Assembly: GCA_003388555.1 (NCBI GenBank)
Contig: QQVD01000022.1
Span: forward strand, 1 to 64,000
Direction: 5' to 3'
Source of the DNA: Acidobacteriota bacterium
GTDB lineage: Bacteria > Acidobacteriota > Thermoanaerobaculia > Multivoradales > Multivoraceae
Length of the DNA: 64,000 nucleotides
Shown here: piece by piece, positions 1 to 64,000 of the stretch
How positions within the stretch are numbered: the stretch's first letter is position 1
How the letters are laid out: every line of letters starts with the position of its first letter
The notes under the pieces: generated by a model
What the model saw: the letters and a program-made list of their open reading frames with translations, nothing else
What the model was told of the DNA's origin: nothing
The model's database searches: none
Program-made: the position numbers and the translations under genes

Positions 1-985
1 GGCCGCGGCCGCGCCCGGCCCCGACGCCGGGACGGCCGGCTGACTCCGTCAGCGCCGTGCGGACCCCCTTCTCGGCGCGCGACTGGGCGTTGTCGAGGTA
101 GGCCAGCATCGCCGGGTGCCGCGCCGTCGCCTCGAGCATCTCGCGGAACGAGCCGAGCACGTGCGGGCGGATGGCGTCGCGCTCGTACGCCAGCACTGCG
201 CCGCGAGTCTGTCCGTCGCCGATCGAGACGTTGAAGTGATTGAACCAGAAGTCGACCAGCATCTCCTGCAGCTGGTGCTCGCTGGAGACGGCGCGGAAGA
301 TCTTCTGGGCGAAGAGCTGGGCGAGCAGCTCCTGCTGCGGCCGCATCCCCTGCGAGCGTGCGTAGCGCATCAGCTCGCGACGCTCGGCACCGTCCATGCG
401 CTGGGGCCGCGGCGAGGACGCGGTCCGCGATCCCATGCCGCCGGCGTCGTCGCCCGCTGCCTCGCTCTCTCCGCCGGCCTCTGCCTCGGCGGCGGCCTCG
501 GCGTCGGATCGCGAGGGGATCGCGGCCGCGCCCTGCCGCCGTGCATCCGCGCCCGGAGCGCCGCTGCCGCCCTGCTCCCGTCGCGCCATGCGCAGCACCT
601 GCGCCGGGTTGGGGAAGGTGCGCAGCTGCTCGGTGAGCGGCATGTCGACGGCGTCGAGACGCGCCAGGCGCAGCTCGGCCGCGGGATCCTCGGCCGCCGG
701 CGCGAGCTGCGCTTCCAGCCACGCGGCGAGCCCGCCATCCGAGATCCGGTCGACGTCGCCCGGGCGCGGCCCGAAGCCGAGCCGGTCGAGCGCCAGGGCG
801 GTGGCGGCGCGCTCGTCGAGCCCGGCGGCGCGCCAGGCGCTCTCGAAGGGGTGCTGCGAGCGTCCAGCGGCGCCGAGCGACAGGAAGGCGGCGAGCACGA
901 GGCCGACCGCAGCGGCGACCTGGAGCGAGGCAGCGCTCCTGCTCCTCGCAGAGTCTCGGATCGGTGGACGGTGGGCTGGCCTCAT
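1..985 (-). CDS. DUF1800 family protein (C-terminus beyond left edge)
   Basis: Partial gene read on the minus strand; the frame stays open to base 1, so the C-terminal part is outside the window. The start is ATG at 985 with AGGAG about 8 nt upstream. Residues 21-40 form a signal-like hydrophobic segment. Residues 69-81 read LGFGPRPGDVDRI and a later segment reads LVDFWFNHFNVSIGD; both are hallmarks of the DUF1800 family, whose members are usually about 450-600 aa and often sit next to a DUF1501 gene. A DUF1501 partner would lie to the left, outside the window. An Ala/Glu/Arg-rich low-complexity linker separates the two motifs. The biochemical role of the family is unknown; members are predicted to be exported. 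Family assignment is confident, function is not. Confidence 0.88.
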   Translation of the reverse strand, partial: MRPAHRPPIRDSARSRSAASLQVAAAVGLVLAAFLSLGAAGRSQHPFESAWRAAGLDERAATALALDRLGFGPRPGDVDRISDGGLAAWLEAQLAPAAEDPAAELRLARLDAVDMPLTEQLRTFPNPAQVLRMARREQGGSGAPGADARRQGAAAIPSRSDAEAAAEAEAGGESEAAGDDAGGMGSRTASSPRPQRMDGAERRELMRYARSQGMRPQQELLAQLFAQKIFRAVSSEHQLQEMLVDFWFNHFNVSIGDGQTRGAVLAYERDAIRPHVLGSFREMLEATARHPAMLAYLDNAQSRAEKGVRTALTESAGRPGVGAGRGRG

Positions 986-1153
986 GGCCTCACTCCTGTC
1001 GGAAGTGGATCGTGGCTGGCTCCGCTCTGGGGCCTACACCCACAACCTACGGATGCGGCCGAGTCCCCGCCCACCGTCCGCTGTTCGGGGGCTGCAAGGT
1101 CGGTGTAAAGAGAGCCCGACCAAAGTCCGACCTGAGCCGTCTCGCCGCGCCGA

Positions 1154-2779
<1,626 letters not shown>

Positions 2780-3071
2780 CGAGGACCTCCTCTGGGATGG
2801 CCAGGTCTCGGGAGTGGTGTCGCTGTGTCAGCGCGCGGCGGGGCTGCGCGGCGCGCCTGCGTGCGGCGCGGGGGCTCGCGGTCGTCCGGAGGGCGTCGAC
2901 GCCCGGAGAGCGCGAGCGGCGACCCATCATCGGTCGCTGCTCGCCGGCAGTCTACAGGCGCCGGCGACGACGGTAAGCTCGGCGGCGGTCGCCACACCTC
3001 CGACTCCAAGAGCCGGCCGGAGCTCTCCGAGATCGATCCAAGCCGACGCCCGAACCGTCAGGAGGCCCACC

Positions 3072-4892
3072 ATGCTCGCCACGATTCTCCTTCTCTGCGC
3101 CGCCCTCGCCGCCCCGGCCGGCACCGGCCCGGCGTCGACGCTCGGCGAGCTCGAGGGCGAGGAGCTCGCCTTCGGCGCCTTCACCGCACGTTTCGCCGCC
3201 GACGGCAGCTTCGAGATCGTCGCCGCGGGCGCCGGCTGGCCCCCGCTGCGCGGGCAGTGGAAGACGCTGGCGAACGACCGGCTCGAGCTCCGCCAACCGA
3301 CGAGCACCGCGACCGAGGGACCGCTGGCGGGGTGCGATCAGGCCGGCACCTACAACGCCGCCGTGCGCGACGGTCGGCTCGAGCTGCTGCTCGAGGAAGA
3401 TCCCTGCCGCATGCGCGGGATGCTCCTCGGCGCCAGCACCTGGCGACCGAGCGGCAGCGAGATCGAGGTCCCCGAGCGCCGCTTCGCCTTCGAGCGGACC
3501 GCAACCGAGCGGCCGCTGCCCGAGGCCCGGCCCGCCGACGGGAGCTGGCCCTCGTTCCGCGGCCCGGCCGCCAGCGGCGTCGCCGAAGACGCCGATCTCC
3601 CCGTCTCCTGGGACGTCACCGCCGAGGACGAGGCACGGCGGCGCGAGAACGTGCTCTGGCGGGTCGAGGTGCCGGGGCTGGCTCACTCCAGCCCGGTGGT
3701 GTGGGGCGATCGTGTCTTCCTGACCACCGCGATCAGCAGCGCCGGCGAGGCGACCTTCCGGCCCGGTCTCTACGGCGACGGTGACGCCGACCCCGACCGC
3801 TCGCAGCAACGCTTCGAGCTGCTCGCCTTCGACAAGCGGAGCGGCGAGCCGCTGTGGCGTCAGTTGGCGGTCGAGATGGCACCGCGCGAGAAGCGCCACA
3901 TCAAGTCGACCTACGCCAACCCCACACCGGCCACCGACGGGCGCACCGTGGTCGCCTGGTTCGGCTCCCAGGGCCTCTACGCCTTCGACGTCGAGGGCAA
4001 TCTGCGCTGGTCGCTGGACCACGGCCACATCGACCTCGGCGCCTACGACGTGCCGAGCTACGAGTGGGGACCGGCCAGCTCGCCGATCCTCTGGCAGGGC
4101 AAGGTGATCCTGCAGGTCGACACCCAGACCGACGACTTCGTCATGGCGCTCGACGCAGCCAGTGGCGAGCTGCTCTGGCGCACGCCGCGCGACGAGCTGC
4201 CGACCTGGGGCACCCCGACGGTGATCGAGGCGCCGACCGGCCCCGAGCTGGTGACCAACGGCGCCCACTGGATCCGGGGCTACGATCCGCGCAACGGCGA
4301 GGAGCTGTGGCGGCTCGGCGGCAGCTCGAAGATCACCGCGCCGACGCCGATCGCCGCCGAGGGCCTGATCGTCGTCGCCAGCGGACGGGCGCCGGAGAGG
4401 CCGATCTTCGCCGTCCGCCCGGGCAGCCGCGGCGACCTGACCCTCGAGGCGGGCGAGAGCTCGAACGAGGCGATCGCCTGGAGCCACCAGCGCCGCGGTC
4501 CCTACATGCCGACTCCCCTCGCCTACCGCGGTCTCCTCTACGTGCTGGCCAACAACGGCGTGCTCGACGCCTACGACCTCGGCACCGGCGAGGAGGTGTA
4601 CCGCCAGCGACTGCAGCACGGCGGCAGCGGCTACAGCGCTTCGCCGGTGGCCGCCGGCGGCAGGATCTACCTGTCGGGGGAGGACGGCCAGGTGCTGGTG
4701 GTCGCCGCCGGACGCGAGTTCGAGCAGCTCGGGGTCGGCGAGATGGGCGAGCCGCTGATGGCGACCCCGGCGATCTCTGGCGACATCCTGTTCCTGCGCT
4801 CGCAGTCCCATCTGACCGCGATCGCGAGCCGCGACGAAGCCGACGTACACGCCTCTGACGATCCACCGACCGCACCCCCGGAGCACCCGTGA
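3072..4892 (+). CDS. Secreted PQQ-like beta-propeller protein
   Basis: 606 aa. I chose ATG 3072 because AGGAGG lies 6 nt upstream and the protein then begins with a clean signal peptide (MLATILLLCAALAAPAG); the frame is open further upstream but looks non-coding. The first ~130 residues form a small beta-rich domain. From about residue 155 (SWPSFRGPAASG, NVLWRVEVPGLAHSSP, VVWGDRVFLTTA) it has the repeated blades of PQQ-type/BamB-like propellers, with repeats such as ALDAASGELLWR and GYDPRNGEELWRL. It is predicted to be periplasmic or extracellular; whether it binds PQQ or is a structural scaffold cannot be told. It overlaps the following peptidase gene by 4 nt. A related propeller with the same opening motifs lies at 59516-60856. 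Confidence 0.82.
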   Translation: MLATILLLCAALAAPAGTGPASTLGELEGEELAFGAFTARFAADGSFEIVAAGAGWPPLRGQWKTLANDRLELRQPTSTATEGPLAGCDQAGTYNAAVRDGRLELLLEEDPCRMRGMLLGASTWRPSGSEIEVPERRFAFERTATERPLPEARPADGSWPSFRGPAASGVAEDADLPVSWDVTAEDEARRRENVLWRVEVPGLAHSSPVVWGDRVFLTTAISSAGEATFRPGLYGDGDADPDRSQQRFELLAFDKRSGEPLWRQLAVEMAPREKRHIKSTYANPTPATDGRTVVAWFGSQGLYAFDVEGNLRWSLDHGHIDLGAYDVPSYEWGPASSPILWQGKVILQVDTQTDDFVMALDAASGELLWRTPRDELPTWGTPTVIEAPTGPELVTNGAHWIRGYDPRNGEELWRLGGSSKITAPTPIAAEGLIVVASGRAPERPIFAVRPGSRGDLTLEAGESSNEAIAWSHQRRGPYMPTPLAYRGLLYVLANNGVLDAYDLGTGEEVYRQRLQHGGSGYSASPVAAGGRIYLSGEDGQVLVVAAGREFEQLGVGEMGEPLMATPAISGDILFLRSQSHLTAIASRDEADVHASDDPPTAPPEHP

Positions 4893-6184
4893 GTCTCTTC
4901 TCCACCGACGCCCTGGCTGAACGCCGCGACCGCGCCGCATCCGCTATCGAAGGCGCCGCCGACCTGGTGCTCGTCACCGCGGGCGAGCCGCTGCAGATCC
5001 CCGGCGGCCTCGACCAGCAGTACCGCTTCGTGCCCCACCCCGAGTACTACTGGCTCAGCGGCTCGCGTCGCTCGGGCGGCGCCATGGCGTGGACCCCGGA
5101 CGACGGCTGGACACCCTTCGTGCGCCCGGTGACCGCCGAGGAGCGGCTCTGGGAGGGCGACCCCGAGGCGCCCGAGGGACGTGACGTCGCAGAGCTCGAG
5201 GATTGGTTGAAGGCGTGCGGAGCGTCACCCGAGCGCACCGCGCTGCTCGGCGCCGGCGCGACAGGTACCGTGCAGGTCGAGGGTACCGCCGCCTGTCGCG
5301 ACGGGGCACGCCAGCGCCTCGACGTCGTGCGTCGCCACAAGGACGCCGAGGAGATCGGGTTGCTGCGACGCGCCGCCCGCGCCACCGCCGCCGGCCACGC
5401 GCGGGCGCGCGAGGTGATCGCGCCAGGCGTCGACGAGCGCTCGATCCAGATCGAGCTCGAGGCCGAGACCTTCCGCCACGGGGCCGACGCCATGGGCTAC
5501 GAATCGATCGTCGGCGTCGGAGCCAACTCGGCGGTGCTGCACTTCGCTCCCGGCCGGCGCCGCGCGGAAGAAGGCGAGCTGGTGCTCATCGATGCCGGTG
5601 GAGCGGTCGCCGGCTACACCTCGGACGTCACCCGCACCTACCCGGTCGGCCGCACGTTCACGGAGCGCCAGCAGGCGATCTTCGATCTGGTGTCGCGGTC
5701 GCTGCGCGAGTGCAGCGACCTCTGCCGTCCCGGGATCGAGTGGCACGACGTGCACCGCCGCGCCGCCGAGATCCTCGCCTCGGGGCTCGTCGAGCTCGGC
5801 ATCCTGCGCGGCTCGGTCGACGGCCTGCTGGAGTCCGAGGCGATCGCTCTCTTCTTCCCCCACGGCATCGGCCACATGGTGGGGCTCGGAGTGCGCGACG
5901 TCGGCGGCCACGCTCCCGACCGCGAGCCGGGCCGCAAGTGCTGCGGCGCGAGGGTGCGGGTCGACCTGCCTCTCGAGGCAGGTTTCGTGATGACCGTGGA
6001 GCCCGGCCTCTACTTCGTGCCGGCGATCCTCGACGACCCGGAGCGCCGCCAGCGCTTCGCCGACGCCGTCGACTGGACCGCTCTGGAACCGTGGCGCGAC
6101 GTCGGCGGCGTGCGCCTGGAGGACAACCTGGTGGTCACCGAGGCCGAGCCGGAGAACCTCACGGCTTCGATCCCGCTGAGCTGA
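4889..6184 (+). CDS. Xaa-Pro aminopeptidase family protein (M24B)
   Basis: 431 aa metallopeptidase of the pita-bread fold. An N-terminal creatinase/prolidase-type domain (about 1-150) precedes the catalytic domain. All five dinuclear metal ligands are present: Asp235 (LIDAGG), Asp246 (SDVTRTYPVG), His329 (PHGIGHMVGL), Glu371 (TVEPGLYF) and Glu411 (RLEDNLVV), plus His218. The expected reaction is removal of an N-terminal residue preceding proline, or dipeptide cleavage (prolidase-like). The start is GTG 4889, overlapping the TGA of the propeller gene as GTGA, so translation is probably coupled. There is no signal peptide, hence it is cytosolic, unlike its exported partner. The downstream DUF423 gene is convergent, 19 nt away. 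Confidence 0.92.
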   Translation: MSLFSTDALAERRDRAASAIEGAADLVLVTAGEPLQIPGGLDQQYRFVPHPEYYWLSGSRRSGGAMAWTPDDGWTPFVRPVTAEERLWEGDPEAPEGRDVAELEDWLKACGASPERTALLGAGATGTVQVEGTAACRDGARQRLDVVRRHKDAEEIGLLRRAARATAAGHARAREVIAPGVDERSIQIELEAETFRHGADAMGYESIVGVGANSAVLHFAPGRRRAEEGELVLIDAGGAVAGYTSDVTRTYPVGRTFTERQQAIFDLVSRSLRECSDLCRPGIEWHDVHRRAAEILASGLVELGILRGSVDGLLESEAIALFFPHGIGHMVGLGVRDVGGHAPDREPGRKCCGARVRVDLPLEAGFVMTVEPGLYFVPAILDDPERRQRFADAVDWTALEPWRDVGGVRLEDNLVVTEAEPENLTASIPLS

Positions 6185-6203
6185 CCCGCGCGGCTCCCCG
6201 GGG

Positions 6204-6578
6204 TCAGGCGCTGGCCTGCCAGGCGGCCCAGGCCAGCGCCAGGAAGCCGGCGATCATCGCCGCGCCGCCGATCGGGGTGATGGCGCCGAGCCACCCAGGT
6301 GCACCGAGCGCCATGGCGAAGAGGGTCATGGCGAAGAGGCCGGCTCCGGCGGCGAGCAGCCAGGGCGCCGCGTTGCCCGCCGACCCTTCGGCGAGCACAC
6401 CGGCCCGTCGGGCCAGACCGGCGACGAAGGCGCCGAGCCCGCCGTAGAGGAGATAGCGAGCTCCCGTCTCCCAGAGCTCGAGTGCCCGCGCATCGAGTCG
6501 CTCCGCCAGACCGTGCGCCCCGAACGCCCCCGCCGTCACCGCGATCGCCGCGAGCAGGGCTCCGAGCGTCATCGCCAT
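6204..6578 (-). CDS. DUF423 family small membrane protein
   Basis: 124 aa with four predicted membrane helices, including TLGALLAAIAVTAGAFGAHGL at the N-terminus and GWLGAITPIGGAAMIAGF near the C-terminus. The GAFGAHGL stretch followed by a YLLYGGLGA segment is characteristic of DUF423. The start is ATG 6578, with GGAGGAG 7 nt upstream; an ATG two codons later is the alternative. The length matches the family (about 120-130 aa). The family is an inner-membrane protein with no established function. It is convergent with the M24 peptidase gene and divergent from the DJ-1-like gene across a 198-nt spacer. Confidence 0.85.
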   Translation of the reverse strand: MAMTLGALLAAIAVTAGAFGAHGLAERLDARALELWETGARYLLYGGLGAFVAGLARRAGVLAEGSAGNAAPWLLAAGAGLFAMTLFAMALGAPGWLGAITPIGGAAMIAGFLALAWAAWQASA

Positions 6579-6776
6579 CCTGTTCTCCTCCCGCGACGCC
6601 GTCGACCACGATTCCGAGAAGCCGGCACCCAGGTCGCGCTTCGATAGTCTGGGCAGAGTACAACGCGCCTGCTCGCCGCGCGGGATCCGTCGGCCCACTG
6701 CCCCGACGCTCGCGCGGACTCCCAACGCTGTCCGGCCGGGCGCCCCGGGGCTCGATTCTTGGAGGAGTCACTGCAC

Positions 6777-7670
6777 ATGTCGGCCCGTGAGTCCCACCCC
6801 ACTCCCCGAGCGCTGCCGCACTGGCGCCGCCAGCCATCCCTCGCCATCGCCGCCGTCGCGGCCGCGTTCGCGGCAGCATGTGCTGCGCCGAGCCCCGACG
6901 GTGAGGCGGTCGCCGCCAGCGCCGCGGCCGCGCACACCGCGCCGGACACCGCGACGTCCGCGCACGGTGCGCTGCGACGTGTTCCCACCCACTTCGCGCA
7001 CGATCCCGAGGCGCCGCTGACGGCAGGCTTCCTGATCGTCGACGGGGTCTACAACAGCGAGCTGATGGCCCCCTACGACGTGCTGCACCACACCCCTTTC
7101 CATACCGAGCCGGCGCCGGGGGTCGCGGTCTTCACCGTCTCTCCCGACGGCGGTCCGGTGACGACCTTCGAGGGCCTGGTGATCGACGCCCACCACGGAT
7201 TCGACGACCACCCGCCGATCGACATCCTGGTGGTGCCGAGCGCAGAGGGCAGCATGACGACCGACCTCGAGAACTCGGCGATGATCGAGTGGGTGCGGCG
7301 CACCGGGGCGCAGGCCCGCTTCGTCGTCTCGCTGTGTGACGGCGCCTTCGTGCTCGCGGCGGCTGGACTGCTCGACGGGCGCGCGGTGACCACCTTCCCG
7401 GGCGACCAGGACCGCTTCGCCGAGCGCTTCCCGCAACTCGACCTGCGCCGTGGCGTCAGCTTCGTGCACGACGGCCCGGCGATCACCTCGGAGGGCGGCG
7501 CCAAGAGCTACGACCCGGCCATGTACCTGGTCGACCACCTCTACGGCGAAGCGGTGGCGCGCGGCGTCGGGGGCGGCCTGCTGATCGACTGGCCGCCGCG
7601 CGAGCCGGACAGACTGCCGCTGGTGATCGCCGTGACGGCGGGCGAAGGCGCCGCCACGGCAACCGACTGA
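6777..7670 (+). CDS. DJ-1/PfpI family lipoprotein
   Basis: 297 aa. I chose ATG 6777 because GGAGGAG lies 9 nt upstream; a TTG 18 nt earlier overlaps that ribosome site. Residues 18-35 form a lipoprotein signal ending in FAAAC, so Cys35 is probably lipidated and the protein anchored in an envelope membrane. The glutamine amidotransferase-like DJ-1/PfpI domain runs from about 82 to 280. The nucleophile-elbow cysteine is Cys188 in VSLCDGAFVLAAAGLLDG, resembling the amidotransferase-like domains of AraC-type regulators and isocyanide hydratases, but with no helix-turn-helix. An exported, lipidated version is less usual for this mostly cytosolic superfamily. The substrate is unknown. The mscS-like gene follows after 37 nt and may be co-transcribed. 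Confidence 0.8.
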   Translation: MSARESHPTPRALPHWRRQPSLAIAAVAAAFAAACAAPSPDGEAVAASAAAAHTAPDTATSAHGALRRVPTHFAHDPEAPLTAGFLIVDGVYNSELMAPYDVLHHTPFHTEPAPGVAVFTVSPDGGPVTTFEGLVIDAHHGFDDHPPIDILVVPSAEGSMTTDLENSAMIEWVRRTGAQARFVVSLCDGAFVLAAAGLLDGRAVTTFPGDQDRFAERFPQLDLRRGVSFVHDGPAITSEGGAKSYDPAMYLVDHLYGEAVARGVGGGLLIDWPPREPDRLPLVIAVTAGEGAATATD

Positions 7671-7707
7671 GACCTCGGCCTCGCCGACGACAGGGAGCTC
7701 GACGAGC

Positions 7708-8979
7708 GTGCAGGAGCCATCGACCCGAGAAGCCGGGGCCACGACCGCCGAAGCGACGGCGGCCGCGGAGTCCGCCGACACTGCGTCCAGCGGCGCGGGC
7801 GCCGACGCCGAACCGGGTCTGCTCGAGCTGGCGGTGCGCCAGTTCGAGGAGCAGCTGATCAGCGCCTTCCCCATCTACGAGGACGCGCCACTGCTCCAGA
7901 TGGTCACACTGGTGGCGCTGTTCCTGGTCCTCGCCAGCCTCCTGTCGTGGTTCCTCAAGCGGGTCGTCGCGTCCTGGTTCCGCAAGACCGAGACGAAGCT
8001 CGACGACCACCTGCTGTCGGCGTTGACGCCGCCCATCTACACGACCGTGCTCGCCTTCGGCCTGCGCGTGGCGGTCACCCGCCTCGAGCTCGGCGCCGAG
8101 TCGACCGAGCGCATCGCCGACCTGCTGACGACCGTGGCGGTGATCGTCTGGATGGTCGCCGCGATCCGCATCGGCTCGCTGCTGCTCGGCAGCCTGGCCG
8201 ACCGCGCCGACGCGCTGTCGTTCGTCAGCCGCAAGACGCTGCCGCTTTTCGACAATCTGTCGAAGGTCGTCGTCGTGCTGCTCTCGGCGTACGTCATCCT
8301 CAACGTCTGGGGCCAGGACATCACCGGCCTCCTCGCCGCCGGCGGCATCGCCGGGATCGCCCTCGGCTTCGCGGCGCGCGACACGTTGGCCAACCTCTTC
8401 GCCGGCATCTTCATCTTCGCCGACAGCCCGTACCAGATCGGGGACTTCATCAACCTGGACACCGGCGAGCGCGGCCGGGTCACCGAGATCGGCATCCGCA
8501 GCACCCGGCTTCTCACCCGGGACGACGTCGAGATCACCATCCCCAATGCGGTGATGGGCAACGCCAAGATCATCAACGAGACCGGCGGCCCGCACCCCAA
8601 GTTCCGGCTGCGTATCGCGGTGGGAGTCGCCTACGGCAGCGACGTCGACCACGTCGAACGGGTGCTTCTCGATGTCGCCCACCAGGAGGAGCTGGTCTGC
8701 GCCGAGCCCGAGGCGCGCGTCCGCCTGCGCGGCTTCGGCGCCTCGTCGCTGGACTTCGAGCTGCTCTGCTGGGTCGACGAGCCGGTGCTGCGCGGCCGTG
8801 CGATGCACGAGCTGCACCGCGCCGTGTACAAGCGCTTCCAGGCCGAGGGCATCGAGATTCCTTACGCCAAGCAAGACGTCTACCTGAGGCAGATGCCGGT
8901 GGGCACTGCTGGCGCCGACGACGACCGCCAGCGCAGGCCGGACGGCGCCTGGCGCGGCAGCGATGGAGCCTCGGGGTGA
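7708..8979 (+). CDS. Small-conductance mechanosensitive channel (MscS family)
   Basis: 423 aa. An Ala/Glu-rich soluble N-terminus (about 1-60) is followed by membrane helices around 65-90, 110-130 and 145-170. The pore-lining helix and beta domain then show the classic MscS signature: GIAGIALGFAARDTLANL, then FAGIFIFADSPYQIGDFI, then TRDDVEITIPNAVMGN. It should be an inner-membrane osmotic safety valve. The start is GTG 7708 with GGGAG about 10 nt upstream. Its TGA overlaps the GTG of the next dehydrogenase gene by 4 nt, so the channel and the first MDR enzyme are probably co-translated. That pairing has no obvious physiological logic. Confidence 0.92.
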   Translation: MQEPSTREAGATTAEATAAAESADTASSGAGADAEPGLLELAVRQFEEQLISAFPIYEDAPLLQMVTLVALFLVLASLLSWFLKRVVASWFRKTETKLDDHLLSALTPPIYTTVLAFGLRVAVTRLELGAESTERIADLLTTVAVIVWMVAAIRIGSLLLGSLADRADALSFVSRKTLPLFDNLSKVVVVLLSAYVILNVWGQDITGLLAAGGIAGIALGFAARDTLANLFAGIFIFADSPYQIGDFINLDTGERGRVTEIGIRSTRLLTRDDVEITIPNAVMGNAKIINETGGPHPKFRLRIAVGVAYGSDVDHVERVLLDVAHQEELVCAEPEARVRLRGFGASSLDFELLCWVDEPVLRGRAMHELHRAVYKRFQAEGIEIPYAKQDVYLRQMPVGTAGADDDRQRRPDGAWRGSDGASG

Positions 8980-10058
8980 ACGCTGAGCGCACCACCACGG
9001 CCGTCGTCCTGGAGCAGGGCGGAACCGCACTGCGTCCGCTGCCCCTGCGCCGCCTGCGCCAGGGCGAGGTCCTCCTGCGGGTGCGCGCCGCCGGGCTCTG
9101 CGGCACCGACCTGTTCAAGCTGCGCCACCACGACGGGGCGGCCACGGTGCTGGGACACGAGGTGGTCGGAGAGGTCATCGAGACCGCCGGACGCTGCCGG
9201 TTCGAGCGCGGCGATCTGGTGGTCGCGGCGCACCACGTCGCCTGCGGAGTCTGCGCCCTCTGTCGGGGCGGCAGCGAGACCCAGTGCGACGGCTTCCGCG
9301 AGAACCTGCTCGACCCCGGAGGATTCTGCACCCACACGATCCTCGCCCGACGCGCGGTCGATCATGCCGCGTACCTGCTCGACGACGCGCTCGATCCGCT
9401 CGCCGCCGTGTTCCTCGAACCGACAGCCTGCGTGCTGCGCGCTCTCGAGCGCGGCGGCCTCGAGCACGGCATTCTCTCGCTCGAGCCACCGGCGCCCGAT
9501 TCGGTTCGCGTCGTGGTGCAGGGCGCCGGAAGCATGGGCCTGCTGCACCTGCTGGTGATCCGCGCCCTCGGGCTGCACGCGGAGATCGTGATCGCCGAGC
9601 CGGATCCGGCGAGACGACGCCTCGCCGAGCGGCTCGGCGCCGATCGAACGGTGTGGCCACCCCCGACCGGGCTGGACGCCGACGTCGTCTTCGACACCGT
9701 CGGAGGCGGCGCGGCGTTGCGCCAGGCGATCGAGCTGGCGCGCCGCGGAGGCACCGTCGTGCTCTTCGCCCACGCCGACGACGACAGCGACGCGGCGCTG
9801 CCGTTCAATCGCCTCTTCCGCTCCGAGCAGCGGATCGTCGCCAGCTACTCGGGCTCGGCCAGAGAGCAGGGTCTCGCCTTCCAGCTGCTCTCGTCCGGGG
9901 CGCTCGACCCGCGAACGCTGGTGACTCACGAGCTGCCTCTGGACGCCTTCGACATCGGAGTGGAACACTGCCGGGCGGGCCGCGCCCTCAAGGTCGTCTT
10001 CCGGCCGCACTACGAGGCTGCGCCGGCCCGCCCCATGGCCCTTCCCGCGACCGCCTGA
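8976..10058 (+). CDS. Zinc-dependent alcohol dehydrogenase, MDR family (first of a pair)
   Basis: 360 aa medium-chain dehydrogenase/reductase. Catalytic zinc ligands are Cys42 (GLCGTD), His61-Glu62 (GHEVVGE) and Glu148 (LEPTACVL). The structural zinc lobe has Cys90, Cys93, Cys96 and Cys104 (CGVCALCRGGSETQC). The Rossmann dinucleotide site is near VVQGAGSMGLLHLL. The pattern is closest to the sorbitol/threonine/L-idonate dehydrogenase branch. The start is GTG 8976 in a GTGA overlap with mscS. A second MDR gene follows 38 nt downstream. The substrate cannot be deduced. Confidence 0.85.
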   Translation: MNAERTTTAVVLEQGGTALRPLPLRRLRQGEVLLRVRAAGLCGTDLFKLRHHDGAATVLGHEVVGEVIETAGRCRFERGDLVVAAHHVACGVCALCRGGSETQCDGFRENLLDPGGFCTHTILARRAVDHAAYLLDDALDPLAAVFLEPTACVLRALERGGLEHGILSLEPPAPDSVRVVVQGAGSMGLLHLLVIRALGLHAEIVIAEPDPARRRLAERLGADRTVWPPPTGLDADVVFDTVGGGAALRQAIELARRGGTVVLFAHADDDSDAALPFNRLFRSEQRIVASYSGSAREQGLAFQLLSSGALDPRTLVTHELPLDAFDIGVEHCRAGRALKVVFRPHYEAAPARPMALPATA

Positions 10059-10096
10059 CCCCGGAGCCGCGGAGCCGGGATCGCAGAGAAGCCGAC

Positions 10097-11242
10097 GTGG
10101 AAGACCCACCCGACCCCGAGGCCGCGACCGGCCCCACCGCTCCCGCGCCCGACGAGCACCGTCAGTGGCATCTGCTCGGAGCCCGCAGGCTCGAGCTGCG
10201 CTCTCTGCCGCTGCCCGCGCCGCCGCCCGGGGGTGCGGTCGTGCGCATCGACGCCGCCCTGACCTGCGGCACCGACCTCAAGGTCTTCCTCGCCGGTGGC
10301 CACGCGCGCATGCTGCAGCCGCCGTGTGCCTTCGGACACGAGATGGCCGGCACCATCGTCACCCTCGCGTCAGGGCCGGAAGCGCCGGCGGAGGGGCCAC
10401 ACCGCTGGCGTGTCGGCCAGCGGGTGGCGATCGCCAACTCGGCCTCGTGCGGTCGCTGCTCCCCCTGCCGCAGCGGTCGCGAGAACCTTTGCACCGACCT
10501 GCACTATCTCAACGGCGCTTTCGGCGAGTATCTGGTGCTGTCGCCGCGCTTCGTGCGTCGCGCCCTGCATCCGGTGCCCGAGGGGCTCTCGAGCCGCGAC
10601 GCGGCGCTCGCCGAGCCGCTGGCCTGCGTGCTGCACATGATGGAGCTGGTGCGCGGCGACCTCGACCTCTGGCGCCGCGAGGGATCCCCGACCCGCCTCG
10701 ACGCTGCGGTCTTCGGCGCCGGTCCGCTCGGCCTGCTGATCACCCACCAACTCACCGCCGGTGGTCTCAGGGTCACCACCGCCGACCCCCATCCGCAGCG
10801 GCTCGACCTCGCCGAAGAGTTGGGCGCCCACGAGACGGTGGCGCTGCGACGCCATCCCGGCCGGGATCCCGAGCTGACGGTGCCGGAGCGGCTGCTCGAG
10901 CGTCGGCACCACATCGCGATCGATGCCAGCGGCACGCTCGAGGGATGGCTGAGCGCCCTCGGCGCGGTGCGCCCGGGCGGTACGGCGGTCTTCTTCGGCG
11001 GAGTGTCCGCCGGAGTCCTGGCGCTGCGCGCCCACCCCATCCACTACGACGAGATCAACCTGCGCGGCGTCTACCACCACCGTCCGGCGACCTTCAGCAG
11101 GGCGCTCGAGGTGTTGCTCGAGGGCACGCTGCCGGTCGATCCCCTGGTCGGTCCGCCGCGCAGGCTCTCCGATCTTCCCGATGCGCTGGACGAGATGGAG
11201 CAACGACGGGTACTCAAGGTGCACCTCGAGCCGCACTCCTGA
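10097..11242 (+). CDS. Zinc-dependent alcohol dehydrogenase, MDR family (second of a pair)
   Basis: 381 aa from GTG 10097, chosen as the first plausible start after the preceding gene; there is no strong ribosome site and the first ~20 residues are Pro/Ala-rich, so the start is uncertain. Catalytic zinc ligands are Cys57 (TCGTDLKVF), His81-Glu82 (GHEMAG) and Glu173 (AEPLACVLH). The structural zinc cysteines are 118, 121, 124 and 132. The cofactor site is at VFGAGPLGLLITHQL. It shares family and zinc layout with the upstream enzyme but is clearly diverged, so this is an old tandem duplication or a pair acting on successive polyol/sugar substrates (inference). The downstream PilZ gene is convergent with a 34-nt gap. 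Confidence 0.83.
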   Translation: MEDPPDPEAATGPTAPAPDEHRQWHLLGARRLELRSLPLPAPPPGGAVVRIDAALTCGTDLKVFLAGGHARMLQPPCAFGHEMAGTIVTLASGPEAPAEGPHRWRVGQRVAIANSASCGRCSPCRSGRENLCTDLHYLNGAFGEYLVLSPRFVRRALHPVPEGLSSRDAALAEPLACVLHMMELVRGDLDLWRREGSPTRLDAAVFGAGPLGLLITHQLTAGGLRVTTADPHPQRLDLAEELGAHETVALRRHPGRDPELTVPERLLERRHHIAIDASGTLEGWLSALGAVRPGGTAVFFGGVSAGVLALRAHPIHYDEINLRGVYHHRPATFSRALEVLLEGTLPVDPLVGPPRRLSDLPDALDEMEQRRVLKVHLEPHS

Positions 11243-11276
11243 GTCGCGGGACGCCTGGCGAGCCCGTCCGCCCCAC

Positions 11277-13145
11277 TCAGCCGCCGCCGCTCGCCTCGCG
11301 GTCGCCCACCCGCACCACCAGGCGATCGCCCAGAGGCCGGATTCCGAGCACCTCGTAGCGCGGGTCCGCGAGGTCGAACACCGCGTGCACCTGGGCGCTG
11401 CCCTCGATCCGGTGCAGCCCGAAGCGGATCCTGCTCACGTGGGTCGTGTCGACGTCGCGTTCGGTCGGCACCGGCGGCCGGACGATGCCGACGATCTTGA
11501 TCACGTGGCGCGGCCTGCCCGAGGGCAGGCGGAGGTCGCTGAGCGCCTCGGCGACGACCTCACCGTCGAAGACCAGGGTCACGGCGGTCTGCCCACCGAC
11601 CTCCTCCACCTCGATCGTCTGCAGCACCCGAGCCGGCTGGCGCCCCTCGGCCACGATCGCCTCGAGAGCCGCGTCGCCGCCTTCCTCGATCGAGCCGGCC
11701 TGGCGATCCGCGAGCCAGGGCAGGAGGCTCGAGAGCCGGCCCTCGCCCGGCACGGCCACCCACCAGACGCCGGCCGCCAGCACCGCCACCACGGTCAGAG
11801 TCACCGCGAGACGCCGGGAGACGCGCCAGCGTCGACTCGGCTTCGCTTCGCCGAGCAGCTCGGGGTCGATGCGCAACAGCTCGCTCTGCGGCGTCGCGGC
11901 TTCCAGTCGGAGATTGGGTGGCGGGGTCGGCGAGCTCGCGGGGACCGGAGCCTCCGGGGCCTGCAGGCGCTGCGACTCGAGCCGCAGATCGAGGCCGGTG
12001 TCCCAGCTCGCCACATCGTCTTGCTCGACGCCGCCAGCGGCGCCCTCCGACGACACCGGCTGACCGGCCGCTGCGGACGACGCCGAGTGCGACTGGGGCT
12101 CCGACGGTCCGGTGGAGGCGGCGCCGCCCGTCCCGGGCTCCCGGCGCGGCACCTCGCCGAACTGCAGCTCGGCGCGCCTGGCCGCGCGACGCCACAAGTC
12201 GCTGCTGGATTCCGAGGCGCGCCGCTCCACCGCGCTGGAGGCCGACTCCCGCTCAGCCTCTTCGTCGGCCTCCGCGGCGGTCGCGGTCCCGGCGCCCGGC
12301 CGCTCGGCCTGGCGCCCCGGCACCGACGTCGCAGCCGTCGCAGCCGTCGCCGACGGCCTGCCCTCCTTCTCCTCGGCGAGGTCGTCGGCCGCCTCCTCGG
12401 CAGGCGCTGCCGCGCGCTCCCCGTCGTCTGCCTCGGGAGGCCCCGCGCCGGGCTCCTCGGGCGACGGCTGCGCCGTGGCCTGCTGCTCGCGCCGCTGCAG
12501 CTCCTCGAGCGACACGCCGCTAAGGGTGTCGAGCACCGAGCGCGGCACCGGGGCGCGGAACTCGTGGGTCGCCTTGAGCTCGACTGGTATCTCACCGACG
12601 TCGAGGCCGGGAGCGAAGCCGCGACCGACGGAGAGGTCCTTCACCGGGCTCTTGCCGCGCGACGAGAGCGAGCCGACGGCCGCCTCGCGCTGCTTGTCCT
12701 GGTCCTCGACCATCGAATGCAGCCGCTCCTCGCTGGGCTGCTTCTGATGCGACGAGCGCGGCCGCTCGCGATCGACGTCGAAGGCCTCTCCCCCGGCCAG
12801 TCCGTGGTTCTCCGCCACCTTCTCGACGAACTGTCGAGAGCCTTCGTCGAGATCCAGGAAGTGCATGCCGATGCCGGCGGGCCGGTGCAGGGCATCGCGC
12901 TCTCCGCGCACCCACGCCACCAGGCAACGTCCGGCGAAGAGGCGGAACCCGTCCTCCATCTGGCATTCGACGTCGACCTCGAGGCCTTTCGCCAGCACCA
13001 GATCGGTGGGCACGAAGAGGCCGTCGGGTGAGATCCAGGCGCTGTAACGCTCGACGAACTCGGCGAAGTCGGCGGCGACGATCTCGAGACGCGGCAGCTC
13101 CCCGCCGGCGGCGTCGGCTTCGCGGAGCTGCACGGAGATCGTCAT
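11277..13145 (-). CDS. PilZ-domain membrane protein with C-terminal AMIN-like domain
   Basis: 622 aa from ATG 13145. Residues about 20-115 form a PilZ-like domain of the type common in myxobacteria (ERYSAWISPDGLFVPT, then GMHFLDLDEGSRQFV). A long disordered Ala/Glu/Ser-rich linker (about 120-440) leads to a single membrane helix at 445-464 (LAVTLTVVAVLAAGVWWVAV). An extracytoplasmic beta-rich domain follows (505-622; VTLVFDGEVVAEAL, RIRFGLHRIEGSAQVHAVFDL), which resembles AMIN domains of cell-wall and secretin-associated proteins. The predicted topology is a cytosolic sensor joined through a flexible tether to a periplasmic binding module. The canonical RxxxR c-di-GMP motif is not clear, so second-messenger binding is uncertain. 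No strong ribosome site is visible. Confidence 0.7.
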   Translation of the reverse strand: MTISVQLREADAAGGELPRLEIVAADFAEFVERYSAWISPDGLFVPTDLVLAKGLEVDVECQMEDGFRLFAGRCLVAWVRGERDALHRPAGIGMHFLDLDEGSRQFVEKVAENHGLAGGEAFDVDRERPRSSHQKQPSEERLHSMVEDQDKQREAAVGSLSSRGKSPVKDLSVGRGFAPGLDVGEIPVELKATHEFRAPVPRSVLDTLSGVSLEELQRREQQATAQPSPEEPGAGPPEADDGERAAAPAEEAADDLAEEKEGRPSATAATAATSVPGRQAERPGAGTATAAEADEEAERESASSAVERRASESSSDLWRRAARRAELQFGEVPRREPGTGGAASTGPSEPQSHSASSAAAGQPVSSEGAAGGVEQDDVASWDTGLDLRLESQRLQAPEAPVPASSPTPPPNLRLEAATPQSELLRIDPELLGEAKPSRRWRVSRRLAVTLTVVAVLAAGVWWVAVPGEGRLSSLLPWLADRQAGSIEEGGDAALEAIVAEGRQPARVLQTIEVEEVGGQTAVTLVFDGEVVAEALSDLRLPSGRPRHVIKIVGIVRPPVPTERDVDTTHVSRIRFGLHRIEGSAQVHAVFDLADPRYEVLGIRPLGDRLVVRVGDREASGGG

Positions 13146-13485
13146 GTTCCGGCTCTGGGAGTGTGGGCGCCGGCGGCGACGGACGCGGTGCACCGCCAGG
13201 CGGTCCTGAGGCTCGGTGTCGTCCTGGGATCCGGGCGCATCGCTCACCCTACCAGCAGCAGCGGCCAGCCCGCCTCGACGCCCCGCGGTGGCTCCCGGGC
13301 GACTGTCCGCCCAGGCTAAGGGTGATCCACGCCGCCGGCGGTGCACTACTATCCCGACGCGACTGTCCCGACGCGCGCATCCCGAATCGTCGGCCGTCCG
13401 GCCATCTTCCCGTCGCGGGCACGGGAGTCGGGCCGACCCGCGATCCACGTGGACGGATTCCGCAACCTCTCCGGAGATCGACGAC
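13146..13485. other. Divergent intergenic region between the PilZ gene and pheA
   Basis: About 340 nt separating divergent genes. A TACTAT hexamer at 13347-13352 is a possible -10 for the pheA operon, which would leave a leader of roughly 125 nt. I see no Phe-rich leader peptide and no clear attenuator hairpin with a T-run. No gene is supported here. Confidence 0.4.
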
Positions 13486-14697
13486 TTGACCAGGAGCCGC
13501 AACCCGCCGGGCGCCGACGGCGACGCCGAAGAAGCCGAGGCCGCCGAAGACGCCGCCGCGGCCGTCGGGCGATCCACCGACCTCGTCGCGCTGCGCGACC
13601 GCATCGAAGCGATCGACGCTCGGCTCATCGAGCTGATGCGCCAGCGCAAGGAGGTCTCGGAGGCCGTCGCCTCCGCGAAGATCCAGCAGGCGGTGCCCTT
13701 CCGCGACGCGCTGCGCGAGGAGCAGGTGCTCACCGGCGTGCGTCAACGCGCCCTCGATCTCGGCCTCGACCCGCGCCAGATGGAGCACCTCTACCGGCTG
13801 GTCATGGAGATCTCGATCAGCCACCAGCAGGCGTACCTCGAGCAGCTCGGCGACGTGCCGCTGCGGGTCGCCTATCAGGGCGTCGAGGGCTCGTACAGCC
13901 ACCTGACCTGCCAGCGACGCTACGCCGGACGTGCCGGTGGCGTGCTGCTCACCGGCTTCGAGACCTTCCGCCGCGCCGCCGACAGCGTGCGCGAGGGCAT
14001 CAACGACGTCGCTCTGCTGCCGATCGAGAACAGCACCGCCGGCAGCATCAACGAGACCTACGACCTGCTCTCCGAGGGCGGTCTGGTGATCAACGCCGAG
14101 GAGATCCTGCGCGTGTCGCACTGCCTGCTCGGCCTGCCCGGGGCGAAGCTCGATGCGGTGCGCCGCGTCTTCTCGCACCCCCAGGGGCTGCGTCAGTGCG
14201 AGCGCTACCTGCAGCGACTGGGTGTCGCCGTCGAGGAGGTCTTCGACACCGCCGGGGCGGCTCAGCAGGTGCGTGATCGCGGCGATGCGACGATCGCCGC
14301 GATCGCCAGCGAGAACGCCGCCAGCGTGTGGGGGCTCGAGATACTCGCCCGCGACGTCCAGGACCACTCAGCGAACTTCACCCGTTTCGTCGAGGTCGCC
14401 GTCGAGGCGGCGCCCTGTCCTCCCGACCGGCCGTGCAAGACCTCGCTGCGCCTGGTCACCGGCAACGAGCCGGGAGACCTCGGAGAGGTTCTGCGCCACT
14501 TCTCCAGCCGCCGCATCAACCTCAACAAGCTCGAGTCGAGGCCGGTGCCGCAGCGCCCCTTCGAGTACTGCTTCTACCTCGACATAGAGGGCCACGCGCA
14601 GTCGCGACCGGTGGTCGAAGCACTGCGGGCGATCGAGAAGCACACCGAAGAGCTGGCGATCCTGGGCACCTACCCGCGGGCCCGCGGTCAGCAGTGA
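13486..14697 (+). CDS. pheA: Bifunctional chorismate mutase/prephenate dehydratase (P-protein)
   Basis: 403 aa. Domains in order: AroQ-type chorismate mutase (about 30-112; LRDRIEAIDARLIELMRQR), prephenate dehydratase (about 125-305; VAYQGVEGSYSH and LLPIENSTAGSINETYDLL), and a regulatory ACT domain (about 318-395). The dehydratase Thr-Arg-Phe triad is Thr299-Arg300-Phe301 in ANFTRFVEV. The ACT domain has GNEPGDLGEVL and the ESRP motif (350-353) used for phenylalanine feedback binding. It converts chorismate to phenylpyruvate. I chose TTG 13486 because CCGGAG lies about 9 nt upstream and the first ~28 residues are an Ala/Glu-rich tail; the start is moderately certain. It overlaps lhgO by 4 nt (GTGA). 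Confidence 0.93.
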   Translation: MTRSRNPPGADGDAEEAEAAEDAAAAVGRSTDLVALRDRIEAIDARLIELMRQRKEVSEAVASAKIQQAVPFRDALREEQVLTGVRQRALDLGLDPRQMEHLYRLVMEISISHQQAYLEQLGDVPLRVAYQGVEGSYSHLTCQRRYAGRAGGVLLTGFETFRRAADSVREGINDVALLPIENSTAGSINETYDLLSEGGLVINAEEILRVSHCLLGLPGAKLDAVRRVFSHPQGLRQCERYLQRLGVAVEEVFDTAGAAQQVRDRGDATIAAIASENAASVWGLEILARDVQDHSANFTRFVEVAVEAAPCPPDRPCKTSLRLVTGNEPGDLGEVLRHFSSRRINLNKLESRPVPQRPFEYCFYLDIEGHAQSRPVVEALRAIEKHTEELAILGTYPRARGQQ

Positions 14698-15959
14698 GCG
14701 ACCCGGCGGGCCCCACAGCGCTCCCCGACAGTCGCTACGACATCGCGATCGTCGGAGCCGGCATCGTCGGCCTGGCGACGGCGTTGCGCCTGCAGGCCGA
14801 CGGCGGTCTGCGGGTGGTCGTGGTCGAGGCCGAGCCCGGCCCGGCGCGCCACCAGACCGGCCACAACAGCGGCGTCATCCACTCCGGCCTCTACTACGCG
14901 CCTGGCTCGGCCAAGGCCGTCGGATGCGTCGAGGGACGGCGCCGTCTGCTCGACTTCTGCGACCGCAACGAGATCCGCTACGAGCTCTGCGGCAAGCTGG
15001 TCATCGCCACCTCCGACGACGAGCTGCCGCGACTCGACGAGCTCGAGCGACGCGGCCGCGCCAACGGCCTGCGGGGGCTGCAGCGCCTACCCGGGGAGCG
15101 CATCGCCGAGTTCGAGCCGCACGCGGTCGGCCTGGCGGCCCTGCACGTGCCCGAGACCGGGATCGTCGACTACACCCAGGTCGCACACGCCTACGCCAGG
15201 CGCTTCCAGGAGCTGGGTGGCGAGCTGCGCCTCGGCACCAGGGTCGTCGGAGTGCGGCGTCGTTCGGGCTCGACCGTCGTCGAGACCGACGCCGGCACCG
15301 TCGAGGCGCGGTCGCTGATCAACTGCGCCGGTCTCCAGAGCGACCGCGTCGCTCGCCTCGCCGGCGCCAGGCCACGGCTGCGCATCGTGCCGTTCCGAGG
15401 CGACTACTTCGACCTCGCCGCGAACCGGCGCCCCCTGCTGCGCGGCCTGATCTACCCGGTGCCCGATCCCCGCTTCCCCTTTCTCGGCGTGCACCTGACG
15501 CGGCGCATCGACGGCTCGGTGGAGGCCGGACCGAACGCGGTGCTGGCGTTGCACCGGCACGGCTACGCCGGGGAGCTCGGTCTGCGCGACGCGGCGTCGG
15601 CGCTGCTCTACCCGGGGACCTGGGTGCTCGGCCTCAAGTACTGGCGCATCGCCGCCAGCGAGTTCCTCCGCGCCGGCTCGCCCGAGCGCTTCGCCCGCGC
15701 CCTCGCGCGCTTCGTGCCGGAGATCACCGCCGCGGATCTCGAGCCGGGCGGCTGCGGCATCAGGGCCCAGGCCCTGAGCCACGGAGGAAGGCTGCTCGAC
15801 GACTTCGCCATCGAGCGCTCGCCCGGAGCCCTGCACGTCCTCAACGCACCCTCGCCCGCCGCCACCGCGTCGCTGGCGATCGCCGAGCGGATCGTCGAGC
15901 GGGCGCATGACGAGCTCGGGCTTCTGACGCCCGGCGTTCAGCCGAGAAGGGCCGGATGA
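14694..15959 (+). CDS. lhgO: L-2-hydroxyglutarate oxidase/dehydrogenase
   Basis: 421 aa FAD-dependent oxidoreductase of the DAO family. The N-terminal FAD-binding fold is at 17-31 (IAIVGAGIVGLATAL), followed by the LhgO-typical HQTGHNSGVIHSGLYY (about 58-73) and ETGIVDYTQVAHAYARRF. The C-terminal GGCGIRAQALSHGG is also typical. It oxidises L-2-hydroxyglutarate to 2-oxoglutarate, a metabolite-repair or lysine-catabolism reaction, passing electrons to quinone or oxygen. The start is GTG 14694 in a GTGA overlap with pheA. The following hydrolase overlaps by 4 nt (ATGA), so pheA-lhgO-hydrolase form a coupled operon. Confidence 0.92.
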   Translation: MSDPAGPTALPDSRYDIAIVGAGIVGLATALRLQADGGLRVVVVEAEPGPARHQTGHNSGVIHSGLYYAPGSAKAVGCVEGRRRLLDFCDRNEIRYELCGKLVIATSDDELPRLDELERRGRANGLRGLQRLPGERIAEFEPHAVGLAALHVPETGIVDYTQVAHAYARRFQELGGELRLGTRVVGVRRRSGSTVVETDAGTVEARSLINCAGLQSDRVARLAGARPRLRIVPFRGDYFDLAANRRPLLRGLIYPVPDPRFPFLGVHLTRRIDGSVEAGPNAVLALHRHGYAGELGLRDAASALLYPGTWVLGLKYWRIAASEFLRAGSPERFARALARFVPEITAADLEPGGCGIRAQALSHGGRLLDDFAIERSPGALHVLNAPSPAATASLAIAERIVERAHDELGLLTPGVQPRRAG

Positions 15960-16732
15960 CGCGCTCCGAGAGCAGCGGCGCGCACGACGCCGTGCGCCAA
16001 GAGCGTCTCGAGCTCGCCGCACCGCCGGACGCGGAGGGCGCGGAGGGCACGGAGGGCGCGGCGCCGATCGACGCGATCCACACCGTCGGCGAGCGCCGCG
16101 AGGCGCTGCTGGTCCTCGGCCACGGCGCCGGCGCCGGTATGGAGCATCCGCATCTCGAGCGACTGGCCTGCCGGCTCGCCGAACGCGGCGTCGCCACCCT
16201 GCGCTACCAGTTCCCCTACATGCAGCGTGGCGATCGGCGGCCCGACCGGCCGCCGGCGCTGGAGGCGACGGTGCGGGCCGCGGTGCATGGCGCCAGCGAG
16301 CTGGCCGCCGACACGCCGCTGTTCGCCGGCGGCCGCTCGATGGGGGCGCGGATGACCCTGCGCGCGGCGGCGCAGGAGCCGCTCCCCGGCGTCGCCGGCC
16401 TGGTGCTCTTCGCCTTCCCGCTGCACCGGGCGCTACGGGTCCGCGACGACGATCCGCAGCGTCTCGAGCGTGCCGTGCACCTGTCACGGGCCGACCTGCC
16501 GATGCTGCTGCTGCAGGGCACCCGCGACGCGCTGGCCCGCCCTCACCTGCTCGAGGCGGCGCTCGGTGACACCGATCCGCAACGCTGCCGGGTGCACTGG
16601 ATCGAAGGCGCCGACCACTCCTTCCGCACCCTCAAGAGCCTCGGCCGCAGTCTCGAGGAAGTCGAGACCGAGCTCGCCGACCGGGTCGCCTCGTGGGCTC
16701 GCTCAGTGCCGGAGGAAGCGCCGCCGTACTAA
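15956..16732 (+). CDS. Alpha/beta hydrolase, KANL3/TEX30-like
   Basis: 258 aa. After a low-complexity N-terminus, the hydrolase core starts near residue 48 with LLVLGHGAGAGMEHP. The nucleophile elbow is GGRSMGARM with Ser128; the likely acid is Asp191 (LLQGTRDALA) and the base His221 (EGADHSF). Loop spacing matches the KANL3/TEX30-like bacterial hydrolases, a group of small dienelactone-hydrolase relatives with no established substrate. It starts at ATG 15956 overlapping the lhgO stop by 4 nt. The prolyl oligopeptidase gene follows after 75 nt with its own ribosome site. Confidence 0.82.
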   Translation: MTRSESSGAHDAVRQERLELAAPPDAEGAEGTEGAAPIDAIHTVGERREALLVLGHGAGAGMEHPHLERLACRLAERGVATLRYQFPYMQRGDRRPDRPPALEATVRAAVHGASELAADTPLFAGGRSMGARMTLRAAAQEPLPGVAGLVLFAFPLHRALRVRDDDPQRLERAVHLSRADLPMLLLQGTRDALARPHLLEAALGDTDPQRCRVHWIEGADHSFRTLKSLGRSLEEVETELADRVASWARSVPEEAPPY

Positions 16733-16807
16733 GCTCCCGGCACCTGCGACCCGGCGCCGCGAGCCGCCGACGGCCGCTGCGCAACGACACCCGTCTGGAG
16801 TGCCCCA

Positions 16808-19024
<2,217 letters not shown>

Positions 19025-19033
19025 GGCGACGGG

Positions 19034-19657
19034 TCAGCGGCGTGAGACGTGGGGGTTGCCGTCGAGCCACCACCGCCACGGCTTCTCCGTCGCCTGTCGG
19101 ATGCCGATGCGGGGGCCGCGACGGCGGCGCCCACGCGGCGGGTTGCCGTCGTCGAGCAGCGCCACGGCGGCGCCCTCGTCGAGCAGGTCGACGCCGTCGT
19201 GCGAGCCGTCGAGGCCCAGGGCCTGGGTCGTCCTCGCCGGGCCGGATGCCAGGTCTCTTGAGGTGCGCGCCGCGGCTCGTCGGCTCCACATGATCTCCTC
19301 GCCGAGCACGGGCTCGACGGCACGAAGCAGAACCGCTGCTCCGACGCCCGGCGGCCCGACGACGACGTTGCAGCACCAGTGCATGCCGTAGGTGAAGTAG
19401 ACGTAGAGGTGGCCCGCCGGTCCGAACATCGTGCGGGTGCGTGGCGTCACGCCCCGGTGGCTGTGGCTCGCCGGATCGTCCTCGCGGTAGGCCTCGACCT
19501 CGACGATCCTGCCCGCAGTCAGCTCGCCGGCCGGCGACCGGCTGGCGAGGATCTTCCCGAGCAGCGCCGGCGCCACCCGCAGCACCGACCCCTCGAGAGC
19601 CTCGCGCCGCAGCCGGCGCCAGCCGGTGGGCAGCTCCGGGCGCGGCGCGACGCTCAG
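19034..19657 (-). CDS. mpg: DNA-3-methyladenine glycosylase (AAG/MPG family)
   Basis: 207 aa from a proposed CTG start. The diagnostic stretch is complete: LLGKILA, then GRIVEVEAYREDDPASHSHRG with the catalytic Glu of the VEVEAY motif, then RTMFGPAGHLYVYFTYGMH and LASGPARTTQALG. It excises alkylated purines such as 3-methyladenine in base excision repair. The start is debatable. No ATG, GTG or TTG precedes the conserved N-terminal helix. CTG at 19657 overlaps the TGA of the upstream gene as CTGA, in the same 4-nt arrangement as many junctions here. The first GTG (19585) would remove conserved residues. CTG initiation is therefore inferred from geometry. Confidence 0.88.
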   Translation of the reverse strand: MSVAPRPELPTGWRRLRREALEGSVLRVAPALLGKILASRSPAGELTAGRIVEVEAYREDDPASHSHRGVTPRTRTMFGPAGHLYVYFTYGMHWCCNVVVGPPGVGAAVLLRAVEPVLGEEIMWSRRAAARTSRDLASGPARTTQALGLDGSHDGVDLLDEGAAVALLDDGNPPRGRRRRGPRIGIRQATEKPWRWWLDGNPHVSRR

Positions 19658-20556
19658 TCCTCGCCGCCGGCGCGGAAGGTGGAGAGCGGCAGGATGCTGC
19701 CCGGCTGGCGCCGCGACAGTGCCTCGATGTCGGCGCGGATCTGCGCCCGGTAGGCCTGGTAGGCCTCGGAGGAGGAGCCTCCTGGCACCACGGCATAGCC
19801 GCCGACCACCGCAGCCACGGGATGACCCGCTCCGCCTGCGCGAGGTTCCCGGTCGTTGCCGGCACCCTGCTGCTCGACCACCGAGCGCGCCAGCCGGATC
19901 GACTCCAGCGCCACCTCGTTGTCGCTCGGTCGATCGCCGCCGCGGTCGTCGAAGCCGTCGTCGGCGCCCCCGCGGCGGAGCGGCCCCGGCGCCGCGACGG
20001 CCCACGCCGCCGCCCGTTGCTCGGGGGTGATCCACTCGCCGTCGTGCGGCACCAGGCCGCGACTCCGCATCAGCTCGTCGTGCAGCACCCAGGCGCCGCG
20101 GTCGTCCCGCACGTAGCCGCTGGCCGCCAGCAGCGGTTCCAGTCCCTCGAGCTCGGGACGGGCACGCGCCAGCACCAGGGCGAGGGAGCGCGCCTCCCGC
20201 GCCAGTCCGTTGAGCTGCGCCCAGCGCACCAGGTCGAGCAGATCCTCGCCCGAGCTGCCGGGGTGCTCGAGCAACCGGTCGCGGTACTCGCGGAAGCGCT
20301 GCAGGGCCGAGCTGCGCTCGACGACCTCGAGCACCTGGTCGTTGGGCAGCCGCAGCCTGCCGCCCTCCGGCAGCTCGACGACGACGTGGGTCTCGGTGCG
20401 CACCGCGACGACGTCCTCGAAGCTGCTGCCGTTGCGCAGGTGGACGTCGTCGGCCTCGGCACCGGGCGCCGCGGCCATCGCGAACGCCATCGCGGCCACG
20501 GCCGCCCGGGTCGCACGACGCTGCGATCGCTTCGATCGTTCGCTCCAGCGCTGCAT
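19654..20556 (-). CDS. Secreted hypothetical protein with N-terminal SH3-like segment
   Basis: 300 aa, not recognised as a named family. ATG 20556 has GGAGGT about 5-6 nt upstream. Residues about 12-34 are a signal peptide (AAVAAMAFAMAAAPGAEA). The mature N-terminus (DDVHLRNGSSFEDVVAV, then GGRLRLPNDQVLEVVE) looks like a short beta-barrel module seen in exported Acidobacteria and planctomycete hypotheticals. A helical repeat-like region follows (about 80-150), then a Gly/Asp-rich tail. It is translationally linked to the glycosylase gene by a 4-nt overlap, but an exported protein and a DNA repair enzyme have no obvious shared role. Confidence 0.6.
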   Translation of the reverse strand: MQRWSERSKRSQRRATRAAVAAMAFAMAAAPGAEADDVHLRNGSSFEDVVAVRTETHVVVELPEGGRLRLPNDQVLEVVERSSALQRFREYRDRLLEHPGSSGEDLLDLVRWAQLNGLAREARSLALVLARARPELEGLEPLLAASGYVRDDRGAWVLHDELMRSRGLVPHDGEWITPEQRAAAWAVAAPGPLRRGGADDGFDDRGGDRPSDNEVALESIRLARSVVEQQGAGNDREPRAGGAGHPVAAVVGGYAVVPGGSSSEAYQAYRAQIRADIEALSRRQPGSILPLSTFRAGGED

Positions 20557-20682
20557 CTCCACCTCCGTGTCGGCGACCCTCTCAGCAGGAGGGACCATTC
20601 TGACAGAAGGGGGCCGCAGGCCACGCTGCTATCGTTCGGGGCGCTTTCGGCGGTGCACTCTCGGCGGTGCAGGAGGAGGGCG

Positions 20683-21645
20683 ATGGCCACGGTCGCATTC
20701 ATCGGGCTCGGCGTCATGGGCTATCCGATGGCCGGGCACCTGGTGCGCGCCGGGCATCGGGTAGCGGTGTACAACCGCACGCGCAGCCGCGCCGAGCGCT
20801 GGCTCGAGGAGCTCGGCGACGAGCACAGCGTTCTGGCGCCGACACCGAGAGAGGCGGCGCTGCAGGGCGACTACGTGATGCTGTGCGTCGGCGACGACAA
20901 CGACGTCCGCGCCGTCGCCCTGGGACCGGACGGAGCCACCGCGGGAATGGAGCCGGGGTCCGTGCTCGTCGACCACACCACCGCCTCCGCGACCGTCGCC
21001 AGACAGCTCGACGCGGTGTGCAGGGAGAACGGCGGCAGCTTCCTCGACGCTCCGGTCTCCGGCGGCCAGGCGGGAGCCGAGAAGGGCACCCTGACGGTGA
21101 TGTGTGGCGGCTCCGAGGAGAGCTTCGACAAGGCGAGCGACGTGATCTGGTCGTACGCCGCCAACGTCACCCGCATCGGGCCGGCCGGCTCCGGACAGCT
21201 CGCCAAGATGGTCAACCAGATCTGCATCGCGGGGCTGCTGCAGGGGCTCTCCGAGGCGCTGCACTTCGCCGAGCGGGCCGGACTCGATCCGCACCGGGTG
21301 GTCGAGGCGATCTCGCGCGGCGCGGCGCAGTCGTGGCAGATGGACCACCGCGCCGACACCATGCTCGCCGGCGAGTTCGATCACGGTTTCGCCGTGCAGT
21401 GGATGCGCAAGGACCTCGGCATCGCTCTGCGCGAGGCGCGCGCCCGCGGCGTGTCGCTGCCGGTGACCGCGCTCGTCGACCAGCTCTACGCCGAGGTCGA
21501 GGCGATCGGCGGCAGGCGGTGGGACACCTCCAGCCTGATCGCGCGACAGCGACACGCCCATCGTCGCGCCCCGACACCGTCCGGTGACGACGCCCGCGAC
21601 GACGACACCGAGGCCGAGACCGTGCACGAGGAGGAGCTGCAGTGA
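20683..21645 (+). CDS. NAD(P)-dependent beta-hydroxyacid dehydrogenase (HIBADH family)
   Basis: 320 aa. ATG 20683 follows AGGAGGAGGG at a good spacing. The N-terminal Rossmann motif is GLGVMGYPMAGHL (8-20) and Asn31-Arg32-Thr33 after beta-2 suggests NADP preference. The substrate motif DAPVSGGQAGAEKGTL (122-137) and the catalytic lysine Lys175 in GQLAKMVNQI are present. Family members reduce or oxidise 3-hydroxyisobutyrate, tartronate semialdehyde or succinic semialdehyde; the exact substrate is not clear. The C-terminus has an unusual acidic ~25-residue tail. It is the first gene of a three-gene unit joined by NTGA overlaps to a secreted cytochrome/monooxygenase-like protein and a BNR propeller. 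Confidence 0.88.
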   Translation: MATVAFIGLGVMGYPMAGHLVRAGHRVAVYNRTRSRAERWLEELGDEHSVLAPTPREAALQGDYVMLCVGDDNDVRAVALGPDGATAGMEPGSVLVDHTTASATVARQLDAVCRENGGSFLDAPVSGGQAGAEKGTLTVMCGGSEESFDKASDVIWSYAANVTRIGPAGSGQLAKMVNQICIAGLLQGLSEALHFAERAGLDPHRVVEAISRGAAQSWQMDHRADTMLAGEFDHGFAVQWMRKDLGIALREARARGVSLPVTALVDQLYAEVEAIGGRRWDTSSLIARQRHAHRRAPTPSGDDARDDDTEAETVHEEELQ

Positions 21646-22994
21646 CCTGGAATCGCTTCACCGTACGGGTCGTCCTGGCCATCGCCTCGGCCGCTGTTCC
21701 GGTCGCGGCGGTGGCGGCGGCCGACTCGCCACCGACCTTCTACCGTGACGTCCTGCCGCTGCTGCAGGACAACTGCCAGGAGTGCCACCGCGAGTCCGGC
21801 GCCAACTACGGCGGCATGCGCGCGCCGATGGCCTTCACGTCGTACGAGAGCACCCGACCGTGGGCTCGATCGATCGCCAGGCAGGTCGCGAGCCGCGAGA
21901 TGCCGCCCTGGGACGCGGCGCCCGAGCACAACGGCGTCTTCCGCAACGAGCGCACCCTCGACGACGAGCAGATCGCCACCCTCGTCTCGTGGGCGCGGGC
22001 CGGAGCGCCGGCGGGCGATGCCTCCGAGGCGCCACCGCCTCGCGTCTTCCCCGCCAGCGGCGGCTGGCAGATCGGCGAGCCCGACCTGGTGGTGCGCATG
22101 CCCGAGCCGTTTCTCGTCGAGGACGACGTCGAGGATCTCTACGCCGCCTTCTCCCTGGTGCTCACCGAGGAGATGCTGCCCGAGGACCGCTGGGTCGTTG
22201 CCTTCCAGTGCCAGCCCGACTCGCAGGTGATCCACCACTTCAACCTGCACCTGCTGGAGCCGGACGAGAACGGAGAGCTGCCGCCGCCGCCGGAGTTCCC
22301 GGACCAGACCCAGATCGCGCCGTCGCCGCAGAACGCCGGGCGCTACATGGGCGGAGTCTCCTCCGGCAGCGAGGCCAACTTCTATCCCGAGGGCTACGGG
22401 TTCCTGCTCAGGAAGGGCAGCCGGGTGACCTTCGACATCCACTACCACAAGGAACCGGGGGCGGGCACCGCGGTCTGGGACCAGAGCTCGATCGGCTTCC
22501 GCTTCGCCGACGAGCCGGTGAGCAAGGCGCTCGGTTCTGGCTTCGCGCCGCTGATGAACTTCACCTTCGCCATCCCGCCGGGAGCCGAGAGCCATCAGGT
22601 CGGTCCTCTGGTGTCGCCGCCAGCGGCCCATCCGGTGGACATCATCGCCCTGATGCCGCACGCCCACATGCGCGGCAAGGCGGCCCGGTTCGTCGCCATC
22701 TACCCCGACGGCACGCGCGAGACGCTCCTCGACGTTCCGCGCTACGACTTCGAGTGGCAGACCGTCTACTACTACGACCAGCTGAAACAGGTGCCGGCGG
22801 GGACCCGGATCGAGTACACGGCGTGGTACGACAACTCGCCCGAGAAGGCCGCGATCTACGGCTTCGACCCGACCCGCACCGTCACCTTCGGTCAACCGTC
22901 GACCGACGAGATGGTCATGGGCTTCATCATGAGCGCACGGGCCGACGCGGAGGCGCCCGGGGCGGAGACGGCGGGCGACGACCGACGACCCTGA
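21642..22994 (+). CDS. Secreted cytochrome c / ascorbate-dependent Cu monooxygenase-like protein
   Basis: 450 aa. GTG 21642 overlaps the upstream TGA (GTGA). A signal peptide (about 1-27) precedes a short cytochrome c domain with one haem site at 45-49 (CQECH) in DVLPLLQDNCQECHRESG; the PPW motif (SREMPPWDA) is typical of this group. The C-terminal ~280 residues resemble the two-domain peptidylglycine/dopamine-type copper monooxygenase fold. Candidate copper ligands are the histidines of VIHHFNLHLL, FDIHYHKE and MPHAHMRGKA. Similar proteins are widespread in Acidobacteriota and Planctomycetota, but their substrates are unknown. It is exported, with the haem probably delivering electrons to the copper site (inference). 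Neighbours are a dehydrogenase and a tagged propeller. Confidence 0.8.
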   Translation: MTWNRFTVRVVLAIASAAVPVAAVAAADSPPTFYRDVLPLLQDNCQECHRESGANYGGMRAPMAFTSYESTRPWARSIARQVASREMPPWDAAPEHNGVFRNERTLDDEQIATLVSWARAGAPAGDASEAPPPRVFPASGGWQIGEPDLVVRMPEPFLVEDDVEDLYAAFSLVLTEEMLPEDRWVVAFQCQPDSQVIHHFNLHLLEPDENGELPPPPEFPDQTQIAPSPQNAGRYMGGVSSGSEANFYPEGYGFLLRKGSRVTFDIHYHKEPGAGTAVWDQSSIGFRFADEPVSKALGSGFAPLMNFTFAIPPGAESHQVGPLVSPPAAHPVDIIALMPHAHMRGKAARFVAIYPDGTRETLLDVPRYDFEWQTVYYYDQLKQVPAGTRIEYTAWYDNSPEKAAIYGFDPTRTVTFGQPSTDEMVMGFIMSARADAEAPGAETAGDDRRP

Positions 22995-24988
22995 GACAGC
23001 TGGCTCCACCGCGTCCCACTCGCGCCGCCCCTGGCGCCGGTCGGCTCGCGGTGCTGCTGACCCTGGTGACACCCTGCGGAGCCACCCCGGCCGAGTGGGT
23101 GTGGCGACCGCTCGGCCCTCCGATCGCCGACGTCCTGGACCTGGCGGCTCCGGCCACGACCGGGTCGACTCTCATCGCCGCCACCGCGGGAGGGGGTCTG
23201 TTCACCAGCTCCGACACGTCGGCGAGCTGGTCCAGCGCGGGCGAGCCCGTCGGGCTCGATCCGACCGTCGTGCACGTCGATGCGGCGGCTCCCTGGGAGA
23301 TCGTGGTGGGGACCCAGGAGGGAAGGGTGCACCGCTCCTTCGACGATGGCGCCAGCTGGACCGAGATCTCCCAGGGTCTGCCCGAAGGCGTCGCGATCAA
23401 CGATCTCGCCCGCACCGGCTCCGGCGAGCTGCTCGTCGCGGGCGCCGGCAGCGGTGTCCGTCGGCTGGTCGGGGCGAGCTGGCAGCCGTCGTCGACCGGC
23501 CTCGGCTCGGCGTTCGTCGAGGACCTCGAGCCCGATCCGCACCTGACCTCCCGGCTCTGGGCCGGCACCGCGGCGGGCGTCTACCGCAGCGACGACGCGG
23601 GCGCCACTTGGATCTCGGCCAGCACCGGCATCGGCAGCCTGCTGGTCCGTTGCCTGCTCGCCGACTCGACGCAGCCGGGTCGACTGTGGGCCGGGACCGC
23701 CGGCAGCGGCATCTTCCTCTCCACCGACGGGGGCTCGACCTGGAGCGCCGACAACGGCGGAGTCGGCGATCCGCAGGTCCGCGCCCTCCTCCAGCGCGGC
23801 ACCCTGCTCGCCGCCGCCAGCGGGTCCCGGGTGCTGACCCGCAACGTCGCGGTGCCGGGCTGGACACCGCTGGGAGAGGCGCTGGCGTCGACCGTGCGCA
23901 GCCTCGAAGACCTCGGCGGCACCTGGTTCGCAGGCAGCGCCGGAAGCGGTGTCTTCCGTTTCGATCCCGGAGCGGGCGCCAGCGGCCAGTGGACGCCGCG
24001 CAACCAGGGCCTCGAAGCGGCCTTCGCGCTCGCCGCGACGGCCGCGGCAGCCACCGACCAGCTCTTTGTCGGCACCAGCGGCGCCGGCGTGTGGAGCTTC
24101 GATCGAGGAGACTGGGAGACACGTTCGCAGGGTCTCGCAAGCAACTTCGTCACCGCTCTGGCCGAGGACCCTGTCAGCGGCCGCCTCTACGCCGCGACCG
24201 CCGGCTCGGGAGTGCAGCGCAGCGACGACCTCGGAGCCAGCTGGCTGCCGCCGGGCACCGGCATCTCCGGCGCCTTCGTCCGACGCGTCCGGCGCAGCGC
24301 CACCGCGGATCTGCTCGCGGCGACCAGCTCCGGCGTGCTGCGAAGCTCCGACCACGGACAGTCCTGGCAGTCGAGCGGTCTCCCCGGCGTCGACGTGCGC
24401 GCGCTGGTCGCGGCACCGGTCGACAGCGCGCACTGGTTGGCCGGCGCCAGCAGCGGTGCGCTCTCGTACTCGATCGACGACGGCGCCAGCTGGGCGCCGT
24501 TCGGTGACGTCGGCGCCGCCGCGCGCGATCTCTCCTACGGCGGCGATCTGGCTCTCTGGGTGGCGAGTGAGTCCGGGGTCTGGTCGACCGGGCCGCCGAG
24601 CGCGACCGCAGGCCGCGGCGACCGGTCCACGGTCGGGGCGACAGGAGCACTGCCGCAGCCCTGCGGGCTCGACGGGGAGCGGGTCACCGCCATCCGCGAG
24701 CACGACGGCGCCGTCTGGGCGGCGACCCTCGACACCGGCGTCTGGCGCCTCACGCAAGGCTGCAGCGATCCGGACTGGGCGCCGGCGGGCGCCGGCATGC
24801 CCCAGACCGGCGTCTACGCGCTCGATCTGGTGCCCTCGAGCGTCCTCTACGGACCCGGCGCGAGCGGCGAGACACTGATCGCCTCGACCTACGGCGGCGG
24901 CGTCTTCGTGCTCGAGCCGGTCACGCCGTTGTTCGCCGACGGATTCGAGTCCGGTGACGTCTCCGCGTGGACGTCGTCCACGCGGTAG
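22991..24988 (+). CDS. Secreted BNR/sortilin-type beta-propeller with C-terminal FADGFESGD tag
   Basis: 665 aa from a proposed CTG start. CTG 22991 overlaps the upstream TGA as CTGA; beginning there gives a normal signal peptide (Arg-rich n-region, then LAVLLTLVTPCGA), whereas the next GTG (23051) would delete the positive n-region. The body consists of repeated Asp-box blades (SFDDGASWTEIS, RSDDAGATWIS, STDGGSTWSADNG, RSDDLGASWLPP, SSDHGQSWQSSG, SIDDGASWAPFG), as in sialidase/VPS10-like propellers. The last residues (LFADGFESGDVSAWTSS) match a C-terminal motif recurrent in secreted proteins of some Acidobacteriota and gammaproteobacteria, probably a sorting or surface-retention tag (inference). 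Its 3' end is the first unit of a 96-bp tandem repeat. Confidence 0.8.
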   Translation: MRQLAPPRPTRAAPGAGRLAVLLTLVTPCGATPAEWVWRPLGPPIADVLDLAAPATTGSTLIAATAGGGLFTSSDTSASWSSAGEPVGLDPTVVHVDAAAPWEIVVGTQEGRVHRSFDDGASWTEISQGLPEGVAINDLARTGSGELLVAGAGSGVRRLVGASWQPSSTGLGSAFVEDLEPDPHLTSRLWAGTAAGVYRSDDAGATWISASTGIGSLLVRCLLADSTQPGRLWAGTAGSGIFLSTDGGSTWSADNGGVGDPQVRALLQRGTLLAAASGSRVLTRNVAVPGWTPLGEALASTVRSLEDLGGTWFAGSAGSGVFRFDPGAGASGQWTPRNQGLEAAFALAATAAAATDQLFVGTSGAGVWSFDRGDWETRSQGLASNFVTALAEDPVSGRLYAATAGSGVQRSDDLGASWLPPGTGISGAFVRRVRRSATADLLAATSSGVLRSSDHGQSWQSSGLPGVDVRALVAAPVDSAHWLAGASSGALSYSIDDGASWAPFGDVGAAARDLSYGGDLALWVASESGVWSTGPPSATAGRGDRSTVGATGALPQPCGLDGERVTAIREHDGAVWAATLDTGVWRLTQGCSDPDWAPAGAGMPQTGVYALDLVPSSVLYGPGASGETLIASTYGGGVFVLEPVTPLFADGFESGDVSAWTSSTR

Positions 24989-25240
24989 CCGTCACCGGCT
25001 CACCAGGGGTCCCTCGGCGGCCTACGCCGCCGAGGTGCTCCACGAGTCCGGTGACGCTCCAGCAAACGTCGTCCACGCGGTAGCCGTCACCGGCTCACCG
25101 GAGGGTCCCGCGGCGGCCTACGCCGCCGAGGTGCTCCACGAGTCCGGTGACGCTCCAGCAAACCTCGTCCACGCGCCAGCCGTCACCGGCTCACCGGAGG
25201 GTCCCGCGGCGGCCTACGCCGCCGAGCTGCTCCACGAGTC
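24947..25240 (+). repeat. 96-bp tandem repeat derived from the propeller gene 3' end
   Basis: Four units start with GAGTC at 24947, 25044, 25140 and 25236 (spacing 97, 96, 96; the last is truncated). The first unit is the coding end of the BNR gene (FESGD through the stop codon). Later units repeat GAGTCCGGTGACG, GTCCACGCGGTAGCC and GTCACCGGCTCACC with drift in between. The 96-nt period equals 32 codons, so one frame stays open across the array, but no start or ribosome site supports translation. It looks like a slippage or duplication product of the tag-encoding region. Confidence 0.85.
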
Positions 25241-25274
25241 GAGCGAGCACTCAGCCCAACGCGACCCTCCGCCT

Positions 25275-25294
25275 CCTCCCCCTTCAGGGGGAGG
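25275..25294. terminator. Perfect GC hairpin (CCTCCCCC/GGGGGAGG), REP-like or terminator
   Basis: CCTCCCCCT at 25275-25283 pairs perfectly with AGGGGGAGG at 25286-25294, followed by ATCGAGGTGGGGGTG. This short palindrome plus G-rich flank resembles extragenic palindromic elements common in high-GC genomes. There is no T-run, so it may act as a repeat element or RNA-stability hairpin rather than an intrinsic terminator. Confidence 0.55.
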
Positions 25295-25484
25295 ATCGAG
25301 GTGGGGGTGTCCCGTCAAGCGAACACTCCTTCAGGGCTCCCCGCCTGCCGCCCTGCGACCTGCGCCAGCAAGATCCCGCCTCCTCGCCAGGAGCTCCGGT
25401 AGTGCGGATCAGCGGCGAGCCGCGTGCGGATCGTCCGCTGCATCCGCCCACGGAACCATACCGACTTCACGAAGCCCCATCCTT
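25295..25484. other. Non-coding spacer before mgtC
   Basis: Together with the repeat and hairpin, this makes about 500 nt without a supported gene between the propeller and mgtC. Apart from the -10-like TATGCT at its right end I see no conserved element. Confidence 0.4.
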
Positions 25485-25490
25485 TATGCT
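25485..25490 (+). promoter_or_regulatory. Candidate -10 (TATGCT) of a leaderless mgtC transcript
   Basis: TATGCT ends 7 nt before ATG 25498, and no Shine-Dalgarno sequence precedes either candidate ATG. That geometry fits transcription starting at the start codon. No convincing -35 is visible. Confidence 0.45.
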
Positions 25491-25497
25491 CGATCCG

Positions 25498-25944
25498 ATG
25501 GAATGGCCCGAGATCCCCGAGCTGGTCTTCCGCCTCTGCCTGGCGGCGGCGCTCGGCCTGCCGATCGCCTGGGACCGGGAGAGGCGCACCCGCAGCGCCG
25601 GGCTGCGCACCTATCCCCTGGTCTCGATGGGCGCCTGCGCCTACGTCCTGGTCGGTGAGGTTTTCATCGCCAACCCGGCCGAGAACCCCGGCGCGACGGC
25701 GCGCATCCTGCAGGGGCTCCTCTCCGGCATCGGCTTCATCGGCGGCGGAGCGATCCTGAAGAACGACGACAAGGTCGCCGGCACCGCCTCGGCAGCGAGC
25801 ATCTGGATCACCGGCGCGGTCGGTGTGGCGGTGGGGCTCGGCAGCTGGTCGATCGCCATCACCCTCAGCGTGCTGAACCTCATCGTCGTCGTGGTGCTGA
25901 GCGAGATCAAGTCGCGAGTGCCCACCGAGCCGGAAGAGTTCTGA
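25498..25944 (+). CDS. MgtC/SapB family membrane protein
   Basis: 148 aa with four to five membrane helices: LVFRLCLAAALGLPIAW, TYPLVSMGACAYVLVG, a third around ILQGLLSGIGFIGGGAIL, then ASIWITGAVGVAVGLG and IAITLSVLNLIVVVVL. The motifs DRERRTRSAGLRTYPLVSMG and LLSGIGFIGGGAIL are diagnostic of MgtC/SapB. This is the short form without the C-terminal soluble domain of Salmonella MgtC. In pathogens MgtC inhibits F1Fo ATPase; in environmental bacteria its role is unclear. I prefer ATG 25498 to ATG 25486 because a TATGCT hexamer sits 7 nt upstream of it and overlaps the earlier ATG. Confidence 0.9.
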   Translation: MEWPEIPELVFRLCLAAALGLPIAWDRERRTRSAGLRTYPLVSMGACAYVLVGEVFIANPAENPGATARILQGLLSGIGFIGGGAILKNDDKVAGTASAASIWITGAVGVAVGLGSWSIAITLSVLNLIVVVVLSEIKSRVPTEPEEF

Positions 25945-26055
25945 GGCGGCGCGCCGGCCGCTCGCACCGCACGCTGGACTCAGCGTCCGGCCGGGCAAGG
26001 AAACGCAACGACAACCTCCGGGCAAAGCCCCTTTCTCCCGGAAGGACGATTCGAC

Positions 26056-27036
26056 ATGGAAGAGCCCCGCGACCACTACCCCCAGATCAGCGCCGCCGGC
26101 ACCGACCAGGAGGTCGGCCCGGCGTTCAAGAACGACTTCGGGCGCTACTCGCAGTTCTCGCCGCTGTACACCGGCGGCAACGGCATCCTGCGCTCGTGCT
26201 TCGACGGCAACCTGGGGCGCTGGGTGCTGCTCAAGACTCTGCCGGAGAAGCTGGCCAAGCAGCCCAAGGACCGGCGGCGCCTGATGCGCGAGGCCCGGGT
26301 CACCGCGCAGCTGCAACATCCGAACACGGTTCCGGTCTACGAGATGGGCCTCGACCACTACGGCGACGTCTACTTCGCGATGAAGCGGATCGAGGGCGAG
26401 AACCTGTTCGAGATCATCCGCCGGATCGCTCGCGGCGACGAGGCGACTCGCGCCGAGTTCAACGTCGAGCGCATGCTGGGGACCCTGATCCAGGCGTCGC
26501 TGGCACTCGCCTACGCGCACACCCATGGCGTCATCCACCGCGACGTCAAGCCCGAGAACATCATCATCGGGACCTACGGCGAGGTCTACCTGATGGACTG
26601 GGGCGTGGCGAAGGTGCGCGGCATGGCCGCCGAAGGCGACAGCGAGGAGATCGACGACGCCGCCCTCTTCGAGCGCCTGACGATCACCGGCAAGCGTCCC
26701 GGCACACCCCTCTACATGTCGCCGGAGCAGGTCGCCGGAGAGGAGGTCGACGAGCGCACGGACATCTTCAGCATGGGTGTGGTGCTCTACGAGGCCCTGG
26801 CCGCCCGCGAGCCCTTCCGTGGCCGCGATCTCGAGGAGACCTTCGACAACATCCGCAACGCGAAGCCGACTCCGCCGAGCGAGATCGCCACCCAGTGGCA
26901 GGTCGATCGCGAGCTCGACGCGATCTGCTTCCGGGCGCTGGAGAAGGACCCCGCGAACCGATTCCAGTCGATGTTCGAGATGATCCGCGCCGTGCGCCGC
27001 TTCCGCGCCAGCAAGGTCGGCGGCGATCTCGGCTGA
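26056..27036 (+). CDS. Soluble serine/threonine protein kinase
   Basis: 326 aa. GGAAGGA lies 9 nt before ATG 26056. It is a single kinase domain with catalytic Lys60 (WVLLKTLPEK), alpha-C Glu79, catalytic loop HRDVKPENI with Asp163, metal-binding Asp181 in DWG (replacing DFG) and activation-segment end PGTPLYMSPEQV. All catalytic residues are present, so it should be active. The glycine-rich loop (LYTGGNGILRSCFDG) is atypical. There is no membrane helix, PASTA domain or sensor domain, so it is a cytosolic Hanks-type kinase. It has no obvious phosphatase or substrate neighbour; it lies between mgtC and an RND efflux pair but has its own leader. Confidence 0.93.
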   Translation: MEEPRDHYPQISAAGTDQEVGPAFKNDFGRYSQFSPLYTGGNGILRSCFDGNLGRWVLLKTLPEKLAKQPKDRRRLMREARVTAQLQHPNTVPVYEMGLDHYGDVYFAMKRIEGENLFEIIRRIARGDEATRAEFNVERMLGTLIQASLALAYAHTHGVIHRDVKPENIIIGTYGEVYLMDWGVAKVRGMAAEGDSEEIDDAALFERLTITGKRPGTPLYMSPEQVAGEEVDERTDIFSMGVVLYEALAAREPFRGRDLEETFDNIRNAKPTPPSEIATQWQVDRELDAICFRALEKDPANRFQSMFEMIRAVRRFRASKVGGDLG

Positions 27037-27303
27037 GCGGCGGCTCGAGTCCCGACGGCGACGGCCCGCAGGCCGAAACAGCGCAGGAGGCCGGGCCGTC
27101 TCCCAGCAGTCCTCTGCCGGGTCCGCGACCGCCCTTCGCACCCTGCCCGCCGCTTCGCGTACTCCAGCGCCAACACGCACGGACCTCCAGTCAGAGGCGA
27201 ACATCCGACCGAGTTCCCGACCGCGAACGCACCGGGGCGAGCGTCTCGTCCCCGGCGCCTCGGCCGCAGACGCATCCTTCGGGGCCCCGAGGCCTCGCTG
27301 CCA

Positions 27304-27309
27304 TACGGT
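27304..27309 (+). promoter_or_regulatory. Candidate -10 (TACGGT) of a leaderless efflux operon transcript
   Basis: TACGGT ends 7 nt before TTG 27317, the start that gives a complete lipoprotein signal. No Shine-Dalgarno sequence is present. The same hexamer at the same spacing precedes the methyltransferase start at 63006. Confidence 0.35.
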
Positions 27310-27316
27310 GACTCCA

Positions 27317-28483
27317 TTGTCCAAACTCACTCGCTCCGTCGCCCCCGCCGCCCCTCTGGCGGCTCTCCTCCTGGTCGCCACGCTCGTGGCGACCGCCCTA
27401 GCCTGCACCTCGGACCCGGCGCCGGCAGCTGCGAACGACCGAGAGCGCCCGCCGACCCGGGTGTTCGTCACCGAGGTGTCGACCCACACCACGAGCAGTG
27501 ACGTGGTCACCGTCGGTTCGCTGCGCTCGCCCCGCACGACCGTGGTCTCGCCCGACGTCGCCGGGATCGTGCAGGCGCTGGACGCCCCCGAGGGTCGCGA
27601 GATCGGGCGCGGACACGTCATCGCGCGCCTCGACGACGCCGAGGACCGTGCCGCCGTCAAGGTCGCCGAGGCGCGGCATCGCAACGCCGAGCTGGCGGTG
27701 CAGCGGGCGCGGCCACTGGTCGACGGTGGCGTCGTGGCGCAGCAGGTGCTCGACGACGCCGAGGCCGAGCTGGCCACCGCCGAAGGACTGCTCGAGGAGG
27801 CCCGTACCCGCCTCGGCAAGACGGTCGTGCGGGCGCCGTTCGCCGGCCTCGTCGGCATCCAGACCGCTCAGCTGGGGCAGTACGTCGGCTCCGGCGACCC
27901 GCTGATCGAGCTCACCCAGCTCGATCCCCTCGAGCTCCTCTTCACCGTGCCCGAGGAGCAGGCGTCTCAGGTCCGCATCGGACAGGTCATCGATGGACGC
28001 GTCGGCCGCTGCGGCATGCCCTTCGAGGCGGTCGTCGAAGCGCGCAACCCGGCGCTCGACGCCAGCACCCGCACCCTCACCGTGCAGGCCGCGGTACCCA
28101 ACCCGGAGCGCGAGCTGCTGCCCGGCATGTCGGTGCGCGTGCGCCTGCGCGTCGGCGAGCAGTCGGAGGCTCTGGTCATCCCCCGTGAGGCGCTGGTGGC
28201 GCAGGGGACCGGCTACGTCGCCTGGGTCGTGGCCGACGACGACACCGCGGCGCCGCAGCCGGTCACCCCGGTCCGCTTCCTGCCCGACGTGGTCGAGGTG
28301 GAGGGGATCGCCGCCGGCACCCGGGTGGTGGCGGCGGGACATCAGAAGCTGCAGCCCGGTGCTCCGGTGGCGCCCGAGCCGTGGCAGGCCACCATGAATC
28401 CCAACCTGGCGCGCGGCGCCAGCGAGGAGGACGACTGCTTCGGCGAGCAGAGCACGGTGCGCGAGCCGGAGGCGGCCTCTTGA
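27317..28483 (+). CDS. RND efflux periplasmic adaptor lipoprotein (membrane fusion protein)
   Basis: 388 aa from TTG 27317. That start yields a compact lipoprotein signal (Lys3, Arg6, hydrophobic stretch, lipobox ALAC with Cys30); GTG 27308 is the alternative. Domains follow AcrA/MexA order: lipoyl half (VSPDVAGIVQALDAPEGREIGRGHVIARLD), helical hairpin (about 110-165; ELAVQRARPLVDGGVVAQQ), second lipoyl half (KTVVRAPFAGLVGIQ), beta-barrel (VPEEQASQVRIGQVID) and membrane-proximal domain (LLPGMSVRVRLRVGE). It links the permease to an outer-membrane channel, which is not encoded here. It overlaps the permease gene by 4 nt (TTGA). Confidence 0.9.
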   Translation: MSKLTRSVAPAAPLAALLLVATLVATALACTSDPAPAAANDRERPPTRVFVTEVSTHTTSSDVVTVGSLRSPRTTVVSPDVAGIVQALDAPEGREIGRGHVIARLDDAEDRAAVKVAEARHRNAELAVQRARPLVDGGVVAQQVLDDAEAELATAEGLLEEARTRLGKTVVRAPFAGLVGIQTAQLGQYVGSGDPLIELTQLDPLELLFTVPEEQASQVRIGQVIDGRVGRCGMPFEAVVEARNPALDASTRTLTVQAAVPNPERELLPGMSVRVRLRVGEQSEALVIPREALVAQGTGYVAWVVADDDTAAPQPVTPVRFLPDVVEVEGIAAGTRVVAAGHQKLQPGAPVAPEPWQATMNPNLARGASEEDDCFGEQSTVREPEAAS

Positions 28484-31400
28484 GCCTCTCCGACGTCTCG
28501 ATCCGCCGGCCGGTCTTCGCCACCGTCGTCAACCTCCTGATCGCGGTGCTCGGGGTGGCGGCCTTCGGGGTGCTGCCGGTGCGCGAGTATCCCGACATCG
28601 ACGTGCCGGTCGTCTCGATCACCACGACCTACTTCGGCGCCAGCCCGGAGACCGTCGAGAACACCGTGACCGAGCCCCTGGAGCAGGCTCTCGGCGGTAT
28701 CGAGGACGTGCGTTCGATCCGCTCGACGAGCGCCTACTCGGTGAGCCAGATCAACGTCGAGTTCAACGCCGGGCGCGACATCGACAACGCCGCCACCGAC
28801 GTCAGCAACTCGATCCAGCGAGCCTTCGGCGAGCTGCCCAGCGAGGCCGAGACACCGATCGTCTCCAAGGCCTCGGCCGGCGGCTCTGGCGCCATCATGT
28901 GGATCACCCTGTTCGGCGACTCCTACTCGGCCCAGGAGAAGACCGACATGGCCGAGCGCCTGGTGCGCACTCCGCTGCAGCTGCTGCCCGGTGTCGCCCG
29001 GGTGATGATCAGCGGCGAGCAGCGCTTCGCCATGCGCATCTGGCTCGATCCCGCCAAGATGACCGCCCGCGGCGTCGACGCCAGCGACGTGCGGGCGGCG
29101 ATCCGCTCCAACAACCTGCAGGTCCCCGCCGGCGAGATCCAGGGCGAAGGCCGGAAGTTCACCCTCAACGTCGAGGCGCAGCTGGCCGACCCATCGCTGT
29201 ACGAGAACTTGGTCATCCGGCGCGACGGCGACCAGACGGTGCGCATCCGCGACATCGGCAACGTCGAGCTGGGCTCCTCGAACTACAACGCGATCACCCG
29301 CTCGCAGGGCCGACCGACGATCGGCGTCGGCATCATCCCGCAGTCCACCGCCAACGAGCTCGAGGTCTCGCGGGCGGTGCGCCAGATGCTGCCCGAGATC
29401 GAGAAGTCGCTGCCCCCGGACACCGAGCTTTTCATCGGCCCCGACAACACGATGTTCGTCGAGGCGTCGCTCGAGGAGGCGTACCGGACGCTGGCGATCG
29501 TCTTCGTCATCGTCGTCCTGGTCAACCTGCTCTTCCTGCGCTCGGTGACCACCACCGTGATCACCAGCGTCGCGATCCCGATCTCCCTCGTCGGCACCAT
29601 GGCCGCGATGGTCCTGCTCGGCTTCTCGATCAACGTGCTCACCGTGCTCGGTCTGATCCTCGCGATCGGCATGCTGGTCGACGATTCGATCGTGGTGCTC
29701 GAGAACATCTACCGCCGGCAGGAGCTCGGCGAGTCGCCGCGGGTGGCGGCCTTCCACGGCGCCCGCGAGGTCTTCTTCCCGGTCATCGCCACCAGCTCGG
29801 CCGTGGTGGCGGTGCTGGTGCCGCTGGCCCTGGTCTCGGGCAACACCGGTCGTCTGTTCCGCGAGTTCGCCTGGACCATGGCGGCGGCGGTCATCCTCTC
29901 GACCTTCGTGGCGCTGACCGCGGTGCCGATGGCGTGCGCGGTCTTCCTGCGCATCCGCGGCAAGCACGGCCGCCTCTACGAGGCGATCGAGAGCGGCTTC
30001 AGGGCTCTGGATCGTGGCTACCGCCGCGGACTCGACTTCGCGCTCCACCATCGCGGCCTGATGGCGGGGATGCTCCTGCTCACCCTGGTGGCGATGTTCC
30101 TGCTCTTCCGCTCGACGCCCTCCACCCTGGTGCCGACCGAGGACCGTGGCACCTTCCTCACCGTGCTCAAGGCTCCGCAGGGATCGACCGCCGCCTACAC
30201 CGATCGCGCCCTGCGCAAGGTCGAGGAGCACGTGCTCGCCCTGCCCGAGCTGCACGGCAGCTTCGCCGCGGTGGCGCTCGGCTTCGGCGGCCCGGCGGAG
30301 ACCGCCAACGGGATCGTCTTCGCCCGACTCAAACCGTGGAACGAGCGCGAGCGTTCGCAGCAGGAGATCGTCGGCGAGCTGTTCGGCAAGTTCCAGGCGA
30401 TTCCCGAGGCCCTGGCCTTTCCGATCAACCCCCCCTCGCTCGGCACCAGCGGCCGCAGCGCCGACATCGAGATCACGGTGAAGAGCTCGTCCGCCTCGCT
30501 GGACGAGTTCCGGCAGGTCGGTGAGGAGCTCCTGACGGTGCTGCAGGAGGAGGCGGGCCTGCTCAACGCCGACAGCAACCTGCTCTTCGACAACCCTCAG
30601 GTCGACGTGCAGATCGACCGCGAGCAGGCGGCGGACCTCGGCCTCAGCGCATCCTCGGTCGCCGACTCGCTCCGGCTGCTGGTCTCGGAGGGCCCGGCCG
30701 ACGAGTTCGTGCTGCGCAACAAGCAGTACGACGTGATCATGGCGCTGGCGCCGCGCTACCGCTCCTTCCCCGAGCAGCTGCGCGAGGTGCACCTGCGCGG
30801 CGGCAGCGGTGAGATGGTGCCGATGTCGAGCATCGTGACTGCCGAGACCACCACCGCGCCGGCGACGCTGAACCGCTACAACCTCGAGCGGTCGATGACC
30901 CTGACCGCGAATCTGGCGCCGGGGACGAACATGGGCGACGTGCTGCCGCGGGTGCTCGCCGGCTTCGAGGAGCGCCTGCCCTCCGGCTTCAGCACCGCGC
31001 TGGGCGGTGTCTCGCGCGAGTTCGTCGAGTCCGCCGGCGCCATCTACTTCACCTTCGGCATCGCGCTGCTGATCATCTTCCTCGTCCTGGCCGCCCAGTT
31101 CGAGAGCTTCCTGCACCCCTTCACCGTGATGCTCAGCGTGCCGCTGGCGTGCCTGGGCGCTCTGATCTCGCTGCGCCTCACCGGCCACACGCTCAACATC
31201 TACAGCGGCATCGGCATCATCCTGCTGGTCGGCCTGGTGACCAAGAACTCGATCCTCCTGGTCGACTTCGCCAACCAGGAACGAGCCCGTGGCACCGCCC
31301 TGCTCGACGCGCTCTACGCCGCCGGCCGCACCCGCTTCCGGCCGATCCTGATGACCAGCCTGACCTCGATCCTCGGCGCCCTGCCGCTCGCCCTGGCTTT

Positions 31401-31653
31401 CGGCGCCGGCGCCGAGAGCCGCCGCCCGATCGGCGTCGCGGTGGTCGGAGGCCTGCTCTTCTCGACCGCCTTCACCCTGATCATGGTGCCGGCAGTGCAC
31501 TACCTGGTGGTGCGGGCCGGCGAGAAGCTCGGCATCAACACGATCCCGCCGCTCATCGAGCTCGACTTCGACGTCCCCGAGGAGAAGCGTCGCAAGCCGC
31601 GCTCCTTCGTCCAGCGAGCCGACTCCGACGACGCCCCCGCTGCGCCGGCCTGA
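28480..31653 (+). CDS. RND multidrug efflux permease (HAE-1 family)
   Basis: 1057 aa, the expected size for an AcrB/MexB-type trimeric proton antiporter with 12 membrane helices and two large periplasmic loops. The opening SDVSIRRPVFATVVNLL and PVREYPDIDVPVVSITT are classic. TM4 carries the paired acidic residues (GMLVDDSIVVLENIYRRQ) used for proton relay, and the repeated half has GIILLVGLVTKNSILLVDFAN. The start TTG 28480 overlaps the TGA of the adaptor gene (TTGA). Substrate range cannot be deduced. There is no TolC-like gene and no TetR regulator adjacent, so the outer-membrane channel must be encoded elsewhere. The downstream HTTM gene is convergent. Confidence 0.96.
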   Translation: MSLSDVSIRRPVFATVVNLLIAVLGVAAFGVLPVREYPDIDVPVVSITTTYFGASPETVENTVTEPLEQALGGIEDVRSIRSTSAYSVSQINVEFNAGRDIDNAATDVSNSIQRAFGELPSEAETPIVSKASAGGSGAIMWITLFGDSYSAQEKTDMAERLVRTPLQLLPGVARVMISGEQRFAMRIWLDPAKMTARGVDASDVRAAIRSNNLQVPAGEIQGEGRKFTLNVEAQLADPSLYENLVIRRDGDQTVRIRDIGNVELGSSNYNAITRSQGRPTIGVGIIPQSTANELEVSRAVRQMLPEIEKSLPPDTELFIGPDNTMFVEASLEEAYRTLAIVFVIVVLVNLLFLRSVTTTVITSVAIPISLVGTMAAMVLLGFSINVLTVLGLILAIGMLVDDSIVVLENIYRRQELGESPRVAAFHGAREVFFPVIATSSAVVAVLVPLALVSGNTGRLFREFAWTMAAAVILSTFVALTAVPMACAVFLRIRGKHGRLYEAIESGFRALDRGYRRGLDFALHHRGLMAGMLLLTLVAMFLLFRSTPSTLVPTEDRGTFLTVLKAPQGSTAAYTDRALRKVEEHVLALPELHGSFAAVALGFGGPAETANGIVFARLKPWNERERSQQEIVGELFGKFQAIPEALAFPINPPSLGTSGRSADIEITVKSSSASLDEFRQVGEELLTVLQEEAGLLNADSNLLFDNPQVDVQIDREQAADLGLSASSVADSLRLLVSEGPADEFVLRNKQYDVIMALAPRYRSFPEQLREVHLRGGSGEMVPMSSIVTAETTTAPATLNRYNLERSMTLTANLAPGTNMGDVLPRVLAGFEERLPSGFSTALGGVSREFVESAGAIYFTFGIALLIIFLVLAAQFESFLHPFTVMLSVPLACLGALISLRLTGHTLNIYSGIGIILLVGLVTKNSILLVDFANQERARGTALLDALYAAGRTRFRPILMTSLTSILGALPLALAFGAGAESRRPIGVAVVGGLLFSTAFTLIMVPAVHYLVVRAGEKLGINTIPPLIELDFDVPEEKRRKPRSFVQRADSDDAPAAPA

Positions 31654-31701
31654 CCGACGCGGTCGACAGCGAGGCTCAGCAGAGCGGCCCAGTAGGGCGG
31701 T

Positions 31702-33195
31702 TCAGTCGAGCGGCAGCGGCTGCAGCGGCACCATCCACTGCAGCCTCGGCGTGCGTGGCGCGAGCCGGGCCAGATCGACCGTCGGCGAGATCATCTGCTG
31801 CTGCGGGCGCCCGTTCAATGAGATCGAGGAGACGACCCGGACCTCGCGGTCGGTGATCCCCGCCTGCGCGAGCCGCTGGCGGAGGTAGACGGCGAACTGG
31901 CGGGCCATCTCCGGGTCGTGCAGCATCACCCGACGCTGCAGTGGGGTCAGCAGGGCGTCGATGTCGCGCACCGGCTGGAAGTCGCCGGACACCGGATCGA
32001 CGAGCACGAAGTCGAGTCGCCCGACCTTGTCGTGGATCTTCATCCGCCAGGCGAAGAGCGCGCCGCCTTCGGTCCAGTCGACCCAGCCCGGGTAGAGGAA
32101 GTGACGCAGCGGCACCAGCAGCTGCACCGCGCACCAGACCGCCAGCGCCGTCGCGATCCAGCGCTGCCGCAGGGTGAGGCGGGTGCCGGCACGCTGCGGC
32201 TGGGACGGCTCGTCGCCGATCACCTGGCGCGCAGCGACTCGTCGCGATGCCTTCTTCTTCGCGGTGCGCGCTGCCGGCCCCACCGCGTCCGGACGCCAAC
32301 CGATGCGCCGCGGCCAGGTGGGATCGAAGAAGATCGTCGTAGCACCGATCATCAGCCAGGGGAAGATGCCGATGCTGAACAGCTGCGAGTTGAAGAGGTG
32401 GAAGCCGACCACGACGAGGAACGCGGCGATCCGCGTCCTCCTGTAGAGCAGCGCCGGCACGACCAGCAGGTCGAGCAGGAAGCCACCCCAGCTGAACATC
32501 GCCGGGGCCCAGGCGGTGCCGTACCACGAGAAGAACAGGCCTCCCTCGGCGCGTCCGGACTGCAGCCACGACTTCATCGGCTCGAAGCGAACCAACCAGT
32601 CGTAGTTGATCTTCGCGATGGCGCCGTAGACGTACGGGATCGCGAGCTGGAACTGCAGCAGCCGGAGCGCCCAGGCCGGCACCGTCGAGCGGAATCCACC
32701 CCCGGTGCGGCGGCTGCTCGGGACCACCGCGAAGAGCAAGGCGATCAGCGAGATCAGGTAGTCGTGGTTGTTGAAGAAGGCGCGGTCGGCGAGGAGCACG
32801 TAGGTCCACAGCAGCGCGAAGACGGCCGCCGCCGGCCGCACCCAACGGCCGATCGCGATCAGCAGCGCGCAGGGCAGCAGCACCCAGAAGATGATCCTCA
32901 TCACCTCGTACGGCGCCGTGGCGACCCACTCGAAGTAGGGGAACTTGAAGTGGAACACCGGATCGGCGAAGCGCATCTCGAGCAGCATGCCGAGGTAGAT
33001 CACGCAGTCGACCGCCATCACCAGGCCGAAGTAGCCGCGCGCGAAGGCCAGTGAATCGATCGGCACCGGCTCGAAGAGCGCCTCGATCTGGCGCCTCGCC
33101 TGCCGCCCCCAGCTCGCCGGCGCGGGCGCCGCGGCCGAGTCGCCGAGCTCCTCCCGGCCTCCGACGACGTCGTCGGGATCCTGTCGCGTCGACAC
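31702..33195 (-). CDS. HTTM-domain (vitamin K-dependent gamma-carboxylase-like) membrane protein
   Basis: 497 aa from GTG 33195, preceded by GAGGGGG 5 nt upstream. After a ~45-residue soluble N-terminus it has at least six hydrophobic helices with the HTTM pattern: ARGYFGLVMAVDCVIYLGM, IIFWVLLPCALLIAIG, ADRAFFNNHDYLISLIALL, LLQFQLAIPYVYGAIAKIN and GGFLLDLLVVPALLYRR. FNNHDYLISL and YGAIAKINYDW are typical of bacterial VKGC homologues. A soluble C-terminal portion follows (about 350-497). The family contains the vertebrate vitamin K-dependent carboxylase, but the reaction in bacteria is mostly unknown. It lies 26 nt downstream of the aminotransferase gene and is probably co-transcribed with it. 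Confidence 0.85.
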   Translation of the reverse strand: MSTRQDPDDVVGGREELGDSAAAPAPASWGRQARRQIEALFEPVPIDSLAFARGYFGLVMAVDCVIYLGMLLEMRFADPVFHFKFPYFEWVATAPYEVMRIIFWVLLPCALLIAIGRWVRPAAAVFALLWTYVLLADRAFFNNHDYLISLIALLFAVVPSSRRTGGGFRSTVPAWALRLLQFQLAIPYVYGAIAKINYDWLVRFEPMKSWLQSGRAEGGLFFSWYGTAWAPAMFSWGGFLLDLLVVPALLYRRTRIAAFLVVVGFHLFNSQLFSIGIFPWLMIGATTIFFDPTWPRRIGWRPDAVGPAARTAKKKASRRVAARQVIGDEPSQPQRAGTRLTLRQRWIATALAVWCAVQLLVPLRHFLYPGWVDWTEGGALFAWRMKIHDKVGRLDFVLVDPVSGDFQPVRDIDALLTPLQRRVMLHDPEMARQFAVYLRQRLAQAGITDREVRVVSSISLNGRPQQQMISPTVDLARLAPRTPRLQWMVPLQPLPLD

Positions 33196-33221
33196 TGCGT
33201 CCCCCTCTTCGGATCGCCGGC

Positions 33222-34559
33222 TCAGCGGACCGCAGTCGGCACCGCGGCCGGTCCGGCGCCCACCGTGGCGGCCACCGGCTCGCACAGTGCCGCGATCACC
33301 GCGTCGGCGGCGCGGTCGACCTCCTGCTCGGTCACCGAGAGGGGCGGAGCCAGCCGCAGGACGTTGCCGTAGAGGCCGCCGCGGCCGATCAGCACGCCCG
33401 CCTCGCGGGTCGATTCGAGGGCCCGGCGGGCGGCATCGGCGTCCGGCTCGAGCGTGCCCGGCCGCACCAGCTCGACGCCGTACATCAGCCCCTTGCCGCG
33501 CACCTCGGCGACCGACGCCGCGCCGCGCAGTCCCTCCTCCAGCCGGCGCCGGAGCTGCAGACCACGAGCGAGGGCGTTGCCCTGCAGATCGTGGCGCAGC
33601 AGGTACTCCAGATTGGCCAGCGCGGCGCGCGTGGCGAGAGGATTGCCGCCGAAGGTCGAGATCGAGCCACCCGGCAGACAGTCCATGATCTCGGCGCGAC
33701 CGACCACGCCACCGAGCGCCAGACCGTTGCCGATCCCCTTGGCGAAGGTCAGGAGGTCGGGCTGCACCCCGTGGGCCTGGTAGCCCCAGAAGTGGTCACC
33801 GGTGCGGCCCCAGCCGGTCTGCACCTCGTCGACGACGAGCGGGATCCCCTCGCGCCGGAGCACCTCGCCGAAGGCGCCGAGCAGGCCGTCCGGCGGTACC
33901 ACGAAACCGCCCACCCCCTGGATCGGTTCGGCGATCATGCAGGCCACGTCACCGGACGTCGCCACCTCGAGCAGGTTCTCGAGGTCGGCGACGCAGGCCG
34001 CGATCAGTCCGGAGTCGTCGAGGGCGCCGAACGGGCTGCGCAGCCGGTAGCCGCCGTGCACGAAGGCCACCTGCAGCGGCGACAGCCCGGTCGGCGACCA
34101 GCCTCGGTTGCCGGTCACGCCGAGGGCGGAGAACGAACGGCCGTGGTAGCTGCCGCGCAGCGCCAGCACCTGGTTCGAACGTCGATAGGCGGTGCACAAC
34201 AACAACGCCGCGTCGTTCGCCTCGGTACCGGAGGTGGTGAAGAAGACCTTGGCGTCCGGGATGCCGGAGAGCTCGGCGATGCGCTCGGCGAGCTCGATCT
34301 GCGACTCGATCAGGTAGAGGGTCGAGGAGTGCAGCAGCCGACCCGCCTGATCGCGGATCGCGTCGACCACCTCCGGCACCGCATGTCCGGTCGAGGTGGT
34401 GAGGATGCCGCCGAAGAAATCGAGGTACTCGCGGCCACGCTGGTCCCACACCGTGCGGCCCGAGCCACGCTCCAGCGCCAGGGGCTGGTCGTAATAGAGC
34501 GCCACCCAGCGCGGCAGGACGGCGAGGTGACGCTGGTGCAGGCTCTTCTCGGTCTTCAT
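33222..34559 (-). CDS. Class III PLP-dependent aminotransferase
   Basis: 445 aa fold-type I enzyme. The Schiff-base lysine is Lys274 in TFAKGIGNGLALGG. The PLP phosphate contact SGTEANDAA and the pyridine-nitrogen Asp motif VVDEVQTGWGRTG are intact. The pattern resembles AGXT2/4-aminobutyrate/ornithine-type transaminases (MKTEKSLHQRH at the N-terminus and STFGGNPLATRAAL after the lysine). The likely reaction is transfer of an omega- or alpha-amino group to pyruvate, glyoxylate or 2-oxoglutarate; the substrate is not resolvable. The start is ATG 34559 with a weak GAGG upstream. It sits between msrP and the HTTM gene on the same strand. Confidence 0.92.
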   Translation of the reverse strand: MKTEKSLHQRHLAVLPRWVALYYDQPLALERGSGRTVWDQRGREYLDFFGGILTTSTGHAVPEVVDAIRDQAGRLLHSSTLYLIESQIELAERIAELSGIPDAKVFFTTSGTEANDAALLLCTAYRRSNQVLALRGSYHGRSFSALGVTGNRGWSPTGLSPLQVAFVHGGYRLRSPFGALDDSGLIAACVADLENLLEVATSGDVACMIAEPIQGVGGFVVPPDGLLGAFGEVLRREGIPLVVDEVQTGWGRTGDHFWGYQAHGVQPDLLTFAKGIGNGLALGGVVGRAEIMDCLPGGSISTFGGNPLATRAALANLEYLLRHDLQGNALARGLQLRRRLEEGLRGAASVAEVRGKGLMYGVELVRPGTLEPDADAARRALESTREAGVLIGRGGLYGNVLRLAPPLSVTEQEVDRAADAVIAALCEPVAATVGAGPAAVPTAVR

Positions 34560-34623
34560 CTCGGCTGCCTCGCGGATCGCACGTCAGTCGGCACAGGTTG
34601 GGAGCTCGATCGACGCAGTCGAC

Positions 34624-35685
34624 TCAGCGAGCGATCTGTCCCTGCGTCAGCGGTTGCTGCGGCGTGCGCGGCTCGTCGGGATACAGGCCCGCGACCTGCT
34701 CGGCGTAGCCGTTGAACAGCTGGGTCTCGAAAGGCTCCTCGCTGCCCAGCCAGTAGGACGTCGTCTGGGGCCACCTGGGATGCGGGATGTAGGGGTTGAC
34801 GTTCGACAGGAAGCCGTATTCGTGCGGCTGACGCTGCCAGAAGGTCCGCGGCTGCTCCTCCACCAGCTCGATGCGCACGATCGACTTCGGGCTCTTGTAG
34901 CCGTACTTCCACGGCACCGCGATACGGATCGGAGCCCCGTGCTGCTTGAGCAGCGGCTCGCCGTAGGCGCCCATCACCGCGAAGGTGAGCGGATGGGTGG
35001 CCTCGTCGATGCGTAGGCCCTCGTAGTAGGGCCAGTCGTAGTAGCTCGCCTCGCGCACTCCCGGCATCTGCTCGTCACGCCGCGCGGTGACGAAGCGCAC
35101 GTGCTTCGCCTTGGAGCTCGGCTCCACCGCCTCGAGCAGCTTGCGCAACGGGAAGCCGCTCCACGGCACGTTCATCGCCCAGCGCTCGACACAGCGGAAG
35201 TGGTAGAGCCTCTCCTCCTGGGCGAAGGAGAACAGCGCGTCGAGGTCGAAGGTGCGGGGCTTGGCGCACTCCCCGACGACTTCGACCGACCACGGCTCGA
35301 CCTCGAAGTCGGCGGTGTGCTCCCACACCGGGCCGCCCCTGCCGGGCAGGAACTCGTAGAAGTTGTTGTGGGTCGCCGCCAGCAGACGCTCGGTCTGCTG
35401 CGGCGCGATCCCGGTGGGAATGGTGAACGCCGGGTTGCGCTGCGCCGGGAAGATCTCGGGGCGCCGCAGCGGCACGTCGAGCGGCGTGCGCTCCTTCTCC
35501 TCGGCGGCACCGGCACTCTCCTGCGCCCCGCGGCCGGACCGGCCCGCAGCCGAACGTGCCGCGGCGGGCAGGGGGAGCGCGGCGAGACCGATCCCGAGGC
35601 TCAGGCCACGGACGATCCGCCGACGGTCCCAGAAGACCTCTGGCGGCGTCACCCGGCGGTCTCGGGGATCTGCGGATCGGCGCAT
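34624..35685 (-). CDS. msrP: Protein-methionine-sulfoxide reductase catalytic subunit MsrP
   Basis: 353 aa molybdopterin enzyme (YedY type). AGGAG lies 8 nt before ATG 35685. A twin-arginine signal is present (DRRRIVRGLSLGIGLAALP, about 20-38), so it is exported folded. The molybdenum ligand is Cys165 in HFRCVERWAMNVPWSGFPL. ATHNNFYEF and PWKYGYKSPKSIVRIEL are family signatures. It reduces methionine sulfoxide in periplasmic proteins. The usual haem partner MsrQ (yedZ) is not adjacent and is not in the window, so the electron donor must be elsewhere. A ~30-residue Gly/Glu-rich linker after the signal peptide is longer than in E. coli. Confidence 0.93.
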   Translation of the reverse strand: MRRSADPRDRRVTPPEVFWDRRRIVRGLSLGIGLAALPLPAAARSAAGRSGRGAQESAGAAEEKERTPLDVPLRRPEIFPAQRNPAFTIPTGIAPQQTERLLAATHNNFYEFLPGRGGPVWEHTADFEVEPWSVEVVGECAKPRTFDLDALFSFAQEERLYHFRCVERWAMNVPWSGFPLRKLLEAVEPSSKAKHVRFVTARRDEQMPGVREASYYDWPYYEGLRIDEATHPLTFAVMGAYGEPLLKQHGAPIRIAVPWKYGYKSPKSIVRIELVEEQPRTFWQRQPHEYGFLSNVNPYIPHPRWPQTTSYWLGSEEPFETQLFNGYAEQVAGLYPDEPRTPQQPLTQGQIAR

Positions 35686-35816
35686 CGCGGCATCTCCTCT
35701 CTGCTGCGCACTCTACCAGCGGGCCGTGCCGAGCCAGGCGCGGGCCGACGATGCGAGAATCGGGGTCGTGGAGGCCGCGAGATGGATCGAGCAGTGAGCC
35801 GGGGACGGGAACCGGT

Positions 35817-37283
35817 ATGAGCCGGAGCGAGCAGCCGGCGGCGGGCCCTGCCGCTGCGGCACCCGTGCCCGAGACCCTCCTCTGCGGTTGGGGGCGCACC
35901 GCGGTGCGCGGCATCGAGGTGCGCGACGAGGCCCTGCAGCGCGCCGCCGCCGGGTTGCCGCTGACCCGAGGGCTCGGGCGCTCCTACGGCGACTCGTCGC
36001 TGCCGCCTCCCGGCAGCACCCGCGTCGCCGGCTCGGCGCTGGCCGACCGCGTTCTCTCCTTCGACCCGGAGTCAGGCCGACTGCGCGCCGAGGCCGGTCT
36101 CGGTCTTGCGGAGATGTCCCGGCTGATGCTGCACCAGGGGTGGTTCACTCCGGTGAGCCCGGGAACACAACACGTGACCCTCGGAGGCATGGTCGCCTCC
36201 GATGTGCACGGCAAGAACCACCACGTCGCCGGCACCATCGGTCGCTGGGTGCGCGAACTGCGCATCGCGCTGGCCGACGGCCAGATCGTCGACTGCAGCC
36301 GCGAGCAGCATCCGGACCTCTTCCTCGCCACTCTCGGCGGTATGGGACTCACCGGCCACATCCTCGAGGTGGAGCTGCAGCTCGAGCGCGTCCCGAGCGC
36401 CTGGATCGTGCGCGAATCGTTCCGGCTGCCCGATCTCGACCGGCTGCTGGCGAGGCTGGAGGAGGAGAGCCGCCGCTGGCCGCTCACCGCGGCGTGGATG
36501 GACACCATCACGCGGCGGCGCGGTGAGCAGGGCACGCTCGGCCGCGGCATCCTCTACGTCGGGCGCTGGGCCGAGGGCGACGAAGCGCCCAGTCGCCCGG
36601 CCCGGGCACCGAGACCGTTGCCGCTCCCGTTCGAGCTGCCTTCGGGCCTGCTCAACCGTGCCACCCTGCGATGGTTCAACCGACTGGTCTACGCCTCCCA
36701 CTGGCGCGCCCACCGACGCGACGTGGTGCCGGCGCTGCGCTTCTTCTATCCGCTCGATCGGGTGCGGCGTTGGAACCTCGCCTACGGCCGTCGCGGGGTC
36801 ACCCAGCACCAGAGCGTGCTGCCGCGGCAGAGCGCCAACCAGGGCATCCGCGAGCTGCTCGAGGTGCTCGCCGACGCGGGCGCCTGTTCTCTGCTCACCG
36901 TGGTCAAGGACTGCGGTGAGCAGGGCGACGGGATGCTGTCGTTCCCACGTCCCGGCATGTCGTTGGCGCTCGACATCCCGATCCAGCGCGACGCCGACGC
37001 CACCCGCCAGGTGATCGACCGCCTGAACGCCTGCGTCATCCGCCACCAGGGGCGTATCTACCTCACCAAGGACGGCTTCACTCGGGCGGAGGACTTCCGC
37101 CACATGGAGCCCCGGCTGGAGCGGTTCCTCGAAGCGAAGCGACGCTGGGATCCGAGCGGGGCGCTGCGCAGCGCCCAGAGCGACCGCCTCGGTCTCACCG
37201 CGCAGGCCGCGCCACGCGCTTCGGGTGCCGCCGAGCCGGCAGTCGCGCCGCCGCCGGCGCTCGCCGGGGCCTCTTCGCCATGA
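35817..37283 (+). CDS. DprE1-like FAD-dependent oxidase (decaprenylphosphoryl-ribose 2-oxidase homologue)
   Basis: 488 aa VAO-type flavoprotein. Its layout matches mycobacterial DprE1: FAD-binding GLGRSYGDSSL (about 44-54), GTQHVTLGGMVASDVHGKNHH with His131 in place of mycobacterial His132, HQSVLPRQ, TVVKDCG with the conserved Lys, and Lys418 in YLTKDGFTRAEDF. The cysteine targeted by benzothiazinones (Cys387 in mycobacteria) corresponds to Ala384 (PGMSLALDIPIQ), so a covalent inhibitor site is absent. The known family reaction oxidises the 2-hydroxyl of a polyprenyl-phosphoryl pentose, the first half of epimerisation to arabinose. It overlaps a DprE2-like reductase gene by 4 nt, supporting the function. 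Confidence 0.85.
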   Translation: MSRSEQPAAGPAAAAPVPETLLCGWGRTAVRGIEVRDEALQRAAAGLPLTRGLGRSYGDSSLPPPGSTRVAGSALADRVLSFDPESGRLRAEAGLGLAEMSRLMLHQGWFTPVSPGTQHVTLGGMVASDVHGKNHHVAGTIGRWVRELRIALADGQIVDCSREQHPDLFLATLGGMGLTGHILEVELQLERVPSAWIVRESFRLPDLDRLLARLEEESRRWPLTAAWMDTITRRRGEQGTLGRGILYVGRWAEGDEAPSRPARAPRPLPLPFELPSGLLNRATLRWFNRLVYASHWRAHRRDVVPALRFFYPLDRVRRWNLAYGRRGVTQHQSVLPRQSANQGIRELLEVLADAGACSLLTVVKDCGEQGDGMLSFPRPGMSLALDIPIQRDADATRQVIDRLNACVIRHQGRIYLTKDGFTRAEDFRHMEPRLERFLEAKRRWDPSGALRSAQSDRLGLTAQAAPRASGAAEPAVAPPPALAGASSP

Positions 37284-38026
37284 AGGTCGCGCTGCTCGGG
37301 GGCACCCGAGGCATCGGCCGGGCGGTGGCGCGGCGCCTCGCCGAAGAGGGCGATCGCCTCTTCCTGCTCGGGCGCGACGACGACGAGCTGGCGCGCAGTG
37401 CGCGCGACCTCGAGCAACGCGCCGTCGCCGCCGGTCACACCCTCGAGGTCGGTCACGCACGCTGCGATCTCGCCGAGCCGGGCGGCTTCGGCGCCGCGCT
37501 CGACGCCGCCGACGAGGCCCTGGACGGCTTCGACGCCCTGGTGATCACCGCGGCCCGCTTCGCCACCCAGCAGGCCCTCGAGGCGGACCCCGAGGAGGCG
37601 CTGCGCGTCTCCACCGTCAACTACGCCAACACGGTCGCGCTCTGCGAGCACGCGCGACCCAGGCTGCTCGAGCGGCGCGGCGTGCTCTGCGTGCTGACCT
37701 CGGTGGCAGGAGACCGCGGACGCAAGCCGGTGGTGATCTATGGCGCCTCCAAGGCAGGGCTCAGCGCCTACCTCGAGGGCCTCGACCACCGCCACCGGCT
37801 CGAGGGCCTGGGGGTGGTCGACGTGCGGCCCGGATTCGTGCGCACCTCGATGACCGACGGCCTGCGACCGCCGCCGTTCGCGGGCGAGCCCGGGCCCGTC
37901 GCACGCGACGTCGTGCGCGCCCTGCGCCGGCGCACGCCGGTGGTCTACACGCCCTGGATCTGGCGCTGGGTGATGCTGGCGATCCGCCTGCTGCCGCGCT
38001 TCGTCATGCGCCGCATCGGCTTCTGA
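37280..38026 (+). CDS. DprE2-like short-chain dehydrogenase/reductase
   Basis: 248 aa SDR. The cofactor motif GGTRGIGRAVA lies near the N-terminus, with the catalytic Ser in VLTSVAGDRG and Tyr-x3-Lys in YGASKAGLSAYLEGL. The C-terminus ends in a hydrophobic/basic stretch (WRWVMLAIRLLPRFVMRRI), as in mycobacterial DprE2, suggesting membrane association near a lipid-linked substrate. ATG 37280 overlaps the DprE1-like stop (ATGA). By analogy it reduces the 2-keto intermediate to decaprenylphosphoryl-arabinose or a related lipid-linked sugar. No phosphoribosyltransferase or arabinosyltransferase lies nearby, so the end product is inference. Confidence 0.82.
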   Translation: MKVALLGGTRGIGRAVARRLAEEGDRLFLLGRDDDELARSARDLEQRAVAAGHTLEVGHARCDLAEPGGFGAALDAADEALDGFDALVITAARFATQQALEADPEEALRVSTVNYANTVALCEHARPRLLERRGVLCVLTSVAGDRGRKPVVIYGASKAGLSAYLEGLDHRHRLEGLGVVDVRPGFVRTSMTDGLRPPPFAGEPGPVARDVVRALRRRTPVVYTPWIWRWVMLAIRLLPRFVMRRIGF

Positions 38027-38040
38027 GCCGCGGCGGGATC

Positions 38041-38112
38041 GGCGCGCCACCGCGCCGCAGGCTTCGGCGCTCCACCGCGCCGCAGCAGCATCGGCACGTT
38101 ACCGCGACGCGG
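38041..38112. repeat. Short tandem repeat, ~25-bp unit, between DprE2-like gene and frmA
   Basis: GGCGCGCCACCGCGCCGCAG at 38041 recurs at 38066 with one change and a degenerate third copy starts near 38093. It fills most of the 119-nt gap between convergent genes. It is GC-rich without a T-run and may form hairpins that end both transcripts. Confidence 0.55.
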
Positions 38113-38145
38113 CCCGAGCCGGCCTCGCTGCGGCCGCTGCTCTGC

Positions 38146-39297
<1,152 letters not shown>

Positions 39298-39405
39298 CTA
39301 CGCGCACCCGTCTTCGAGGTCTGTGAGGACTGGGAAGGTATCACCCGCCAACCCGGCATCGAACGAGGGCCGGGAGGAGCCGCAAGGCCGCCGCGAGCCG
39401 AGGCA

Positions 39406-40317
39406 GTGGACGAGAGAGCCAGGACCAACCGCCAGACCTGGGACGCCTGGACGAGGGTCAACTACGACTCCGACTTCTACGACGTCGAGGGCTTCGTGGC
39501 AGGGCGCTCGACGCGAGGCCGCCGACTCGAGGAGCTCGACGCGCGGCTGCTCGGTGACGTCGCTGGACGCAGCCTGCTCCACCTGCAGTGCCACTTCGGC
39601 CTCGACACCCTGCAACAGGTCCGGCGCGGGGCGCGAGCCGTCGGCGTCGACTTCTCGCCCGAGGCGATCGGCCGCGCCCGCGAGCTGGCGCGGCGCGTCG
39701 AGCTCGACGACCGTTGCGAGTTCGTCGAGAGCGACGTGCTGGAGCTCGATCTCGGCCGCACCTTCGACCTGGTGTTCTCCTCCTGGGGAGTGCTCGGCTG
39801 GCTGGCGGATCTCGACCGGTGGGCCGCCGTCGTGGCGCGCCACCTGGCACCGGGAGGCCGCTTCGTGTTGATCGAGGGCCACCCCTTCGCGTTGGTCTTC
39901 GGGGACCGGCCGGGCGACGGCCAGATCGAGGCGGACGGCGCCTCCGGCGGGACGGCGACGACGAGCGGTGCGTGCGGAGCCGCCAGCGGGCGGGTCGCCC
40001 GCTACGCCCTGCGCTATCCGTACTTCGGCGGCGAACCGCTGCGGCTGGAGTCGGACCGGGTCTACTCGGAGCCCGATCTCGAGGTGCGCAGCGTCACCTA
40101 CGAGTGGCAGCATTCCCTGGCCGAGATCTTCTCGGCCCTCCTCCGTGGCGGGCTGCGCATCGAGCGTTTCGAAGAGCTCTCCTACTGCGCCTGGCCGATG
40201 TACCCGTGGATGGAGCGGCGCGACGACGGGAGCTGGGAGCAGCCCGCCGAGCACCCCCGCCTGCCGCTGGCCTTCGCCCTCGTCGCCTCGCGACCCGAAG
40301 GCCCCCGTCACGGGTGA
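39406..40317 (+). CDS. Class I SAM-dependent methyltransferase
   Basis: 303 aa from GTG 39406. The N-terminus (NRQTWDAWTRVNYDSDFY) and motif I SLLHLQCHFGLDTLQ match a widespread bacterial methyltransferase group. The acidic residue after beta-2 is in VGVDFSPEAIGRAREL and motif IV is DLVFSSWGVLGWLADL. A low-complexity Gly/Ala insertion lies near residues 175-200. The C-terminal region (YEWQHSLAEIFSALLRGGL, then RFEELSYCAWPMYPWM) recurs in the same group. The substrate is unknown. It is separated from frmA by 150 nt and probably has an independent promoter. Confidence 0.82.
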   Translation: MDERARTNRQTWDAWTRVNYDSDFYDVEGFVAGRSTRGRRLEELDARLLGDVAGRSLLHLQCHFGLDTLQQVRRGARAVGVDFSPEAIGRARELARRVELDDRCEFVESDVLELDLGRTFDLVFSSWGVLGWLADLDRWAAVVARHLAPGGRFVLIEGHPFALVFGDRPGDGQIEADGASGGTATTSGACGAASGRVARYALRYPYFGGEPLRLESDRVYSEPDLEVRSVTYEWQHSLAEIFSALLRGGLRIERFEELSYCAWPMYPWMERRDDGSWEQPAEHPRLPLAFALVASRPEGPRHG

Positions 40318-40333
40318 GTGGGCGCTGGCTGAG

Positions 40334-40362
40334 TTGTCAAATTGCCGCTGCGGGAGTAACCT
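40334..40362 (+). promoter_or_regulatory. Candidate sigma-70-type promoter upstream of the NTF2-like lipoprotein
   Basis: TTGTCA at 40334-40339 (five of six to TTGACA) is followed after 17 nt by TAACCT at 40357-40362. The surroundings are locally AT-rich against a very GC-rich background. The start codon is about 110 nt downstream. Confidence 0.35.
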
Positions 40363-40472
40363 GTAAATCAACGAATCCCTGTCCTGCGCGTCGCCCTTCG
40401 AGTTCTCGACTCGGGAAACAGTCCACGGCGACCGAACTCGAAGCGGCGTCCCCGACGATCCGAGGAGGACCC

Positions 40473-40988
40473 ATGCTTCGTCGATCCGCTCTCGCCCTCG
40501 TCGCCGCGGCCCTCGTCATGACCGGGCTGGCTTGCGCTCCGCAGCCGGAGTCGGCGGAGAGCGAGCTGCCGGTGCGCGACACGTCGGAGGAGAACCTCGC
40601 CGCGATCCGTGGTCTCGTGGCCGACTACGGCGAGGCGTACAACACGGGCGACGAGGAGATGATGGCGAACCTCTTCACCGAGGACGCGATCCTGATGCCT
40701 CCGGACGAGACCTCGGTCGACGGACGCCTGCTGATCCGCAACCGGTTCGCGACCATCTTCGCGACCTACGAAGGCACGGTACAGCTCAACGTCGACGAGA
40801 CCCGTTTCAGCGGCGACTTCGGGCTCGCCCGTGGCACCTGGGCGCTCAGCCTCACGCCGGTGGCGGGCGGCGCCAGCTTCGACGAGGTCGGCAAGTGGCT
40901 CAACGTGCTGGAGCGCCAGGGCGGCCGCTGGAGGATCTCGCGCAGCATCTGGAACCGCAACGCTCCCTCCCCCCGTTCGACCAGCTGA
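40473..40988 (+). CDS. NTF2/SnoaL-like (DUF4440-type) lipoprotein
   Basis: 171 aa. GAGGAGGA precedes ATG 40473. A lipoprotein signal ends at Cys21 (VMTGLAC). The remaining domain (about 35-165) has the cone fold pattern of SnoaL/DUF4440 proteins: IRGLVADYGEAYNTGDEEMMANLFTEDAILMPP, then an RWRISRSIWNRN-type end. Such domains act as small-molecule binding pockets or isomerases; no catalytic residues can be assigned. It is envelope-anchored. Neighbours are two methyltransferase genes, but there is no overlap to suggest a joint role. Confidence 0.8.
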   Translation: MLRRSALALVAAALVMTGLACAPQPESAESELPVRDTSEENLAAIRGLVADYGEAYNTGDEEMMANLFTEDAILMPPDETSVDGRLLIRNRFATIFATYEGTVQLNVDETRFSGDFGLARGTWALSLTPVAGGASFDEVGKWLNVLERQGGRWRISRSIWNRNAPSPRSTS

Positions 40989-41027
40989 GACAGAACTGGC
41001 GGCGATCCACGCAGCCCCTCGGGTGGT

Positions 41028-41891
41028 GTGTGGCGCGATCCGGCGATGCTCCCGCGCCTTCACCTCTTCGAGTTCCTGGACCAGCCCTGGCTGCCTGCCC
41101 GGCTGCGTCGCTACGCCAGCGACTACCTCGCCCACGTCCAGAACCGCTTCGGCTTCGACCGCCTGATGGCGCGCAAGCTCGGCGACTTCCTCACCTCCTG
41201 TGGCGGATCCGGCGAGTCGCACCAGATCGTCGATCTCGGTTCCGGAGCCGGCGGACCGATCGTCGGCCTGCGTCGCCACCTGGCGACGGACGGCATCGAG
41301 CTCGACGTCGTGCTCACCGACCTGCACCCCGAGGCCGAGACGCTCGAACGCCTGTCGCGCGAACCGGGCGTTCGCTACCTCTCCCAGCCGGTCGACGCCA
41401 CCGCGGTGCCGGAGGATCTCGTGGGAACCCGCACCCTGGTCAACGCGCTGCACCACCTGCGCCCCGAGCAGGTGCGCGCGATGTTCGCCGACGCCGCCGC
41501 CAAAGCGCAGCCGATCGTCGCCTTCGACGTCGTCGAGAGGTCTGCGCGGGGCGTGCTGTCGATGCTTCTGGTGCCGTTGATCGTCTGGCTGATCACGCCC
41601 CGGCTGCGGCCACACCGCTGGTCGCGCCTCGTCCTCACCTACCCTGTACCGCTGGTGCCTCTGCTGTGCACCTGGGACGGCCTGGTGTCGCAGCTGCGCG
41701 CCTATCGGCCGGAGGAGCTGCACCGGCTGCTGCCACCCGGACTCGACGCCTACGCCTTCGATGTCGGAACGATCCGTGAAGGCCAGCTGCGGGTGGCGTT
41801 CGTGACGGGTCGACCCGTCGGCGCGTCGCTCTCCGTTCCGGCGCTCGGCCCCCACCGGACCGTCGATCCCGCCACCAGCGCCCACCCCTGA
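41028..41891 (+). CDS. Class I SAM-dependent methyltransferase with hydrophobic C-terminal half
   Basis: 287 aa from GTG 41028; ATG 41046 is an equally possible start since neither has a clear ribosome site. Motif I is IVDLGSGAGGPIVGLRRHL, with an acidic residue in VLTDLHPEAETLERL and motif IV in TRTLVNALHHLRPEQVR. Two hydrophobic segments (GVLSMLLVPLIVWLI and LVLTYPVPLVPLLC) suggest membrane association or a lipophilic substrate. I cannot name the substrate. The gene is convergent with the MmcQ/YjbR gene, 19 nt away. Confidence 0.72.
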   Translation: MWRDPAMLPRLHLFEFLDQPWLPARLRRYASDYLAHVQNRFGFDRLMARKLGDFLTSCGGSGESHQIVDLGSGAGGPIVGLRRHLATDGIELDVVLTDLHPEAETLERLSREPGVRYLSQPVDATAVPEDLVGTRTLVNALHHLRPEQVRAMFADAAAKAQPIVAFDVVERSARGVLSMLLVPLIVWLITPRLRPHRWSRLVLTYPVPLVPLLCTWDGLVSQLRAYRPEELHRLLPPGLDAYAFDVGTIREGQLRVAFVTGRPVGASLSVPALGPHRTVDPATSAHP

Positions 41892-41910
41892 CCGGATCTC
41901 GCCCCGTGGC

Positions 41911-42279
41911 TCACTCGATCCCCAGCTGCTCTCGTCTGCGCTTCGACAGCTTGGCCGCGATCAGGGCGTGCGACTCCTCGATCAGCTCGACCAGCATCTG
42001 GCGCGGCAGCGCGTCTGCCTCGCGCACCTGGATCCACTGCGCCCTGGCCAGGTAGGGCGCCGGGATGACCCCCTCCTGTGCCGAGAGCTGCTCGAAGGCC
42101 CCGGGCGAGGCCTTCATCGACAGCGGCAGCTCGCCGGAGGTCTCGAAGATCGCGTACATGCGGCCGCCGACCGAGAACACGAGATGATGCTCCCACTTGA
42201 CGTCCTCGGTGGTTCCCGGCAGGGCCCGACAGACCTTGCAGAGCGACTCGACCAGACGCTGCGCCTTCGATCTCGCCAC
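41911..42279 (-). CDS. MmcQ/YjbR family protein
   Basis: 122 aa from GTG 42279, with GGAGGAG about 5 nt upstream. Signature segments: CRALPGTTEDVKWEHHLVFSVGGRMYAIF (substrate-like pocket) and PAPYLARAQWIQVREADALP near the C-terminus, typical of the MmcQ/YjbR (DUF419) fold with its double-wing CyaY-like domain. Family proteins are often annotated as DNA-binding, but evidence is thin. It is a small cytosolic protein in its own transcription unit, divergent from the coxS-like gene. Confidence 0.85.
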   Translation of the reverse strand: MARSKAQRLVESLCKVCRALPGTTEDVKWEHHLVFSVGGRMYAIFETSGELPLSMKASPGAFEQLSAQEGVIPAPYLARAQWIQVREADALPRQMLVELIEESHALIAAKLSKRRREQLGIE

Positions 42280-42384
42280 GGCTCTCCTCCGGTAGATCTG
42301 CCGATCCGCAGGGCGGCTCGGCCGATCGGTCCTTCTACCCATGCCGCCTCGACAGGAGCGGTCGGCATTGGCAACAATGAACGC

Positions 42385-42933
42385 TTGTCCGATCCTCCGC
42401 AACGATCTGCCCCGGTCGAAGTCTCGCTGAAGGTCAACGGCGAGCGGGTGACGCGCCGCGTCGAACCTCGCCTGTTGCTCTCCGACTTCCTGCGCCACGA
42501 GCTCGGCCTCACCGGGACCCACGTCGGCTGCGAGCACGGCGTGTGCGGCGCCTGCACCCTGCTGCTGGACGGCGACGCGGTGCGCTCCTGTCTGCTCTTC
42601 GCGGTGCAGTGCTCCGGCTGCGACGTCAGGACCGTCGAGTCGCTGGCCGGTCAGCGTGCCGGCGAAGGCGCCGCCACGGAGGATCCGCTGCATCCCCTGC
42701 AGGAGGCCTTCCGCGAGGAGCACGCTCTGCAGTGCGGTTTCTGCACCCCGGGCTTCCTGATGTCGCTGGTGCCCTTCCTCGAGCGTCACCCCGATCCCAG
42801 TGACGAGGAGATCCGCGAGGCCCTGTCGGGCAACCTGTGCCGCTGCACCGGCTACCAGAACCTCGTCGCCGCGGTGCGCAGCGCGGCCCGGCGGTTGCGC
42901 GCCGAGCCCGGCGAGCCCGACGCCGCGAGCTGA
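42385..42933 (+). CDS. [2Fe-2S] subunit of xanthine/CO dehydrogenase-family oxidase (CoxS-like)
   Basis: 182 aa from TTG 42385. No ribosome site is visible, but an AACAAT hexamer ends 6 nt upstream, so a leaderless start is possible. The N-terminal plant-type ferredoxin domain has [16 protein letters not shown]. The C-terminal helical domain has the second cluster cysteines ([14 protein letters not shown] and [11 protein letters not shown]). It passes electrons from the molybdenum centre to FAD. The S-L-M order with L following after 10 nt matches many carbon-monoxide-dehydrogenase-like or heterocycle-hydroxylating oxidases. Confidence 0.9.
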
Positions 42934-42943
42934 GGGCGCAGCG

Positions 42944-45328
42944 ATGGAAACGCGCTGGATCGGCAGGTCCCTGCCCCGCCTCGAGGACGAGCGCCTGCTG
43001 CGCGGTCGGGCACAGTTCGTCGACGACGTCGCGCTGCACGGCGCCCTGCACGTCGCCTTCGTGCGCAGCCCGTTCGCCCACGGGCGGATCCGTTCGATAG
43101 ACACCTCCGCCGCCGCGCGGATGCCCGGAGTGCACGCCGTCCTCACCGCCGAGGACCTCGGAAGGCTCGACGCGCCCGGCCCGGTGCTGGTGCCGCCGCC
43201 ACCGATCGACGGTATCGAGTTCCACGCCCGCACCCCGGCGCCCTTGGCGCGCGAGGTCGTGCGGCACGTCGGCGAGGCGGTCGCGCTGGTGGTCGCCGAC
43301 AGCCGCTATCTCGCCGAGGACGCGCGCGACGAGGTCTTCGTCGACATCGAGCCGATGCCGGCGGTGGGCGATCTGGAGGCGGCCCTCGCCGAGGACGCAC
43401 CGCGGGTCCACCAGGATCTGCCCTCCAACCTCGCCGCACGGACCCGCCAGAGCCGGGGCGACTGGGAGGAGGCGCGTCGCGCCGCCGATCTGGTCATCGA
43501 GCGCCGACTGGTCTACGACCACGGCGCCAGTGCACCGATGGAGAACCGCGGTGTCGCCGCTGTCTGGGACGAGCGCGCGGAGCAGCTCACCGTGTGGGAC
43601 ACCACCCAGGCGCCGATCCCGGTGCGCGGCGCGATCGCCGCGACCCTGGGTCTCTCGGAATCCCAGGTGCGGGTCATCGCGCCCTTCATCGGCGGCGGCT
43701 TCGGCCCCAAGATCATGTTCTACGGCGACGAGCTGCTGGTGCCGTGGCTGGCGATGCGGCTCGGCCGGCCGGTGAAGTGGATCGAGGATCGCGAGGAGAG
43801 CTTCTTCTCCACCACCCAGGAGCGTAGCCAGATCCACCACGCCGAGATGGCGCTGCGCCGCGACGGCAGGATCCTGGGGGTGCGCGACCGCTTCCTGCAC
43901 GACACCGGCGCCTACGACCCCTACGGCCTCACCGTGCCGATCAACAGCCAGTGCACCCTGCTCGGCTGCTACGACGTGCCGGCGTACGACAGCGAGTTCA
44001 CCTGCGTCTTCACCCATCGGCCCATCGTCACCCCGTACCGCGGCGCCGGTCGCCAGCACGGCGTGTTCGTCATCGAGCGGCTGCTCGATCACGCCGCCGA
44101 CGAGCTCGGCATCGACCGGGTCGAGATCCGCCGCCGCAACCTGCTGCACCCCGACCGTTTCCCGGTCCGCCAGGGGCTGATCTACCAGGACTTCACCGAG
44201 CTCACCTACGACAGCGGCGACTACCCGGCCCTGCTCGAGCGGGCTGCCGAGGAGATCGGCTACGAGCGCTTCCGGGCCGAAGAGCAGCCCGAGCTGCGCG
44301 CCGCCGGCCGCCTGGTCGGCATCGCCCTCGTCACCTACGTCGAGGGCACCGGCATCGGCCCCTACGAGGGCGCCAGGGTGCGGGTCGAGGCCAGCGGCAG
44401 GGTCGCGGTCGCAACCGGTGTCGGCACCCAGGGCCAGGGACACTTCACCAGCTTCGCCCAGGTGGTCGCCGACCAGCTCGGGGTGCACCCTGGCGACGTG
44501 CGCCTGGTCACCGGCGACACTCAGGAGTTCCACTGGGGCACCGGGACCTTCGCCAGCCGCGGCGCGGTGGTCGCCGGCAACGCCTGCCACGCGGCAGCGC
44601 TCGAGGTGCGGCGCAAGATCCTGCGGCTGGCCAGCCAGGAGCTCGAGGCTCCGGAAGAGGACCTGGAGCTCACCGGCGGCGTGGTGCAGGTGCGCGGAGC
44701 GCCGCAGAGCGCGATTCCGCTCGGCGAGCTGGCGCAGCGCGCCAACCCGCTGCGTGGCGCGGTCGAGCCGGGCACCGAGCCGGGCCTCGAGGCGACGTCG
44801 TACTTCGGACCCGCCACCGGCACCACCGCGGCCGGAGCCCACGCGATGATCGCCGAGGTCGACCCCGAGACCTGCAAGGTCACGCCGCTGCGCTACGTCG
44901 TCGTGCACGACTGCGGGACGGTGCTGAACCCGATGATCCTCGAGGGACAGATGCACGGCGGCATCGCCCAGGGCATCGGCAACGCCTTCTTCGAGGAGCT
45001 GGTGTTCGACGACCAGCAGCAACTGCAGAGCGGCTCCTTCATGGACTACCTGCTGCCGACCGCCACCGACGTTCCGGCGATCGAGAGCCACCATCTCGAG
45101 ACGCCGTCGCCGCTCAACCCGCTCGGCGTCAAGGGTGCCGGCGAGGCCGGCGCGATCCCGGTCGGAGCGCTCTACGCCGCGGTGGTCGAGGACGCGTTGA
45201 GCGGCCGGCTCGAGCCGGGCACGCGCATCGACTCGATCCCGCTGTCGCCCGAGCGGGTCTACCGCCTCCTGCACCCCGACAGCGAGCACACGGCAGAGAA
45301 CGAGGGCCACGAAGGAGACGCTCGGTGA
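42944..45328 (+). CDS. Molybdenum hydroxylase large subunit, form II CoxL-like
   Basis: 794 aa from ATG 42944 with GAGGG about 7 nt upstream. It carries the molybdopterin-cytosine-dinucleotide signatures: IAPFIGGGFGPKI, TPYRGAGRQHGVF, GQGHFTSFAQVVAD and the catalytic glutamate in GVKGAGEAGAIP. The active-site loop reads YRGAGR, as in form II (BMS) enzymes, not the AYRCSFR of true aerobic CO dehydrogenases. CO oxidation is therefore unlikely; hydroxylation of an aldehyde or N-heterocycle is more plausible (established family knowledge plus inference). Its stop overlaps the FAD-subunit gene by 4 nt. Confidence 0.92.
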   Translation: METRWIGRSLPRLEDERLLRGRAQFVDDVALHGALHVAFVRSPFAHGRIRSIDTSAAARMPGVHAVLTAEDLGRLDAPGPVLVPPPPIDGIEFHARTPAPLAREVVRHVGEAVALVVADSRYLAEDARDEVFVDIEPMPAVGDLEAALAEDAPRVHQDLPSNLAARTRQSRGDWEEARRAADLVIERRLVYDHGASAPMENRGVAAVWDERAEQLTVWDTTQAPIPVRGAIAATLGLSESQVRVIAPFIGGGFGPKIMFYGDELLVPWLAMRLGRPVKWIEDREESFFSTTQERSQIHHAEMALRRDGRILGVRDRFLHDTGAYDPYGLTVPINSQCTLLGCYDVPAYDSEFTCVFTHRPIVTPYRGAGRQHGVFVIERLLDHAADELGIDRVEIRRRNLLHPDRFPVRQGLIYQDFTELTYDSGDYPALLERAAEEIGYERFRAEEQPELRAAGRLVGIALVTYVEGTGIGPYEGARVRVEASGRVAVATGVGTQGQGHFTSFAQVVADQLGVHPGDVRLVTGDTQEFHWGTGTFASRGAVVAGNACHAAALEVRRKILRLASQELEAPEEDLELTGGVVQVRGAPQSAIPLGELAQRANPLRGAVEPGTEPGLEATSYFGPATGTTAAGAHAMIAEVDPETCKVTPLRYVVVHDCGTVLNPMILEGQMHGGIAQGIGNAFFEELVFDDQQQLQSGSFMDYLLPTATDVPAIESHHLETPSPLNPLGVKGAGEAGAIPVGALYAAVVEDALSGRLEPGTRIDSIPLSPERVYRLLHPDSEHTAENEGHEGDAR

Positions 45329-46251
45329 AGCCGGCGCCGTTCCGCTACTGCGCTCCGGAGACCGTCGACGAAGCACTCGAGCTGCTCGCAACGGGCGATC
45401 CGGAGGACGAGGTGAAGCTGCTGGCGGGGGGCCAGAGCCTGGTGCCGGCGATGAACTTCCGCCTCGCCCGACCGGGCCTGCTGATCGATCTCAACCGGAT
45501 CGCCGAGCTCGCCTCGATCGCCACCCGAGACGACGCCGAGGGGTCGATCCTGCGCCTCGGCGCCATGGTGCGGCAGAGCGCCGCCGAGCACAGCCCCGAC
45601 GTGGCGCGCCTGGCCCCCCTGATGGGCGAGGCGCTCCCCTCCGTCGCCCACACCCAGATCCGCAATCGCGGCACCGTCGGCGGCAGCCTCGCCCACGCCG
45701 ATCCCGCTGCCGAGCTCCCGGCGGTGATGCTGGCCCTCGATGCCCGCATGCACCTGCGCAGCGTGCGCGGCGAGCGCGCCGTCGACGCGGGTGACTTCTT
45801 CCTCGGCCTGTTCGAGACCGCCCTCGAGCCGGACGAGATGTTGACGGCGATCGAGATCGACGCTGCGTCCGCCGTCGAGGGCAGCTGTTTCGAGGAGGTG
45901 TCGCGCCGCCGCGGCGACTACGCCCTGGCCGGCGCCGCGGCGCGAGTGCGACTCGACGCCGACGGGACGTGCCGTTTCGCCCGGCTGACCTTCCTCAGCG
46001 TCGCCGATCTCCCCGTCCGCGCCCTCGAGGCGGAGCAGATGCTGCTCGGCGAGCGTCCGCACGACGAGCTCCTGCGCGCCGTCGCGGAGCACGCAGCCCG
46101 ACGGGAGATCGATCCCGGCAGCGACATCCACGCCAGTAGCGCCTTCCGGCGCCATCTCGCAGCCGGGCTGGCCCGGCGCACTCTGGCCACCGCGGTGAGC
46201 CGCGCCACCGCTGCGCACGGCGCCACGGACCACGGAGGCGCAAGCTCCTGA
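45325..46251 (+). CDS. FAD-binding subunit of the molybdenum hydroxylase (CoxM-like)
   Basis: 308 aa. GTG 45325 overlaps the large-subunit TGA (GTGA). FAD-binding motifs are LLAGGQSLVPAMNFRLARP near residues 32-50 and TQIRNRGTVGGSLAHADPAAELP near 110-132. The C-terminal CO-dehydrogenase flavoprotein domain includes FFLGLFETALEPDEMLTAIEI. It accepts electrons from the [2Fe-2S] subunit. Together with the two upstream genes it completes an S-L-M heterotrimer set. The cyclase gene follows after 40 nt on the same strand. Confidence 0.92.
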   Translation: MKPAPFRYCAPETVDEALELLATGDPEDEVKLLAGGQSLVPAMNFRLARPGLLIDLNRIAELASIATRDDAEGSILRLGAMVRQSAAEHSPDVARLAPLMGEALPSVAHTQIRNRGTVGGSLAHADPAAELPAVMLALDARMHLRSVRGERAVDAGDFFLGLFETALEPDEMLTAIEIDAASAVEGSCFEEVSRRRGDYALAGAAARVRLDADGTCRFARLTFLSVADLPVRALEAEQMLLGERPHDELLRAVAEHAARREIDPGSDIHASSAFRRHLAAGLARRTLATAVSRATAAHGATDHGGASS

Positions 46252-46291
46252 TCCAGAGACTCCACGACCACACTCGAGAACCGGAGACCCC

Positions 46292-47077
46292 ATGAAGCTC
46301 GTCGACCTGTCGCAGCCGCTGAACCAGGAGTGCTCCTTCTGGCCCTACTACCCGCCCTTCGAGGTCAAGTACATCAAGCGCAAGGCCGAGCACGGCGTCA
46401 ACGCCCAGTACATCCAGACCTCGAACCACATGGGCACGCACCTCGATGCGCCGAGGCACTTCGTCACCAACGGCATGACCATCGACGAGATCCCTCTCGA
46501 GTGGCTCTGCGGCGACGGTGTGATCGTCGACCTGAGTGACGCGATGGACGACCTCGGCGTGTACACGCCCGAGATGATCGAAGAGCGCGTCGAGGTCCGC
46601 GAAGGCGATCTGCTCATCCTGCACACCGGCTGGCACCGCTATGCGCAGTTCGGCGCCGAGCCCGACGAGGAGCGCTACATCCACCTGCATCCGGGCGCGC
46701 ATCCCGACATGGTCCCCTGGTTGCTGGAGAAGAAGATCCACATCTGGGGCGTCGACTGCATCTCCACCGACCACCCGATGAACCTGCCGATCGGCCGTTT
46801 CCTCGGCAAGGGCATGCACGGTCACTGCGACCGCGTGCGCGCCCTGGCGATCGAGAAGTTCGGCGAGGACCAGCTCGAAGAGCTCTTCCCCGAGGAGGCG
46901 TACCAGCTCACCCACAATGCCCTCTTCCCCGACAACTGCATGCACATCGAGAATCTCGGCGGCGACATCGACCGCCAGGACCTGCAGAACCGCCGCATGA
47001 AGATCGGTTGCTTCCCTTGGAAGTTCCGCGGTGGCGAAGCAGCCTTCTGCCGCGTGGTGGCGTTCCCCGATCTCTGA
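46292..47077 (+). CDS. Cyclase family protein (kynurenine formamidase-like metal hydrolase)
   Basis: 261 aa. GGAGA precedes ATG 46292. The metal-binding signature HMGTHLDAPRHF (HxGTHxDxPxH) is complete. The fold matches Pfam cyclase: kynurenine formamidase, isatin hydrolase and cyclic-amide hydrolases. The segment IHIWGVDCISTDHPMN and the C-terminal GMHGHCDRVRALAIEKFGEDQLEELFPEE are seen in the Asp/Glu-rich subgroup common in environmental bacteria, which is longer than KynB. It probably opens an amide or lactam ring. Being directly after the CoxSLM set suggests it acts on the hydroxylated product (inference). Confidence 0.88.
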   Translation: MKLVDLSQPLNQECSFWPYYPPFEVKYIKRKAEHGVNAQYIQTSNHMGTHLDAPRHFVTNGMTIDEIPLEWLCGDGVIVDLSDAMDDLGVYTPEMIEERVEVREGDLLILHTGWHRYAQFGAEPDEERYIHLHPGAHPDMVPWLLEKKIHIWGVDCISTDHPMNLPIGRFLGKGMHGHCDRVRALAIEKFGEDQLEELFPEEAYQLTHNALFPDNCMHIENLGGDIDRQDLQNRRMKIGCFPWKFRGGEAAFCRVVAFPDL

Positions 47078-47210
47078 ACGACCGTTCCCTGTAGGTACCG
47101 GTATCGTCGACCGTCTTGGACGCAGGCCACCGACAACGGGTAGCGTGCGTCGGGACATCGCACCACCTTCCGACGACGGTTCCTTCCCCCTCTTCCGCCA
47201 CGGAGACTTC

Positions 47211-48566
47211 ATGCGCTCGCCCTCGAATCACCCCGACTCACGCCGCGTCGCGGCCCAACGGCTCGGCTGCTGCCTGCTGCTGTTCTCAGGAGCCCTGATC
47301 GCCCAGGACTCCCCGATCGCCTTCGTCGGCGCCGAGGTGCTGCCGATCGCCGGCGACCCGATCCCGAACGGTGTGGTCGTCGTCCAGGACGGACGCATCG
47401 TCGCCGTCGGTGGCGCCGCGACCGCGGTGCCGGCCGGCGCCACCACCATCGACGTCGCCGGCAAAGTGCTGATGCCGGGGCTGGTCGACACCCACTCACA
47501 CATCGGCGGCCCGTCCGGCGGCGACAGCTCGTCGGCGATCCACCCCGAGACGCGGGCGCTCGACGCCGTCGACGTGCGCAGCGACGGCTTCTGGCGTGCC
47601 CGTGCCGGCGGCCTGACGACGCTCAACGTCATGCCCGGCTCGGGCCTGCTGATGAGCGGCCAGACGGTGCACCTCAAGCTGCGCAAGGACCCGCGCACGA
47701 TCGAGGACTGGCTGCTCTGCGACGACCCGATCGCCGAGGTCTGCGGCTCGATGAAGATGGCCAACGGCACCAACTCGATCCGTCAGCCGCCGGCGCCCGG
47801 CACCCGCGGCAAGAGCGCCGCGCTGGTGCGCCAGAAGTACGTGCAGGCGCAGGAGTACCGCGACAAGCTGCGTGACGACCGCGCGGGAGCGACGCCGCCG
47901 GCGCGCGACCTCGAGATGGAGGCGCTGGTCGAGGTGCTCGACGGCGAGCGCATCGTGCAGTTCCACAGCCACCGCCACAACGACATCTCCACCCTGCTGC
48001 GCCTGGGTCGTGAGTTCGGCTTCACTCCGGTGATCCAGCACGGCAGCGAGGCGTGGAAGGTCGCCGACCAGATCGCCGAGGCTGGGGTCGGCGTCTCGCT
48101 CACCTTCATCGACGCCTTCGGCGGCAAGGAGGAGGCGCTCGGCTGGACCATGGAATCGGGACGCCTGCTCGAGGAGGCCGGCGTCGACGTCAGCTTCAAC
48201 ACCGACGACGGCATCACCGACTCGCGCTTCCTGCTGCGTGCGCCGGCGATCTCGGTGCGCTACGGCATGTCGCGCCAGAAGGCGCTCGAGGGGGTCACCC
48301 TGGCGCCGGCGCGCCAGCTCGGGCTCGCCGATCGCGTCGGCTCGCTCGAGGTCGGCAAGGACGCCGATCTGGTGATCCTCTCCGGCGATCCGCTGAGCGT
48401 CTACACGCGGGTCGAGGAGACCTGGGTCGAGGGCGAGCGGGTGTTCGATCTCGACGATCCCGAGCACCGCAGGTACGCCACCGGCGGCTACGACGTGTAC
48501 AGGAACCTGGCCGACGTGCACGTGCACGACAGCGCCGCGGCGATCGAAGCTGGAGAGTGGCGATGA
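47211..48566 (+). CDS. Exported amidohydrolase (imidazolonepropionase-like), metal site intact
   Basis: 451 aa. CGGAGA precedes ATG 47211, and a signal peptide is likely (about 1-31, ending near GALIAQD). The metal ligands of the amidohydrolase barrel are all present: His95-x-His97 (MPGLVDTHSHIGG), a His-rich strand 5 (FHSHRHND, 251-258), His277 (VIQHGSEAW) and Asp332 (FNTDDGITD). It has the usual N- and C-terminal composite beta domain (VGSLEVGKDADLVILSGDP). The reaction is hydrolysis of a cyclic amide or peptide-like bond; the substrate is unknown. The next gene is a paralogue joined by an ATGA overlap that has lost every metal ligand. Confidence 0.9.
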   Translation: MRSPSNHPDSRRVAAQRLGCCLLLFSGALIAQDSPIAFVGAEVLPIAGDPIPNGVVVVQDGRIVAVGGAATAVPAGATTIDVAGKVLMPGLVDTHSHIGGPSGGDSSSAIHPETRALDAVDVRSDGFWRARAGGLTTLNVMPGSGLLMSGQTVHLKLRKDPRTIEDWLLCDDPIAEVCGSMKMANGTNSIRQPPAPGTRGKSAALVRQKYVQAQEYRDKLRDDRAGATPPARDLEMEALVEVLDGERIVQFHSHRHNDISTLLRLGREFGFTPVIQHGSEAWKVADQIAEAGVGVSLTFIDAFGGKEEALGWTMESGRLLEEAGVDVSFNTDDGITDSRFLLRAPAISVRYGMSRQKALEGVTLAPARQLGLADRVGSLEVGKDADLVILSGDPLSVYTRVEETWVEGERVFDLDDPEHRRYATGGYDVYRNLADVHVHDSAAAIEAGEWR

Positions 48567-49882
48567 CCCCGGCGATGATGACACCCGTGCGAAGCGACGA
48601 CCGGGCCCCTTCCGTCATCCGTCACTCGAGACTCGCGGCAGCCACGATCGCCGGCCTCCTCTCGGCGATCGGCGCCGCGCTCCTGGCCGCTCCGCTCGGC
48701 GCCCAGGTCGCGGTGCGCGGCGAGTTGGTCTACACCCTGGCGGCCGACCAGCCGCTGCGCGACGCCGTGGTCGTCGTCGAGGACGGCCGCATCACGGCGG
48801 TCGGGCCGGCCGCCGAGATCGTGATCCCGGCCGGCGCCAGGCAGCTCGAAGCCGCCGTCGTCACCCCCGGCCTGGTCGACGTGCGTTCGACGCTGGGGCT
48901 CTCCGGCGCCTACAACAGCAACGTCGGTCCGGTGCGCGATCAGGACCAGCTCGAGACGTCGAGCCCGATCCAGCCCGAGCTGCGCGCCATCGACGCCTAC
49001 AACGCACGCGAGGAGCTGATCGAGTACGCCCGTGGCTTCGGCGTCACCACCATCCACACCGGACACGGCCCCGGGGCGCTCGTCTCGGGCCAGACGCTGA
49101 TCGCCAAGACCCGTGGCGACAGCGTCGAGGAGGCGGTGATCGAGCCGGTGCGCATGCTCTCGGTGACCCTCGGCGACCTCGACTCGGACTTCAAGAGCCC
49201 CGGCACGCGCGCCAAGGGCATCGCGATGCTGCGTGGCGCCCTGCTCGAGGCGCGCGAGTACCGCGACAAGCGCGCCGAAGCCGCACGAGGCGACGAGGCC
49301 GGCTCGGGCGACGAGGAGAAGAAGAGTCTGCCGCGCGACCTGCGCAAGGAGACCCTGGCCCGGGTGCTCGATGGCGAGATCGGCCTCATGGTCGGAGCCA
49401 ACACCGCGGTCGAGATCGCCTCCGCCCTGCGGCTGCGCAAGGAGTTCGGCTTCGAGATGGCGATCGACGGCGGCGCCGAGGCCTACCTGGTGCTCGACGC
49501 CCTGCGCGAGTCCGGCGTGCCGGTGTTCCTGCACCCGCCGAGGGCCCGCATCCGCAACAAGAACATCGAGATCGCCAGCATCCTGCGCGACGCCGGCATC
49601 CCCTTCGCGGTGCAGACCGGCCACGAGGCCTACGTGCCCAAGACCCGGGTGCTGCTCTTCGAGGTCGCCCACTACGCCGCCTGGGGACTCTCTGCCCAGG
49701 AGGCGCTGGCCGCGGTGACCCGCGATGCGGCGCGCCTGCTCGGCATCGACGAGCGCGTCGGCACCCTCGAGGTCGGCAAGGACGGCGACCTGGTGCTCTT
49801 CTCCGGCGATCCCTTCGAGTACACCAGCCAGGTCTGCGGGGTGGTGATCGAAGGCGAGGTGGTCAGCGAGACCTGCCGGTGA
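48563..49882 (+). CDS. Exported amidohydrolase paralogue lacking all metal ligands (probable pseudoenzyme)
   Basis: 439 aa from ATG 48563, overlapping the upstream stop by 4 nt. A signal peptide is likely (about 20-48). It aligns along its whole length with the upstream amidohydrolase (for example LVDVRSTLGL vs LVDTHSHIGG, EIASALRLRKEFGFEMAIDGGAE vs DISTLLRLGREFGFTPVIQHGSE). Each ligand is replaced: Arg108/Thr110 for the HxH pair, Gly-Ala-Asn around 278-280 for strand 5, Gly303 for His277, and Gly353/His354 for the catalytic Asp region. The fold and the C-terminal VGTLEVGKDGDLVLFSGDP are intact, so it is not a decayed gene. It is probably a non-catalytic partner. Confidence 0.85.
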   Translation: MTPAMMTPVRSDDRAPSVIRHSRLAAATIAGLLSAIGAALLAAPLGAQVAVRGELVYTLAADQPLRDAVVVVEDGRITAVGPAAEIVIPAGARQLEAAVVTPGLVDVRSTLGLSGAYNSNVGPVRDQDQLETSSPIQPELRAIDAYNAREELIEYARGFGVTTIHTGHGPGALVSGQTLIAKTRGDSVEEAVIEPVRMLSVTLGDLDSDFKSPGTRAKGIAMLRGALLEAREYRDKRAEAARGDEAGSGDEEKKSLPRDLRKETLARVLDGEIGLMVGANTAVEIASALRLRKEFGFEMAIDGGAEAYLVLDALRESGVPVFLHPPRARIRNKNIEIASILRDAGIPFAVQTGHEAYVPKTRVLLFEVAHYAAWGLSAQEALAAVTRDAARLLGIDERVGTLEVGKDGDLVLFSGDPFEYTSQVCGVVIEGEVVSETCR

Positions 49883-49901
49883 TCGGCCAGCACTCGACGA
49901 G

Positions 49902-49922
49902 GTATGGCACAACGTATGGTAC
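49902..49922 (+). promoter_or_regulatory. Candidate vapBC promoter and operator (GTATGG direct repeats)
   Basis: GTATGG occurs at 49902 and 49914, 12 bp apart, just before the antitoxin gene. Ribbon-helix-helix antitoxins commonly bind such repeats to autoregulate. TATGGT at 49915-49920 also lies 8 nt before GTG 49929 and may be the -10 of a leaderless mRNA. Confidence 0.45.
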
Positions 49923-49928
49923 TTTGGG

Positions 49929-50159
49929 GTGGTGAAGAAGACGACCCTCTACCTCCCCGACGATCTCAAGGCCGCGCTCGAACGGCTGGCGGCGGAGAGG
50001 GGCAGCTCCGAGGCGACGATCGTGCGTGAGGCGCTGCAACGCCTGCTCGCGGAACGGCAGCGACCCCGGCCCCGCGTCCCCCTGACCGGCAGGGGCTTGG
50101 GAGATGCATCGATCGCCGAGCGAACCGACGAACTGCTGGCAGGGTTCGGACAGGGGTGA
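49929..50159 (+). CDS. vapB: Ribbon-helix-helix antitoxin (VapB-type)
   Basis: 76 aa from GTG 49929; GTG 49932 is the alternative. The N-terminus (KKTTLYLPDDLKAALERLA, then GSSEATIVREALQRLLAE) is a ribbon-helix-helix DNA-binding domain of the CopG/MetJ type. A disordered Arg/Pro-rich C-terminus probably wraps the toxin. No ribosome site is visible. It overlaps the toxin gene as GTGA, the standard coupling for toxin-antitoxin pairs. The pair sits between two catabolic genes on the same strand. Confidence 0.88.
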   Translation: MVKKTTLYLPDDLKAALERLAAERGSSEATIVREALQRLLAERQRPRPRVPLTGRGLGDASIAERTDELLAGFGQG

Positions 50160-50572
50160 TCCTGGTCGATACGAGCGGGCTCCTGGCGGCCCTCTTTCCG
50201 GATCAGACGCACCACCAGGAATGCGCGACAGTGCTCGCTGGCGACGGTCCCTTCGTCCTCTCCCCGTTCGTGCTCGCCGAGCTCGACCATCTGGTCGGTT
50301 GTTTCGCCGGATTCGATGCCCGCCAGGCGCTACTGGAGGAGGTCGTTGCCGGCGCGTACGACCTTGCGCCCTACGACGCCACGGATGTCGCGGAAGCAGC
50401 CAGCATCGGCAGCCAGTATGAGGATCTCGATGTCGGGCTCGCCGACGCCTCCATCGTCGTCCTGGCCCGCCGATCGGGCACCATCGACCTGCTGAGTCTC
50501 GATCAACGGCACTTCCGAGTACTGAAGGGGCCCGACGATCGTCCGTTCCGCATCCTTCCCTTCGATGCCTGA
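50156..50572 (+). CDS. vapC: PIN-domain ribonuclease toxin (VapC-type)
   Basis: 138 aa from GTG 50156. PIN-domain acidic residues are in place: Asp5 (ILVDTSGLL), Glu42 (VLAELDHL), Asp97 (GLADASIV) and Asp116 (SLDQRHF). This gives a Mg-dependent endoribonuclease site typical of VapC, which cleaves tRNA or rRNA when freed from VapB. The last 8 nt overlap the amidase start codon, so toxin and amidase genes are physically fused in one transcript. Confidence 0.9.
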   Translation: MILVDTSGLLAALFPDQTHHQECATVLAGDGPFVLSPFVLAELDHLVGCFAGFDARQALLEEVVAGAYDLAPYDATDVAEAASIGSQYEDLDVGLADASIVVLARRSGTIDLLSLDQRHFRVLKGPDDRPFRILPFDA

Positions 50573-51977
50573 AGACACCGCCGATCCCACCCTGCTCGGC
50601 GCCTGCGCGCAGCGGGCGCTGATCGCCCGCCGCGAGCTGCTGCCGAGCGAGCTGATCGAGCGCACCCTCCAGCGCATCGAGCGCCTGAACCCGCGGCTCA
50701 ACGCGGTGGTGACGCTGTCGCCGAGCGCGCTCGACGAGGCGCGGGCGCTCGACCGGCGGCTCGAGCGCGGCGAAGGCGAGAGCCTGCCGCTGTGCGGTCT
50801 GCCGGTGGGGATCAAGGACGTGACCCCGGTGGCGGGGCTGCGCTGCACTTACGGCTCGCCGCTCTACCGCGACCACGTCGCCGGCGAGGACGCGCTGGTC
50901 GTGCGACGTCTGCGTGCCGCGGGCGCGGTGATCGTCGGCAAGACGAACACTCCCGAGTTCGCCACCGGCGGCAACACCTTCAACGAGGTGTTCGGCCGCA
51001 CCCACAACCCGTGGAATCCGGAGCTCTCGGCCGGTGGCTCGACCGGCGGCGGCGCCGCGGCACTGGCCAGCGGCATGATCTCGATCGCCGAAGGCACCGA
51101 CCTGGGCGGCTCGCTGCGCATCCCGGCGTCGTTCTGCGGCATCGTCGGCCTGCGCCCCTCCCCCGGCCTGGTGCCGACCTGGCCGAGCGACTACATCTGG
51201 GACACGCTGCAGGTGACCGGACCGATGGCGCGCACCGCCGCCGACGTGGCGCTGGCGCTGCAGGCGATGGCGGGCAACGATCCCCGCTGGCCGCTGGCGC
51301 AGCCCGGCGGGCGCGACTTCGTCGCCGCGGCCGGTCGCGAGGCACCGCTGCGAGCGCGGCGCTTCGCCTACTGCCCCGACATCGCCGGCATCGGCGTCGA
51401 CGCCGGCATCGAACAGGTGGCGCGCGAGGCCGCCTTCGCCCTGCGTGACGCCGACGCCGAGGTCGAGGAGATCGAGCTCGACGTGCGCTACGCCAAGGAG
51501 GCGTTCCTGGCGCTGCGCGGCCACTGGATGGTGGTGCAGCAGCTCGATCGCCTCGAGCGCAAGGCGGAGTTCGGCGACAACCTGCGCGGCAACGTCGATG
51601 CCGGTCTCGCGCGCACCACGCTCGAGCTCGCCGCGGCGGAGCACGGCCGCGCCCGTCTCTGCGCCGAGCTCGGCGAGCTCCTGGAGAGCTTCGATCACCT
51701 GATCACTCCGAGCATGGCGGTGCCGCCGTTCCCGGTGAGCGAGAACTACCCCACCGAGGTCGGCGGCCAGCCGATGCAGACCTACGTCGACTGGATCGCG
51801 CCGACGTTCATCCTCAGCCTCAGCGGCCTGCCCGTCGCCTCGGTGCCCTGCGGCCTCGACGCCGCCGGGCTTCCGGTCGGCCTGCAGGTCGTCGGAAGAC
51901 GCGCCGCCGAGGAGGAGGTGCTCGCCGCCGCGGCCGGCATCCAGGCGCGCTGCCCGATCGGCCTACCGCAGCTCTGA
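50565..51977 (+). CDS. Amidase signature family hydrolase
   Basis: 470 aa from ATG 50565. The Ser-cis-Ser-Lys triad is intact: Lys84 (LPVGIKDVTPVAG), Ser159 (SAGGSTGGGAAALASG) and Ser183 (EGTDLGGSLRIPASF). The length matches stand-alone amidases; it is not GatA since no gatB or gatC is nearby and the C-terminus differs. It hydrolyses amides to acids and ammonia; the substrate is unknown. In context (molybdenum hydroxylase, cyclase, amidohydrolases, nucleobase-type permeases) it may release nitrogen from a ring-opened heterocycle (inference). It is convergent with the broken NCS2 permease, 21 nt away. Confidence 0.92.
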   Translation: MPEDTADPTLLGACAQRALIARRELLPSELIERTLQRIERLNPRLNAVVTLSPSALDEARALDRRLERGEGESLPLCGLPVGIKDVTPVAGLRCTYGSPLYRDHVAGEDALVVRRLRAAGAVIVGKTNTPEFATGGNTFNEVFGRTHNPWNPELSAGGSTGGGAAALASGMISIAEGTDLGGSLRIPASFCGIVGLRPSPGLVPTWPSDYIWDTLQVTGPMARTAADVALALQAMAGNDPRWPLAQPGGRDFVAAAGREAPLRARRFAYCPDIAGIGVDAGIEQVAREAAFALRDADAEVEEIELDVRYAKEAFLALRGHWMVVQQLDRLERKAEFGDNLRGNVDAGLARTTLELAAAEHGRARLCAELGELLESFDHLITPSMAVPPFPVSENYPTEVGGQPMQTYVDWIAPTFILSLSGLPVASVPCGLDAAGLPVGLQVVGRRAAEEEVLAAAAGIQARCPIGLPQL

Positions 51978-51998
51978 CCGGGCCGGAGCAGCGGCGGC

Positions 51999-53639
51999 TC
52001 AGCCGCGCCGATCCAGCGGACGATCGGGGCCGAGCAGTACCTGCAGCGTCACCCCGACGAGCACCGCGAGCACCACCGAGTTGCCGAGCACCAACGACAG
52101 CGCCGCCGGTCGCGCGGCGAGCCACTCGGGTCCCAGAACGCGCTCGACCACCACCGGCGCTGCGAGGGCCAGCACCAGGGTCGTCCCGGCGATCAGTGCC
52201 TGGCGCTCGCCGAGCCCGCCGTCGGCTCCTTGGCCGAGAAGCCGCAGCCCGGCGACCACGATCGAGCCGCAGATCAGCACGAAGACCCCGCCGAGCACCG
52301 GCCGCGGCATCGCCACCAGGAGGGCGCCGAACTTCGGGCACAGGCCGTAGAGCAGCAGCACGCCCGCCGCGATCTGGACGACGAAACGGCTGGCCACGCG
52401 GGTGGTCGCGATGATGCCGATGTTCTGGGTGTAGCTGGTGCACGGCAGCGCTCCCAGGACCGAGGCGAAGGCGGAGCCCAGCCCTTCGGCGAGGATGCCG
52501 CGGTTCATGTGCCGCTCGCGGTAGGCGACGCCCGCCACCTCGCAGGTGGCGGCGTAGTCGCCCAGCGACTCGACCATCGAGCCGAGGTAGGCGGCCAGCA
52601 CCACGAGCACCGCGGCGAGCGGGAACTCCCAGCCGAAGCCAGGACCACCGTACGGGAAGAGTTGCGGCCAGGCGAGCCAGGGTCGCGACGCGACGAGGCT
52701 CCACTCGACCTCACCGGCGACGCTGCCCAGCCCGAGCCCGACCACCCAGATCGAGACGAAGATCGCGCCGCGCGCCAGGATCCCACCCAGCACCTCGCGG
52801 GCGCCGAGCTGGAGCGTCAGCACAGTGGCCACCACTCCCAGGGCGAACGCCAGATCGATCACCCGGCCGGCGCCGATCGAGAGTCGCACCGCGACCTGGC
52901 CGAGCGCCAGGCCGATCACCACGATCACGGTGCCGCAGACCACCGGCGGGAAGAAGCGCCGCACCCGGCCGACCAGCCGGAGCCCTCCCAGCGACGCCTC
53001 GGCGAGGCCGCCGACGAAGACCGCGCCCCACATCGCGCCGGCGCCCACCTGCGTCGCGAGCGGCGCCAACACCCCGACTAGGGGCTTGCTGAAAAAGTCC
53101 TGTGGGCCTCGTTTCGAGCGCCGTTGGCCTCAGATCCTGTGGCGCGCGAGCGATGGCAATGCGGTGCCATTGTAGAGGGAGCGCAACGCAGGAGATGGGT
53201 CAACGCCGCCGAAACCCGCAGGGCGCGGGGGTTTGCGCCGCCTGGCCGCGTTGGGCCTCCTCCACGATGGCACCGCATCGAGCTCGTCGGCCGCGCCACG
53301 ACCAGACGACGCAGATCCCCGCGCGAGGCTCCGCAGGACTTCTTCAGCAAGCCCCTCCCGTCGCCGAAGGACCCTGCACGATCGGCAGGCGGTTGCCCAG
53401 AGTCGTCTGCAGCAGCGTCGCGAGGCCCATGGCGATCAGGCCAAAGCTGATCAGCTGCGCCGTCTGCGCCGCGTCGAAGCCGAGCCCCGAGGCCACCGCC
53501 AGCGGCAGGATGAACGGTGAGACGTCGACCAGCGTGTGCTGCCAGCCGTAGAGCAGGCTCTCCCAGAGGCGACGAGGCCGCTCCTCGACTCCGTAGAGCA
53601 CGCCGCCGTCTGCCGGCGTGGCCGGCCCGGTGGGTTCGC

Positions 53640-53643
<4 letters not shown>
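51999..53643 (-). pseudogene. NCS2-family uracil/xanthine-type permease interrupted by a MITE-like insertion
   Basis: The 5' part (53643 down to 53357) encodes the N-terminus: RLWESLLYGWQHTLVDVSPF, then GNRLPIVQGPSAT. Its reading frame enters the insertion and stops at 53344-53346 after 99 residues. The 3' part (53079 to 51999) resumes the same protein at VGVLAPLATQVGAGAMWGA and continues through the NCS2 core (PMPRPVLGG-like segment, GSIVVAGLRLL) to a normal C-terminus. The two parts are out of frame by one base across the insertion. Both segments look conserved, so inactivation seems recent. The start GTG 53643 overlaps the NCS1 permease stop (GTGA). Confidence 0.88.
53080..53356. mobile_element. 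277-bp MITE-like element with 23-bp terminal inverted repeats
   Basis: The ends are inverted repeats: AGGGGCTTGCTGAA-A-AAGTCCTG at 53080-53102 and, on the other strand, AGGGGCTTGCTGAA-G-AAGTCCTG from 53356 to 53334 (22 of 23 match). Subterminal copies of ATGCGGTGCCAT face each other near 53162 and 53270, and a central hairpin (AAACCCGC/GCGGGGGTTT) lies near 53211-53236. No transposase frame is present, so it is non-autonomous. It splits the NCS2 permease gene. Target-site duplication is not clear. The parent transposon is not identified. Confidence 0.85.
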
Positions 53644-55127
<1,484 letters not shown>

Positions 55128-55233
55128 TGCGGACTCCTCCGACGCCTCGGGCTGGGAGGGCCGCGAGACGCGACTGCAGGCGTTGACGGAGTGGGAGACC
55201 GGGGCCCGCGATCTTAACCAGCCGCCCGAGGCG

Positions 55234-55239
55234 TAGGAT
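55234..55239 (+). promoter_or_regulatory. Candidate -10 (TAGGAT) of a leaderless nuclease transcript
   Basis: TAGGAT ends 6 nt before ATG 55246 and no Shine-Dalgarno sequence is present, which suggests transcription starts at or next to the start codon. The -35 is not convincing. Confidence 0.45.
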
Positions 55240-55245
55240 CAGTGC

Positions 55246-56163
55246 ATGAGCCTCTCCACCGCAGTCGCGACAGTCCCGGCCCGACCGACCCGTCCTCTCA
55301 CCGCGACCGGCCGCCTCACCCTCCTGCTGCTCGTCGCACTCGCCCTCCTCGGCGCCTCGTCGGCTCACGCCTGGGGCAAGAACGGACACCGGGTCACCGC
55401 CGAGATCGCCGAACGGCACCTCAGCGACGAGGCGCGCGACGCCGTGCGCCAGGTCACCGGCGGCCTGGCGCTCTGGCAGACCAGCACCTGGGCCGACTTC
55501 GTGCGCTCCGAGGATCCCTGGCGGATCGCCAACACCTGGCACTACGTGACGGTGGAGGACGAGAGTCAGGTCGACGAGGCGTTGTCGAGGACCTGTGCCG
55601 AGCCTCCGTGCGGCGTGATCGCCGCCATCGAGTTCTTCGCCGCGGTGCTCCGCGACGACGGTCCGCAGCGTCAGCGCTTCGCGGCGCGCACCCAGGAGGT
55701 GGGGGCGCAGCACTACGACGGCTCGCTCGAGCTGAGCGCCCTGGCACTCCTGGTGCACTTCGTCGGCGACATCCACCAGCCGCTGCACGTCGGCCGCGGC
55801 GACGACCAGGGCGGCAACCAGATCGCGGTCAACTGGTTCGGCGAGGTGAGCAACCTGCACTCGGTGTGGGACTCCGGGCTGATCGACCACGAGCAGCTCA
55901 GCTTCACCGAGATGAGCGACGGCCTGCTCGCCGCGCTCGGCGACGAGCCGGTCGAGCAGGGCGACGCGGCCGCCTGGGCGCGCGAGGCCAAGCAGGTGCG
56001 CAGCCGCGTCTACCGCATCTGGGATCGGACCTCGCGCGACAACCGACTGCCCGACCTGGGCTGGCAGTACGTGCACGACATGCGACCGCTGGTGGACCGT
56101 CAGCTCTACCGTGCCGGACGCCGTCTCGCCGGGCTGCTGGAGCAGATCTACGGCGGGCACTGA
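55246..56163 (+). CDS. Secreted S1/P1-type zinc nuclease
   Basis: 305 aa. A signal peptide (about 15-42) ends in ASSAHA, leaving Trp43 as the mature N-terminal residue. This is as required in S1/P1 nucleases, where the amino group of Trp1 binds zinc. The trinuclear zinc motifs are present: WGKNGHRVTAEIAERHL, then a HYVT segment, LLVHFVGDIHQPLHVGRGDDQGGN, and NLHSVWDSGLI. It cleaves single-stranded DNA and RNA and removes 3' phosphates. It is secreted, likely for phosphate or nucleotide scavenging. Start choice is supported by the signal peptide and the candidate leaderless promoter. It is divergent from the NCS1 permease. Confidence 0.93.
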   Translation: MSLSTAVATVPARPTRPLTATGRLTLLLLVALALLGASSAHAWGKNGHRVTAEIAERHLSDEARDAVRQVTGGLALWQTSTWADFVRSEDPWRIANTWHYVTVEDESQVDEALSRTCAEPPCGVIAAIEFFAAVLRDDGPQRQRFAARTQEVGAQHYDGSLELSALALLVHFVGDIHQPLHVGRGDDQGGNQIAVNWFGEVSNLHSVWDSGLIDHEQLSFTEMSDGLLAALGDEPVEQGDAAAWAREAKQVRSRVYRIWDRTSRDNRLPDLGWQYVHDMRPLVDRQLYRAGRRLAGLLEQIYGGH

Positions 56164-56545
56164 AAGAGGTCGCGAGCGGGTCCGGCGCTCGCTCCGGCTA
56201 CGCGAGTGCAGGGGAGCTCGGCACGGCGCGACTCCACTGGCAACGGGAGCCTTTGGTCGCGCCTCCTTCCGGGCGCTGTGCGAGGCCCTGGCAACGGCGG
56301 CGTCCACGAGCGACGCGCCTCCAGATGGCCTCCGCTCCACCTCCACTCGCGAAGCCCTCCGCTCGATCGCCTACGCGCTCGAGGCGACGGTGGGTGGTTC
56401 TTGGGGGAAGCAGAGGAGACTCTTCGCTCGATCGCCGAAAGGGGGGCTGGAGGGTGGAATAGACGTCCGACGTGTTCCGTAGAGAACGATGTCAGATCGA
56501 TATCTAGGTGATATCATCTTCCTCGAACCTCACAGGAGACTCACC
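56164..56545. other. Intergenic region upstream of the SPFH gene
   Basis: About 380 nt. Apart from the palindrome near its right end I see nothing gene-like. A degraded open stretch exists but has no start or ribosome site. No terminator with a T-run follows the nuclease gene. Confidence 0.4.
56493..56519. promoter_or_regulatory. Candidate operator: GATATC-N5-GATATC palindrome before the SPFH gene
   Basis: GATATC at 56499-56504 and 56510-56515 flank TAGGT, extended by AGAT on the left (with a one-base bulge) and ATCT on the right. It lies 30 nt upstream of the GTG start of the SPFH gene in an AT-rich patch unlike the surrounding sequence. It looks like the binding site of a dimeric repressor (PadR-like sites of similar form are known). 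No regulator gene is adjacent. Confidence 0.6.
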
Positions 56546-57484
56546 GTGCACGCCGAGAAGCCCTACCGTCCCGCCTCAGGCTGGCTCCCACTCTTCGTCT
56601 GCCTGCTGCTCTTCTTCGGCGGCATCGCGCTGCTGGTGTTCGCCGCGCGCAGCGAGAACGTGCCGCTCGTCCTCGCCTCCTGCGGCGCGATGGCCCTGTC
56701 AGTGCTGATGCTGTTCGGCTTCATGGCCATCCAGCCCAACCAGGCCCGGGTGCTGTTGCTGTTCGGCACCTACAAGGGCAGCGTGCGCACCTCCGGCTTC
56801 TACTGGGTCAATCCCTTCTTCTCGAAGAAGAAGATCTCGCTGCGGGTGCGCAACTTCGAGACCGGGTCGTCCGCGGTGCCCGAGACCAAGGACAGCAGCG
56901 GACGGGTCACCCACAAGGCGGGCCGCACGTCGGGCCGCCCCGCCAAGGTGAACGACCGCGACGGCAACCCGATCGAGATCTCGGCGGTGGTCGTCTGGCG
57001 CGTCGTCAACACCGCCGAGGCGCTCTTCGAGGTCGACGACTTCGAGGACTTCGTCACCGTGCAGAGCGAAGCGGCGCTGCGCAACCTGGCGAGCCGCCAC
57101 CCCTACGACAGCGAAGACCACGTGATGAGCCTGCGCGGCAGCACGTCGGAGATCGGCGAGCAGCTCAAGGAGGACATCCAGGAGCGGCTCGACAAGGCCG
57201 GCGTCGACGTCATCGAGGCGCGCATCAGCCACCTCGCCTACGCGCCCGAGATCGCAGCGGCGATGCTGCAGCGTCAGCAGGCCCAGGCGGTGGTGGCGGC
57301 ACGCACCAAGATCGTCGAGGGAGCGGTCGGCATGGTCGAGATGGCTCTCGACCACCTCAAGCGCGACAACATCGTCGAGCTCGACGACGAGCGTCGGGCC
57401 GCGATGGTCTCGAACCTCCTGGTGGTGCTGTGCTCCGATCGCCACACCCAGCCGGTGGTCAACACCGGTTCGCTCTACACCTGA
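56546..57484 (+). CDS. SPFH (stomatin/prohibitin/flotillin) domain membrane protein
   Basis: 312 aa from GTG 56546, chosen because AGGAGA lies 6 nt upstream; an ATG at 56489 is in frame but has no ribosome site and its first codons lie within the operator palindrome. Two adjacent N-terminal hydrophobic segments (about 12-35 and 42-63) anchor it. The SPFH domain runs from about 65 to 245 ([93 protein letters not shown]). SPFH proteins form membrane microdomain scaffolds or protease-associated rings. The next gene, after 55 nt, is a small Arc-like protein. Confidence 0.88.
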
Positions 57485-57539
57485 GGCACTTCGCCGAGAG
57501 TCGCCGCTGCATCCGGCACGGCGACTCCCCCACGACGCG

Positions 57540-57746
57540 ATGAGCGATCGAGAGGCCTTCCTGCTGCGCACCGATCCCCTGGTGCTCGATGCCCTGCGAC
57601 GCTGGGCGAGCGACGACCTGCGCAGCGCCAACGCCCAGCTCGACTGGATCCTGCGCGACGCCCTGCGCCGTGCGGGCCGCCTGCCCGAACGACGGCAGGC
57701 GAAGAGCGGCGACGACGAGCAGCCGCCGGCATCCTCTGAGGACTAG
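57540..57746 (+). CDS. Small Arc/RHH-like DNA-binding protein
   Basis: 68 aa. The segment FLLRTDPLVLDALRRWASDDLRSANAQLDWILRDALRRAGRLP fits the Arc-type ribbon-helix-helix pattern: a short beta-strand with alternating residues, then two helices. I recall similar small proteins next to SPFH genes in other bacteria, so the pair is probably functional, perhaps with the RHH protein regulating the SPFH gene through the upstream palindrome (inference). The start ATG 57540 has no strong ribosome site. Convergent with the SGNH hydrolase gene, only 2 nt apart. Confidence 0.75.
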   Translation: MSDREAFLLRTDPLVLDALRRWASDDLRSANAQLDWILRDALRRAGRLPERRQAKSGDDEQPPASSED

Positions 57747-57748
57747 GC

Positions 57749-59077
57749 CTACCGGGCTCCAGTCGCCGCGCCCGGAGCCTGCGCCGGTGTGGCGGCGGCG
57801 AGTCTTCGTCGCACCACCTCGAGCACCACCTCGGCGTAGCGCTCGTGCGCCTTCGCCGAGGGGTGACCGTCTTCCGGGATCTGGTAGCTCGCCTGCCACT
57901 GCTGGCGCGTGGCTGCGCCACCGAGCTCACGTTCCAGCGAGCGGGCGAAGTGCCCCGACGCGTCGACCACCTCGAAGCCGAGCCGGGCGGCGTGCTCGGC
58001 CACCGCCTGGCGGTCGTCGTTGCCGGTGCCGAGCATCAGCACCACCACGGGCGTGCCGGTCGGCTCGACCAGCTCACGCAGCCGATCGAGGGCGCGCAGG
58101 ACCCCGGAGATGCCGACGCTGTCGCGATACTGGCGCCGGGCCGCCTGACGCACCTCCTTTGAGGCGGTCCGCTGACTGTGCGGGAGCAGGTCGGGGATCT
58201 GCTCGGGGTCCATCTCGTCGGCAGCGTCGCCGACCGACTCCGGCTGGTGCTCCCGGCCCGCCAGCAGCTCCGCGATCACCCGGTAGGTGCGCAGCCGCGA
58301 CAGAGGTCCTCGCCGGGCAGTGGCGATCTCGGCCGCGCCGGCAGCGGTGGCCTCCACCTCTCCCTGCGTCGCCTCGACGACCGGGCGTAGGAAGTGGGGA
58401 AAATCGGAGTCGTTGCCGATCCAGTGCAGCAGCACGAGGTCGGGGGAGAAGGCGCGGCACTCTGCCTCGAACAGGGCGACCTCCATGTGCGTGTTGTAGC
58501 CGGGGGCGGCGCAGTTGATCACCTCGACCGCCGCGAGATCCGCACGCGCCGCGACCTCCTCCGCCAGGGTCAGGCGTACCCGATCGAGGTAGCTCTCCCC
58601 CTGCGCCACCCCCCAGCCGAACATGTGCGAGTCACCGAGACCGACGAGACGCCAGACGCCGGACGGTTTGTCGATCTCCGGTTCGTCGTCCTGTCGGTGG
58701 CCCCACCGGTTGGTGCGCAACGGCTCCCCCCGGAAGCCGCCGTGGAGGTGTGGCTTCAGCTCGTAGACCACGTCGCGGCTCGGGCTGGGCTCGACCAGGC
58801 CGTAGAGGCTGAAGGCGCCGCCGGCCTGCTGCTGCGCCTGCTCGAGGTCGGCAGCGGCCGACTCGGCGAGACGCTGCTCCAGTCGTTGCGCCGAGAGCCG
58901 ATCGCCTCCGCCTGGCAGGCCGAGCCACCGCAGCCCGAGCTCGACGACGAGCAGCCCGATCGCACATGCCACCAGCAGCGACGAGAGTCGCATCACCCGC
59001 CGGCGACCGCGCCGCGGGGCCCTCTCCCTCTCCCTCTCCCTCACCCTCTCCCTCACCCTCTCCACCGGTGCGCTCAC
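57749..59077 (-). CDS. SGNH/GDSL-like hydrolase, membrane-anchored
   Basis: 442 aa from GTG 59077, which overlaps the OsmC stop as GTGA. Alternatively ATG 58993 starts just before the anchor. Residues 4-20 come from a hexanucleotide repeat and read as Arg/Glu/Val runs. A membrane anchor follows (LSSLLVACAIGLLVVELGL). The catalytic serine is in block I LVGLGDSHMFGWGVAQGESY and the Asp/His pair in EDGHPSAKAHERYAE; GNDSDFPHF gives block III Asn. It is probably an extracytoplasmic esterase or acyl-hydrolase such as a polysaccharide deacetylase-like SGNH enzyme. The operon order is OsmC then SGNH hydrolase. Confidence 0.82.
   Translation of the reverse strand: MSAPVERVRERVRERERERAPRRGRRRVMRLSSLLVACAIGLLVVELGLRWLGLPGGGDRLSAQRLEQRLAESAAADLEQAQQQAGGAFSLYGLVEPSPSRDVVYELKPHLHGGFRGEPLRTNRWGHRQDDEPEIDKPSGVWRLVGLGDSHMFGWGVAQGESYLDRVRLTLAEEVAARADLAAVEVINCAAPGYNTHMEVALFEAECRAFSPDLVLLHWIGNDSDFPHFLRPVVEATQGEVEATAAGAAEIATARRGPLSRLRTYRVIAELLAGREHQPESVGDAADEMDPEQIPDLLPHSQRTASKEVRQAARRQYRDSVGISGVLRALDRLRELVEPTGTPVVVLMLGTGNDDRQAVAEHAARLGFEVVDASGHFARSLERELGGAATRQQWQASYQIPEDGHPSAKAHERYAEVVLEVVRRRLAAATPAQAPGAATGAR
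59020..59061. repeat. Hexanucleotide microsatellite (seven CCCTCT/CCCTCA units)
   Basis: Seven near-perfect 6-bp units. On the coding (minus) strand they read AGAGGG or TGAGGG, so they encode Arg-Glu/Val-Arg repeats if the GTG 59077 start is used and also form multiple purine-rich ribosome-site-like motifs. Slippage would change length by two codons without frameshifting. Confidence 0.85.
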
Positions 59078-59472
59078 GCCTCGATCACAGCCTCGATCTC
59101 GAACGGCGTCTCCGGGCGCAACGTGTGCCACACCGAGCAGTACCTCTCCCGCGACAGCGCGATGGCGCGATCGAGGCGACCGCGGTCGACGTCGCCTCGC
59201 ACGACGAAGCGCAGCGAGAAGCGCACGAAGCGCCGCGGTGGGTCCTCGGCGCGGTCGCCGGTCAGCTCGATCGACAGACCCTCCAGAGGCTGCCTGCCCT
59301 TCTCCAGGATGCTGGCGACGTCGATCGCCATGCAGCCGGCGAGAGCTGCGAGCAACGCCTGCATCGGCGACAGCGCACCGGCGGCCGGCCCGGCGCCGTC
59401 GAGCACCACCTCGACGCCGTCGGCACGGCCGCTGAACCGCTCACCCCCGTCCCACTGCAGCTCGACACGCAT
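59074..59472 (-). CDS. OsmC/Ohr family peroxiredoxin-like protein
   Basis: 132 aa from ATG 59472. The two conserved cysteines are Cys47 (ALLAALAGCMAIDVASIL) and Cys112 (RERYCSVWHTL), in the arrangement used by OsmC/YhfA proteins to reduce organic hydroperoxides with a dithiol cofactor. The opening (MRVELQWDGGERFSG) is closer to the OsmC/YhfA branch than to Ohr. It is cytosolic. It overlaps the SGNH hydrolase gene by 4 nt and lies 43 nt from the PQQ-like propeller gene on the same strand, so all three may be one transcript. Confidence 0.9.
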   Translation of the reverse strand: MRVELQWDGGERFSGRADGVEVVLDGAGPAAGALSPMQALLAALAGCMAIDVASILEKGRQPLEGLSIELTGDRAEDPPRRFVRFSLRFVVRGDVDRGRLDRAIALSRERYCSVWHTLRPETPFEIEAVIEA

Positions 59473-59515
59473 CGATCCGCTCCGTCGTGGTCCCTCGAAC
59501 GGCCTGCGCAGGGGC

Positions 59516-60856
59516 TCAGCTGCCGGGCGCAGCGATCGCCCAGAGGGCCTCGCGGCCGCGCAGGTAGAGCACGTCTCCCACCACCACAGGGGAGGCGTCG
59601 AACTCGTCGGGGAGCTCGTTGACGGCGGCGATCTCGAACTCGTCGCCGGCCTTGAGCACCACGGTCTTGCCGGCGCGATCCACCAGGTAGACGTGGCCGT
59701 TGGCGCCGAGCGGCGAGGCGTAGATGTTGCCCAGCTCCTCGATGCGCTCCGGCCCGTAGAGCTTCTCGCCCTTGCGTGCGTCGAAGACGGTGAGGATCGG
59801 GGTGAGCACCTTGAAGAAGTACAGCCGACCCTCGTAGAGCAGCGGCGAGCTGACGTAGGGGGTGTCGCGATCGTAGCTCCAGCGAATCTGCTCGCTGCCG
59901 GTGATGTCGCCCTGAGCGCCCTCGAGCCCGATCGCCAGCAGGCTGTTGCCGCGGAATCCACTCATCACGTAGACCACACCGTCCTCGTACACCGGGGAGG
60001 GAATGACGTTCTCGGTCATGCCGGTGGTCTTCCAGATCAGCTCGCCGGTCTCCAGGTCGTAGCTGCGCACGTTCGTCGTCGCGTTGGTGATCACCTGGAC
60101 CCGACCGTCGTGCTCGACCAGCAGCGGGGTCGACCAGCTGGAGCGCTCCTCGCGCTGCTGACGCCACTTCTCGGCGCCGGTCTTCTTGTCGAGCGCGACG
60201 ATGAAGGAGTCGCCTTCGTGGTCCCACAGCATCACGGCGTAGTCGCCGTGCAGCGCCGGCGAGCTGCCCTCACCGAACTCGTTGCGGGTGTTCATCTTGC
60301 CGAAGTCCTGCTTCCACAGCACCTTGCCGTCGAGGTCCATGCCGTAGATCCCGTGCGAGCCGAAGTGGGCGATGAGCACACTGCCGTCGGTGGCCGGAGA
60401 GTTCGACGCCCAGGTCGAGGTCATGTGGCTGCCCTCGTGCGGCACCTCTTCGTTGACCACCGTGCGCCACACCTCCTCACCGCTGTTGCGGTCGTAGGCC
60501 AGCACCGTGAACTGGTGGATGTTCCCCGGCACCCGGCCCGAGCGGTCCTTCTCACCCGGCTTGCCGTCGGGGCCGGCTCCGGTGTCGATCGCGGTGGTGA
60601 GGAAGATCCGGTCGCCCCAGACCACCGGGGTCGAGATGCCGAGACCGGGGAGCTCGGTGCGGAACTTGATGTTCTCGCTCTCCGACCACTCGATCGGCGG
60701 CTTGCCGGCGGCGACTCCGTTGCCGGTGGGGCCGCGCCATTCGGGCCAGTCGGCCGCCAGGGTCGGCGCCGCGAGAGCGAGCAGCACGACGGAGATCCAG
60801 CTCGCCAGCCAGCGAGCTCCGTTGAAACGGTTGGAGGAAGTGCGGTTCAGGGTCAT
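59516..60856 (-). CDS. Secreted PQQ-like beta-propeller protein (second paralogue)
   Basis: 446 aa from ATG 60856, with GAGGAG about 9 nt upstream. A signal peptide spans about 1-35 (VVLLALAAPTLAA). The mature protein opens with DWPEWRGPTGNGVAAG and then shows PQQ-type propeller repeats (GISTPVVWGDRIFLTTA, YDRNSGEEVWRTVV, DLDGKVLWKQDFG, DLETGELIWKT, DARKGEKLYGPERI). It is periplasmic or extracellular. Ligand residues for PQQ are not evident, so a scaffold or BamB-like role is equally likely. It shares its opening motifs with the propeller at 3072-4892 but lacks the extra N-terminal domain. Confidence 0.85.
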   Translation of the reverse strand: MTLNRTSSNRFNGARWLASWISVVLLALAAPTLAADWPEWRGPTGNGVAAGKPPIEWSESENIKFRTELPGLGISTPVVWGDRIFLTTAIDTGAGPDGKPGEKDRSGRVPGNIHQFTVLAYDRNSGEEVWRTVVNEEVPHEGSHMTSTWASNSPATDGSVLIAHFGSHGIYGMDLDGKVLWKQDFGKMNTRNEFGEGSSPALHGDYAVMLWDHEGDSFIVALDKKTGAEKWRQQREERSSWSTPLLVEHDGRVQVITNATTNVRSYDLETGELIWKTTGMTENVIPSPVYEDGVVYVMSGFRGNSLLAIGLEGAQGDITGSEQIRWSYDRDTPYVSSPLLYEGRLYFFKVLTPILTVFDARKGEKLYGPERIEELGNIYASPLGANGHVYLVDRAGKTVVLKAGDEFEIAAVNELPDEFDASPVVVGDVLYLRGREALWAIAAPGS

Positions 60857-61154
60857 CTCGAGAACTCCTCGGGAGTTTGTCTGGGAGCTATGGGAGTGCG
60901 CGCCGTCCTCGTCCACGGGCCCAGGGCCAGTGACGAAACGACGGCGGTCGGAGGCAGGGCGCGGCAGCAGCAGGACGAGACGCTTCGCAACAACATCGTG
61001 TCCGGTTGCATCGTATACGTCGTTGGAGAACACAGCGGCGACCCGAAGATCTGTCGGAGGTCTTTCATCGACGCGATGCTCCACTGAGACCCGGGCGACT
61101 GCGCGTCCGGGTCTCGCCTTTTGTGGGAGCGTTGAGCCCGTCACCGATACCCCG
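60857..61154. other. Intergenic region with plus-strand terminator
   Basis: About 300 nt between two minus-strand genes. It contains a CGTATACG palindrome at 61012-61019 that could be a -10 region on either strand, and an intrinsic-terminator-like hairpin pointing to the plus strand, although no plus-strand gene is known here. A small RNA is possible. Confidence 0.4.
61086..61122 (+). terminator. Rho-independent terminator-like hairpin
   Basis: GAGACCCGG (61086-61094) pairs with CCGGGTCTC (61107-61115), followed by GCCTTTT. The T-run lies on the plus strand. There is no annotated plus-strand gene immediately upstream, which makes its role unclear. Confidence 0.6.
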
Positions 61155-62036
61155 TCAGGGGCGGGAGCCTCGAGGCGAGACGTGCGCCGCGGCGAGGATC
61201 TCGAGCGTCTCACGGTGCTGGACCACGACGGCGACGTCGAGATCGTCGCCCCACGCCGGATCCACGGCGACCGAGGTCGAGACCGGCTCGCCGACTCCCG
61301 GCCAGGGCAGCCGTGTCAGGCTGCGGACCACGCGGTGGTTGCGCAGCGTGCGGCCGCCGTTCTCACCGCGCCGCACCGGTGTCACCAGCTCCCGCTCGAC
61401 CACCAGCACGAGGAGGTCGGCGACATCCGCTCCAGCGGCCGCTGGGCGCTCGGCGTCGCCCGCCGCCGTGCCTTCGACGGTGACGTCGACGCGTGAGGGA
61501 CCCGCGACCTCGGCAGTGAGCGCCAGTTCGAGTGGGCGAGGATCACGGCGCTGCCGCTCCAGCAGGCGGCTCGCCTCGGCGCGGTCCGAGCCGACGAAGC
61601 CGTGGCGGCCGTCGATCACCATCTGCGGTGTGTAGACCGAGTCGCTCGCCTGGCGCCGGGCGTATTCCTCCTGGCGCTGCGACCACTGCGGGGCGGAGAA
61701 CGGATCGGTCCAGCCGAGCCGGTTCCAGTAGTCGACGTGGAAGGAGAGCGCCAGCACGTCGCCCTCCTCGGCGAGCTCGCCGAGCAGCCGGTCGGCCGGC
61801 GGGCAGCTCGAGCACCCCTGCGAGGTGAAGAGCTCGACGACGATCAAAGGTGGCGCCCCGTCGGCCGCCACCGGACCAGCCGAGGTCCAGGTCCAGAGTG
61901 CACAGAGCGCGAGGAGGCCCGGACCGGGGCGGCTACGACGTCGTGAGTCGGCTGCGCGTCGCTGCGAGGCGGCACTCTCGCGCCGTCGCGTCGCGCCCGT
62001 GGCTCCGGCGTTTCCTTCGGCGGTTTCTTCGTCCAT
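61155..62036 (-). CDS. DUF1223 thioredoxin-like secreted protein
   Basis: 293 aa from ATG 62036; a GTG one codon earlier is equally likely. A signal peptide follows an Arg-rich stretch (about 36-58). The DUF1223 signature is VVELFTSQGCSSCPPADRLL with Cys75 and Cys78 in a CxxC, followed by FHVDYWNRLGWTDPFSAPQWSQRQ and TPQMVIDGRHGFVGSD. The fold is thioredoxin-like and the family is periplasmic, presumably redox-active, but the function is not established. The N-terminal ~35 residues are long for a signal n-region, so the start may be further in. Confidence 0.87.
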   Translation of the reverse strand: MDEETAEGNAGATGATRRRESAASQRRAADSRRRSRPGPGLLALCALWTWTSAGPVAADGAPPLIVVELFTSQGCSSCPPADRLLGELAEEGDVLALSFHVDYWNRLGWTDPFSAPQWSQRQEEYARRQASDSVYTPQMVIDGRHGFVGSDRAEASRLLERQRRDPRPLELALTAEVAGPSRVDVTVEGTAAGDAERPAAAGADVADLLVLVVERELVTPVRRGENGGRTLRNHRVVRSLTRLPWPGVGEPVSTSVAVDPAWGDDLDVAVVVQHRETLEILAAAHVSPRGSRP

Positions 62037-62157
62037 CACAACAGTTCCTCTACGGCGCCGCGCAGCATCCGGATCGCCTCGCTCAGGAACGTCCGGCTCC
62101 TGCACCGCCGAGCAGACGCTGGCAGGGCTACCGCTCAGACCACCGGCCCGAGCCCGC

Positions 62158-63006
62158 TCAACCCGCCTGGGCGGAGGCCACCCACCAGGCCGCATCGAGT
62201 CGCATCTCGCGGCCATCGTGCAACTCGGCCAACCGGGCCGCGACCCGCTGCAGCGCGATACCCGAGGCGGTCTCGTCGAGCTGGCCGAGCGCTCGCGAGA
62301 GAGGTCCGATGCGACGGGTGAAGCCGAGTATCTCCTCCGCTGAACCGGCGAGCACGAGCGGCCGCGCCACGGCCTCGACGACGACGTCGACGAAGCCGGC
62401 GTCGCGCAGGACCTGTTCGAGGCGGTCCCGGTCCGCGAAGCGAAACGGGCCCGGCACGTCGGCGTGCGGGTCGACCGGTCGCTCGAGCCGATCGGCGAGG
62501 TCGCCCAGCGCCGCCATCGGCCAGGTGATCCATGGATTGAGCTCGACGCTCTGCCAGCAGGCCACCGCCAGGCGTCCGGCCCGCTCGTCGAGGGCCCGCC
62601 GCAGGTTGGCGAACGCGCGGCGGCTGTCGCGGAAGAACATGACCCCGAAGCGCGACAGCACGAGGTCGGAGGGCGGTAACGGGTCTTCCTCGGCGTCGGC
62701 GAGCAGGAACTCGACGTTCGGCCTGCCGACGGACCGCGAACGCGCCTGCTCTACGAGCGACGAGGCGACGTCGACGCCGACGACCAGGCCCGCCTCACCG
62801 ACCCTGCCGGCGACCTCGAGGCTCAGCGCGCCGGATCCGCACCCGATGTCGAGCACGAGCTCCCCCGACGCCGGCACCGCCCGCTCGACCAGAGTCGAGC
62901 TGACCGGCTCGAGCACCCGATCGATCATCCGCTGGGCTTCGGCCCAGCGTGGGCCGGCCTCTTCGTCCCAGTAGGCGCGCGGCTCGGTCTCCATGCTCTG
63001 CTTCAC
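62158..63006 (-). CDS. Class I SAM-dependent methyltransferase (UbiE/arsM-like fold)
   Basis: 282 aa from GTG 63006; ATG 62994 is four codons later. The GTG is supported by TACGGT 7 nt upstream. Motif I is VLDIGCGSGALSLEV, the ribose-binding acidic residue is in VVGVDVASSLVEQAR and the next motif is DLVLSRFGVMFFRD. The pattern YWDEEAGPRWAEAQRMIDRVLEPV at the N-terminus is common in bacterial methyltransferases of unknown substrate. It is cytosolic. The gene is separated from DUF1223 by 121 nt and is probably monocistronic. Confidence 0.85.
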   Translation of the reverse strand: MKQSMETEPRAYWDEEAGPRWAEAQRMIDRVLEPVSSTLVERAVPASGELVLDIGCGSGALSLEVAGRVGEAGLVVGVDVASSLVEQARSRSVGRPNVEFLLADAEEDPLPPSDLVLSRFGVMFFRDSRRAFANLRRALDERAGRLAVACWQSVELNPWITWPMAALGDLADRLERPVDPHADVPGPFRFADRDRLEQVLRDAGFVDVVVEAVARPLVLAGSAEEILGFTRRIGPLSRALGQLDETASGIALQRVAARLAELHDGREMRLDAAWWVASAQAG

Positions 63007-63013
63007 GCAGCGC

Positions 63014-63019
63014 ACCGTA
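63014..63019 (-). promoter_or_regulatory. Candidate -10 (TACGGT) of a leaderless methyltransferase transcript
   Basis: On the minus strand TACGGT ends 7 nt before GTG 63006, and there is no Shine-Dalgarno sequence. Same hexamer and spacing as before the efflux adaptor at 27317. Confidence 0.4.
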
Positions 63020-63135
63020 GCACCGGGCGGCGGAACCGGATCCAGCCTGTTTCCGCTGCAGCCGTCTGCGGGGCCCGGTTCGACGGGTGGCACCACCAGC
63101 TGGCACCACCGGCTGACACCAGAGCGGTTCGCGCC

Positions 63136-64000
63136 TCAGCCGAGCAGGCTGAGCTGCTCGCCAGGCCGCCGGAACGCCGCGGTCGAGAGCTCGAAGCGCC
63201 CTCGCTGGCCAGTCGCCAGGCCGGCGCGCCGGCACGACACCTCGAACAGCTGCCGGGTCTGCTCGGCGAAGGCGCCGACTCCGCGCATGCGCTCGCCGAA
63301 GCGGGAGCTGTTGCGGCGGCCGCCGTCGCGCTCGCCGCCGCGCAGCTCCTCGATCCGGTGCAGCACCCGCTGCCGGCGATCCGGGTAATGCTCCTCGAGC
63401 CACTGCTCGAACAGCGGCGCGACGCCGAGAGGCAGACGCAGCATCACGTAGCCGGCCGAGCGCGCCCCGGCGTCCGCGGCAGCGGCGACCACCGCCGGGA
63501 TCTCGTGGTCGTTGATGGCGGGCACGATCGGCGCCACCAGCACGCCGCACGGCACTCCCGCGCCGTGCAGCGCCTCGAGCGCCTGCAGCCTGAGCCGTGG
63601 GCTCGACGTGCGCGGCTCCATCCGCCGCACCAGCTCGACGTCGAGCGAGTTGATCGACAGGTGCACCGAGACGGCGTCGTGCTCCGCCAGCTCGGCGAGC
63701 AGGTCGAGATCGCGCGTCACCAGGTGGTTCTTGGTGACGATCTGCACCGGGTGCCGGTGCTCGGCGAGCACCTCGAGCACCTGGCGGGTGATCCGCAGGC
63801 GGCGCTCGAGCGGCTGGTAGGGATCGGTCACCCCCGACATCGCGACCACCCGCGGCTCGTAGCCGGGCCGCGACAGCTCCCGTCGCAGCAGCGACGCCGC
63901 GTCGTGCTTGACCAGGATACGAGTCTCGAAGTCGAGGCCCGCCGAGTAGCCCAGGTACTCGTGGGTGGGCCGGGCGTAGCAGTAGGCACAGCCGTGCTCG
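63136..64000 (-). CDS. PA0069-family radical SAM protein (N-terminus beyond right edge)
   Basis: Partial; the frame is open to the right edge, so the N-terminal part is missing. The first visible residues are EHGCAYCYARPTHEYLG, the end of the radical SAM CxxxCxxC cluster motif as found in the PA0069/spore photoproduct lyase-like group. GLDFETRILVK, MSGVTDPYQPLERRL, QIVTKNHLVTRDLDLL and APIVPAINDHEIP follow the same group. It uses a [4Fe-4S] cluster and S-adenosylmethionine; the reaction is unknown. About 288 residues are visible; the whole protein is probably around 350. Confidence 0.9.
   Translation of the reverse strand, partial: EHGCAYCYARPTHEYLGYSAGLDFETRILVKHDAASLLRRELSRPGYEPRVVAMSGVTDPYQPLERRLRITRQVLEVLAEHRHPVQIVTKNHLVTRDLDLLAELAEHDAVSVHLSINSLDVELVRRMEPRTSSPRLRLQALEALHGAGVPCGVLVAPIVPAINDHEIPAVVAAAADAGARSAGYVMLRLPLGVAPLFEQWLEEHYPDRRQRVLHRIEELRGGERDGGRRNSSRFGERMRGVGAFAEQTRQLFEVSCRRAGLATGQRGRFELSTAAFRRPGEQLSLLG

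Follow-up and report, generated by a model that had tools for sequence, protein, structure and literature searches.

Two overlapping genes in the window (the whole stretch of 64,000 nucleotides that was analysed, from an Acidobacteriota contig) probably encode the two subunits of one exported hetero-oligomer. Reading from sequence, and with a probability of about 0.7, we propose that the first product (A) is an exported metal-dependent amidohydrolase and that the second (B) is its obligate non-catalytic paralogous subunit.

The gene pair and its reading frames

Both genes open with ATG, and their G+C content at third codon positions (0.929 in A, 0.936 in B; 0.48 at the second position in both) is coding-like. 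The proteins align over their length, as a sequence-only reading of this DNA had claimed (BLASTP, 149 identities in 402 positions, E 5e-59), and the ATGA overlap that it reported agrees with our coordinates, start codons and lengths throughout (Table 1). Each protein exceeds the Pfam gathering score for Amidohydro_1 and Amidohydro_3. Tight spacing is common among relatives: taking as the start of B the ATG nearest the stop of A, a choice that favours short spacings, the distance is below zero in 59 of the 76 related pairs, 36 of which have a value of -4, and no more than 50 bases in 73.

Table 1. Features of the A/B locus, in window coordinates.
Feature	Position	Strand	Remarks
Gene A, amidohydrolase with signal-like N-terminus, 451 aa	47211..48566	+	Complete site H95, H97, K182, H252, H277, D332
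Gene B, full-length ligand-less paralogue, 439 aa	48563..49882	+	R108, T110, S200, G278, G303, G353 at ligand positions
ATGA overlap, A stop codon under B start codon	48563..48566	+	
A hydrophobic segment, signal-peptide-like	47238..47300	+	Helix 10-30 of model
B hydrophobic segment, signal-peptide-like	48623..48685	+	Helix 21-41 of model
B residues 111-133, loop after strand 1, N118/D126/Q127/D128	48893..48961	+	Conservation and low pLDDT
B residues 353-363, strand-8 loop GxExYVPKTRV	49619..49651	+	Near-invariant in B; residues 351-360 low pLDDT

The metal site is complete in A and replaced in B

The amidohydrolase site has six positions, and A carries all of them: H95-S-H97, K182 on strand 4, H252, H277 and D332. 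This HxH-Lys-His-His-Asp set, which we take to be a two-metal site with a carboxylated lysine, is conserved in A, whereas all six residues are replaced in B. The sequence-only reading had listed His95-x-His97, a strand-5 histidine, His277 and Asp332 in A, each of which we recovered, with H252 as the strand-5 residue; its list was accurate as far as it went and missed the sixth conserved position (K182 in A, S200 in B). That strand-4 lysine is present in 188 of 188 aligned intact domains, some places being counted twice among them, versus none of 105 B-type domains, a set from which fully intact domains are excluded by definition.

The same reading held that B had lost every metal ligand. This stands for the protein in the window and not for its relatives, since the first strand-1 histidine is kept in 60 of 90 unique B domains; the remaining ligand positions are absent in all 90, save for one gap at strand 8, in a set that again leaves out fully intact domains by definition. 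The strand-8 column varies with the placement of gaps (E355 in one alignment, G353 in others) and never holds Asp. The second strand-1, the strand-5 and the strand-6 histidines are missing from every one of 80 named B loci; because the scan patterns were drawn from two B loops, the search itself partly favours loss at strand 8, though not at the other positions. Homologues with restored ligands, which would speak against a non-catalytic role, did not appear: 102 domains were selected solely on the B motif DQDQ, and the HxH motif, the strand-5 and strand-6 histidines and the strand-8 aspartate are absent from all of them.

B has conserved residues of its own. N118, D126, Q127 and D128 each occur in 90 of 90 domains, with N118 and D126 opposite gaps in A, in a set picked partly by the N118-D128 loop motif, so that conservation of the loops used as scan patterns is itself partly conditioned. 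H165 (90/90), H168 (89/90), D302 (88/90) and H324 (88/90) are likewise conserved in B and differ in A. These four raise an improbable alternative, namely that B is an enzyme with a rebuilt site, in which H165, H168, D302, H324 and E355, close to the mouth of the barrel, coordinate a metal or perform acid-base chemistry, A and B catalysing two steps of one pathway; the examined part of a review does allow that catalytic residues may have migrated in some pseudoenzymes (PMC10211241). The residue set is, however, unlike the ligand pattern of amidohydrolases, D302 lies beside the lost strand-6 position (G303) and so could be directed out of the pocket, E355 falls in a low-confidence stretch of the B model, and the fusions described below, like the arrays in which divergent inactive copies are numerous, suit subunits better.

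Some partner proteins retain partial ligand sets. Three (L208-L210) keep H97, H277 and D332 and one (L207) keeps H97 and H277, and these may represent intermediate stages in the loss of ligands. As partial losers occur in other subclades, the loss of some ligands probably happened on more than one occasion. We also observed that all four of these proteins have a histidine at the strand-4 lysine position.

Predicted structures

AlphaFold2 monomer models, built on 54-row alignments, have a mean pLDDT of 87.1 for A and 86.7 for B and a pTM of 0.85 each. The B model aligns over the whole domain to Thermotoga maritima 3ooq (Foldseek 2.7e-32; VIA Z 48.0, rmsd 2.0 A over 370 residues), the next entry having a Z of 26.8, which predicts for B a complete amidohydrolase barrel that lacks the metal site. 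The fold previously described as intact is thus recovered at the level of a predicted model, and so is the proposed signal peptide of B, the N-terminus being a predicted helix of hydrophobic sequence, as in A. 3ooq is also the best PDB sequence match of A (6.5e-53 vs 1.4e-21 for the next) and of B (9.1e-37 vs 1.8e-09), that is, the nearest solved structure to both by sequence and to B by fold too; its PDB title names no specific function.

The low-confidence blocks of the B model (residues 111-130 and 351-360) coincide with segments that are near-invariant among B proteins, and in A the invariant G304, G305, K306 and E308 sit in a low-confidence block at 301-310. From these models we infer that the conserved loops of A and B may become ordered on a partner or a ligand.

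Distribution and co-occurrence of A and B

A scan of a genome collection with the B alignment returned at least 580 relatives, the best 80 of which were taken as named loci. These cover 11 named phyla (Acidobacteriota 31, Planctomycetota 19, Balneolota 6, Rhodothermota 5, Bacteroidota 4, Gemmatimonadota 4, Calditrichota 3, Pseudomonadota 2, and Myxococcota, Ignavibacteriota and Chlorobiota 1 each, with 3 lacking a phylum). Most come from metagenome bins, so that some labels may be wrong; two named strains, Pyrinomonas methylaliphatogenes (L136) and Altererythrobacter lutimaris (L110), are among them. In 76 of the 80 loci the gene immediately upstream of B, in the same orientation, is an intact A, and in the other four (L082, L087, L129, L138) the contig stops before A could fit.

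Searching 297 genomes of the window's phylum with A, with the five best candidates per genome scored, gave 46 genomes at E 1e-128 or better, followed by a gap to 7e-74. Rare co-occurrence would have counted against the pairing, and B adjoins A in all 46, as judged from DNA in 41, from match coordinates in four (G005, G008, G011, G012) and, in G195, from A coordinates that match those of the P. methylaliphatogenes genome. Thirteen of the 46 belong to the window's own family, and in one genome (G024) B is split across two contigs. Among 59 Planctomycetota genomes A was found at 3e-130 or better in seven, with B adjacent in 7/7, one of them (G100) being the chosen centre. Single in-frame stop codons occur in some A or B matches of three genomes (G007, G093, G259) and may be alignment edge effects.

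Across 191 aligned loci, several of which are one place reached twice, 181 combine an intact domain with a non-intact or partial one, three have intact domains only and seven non-intact domains only. The seven lie at contig ends, as do two of the three intact-only loci (L063, L066), the third being the solitary L218. In viral contigs, one pattern-based scan with the A alignment matched 78 stretches, none of them a relative.

Selection, co-inheritance and phylogeny

Median dN/dS is 0.193 for A (range 0.079-0.562; 104 usable pairs) and 0.176 for B (0.092-0.605; 102 usable pairs) over 15 related loci, by the NG86 method, which is rough at this G+C content. Selection on B is therefore not visibly relaxed relative to A, and the earlier claim that B is maintained agrees with both its low ratio and its retention across phyla. 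A decaying duplicate on its way to becoming a pseudogene would account for the replacement of all ligand positions in the window's B. On the sequence evidence we nevertheless reject this explanation and give it almost no weight: the frame is open, the protein is kept in 11 named phyla, and its dN/dS is as low as that of A.

Distances among A proteins correlate with those among B proteins (Mantel r 0.804 over 90 unique pairs, 9 of 99 having been dropped as duplicates), a value reached in none of 2000 permutations, the best of which gave 0.145. This correlation is a sign of joint inheritance and not of contact, as correlated trees of A and B are expected from vertical co-inheritance alone.

In a tree of 96 domains with ligand columns masked, active and inactive states are explained by two changes of state, and single ligand positions by three to seven changes each; this tree leaves out the arrays L205, L216, L217 and L219, some of the rows whose ligand strings were incomplete, nine A/B loci removed by thinning and three outgroups from the window's own genome. 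B-type domains together with their own fused forms make up one clade, and A-type domains with theirs another. The active domains of a second pair type and those of the triples also form clades. The inactive partners of the second pair type appear as one weak clade with FastTree, which gives a long-branch warning, versus a series of branches in the 96-row tree, and the split between active and inactive forms may be a single event or several. 3ooq and L218 are placed among the active domains, which would fit either a loss of pairing in these proteins or its gain in others.

Fusions, triples and arrays

In three Planctomycetota loci (L199, L200, L201) a single open frame encodes both an A-type and a B-type domain, with more distant A matches (E 1e-97 to 4e-105). 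A hydrophobic N-terminus follows a clear start in L199 and L201, and no second one was found at the fusion junction of any of the three. Further active-inactive fusions occur in the window's phylum (L206, L213). The first of these, in a 2.1 Mb genome, has three alternating active/inactive pairs in a row, the last of them fused.

Other relatives combine one intact domain with two inactive ones. The second cluster of the window's own genome (L042, 4288-8906) encodes an inactive and an intact domain in a frame of 1091 residues, with a signal-like segment after the likely start, and then another inactive gene. Similar triples were seen in several other genomes of the same order. The largest loci are co-directional arrays in Planctomycetota, where four genomes reach nine domains: two with one intact domain each (L222, L223), one with its first domain cut by the contig end, one intact domain and one with four of the five His/Asp ligands (L226), and one with two intact domains (L227). 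Two more arrays hold at least eight domains with one intact within the stretch covered (L225) and six with two intact (L228).

Taken together, natural fusions, gene overlap and co-inheritance suggest, indirectly, an A-B heterodimer. Two proteins that serve one pathway without ever touching could also be co-inherited and fused, and B might be exported and act on its own, binding the substrate or product of A as, for example, a sensor, scavenger or carrier, with co-expression but no contact between the two. Conserved residues near the barrel mouth of B are in keeping with such a role, and gene overlap by itself is no proof of contact; we nonetheless consider it unlikely in view of the natural single-frame fusions and the near-strict adjacency of A and B.

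N-terminal segments in paired and solitary proteins

A signal-like hydrophobic segment reaches the hydropathy cut-off in 59 of 62 A and 71 of 72 B proteins, once those with fewer than 15 residues upstream are dropped (14 of 76 A, 8 of 80 B). A plasmid-collection search with B yielded four records at E 1e-30, from Bacillota and Actinomycetota (L233-L236). These and L218 have the HxH motif (the remaining ligands were examined in L218 alone) and are solitary, with a single family domain within the 7-8 kb examined. None of the five reaches the cut-off for a signal-like N-terminus, measured on a somewhat shorter stretch than in A and B. In the cases examined pairing and predicted export go together, the solitary ones being few (n=5). 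The solitary relatives also show that the amidohydrolase fold does not need a partner.

Genomic neighborhoods

In flanks of 2.5-4 kb the largest cluster of real-looking ORFs besides A and B is present in 11 of 80 loci, nine of them of the close clade, and one neighbor cluster extends beyond that clade to two Balneolota loci. A function read from the neighbors is unsupported, as only A and B are widely common in the flanks examined.

Within the window itself, a ribbon-helix-helix protein and a PIN-domain protein, toxin-antitoxin-like, lie directly downstream of B (49932-50572). Molybdenum hydroxylase subunits, a PF04199 cyclase, an amidase and a xanthine/uracil-type permease surround the pair (42800-47077 and 50565-53072). 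These surroundings resemble a cluster for the breakdown of nucleobases or cyclic amides and are not widely common to the pair elsewhere.

Comparison with known active/inactive pairs

Bacterial M16B peptidases offer a parallel: in the examined part of one account, TTHA1264/1265, SPH2681/2682 and AlbF/AlbE are heterodimers of an active metallopeptidase and an inactive paralogue, the partner of TTHA1264 being the product of the neighboring gene, and FusC and PqqL are single-chain forms (PMC12731061). As far as that text goes, the likeness to A and B is that the metal motif is present in just one of the two subunits, and the differences lie in an unrelated fold and chemistry and in nine-subunit arrays, which it does not mention for M16B. 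The sequence-only reading had not recognized an exported enzyme-pseudoenzyme pair of this kind as described; on the examined text, active/inactive metallopeptidase pairs with another fold are known in bacteria (PMC12731061), and for amidohydrolases we found no account of such pairs among the papers listed by an open-access library. A and B match amidohydrolase families only and not the M16 peptidases, and the resemblance is one of analogy, not kinship.

Dihydroorotase has the amidohydrolase fold, and the inactive dihydroorotase homologue associated with Pseudomonas aeruginosa aspartate transcarbamoylase (ATCase) is cytoplasmic. According to the examined portion of the source, that homologue is needed for the activity of its partner enzyme (PMC7053772); on the same text it is unlike B in that the partner is a transcarbamoylase and not its own active paralogue. 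No aspartate transcarbamoylase gene was found among ten ORFs scanned around A and B, two of which match no family. In trypanosomatid AdoMetDC prozyme and in FAM20A/FAM20C, as far as the examined parts of the sources go, the live enzyme becomes active when it heterodimerizes with a dead paralogue or pseudokinase (PMC5201418, PMC6221367, PMC10211241); unlike A and B, these systems are eukaryotic and have other folds. The words heterodimer, inactive and paralog are absent from the examined text of a preprint on a metallo bile salt hydrolase (PMC13081902).

Proposed mechanism and its meaning for the family

We propose that A catalyses hydrolysis with its own metal site outside the cytoplasm. Going by the default of the amidohydrolase family, the bond that it cuts would be an amide or a peptide-like one. 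B, made from the overlapping gene, would likewise be exported and would join A as a permanent non-catalytic subunit, the two assembling outside the cytoplasm into a hetero-oligomer. Loops 111-133 and 353-363 of B and loop 301-310 of A may become ordered at the A-B contact, where they could shape, complete, gate or close the active site of A. By analogy with the inactive half of M16B peptidases, the part of B might be assembly, activation or the holding of substrate, and in the wider family one catalytic subunit would be joined by two, or up to eight, inactive paralogues.

A and B are probably an enzyme and its obligate inactive paralogue, in an arrangement that would be exported and ancient and that reaches nine domains in one phylum. 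More tentatively, and at slightly less than even odds in our estimate, exported hetero-oligomeric amidohydrolases form an ancient class in which live subunits are permanently matched or outnumbered by inactive paralogues (1+1 in the window, 1+2 in the partly fused triples, and nine-domain forms in Planctomycetota with one or two live subunits), the inactive ones having taken over substrate recognition or chamber building, as in other ring complexes.

If the proposal is true, many automatically called amidohydrolases are non-catalytic subunits, B having at least 580 relatives; the B of the window scores 44.1 against a Pfam cut-off of 25, though it is ligand-less. Screens that express the active gene alone may then miss the true enzyme. 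The fused A-B versions suit structural work, and the loci offer a natural series of solitary, paired, triple and nine-domain forms for asking why dead enzyme copies persist. The logic of active and inactive metallohydrolases seen in M16 peptidases would then extend to an unrelated superfamily.
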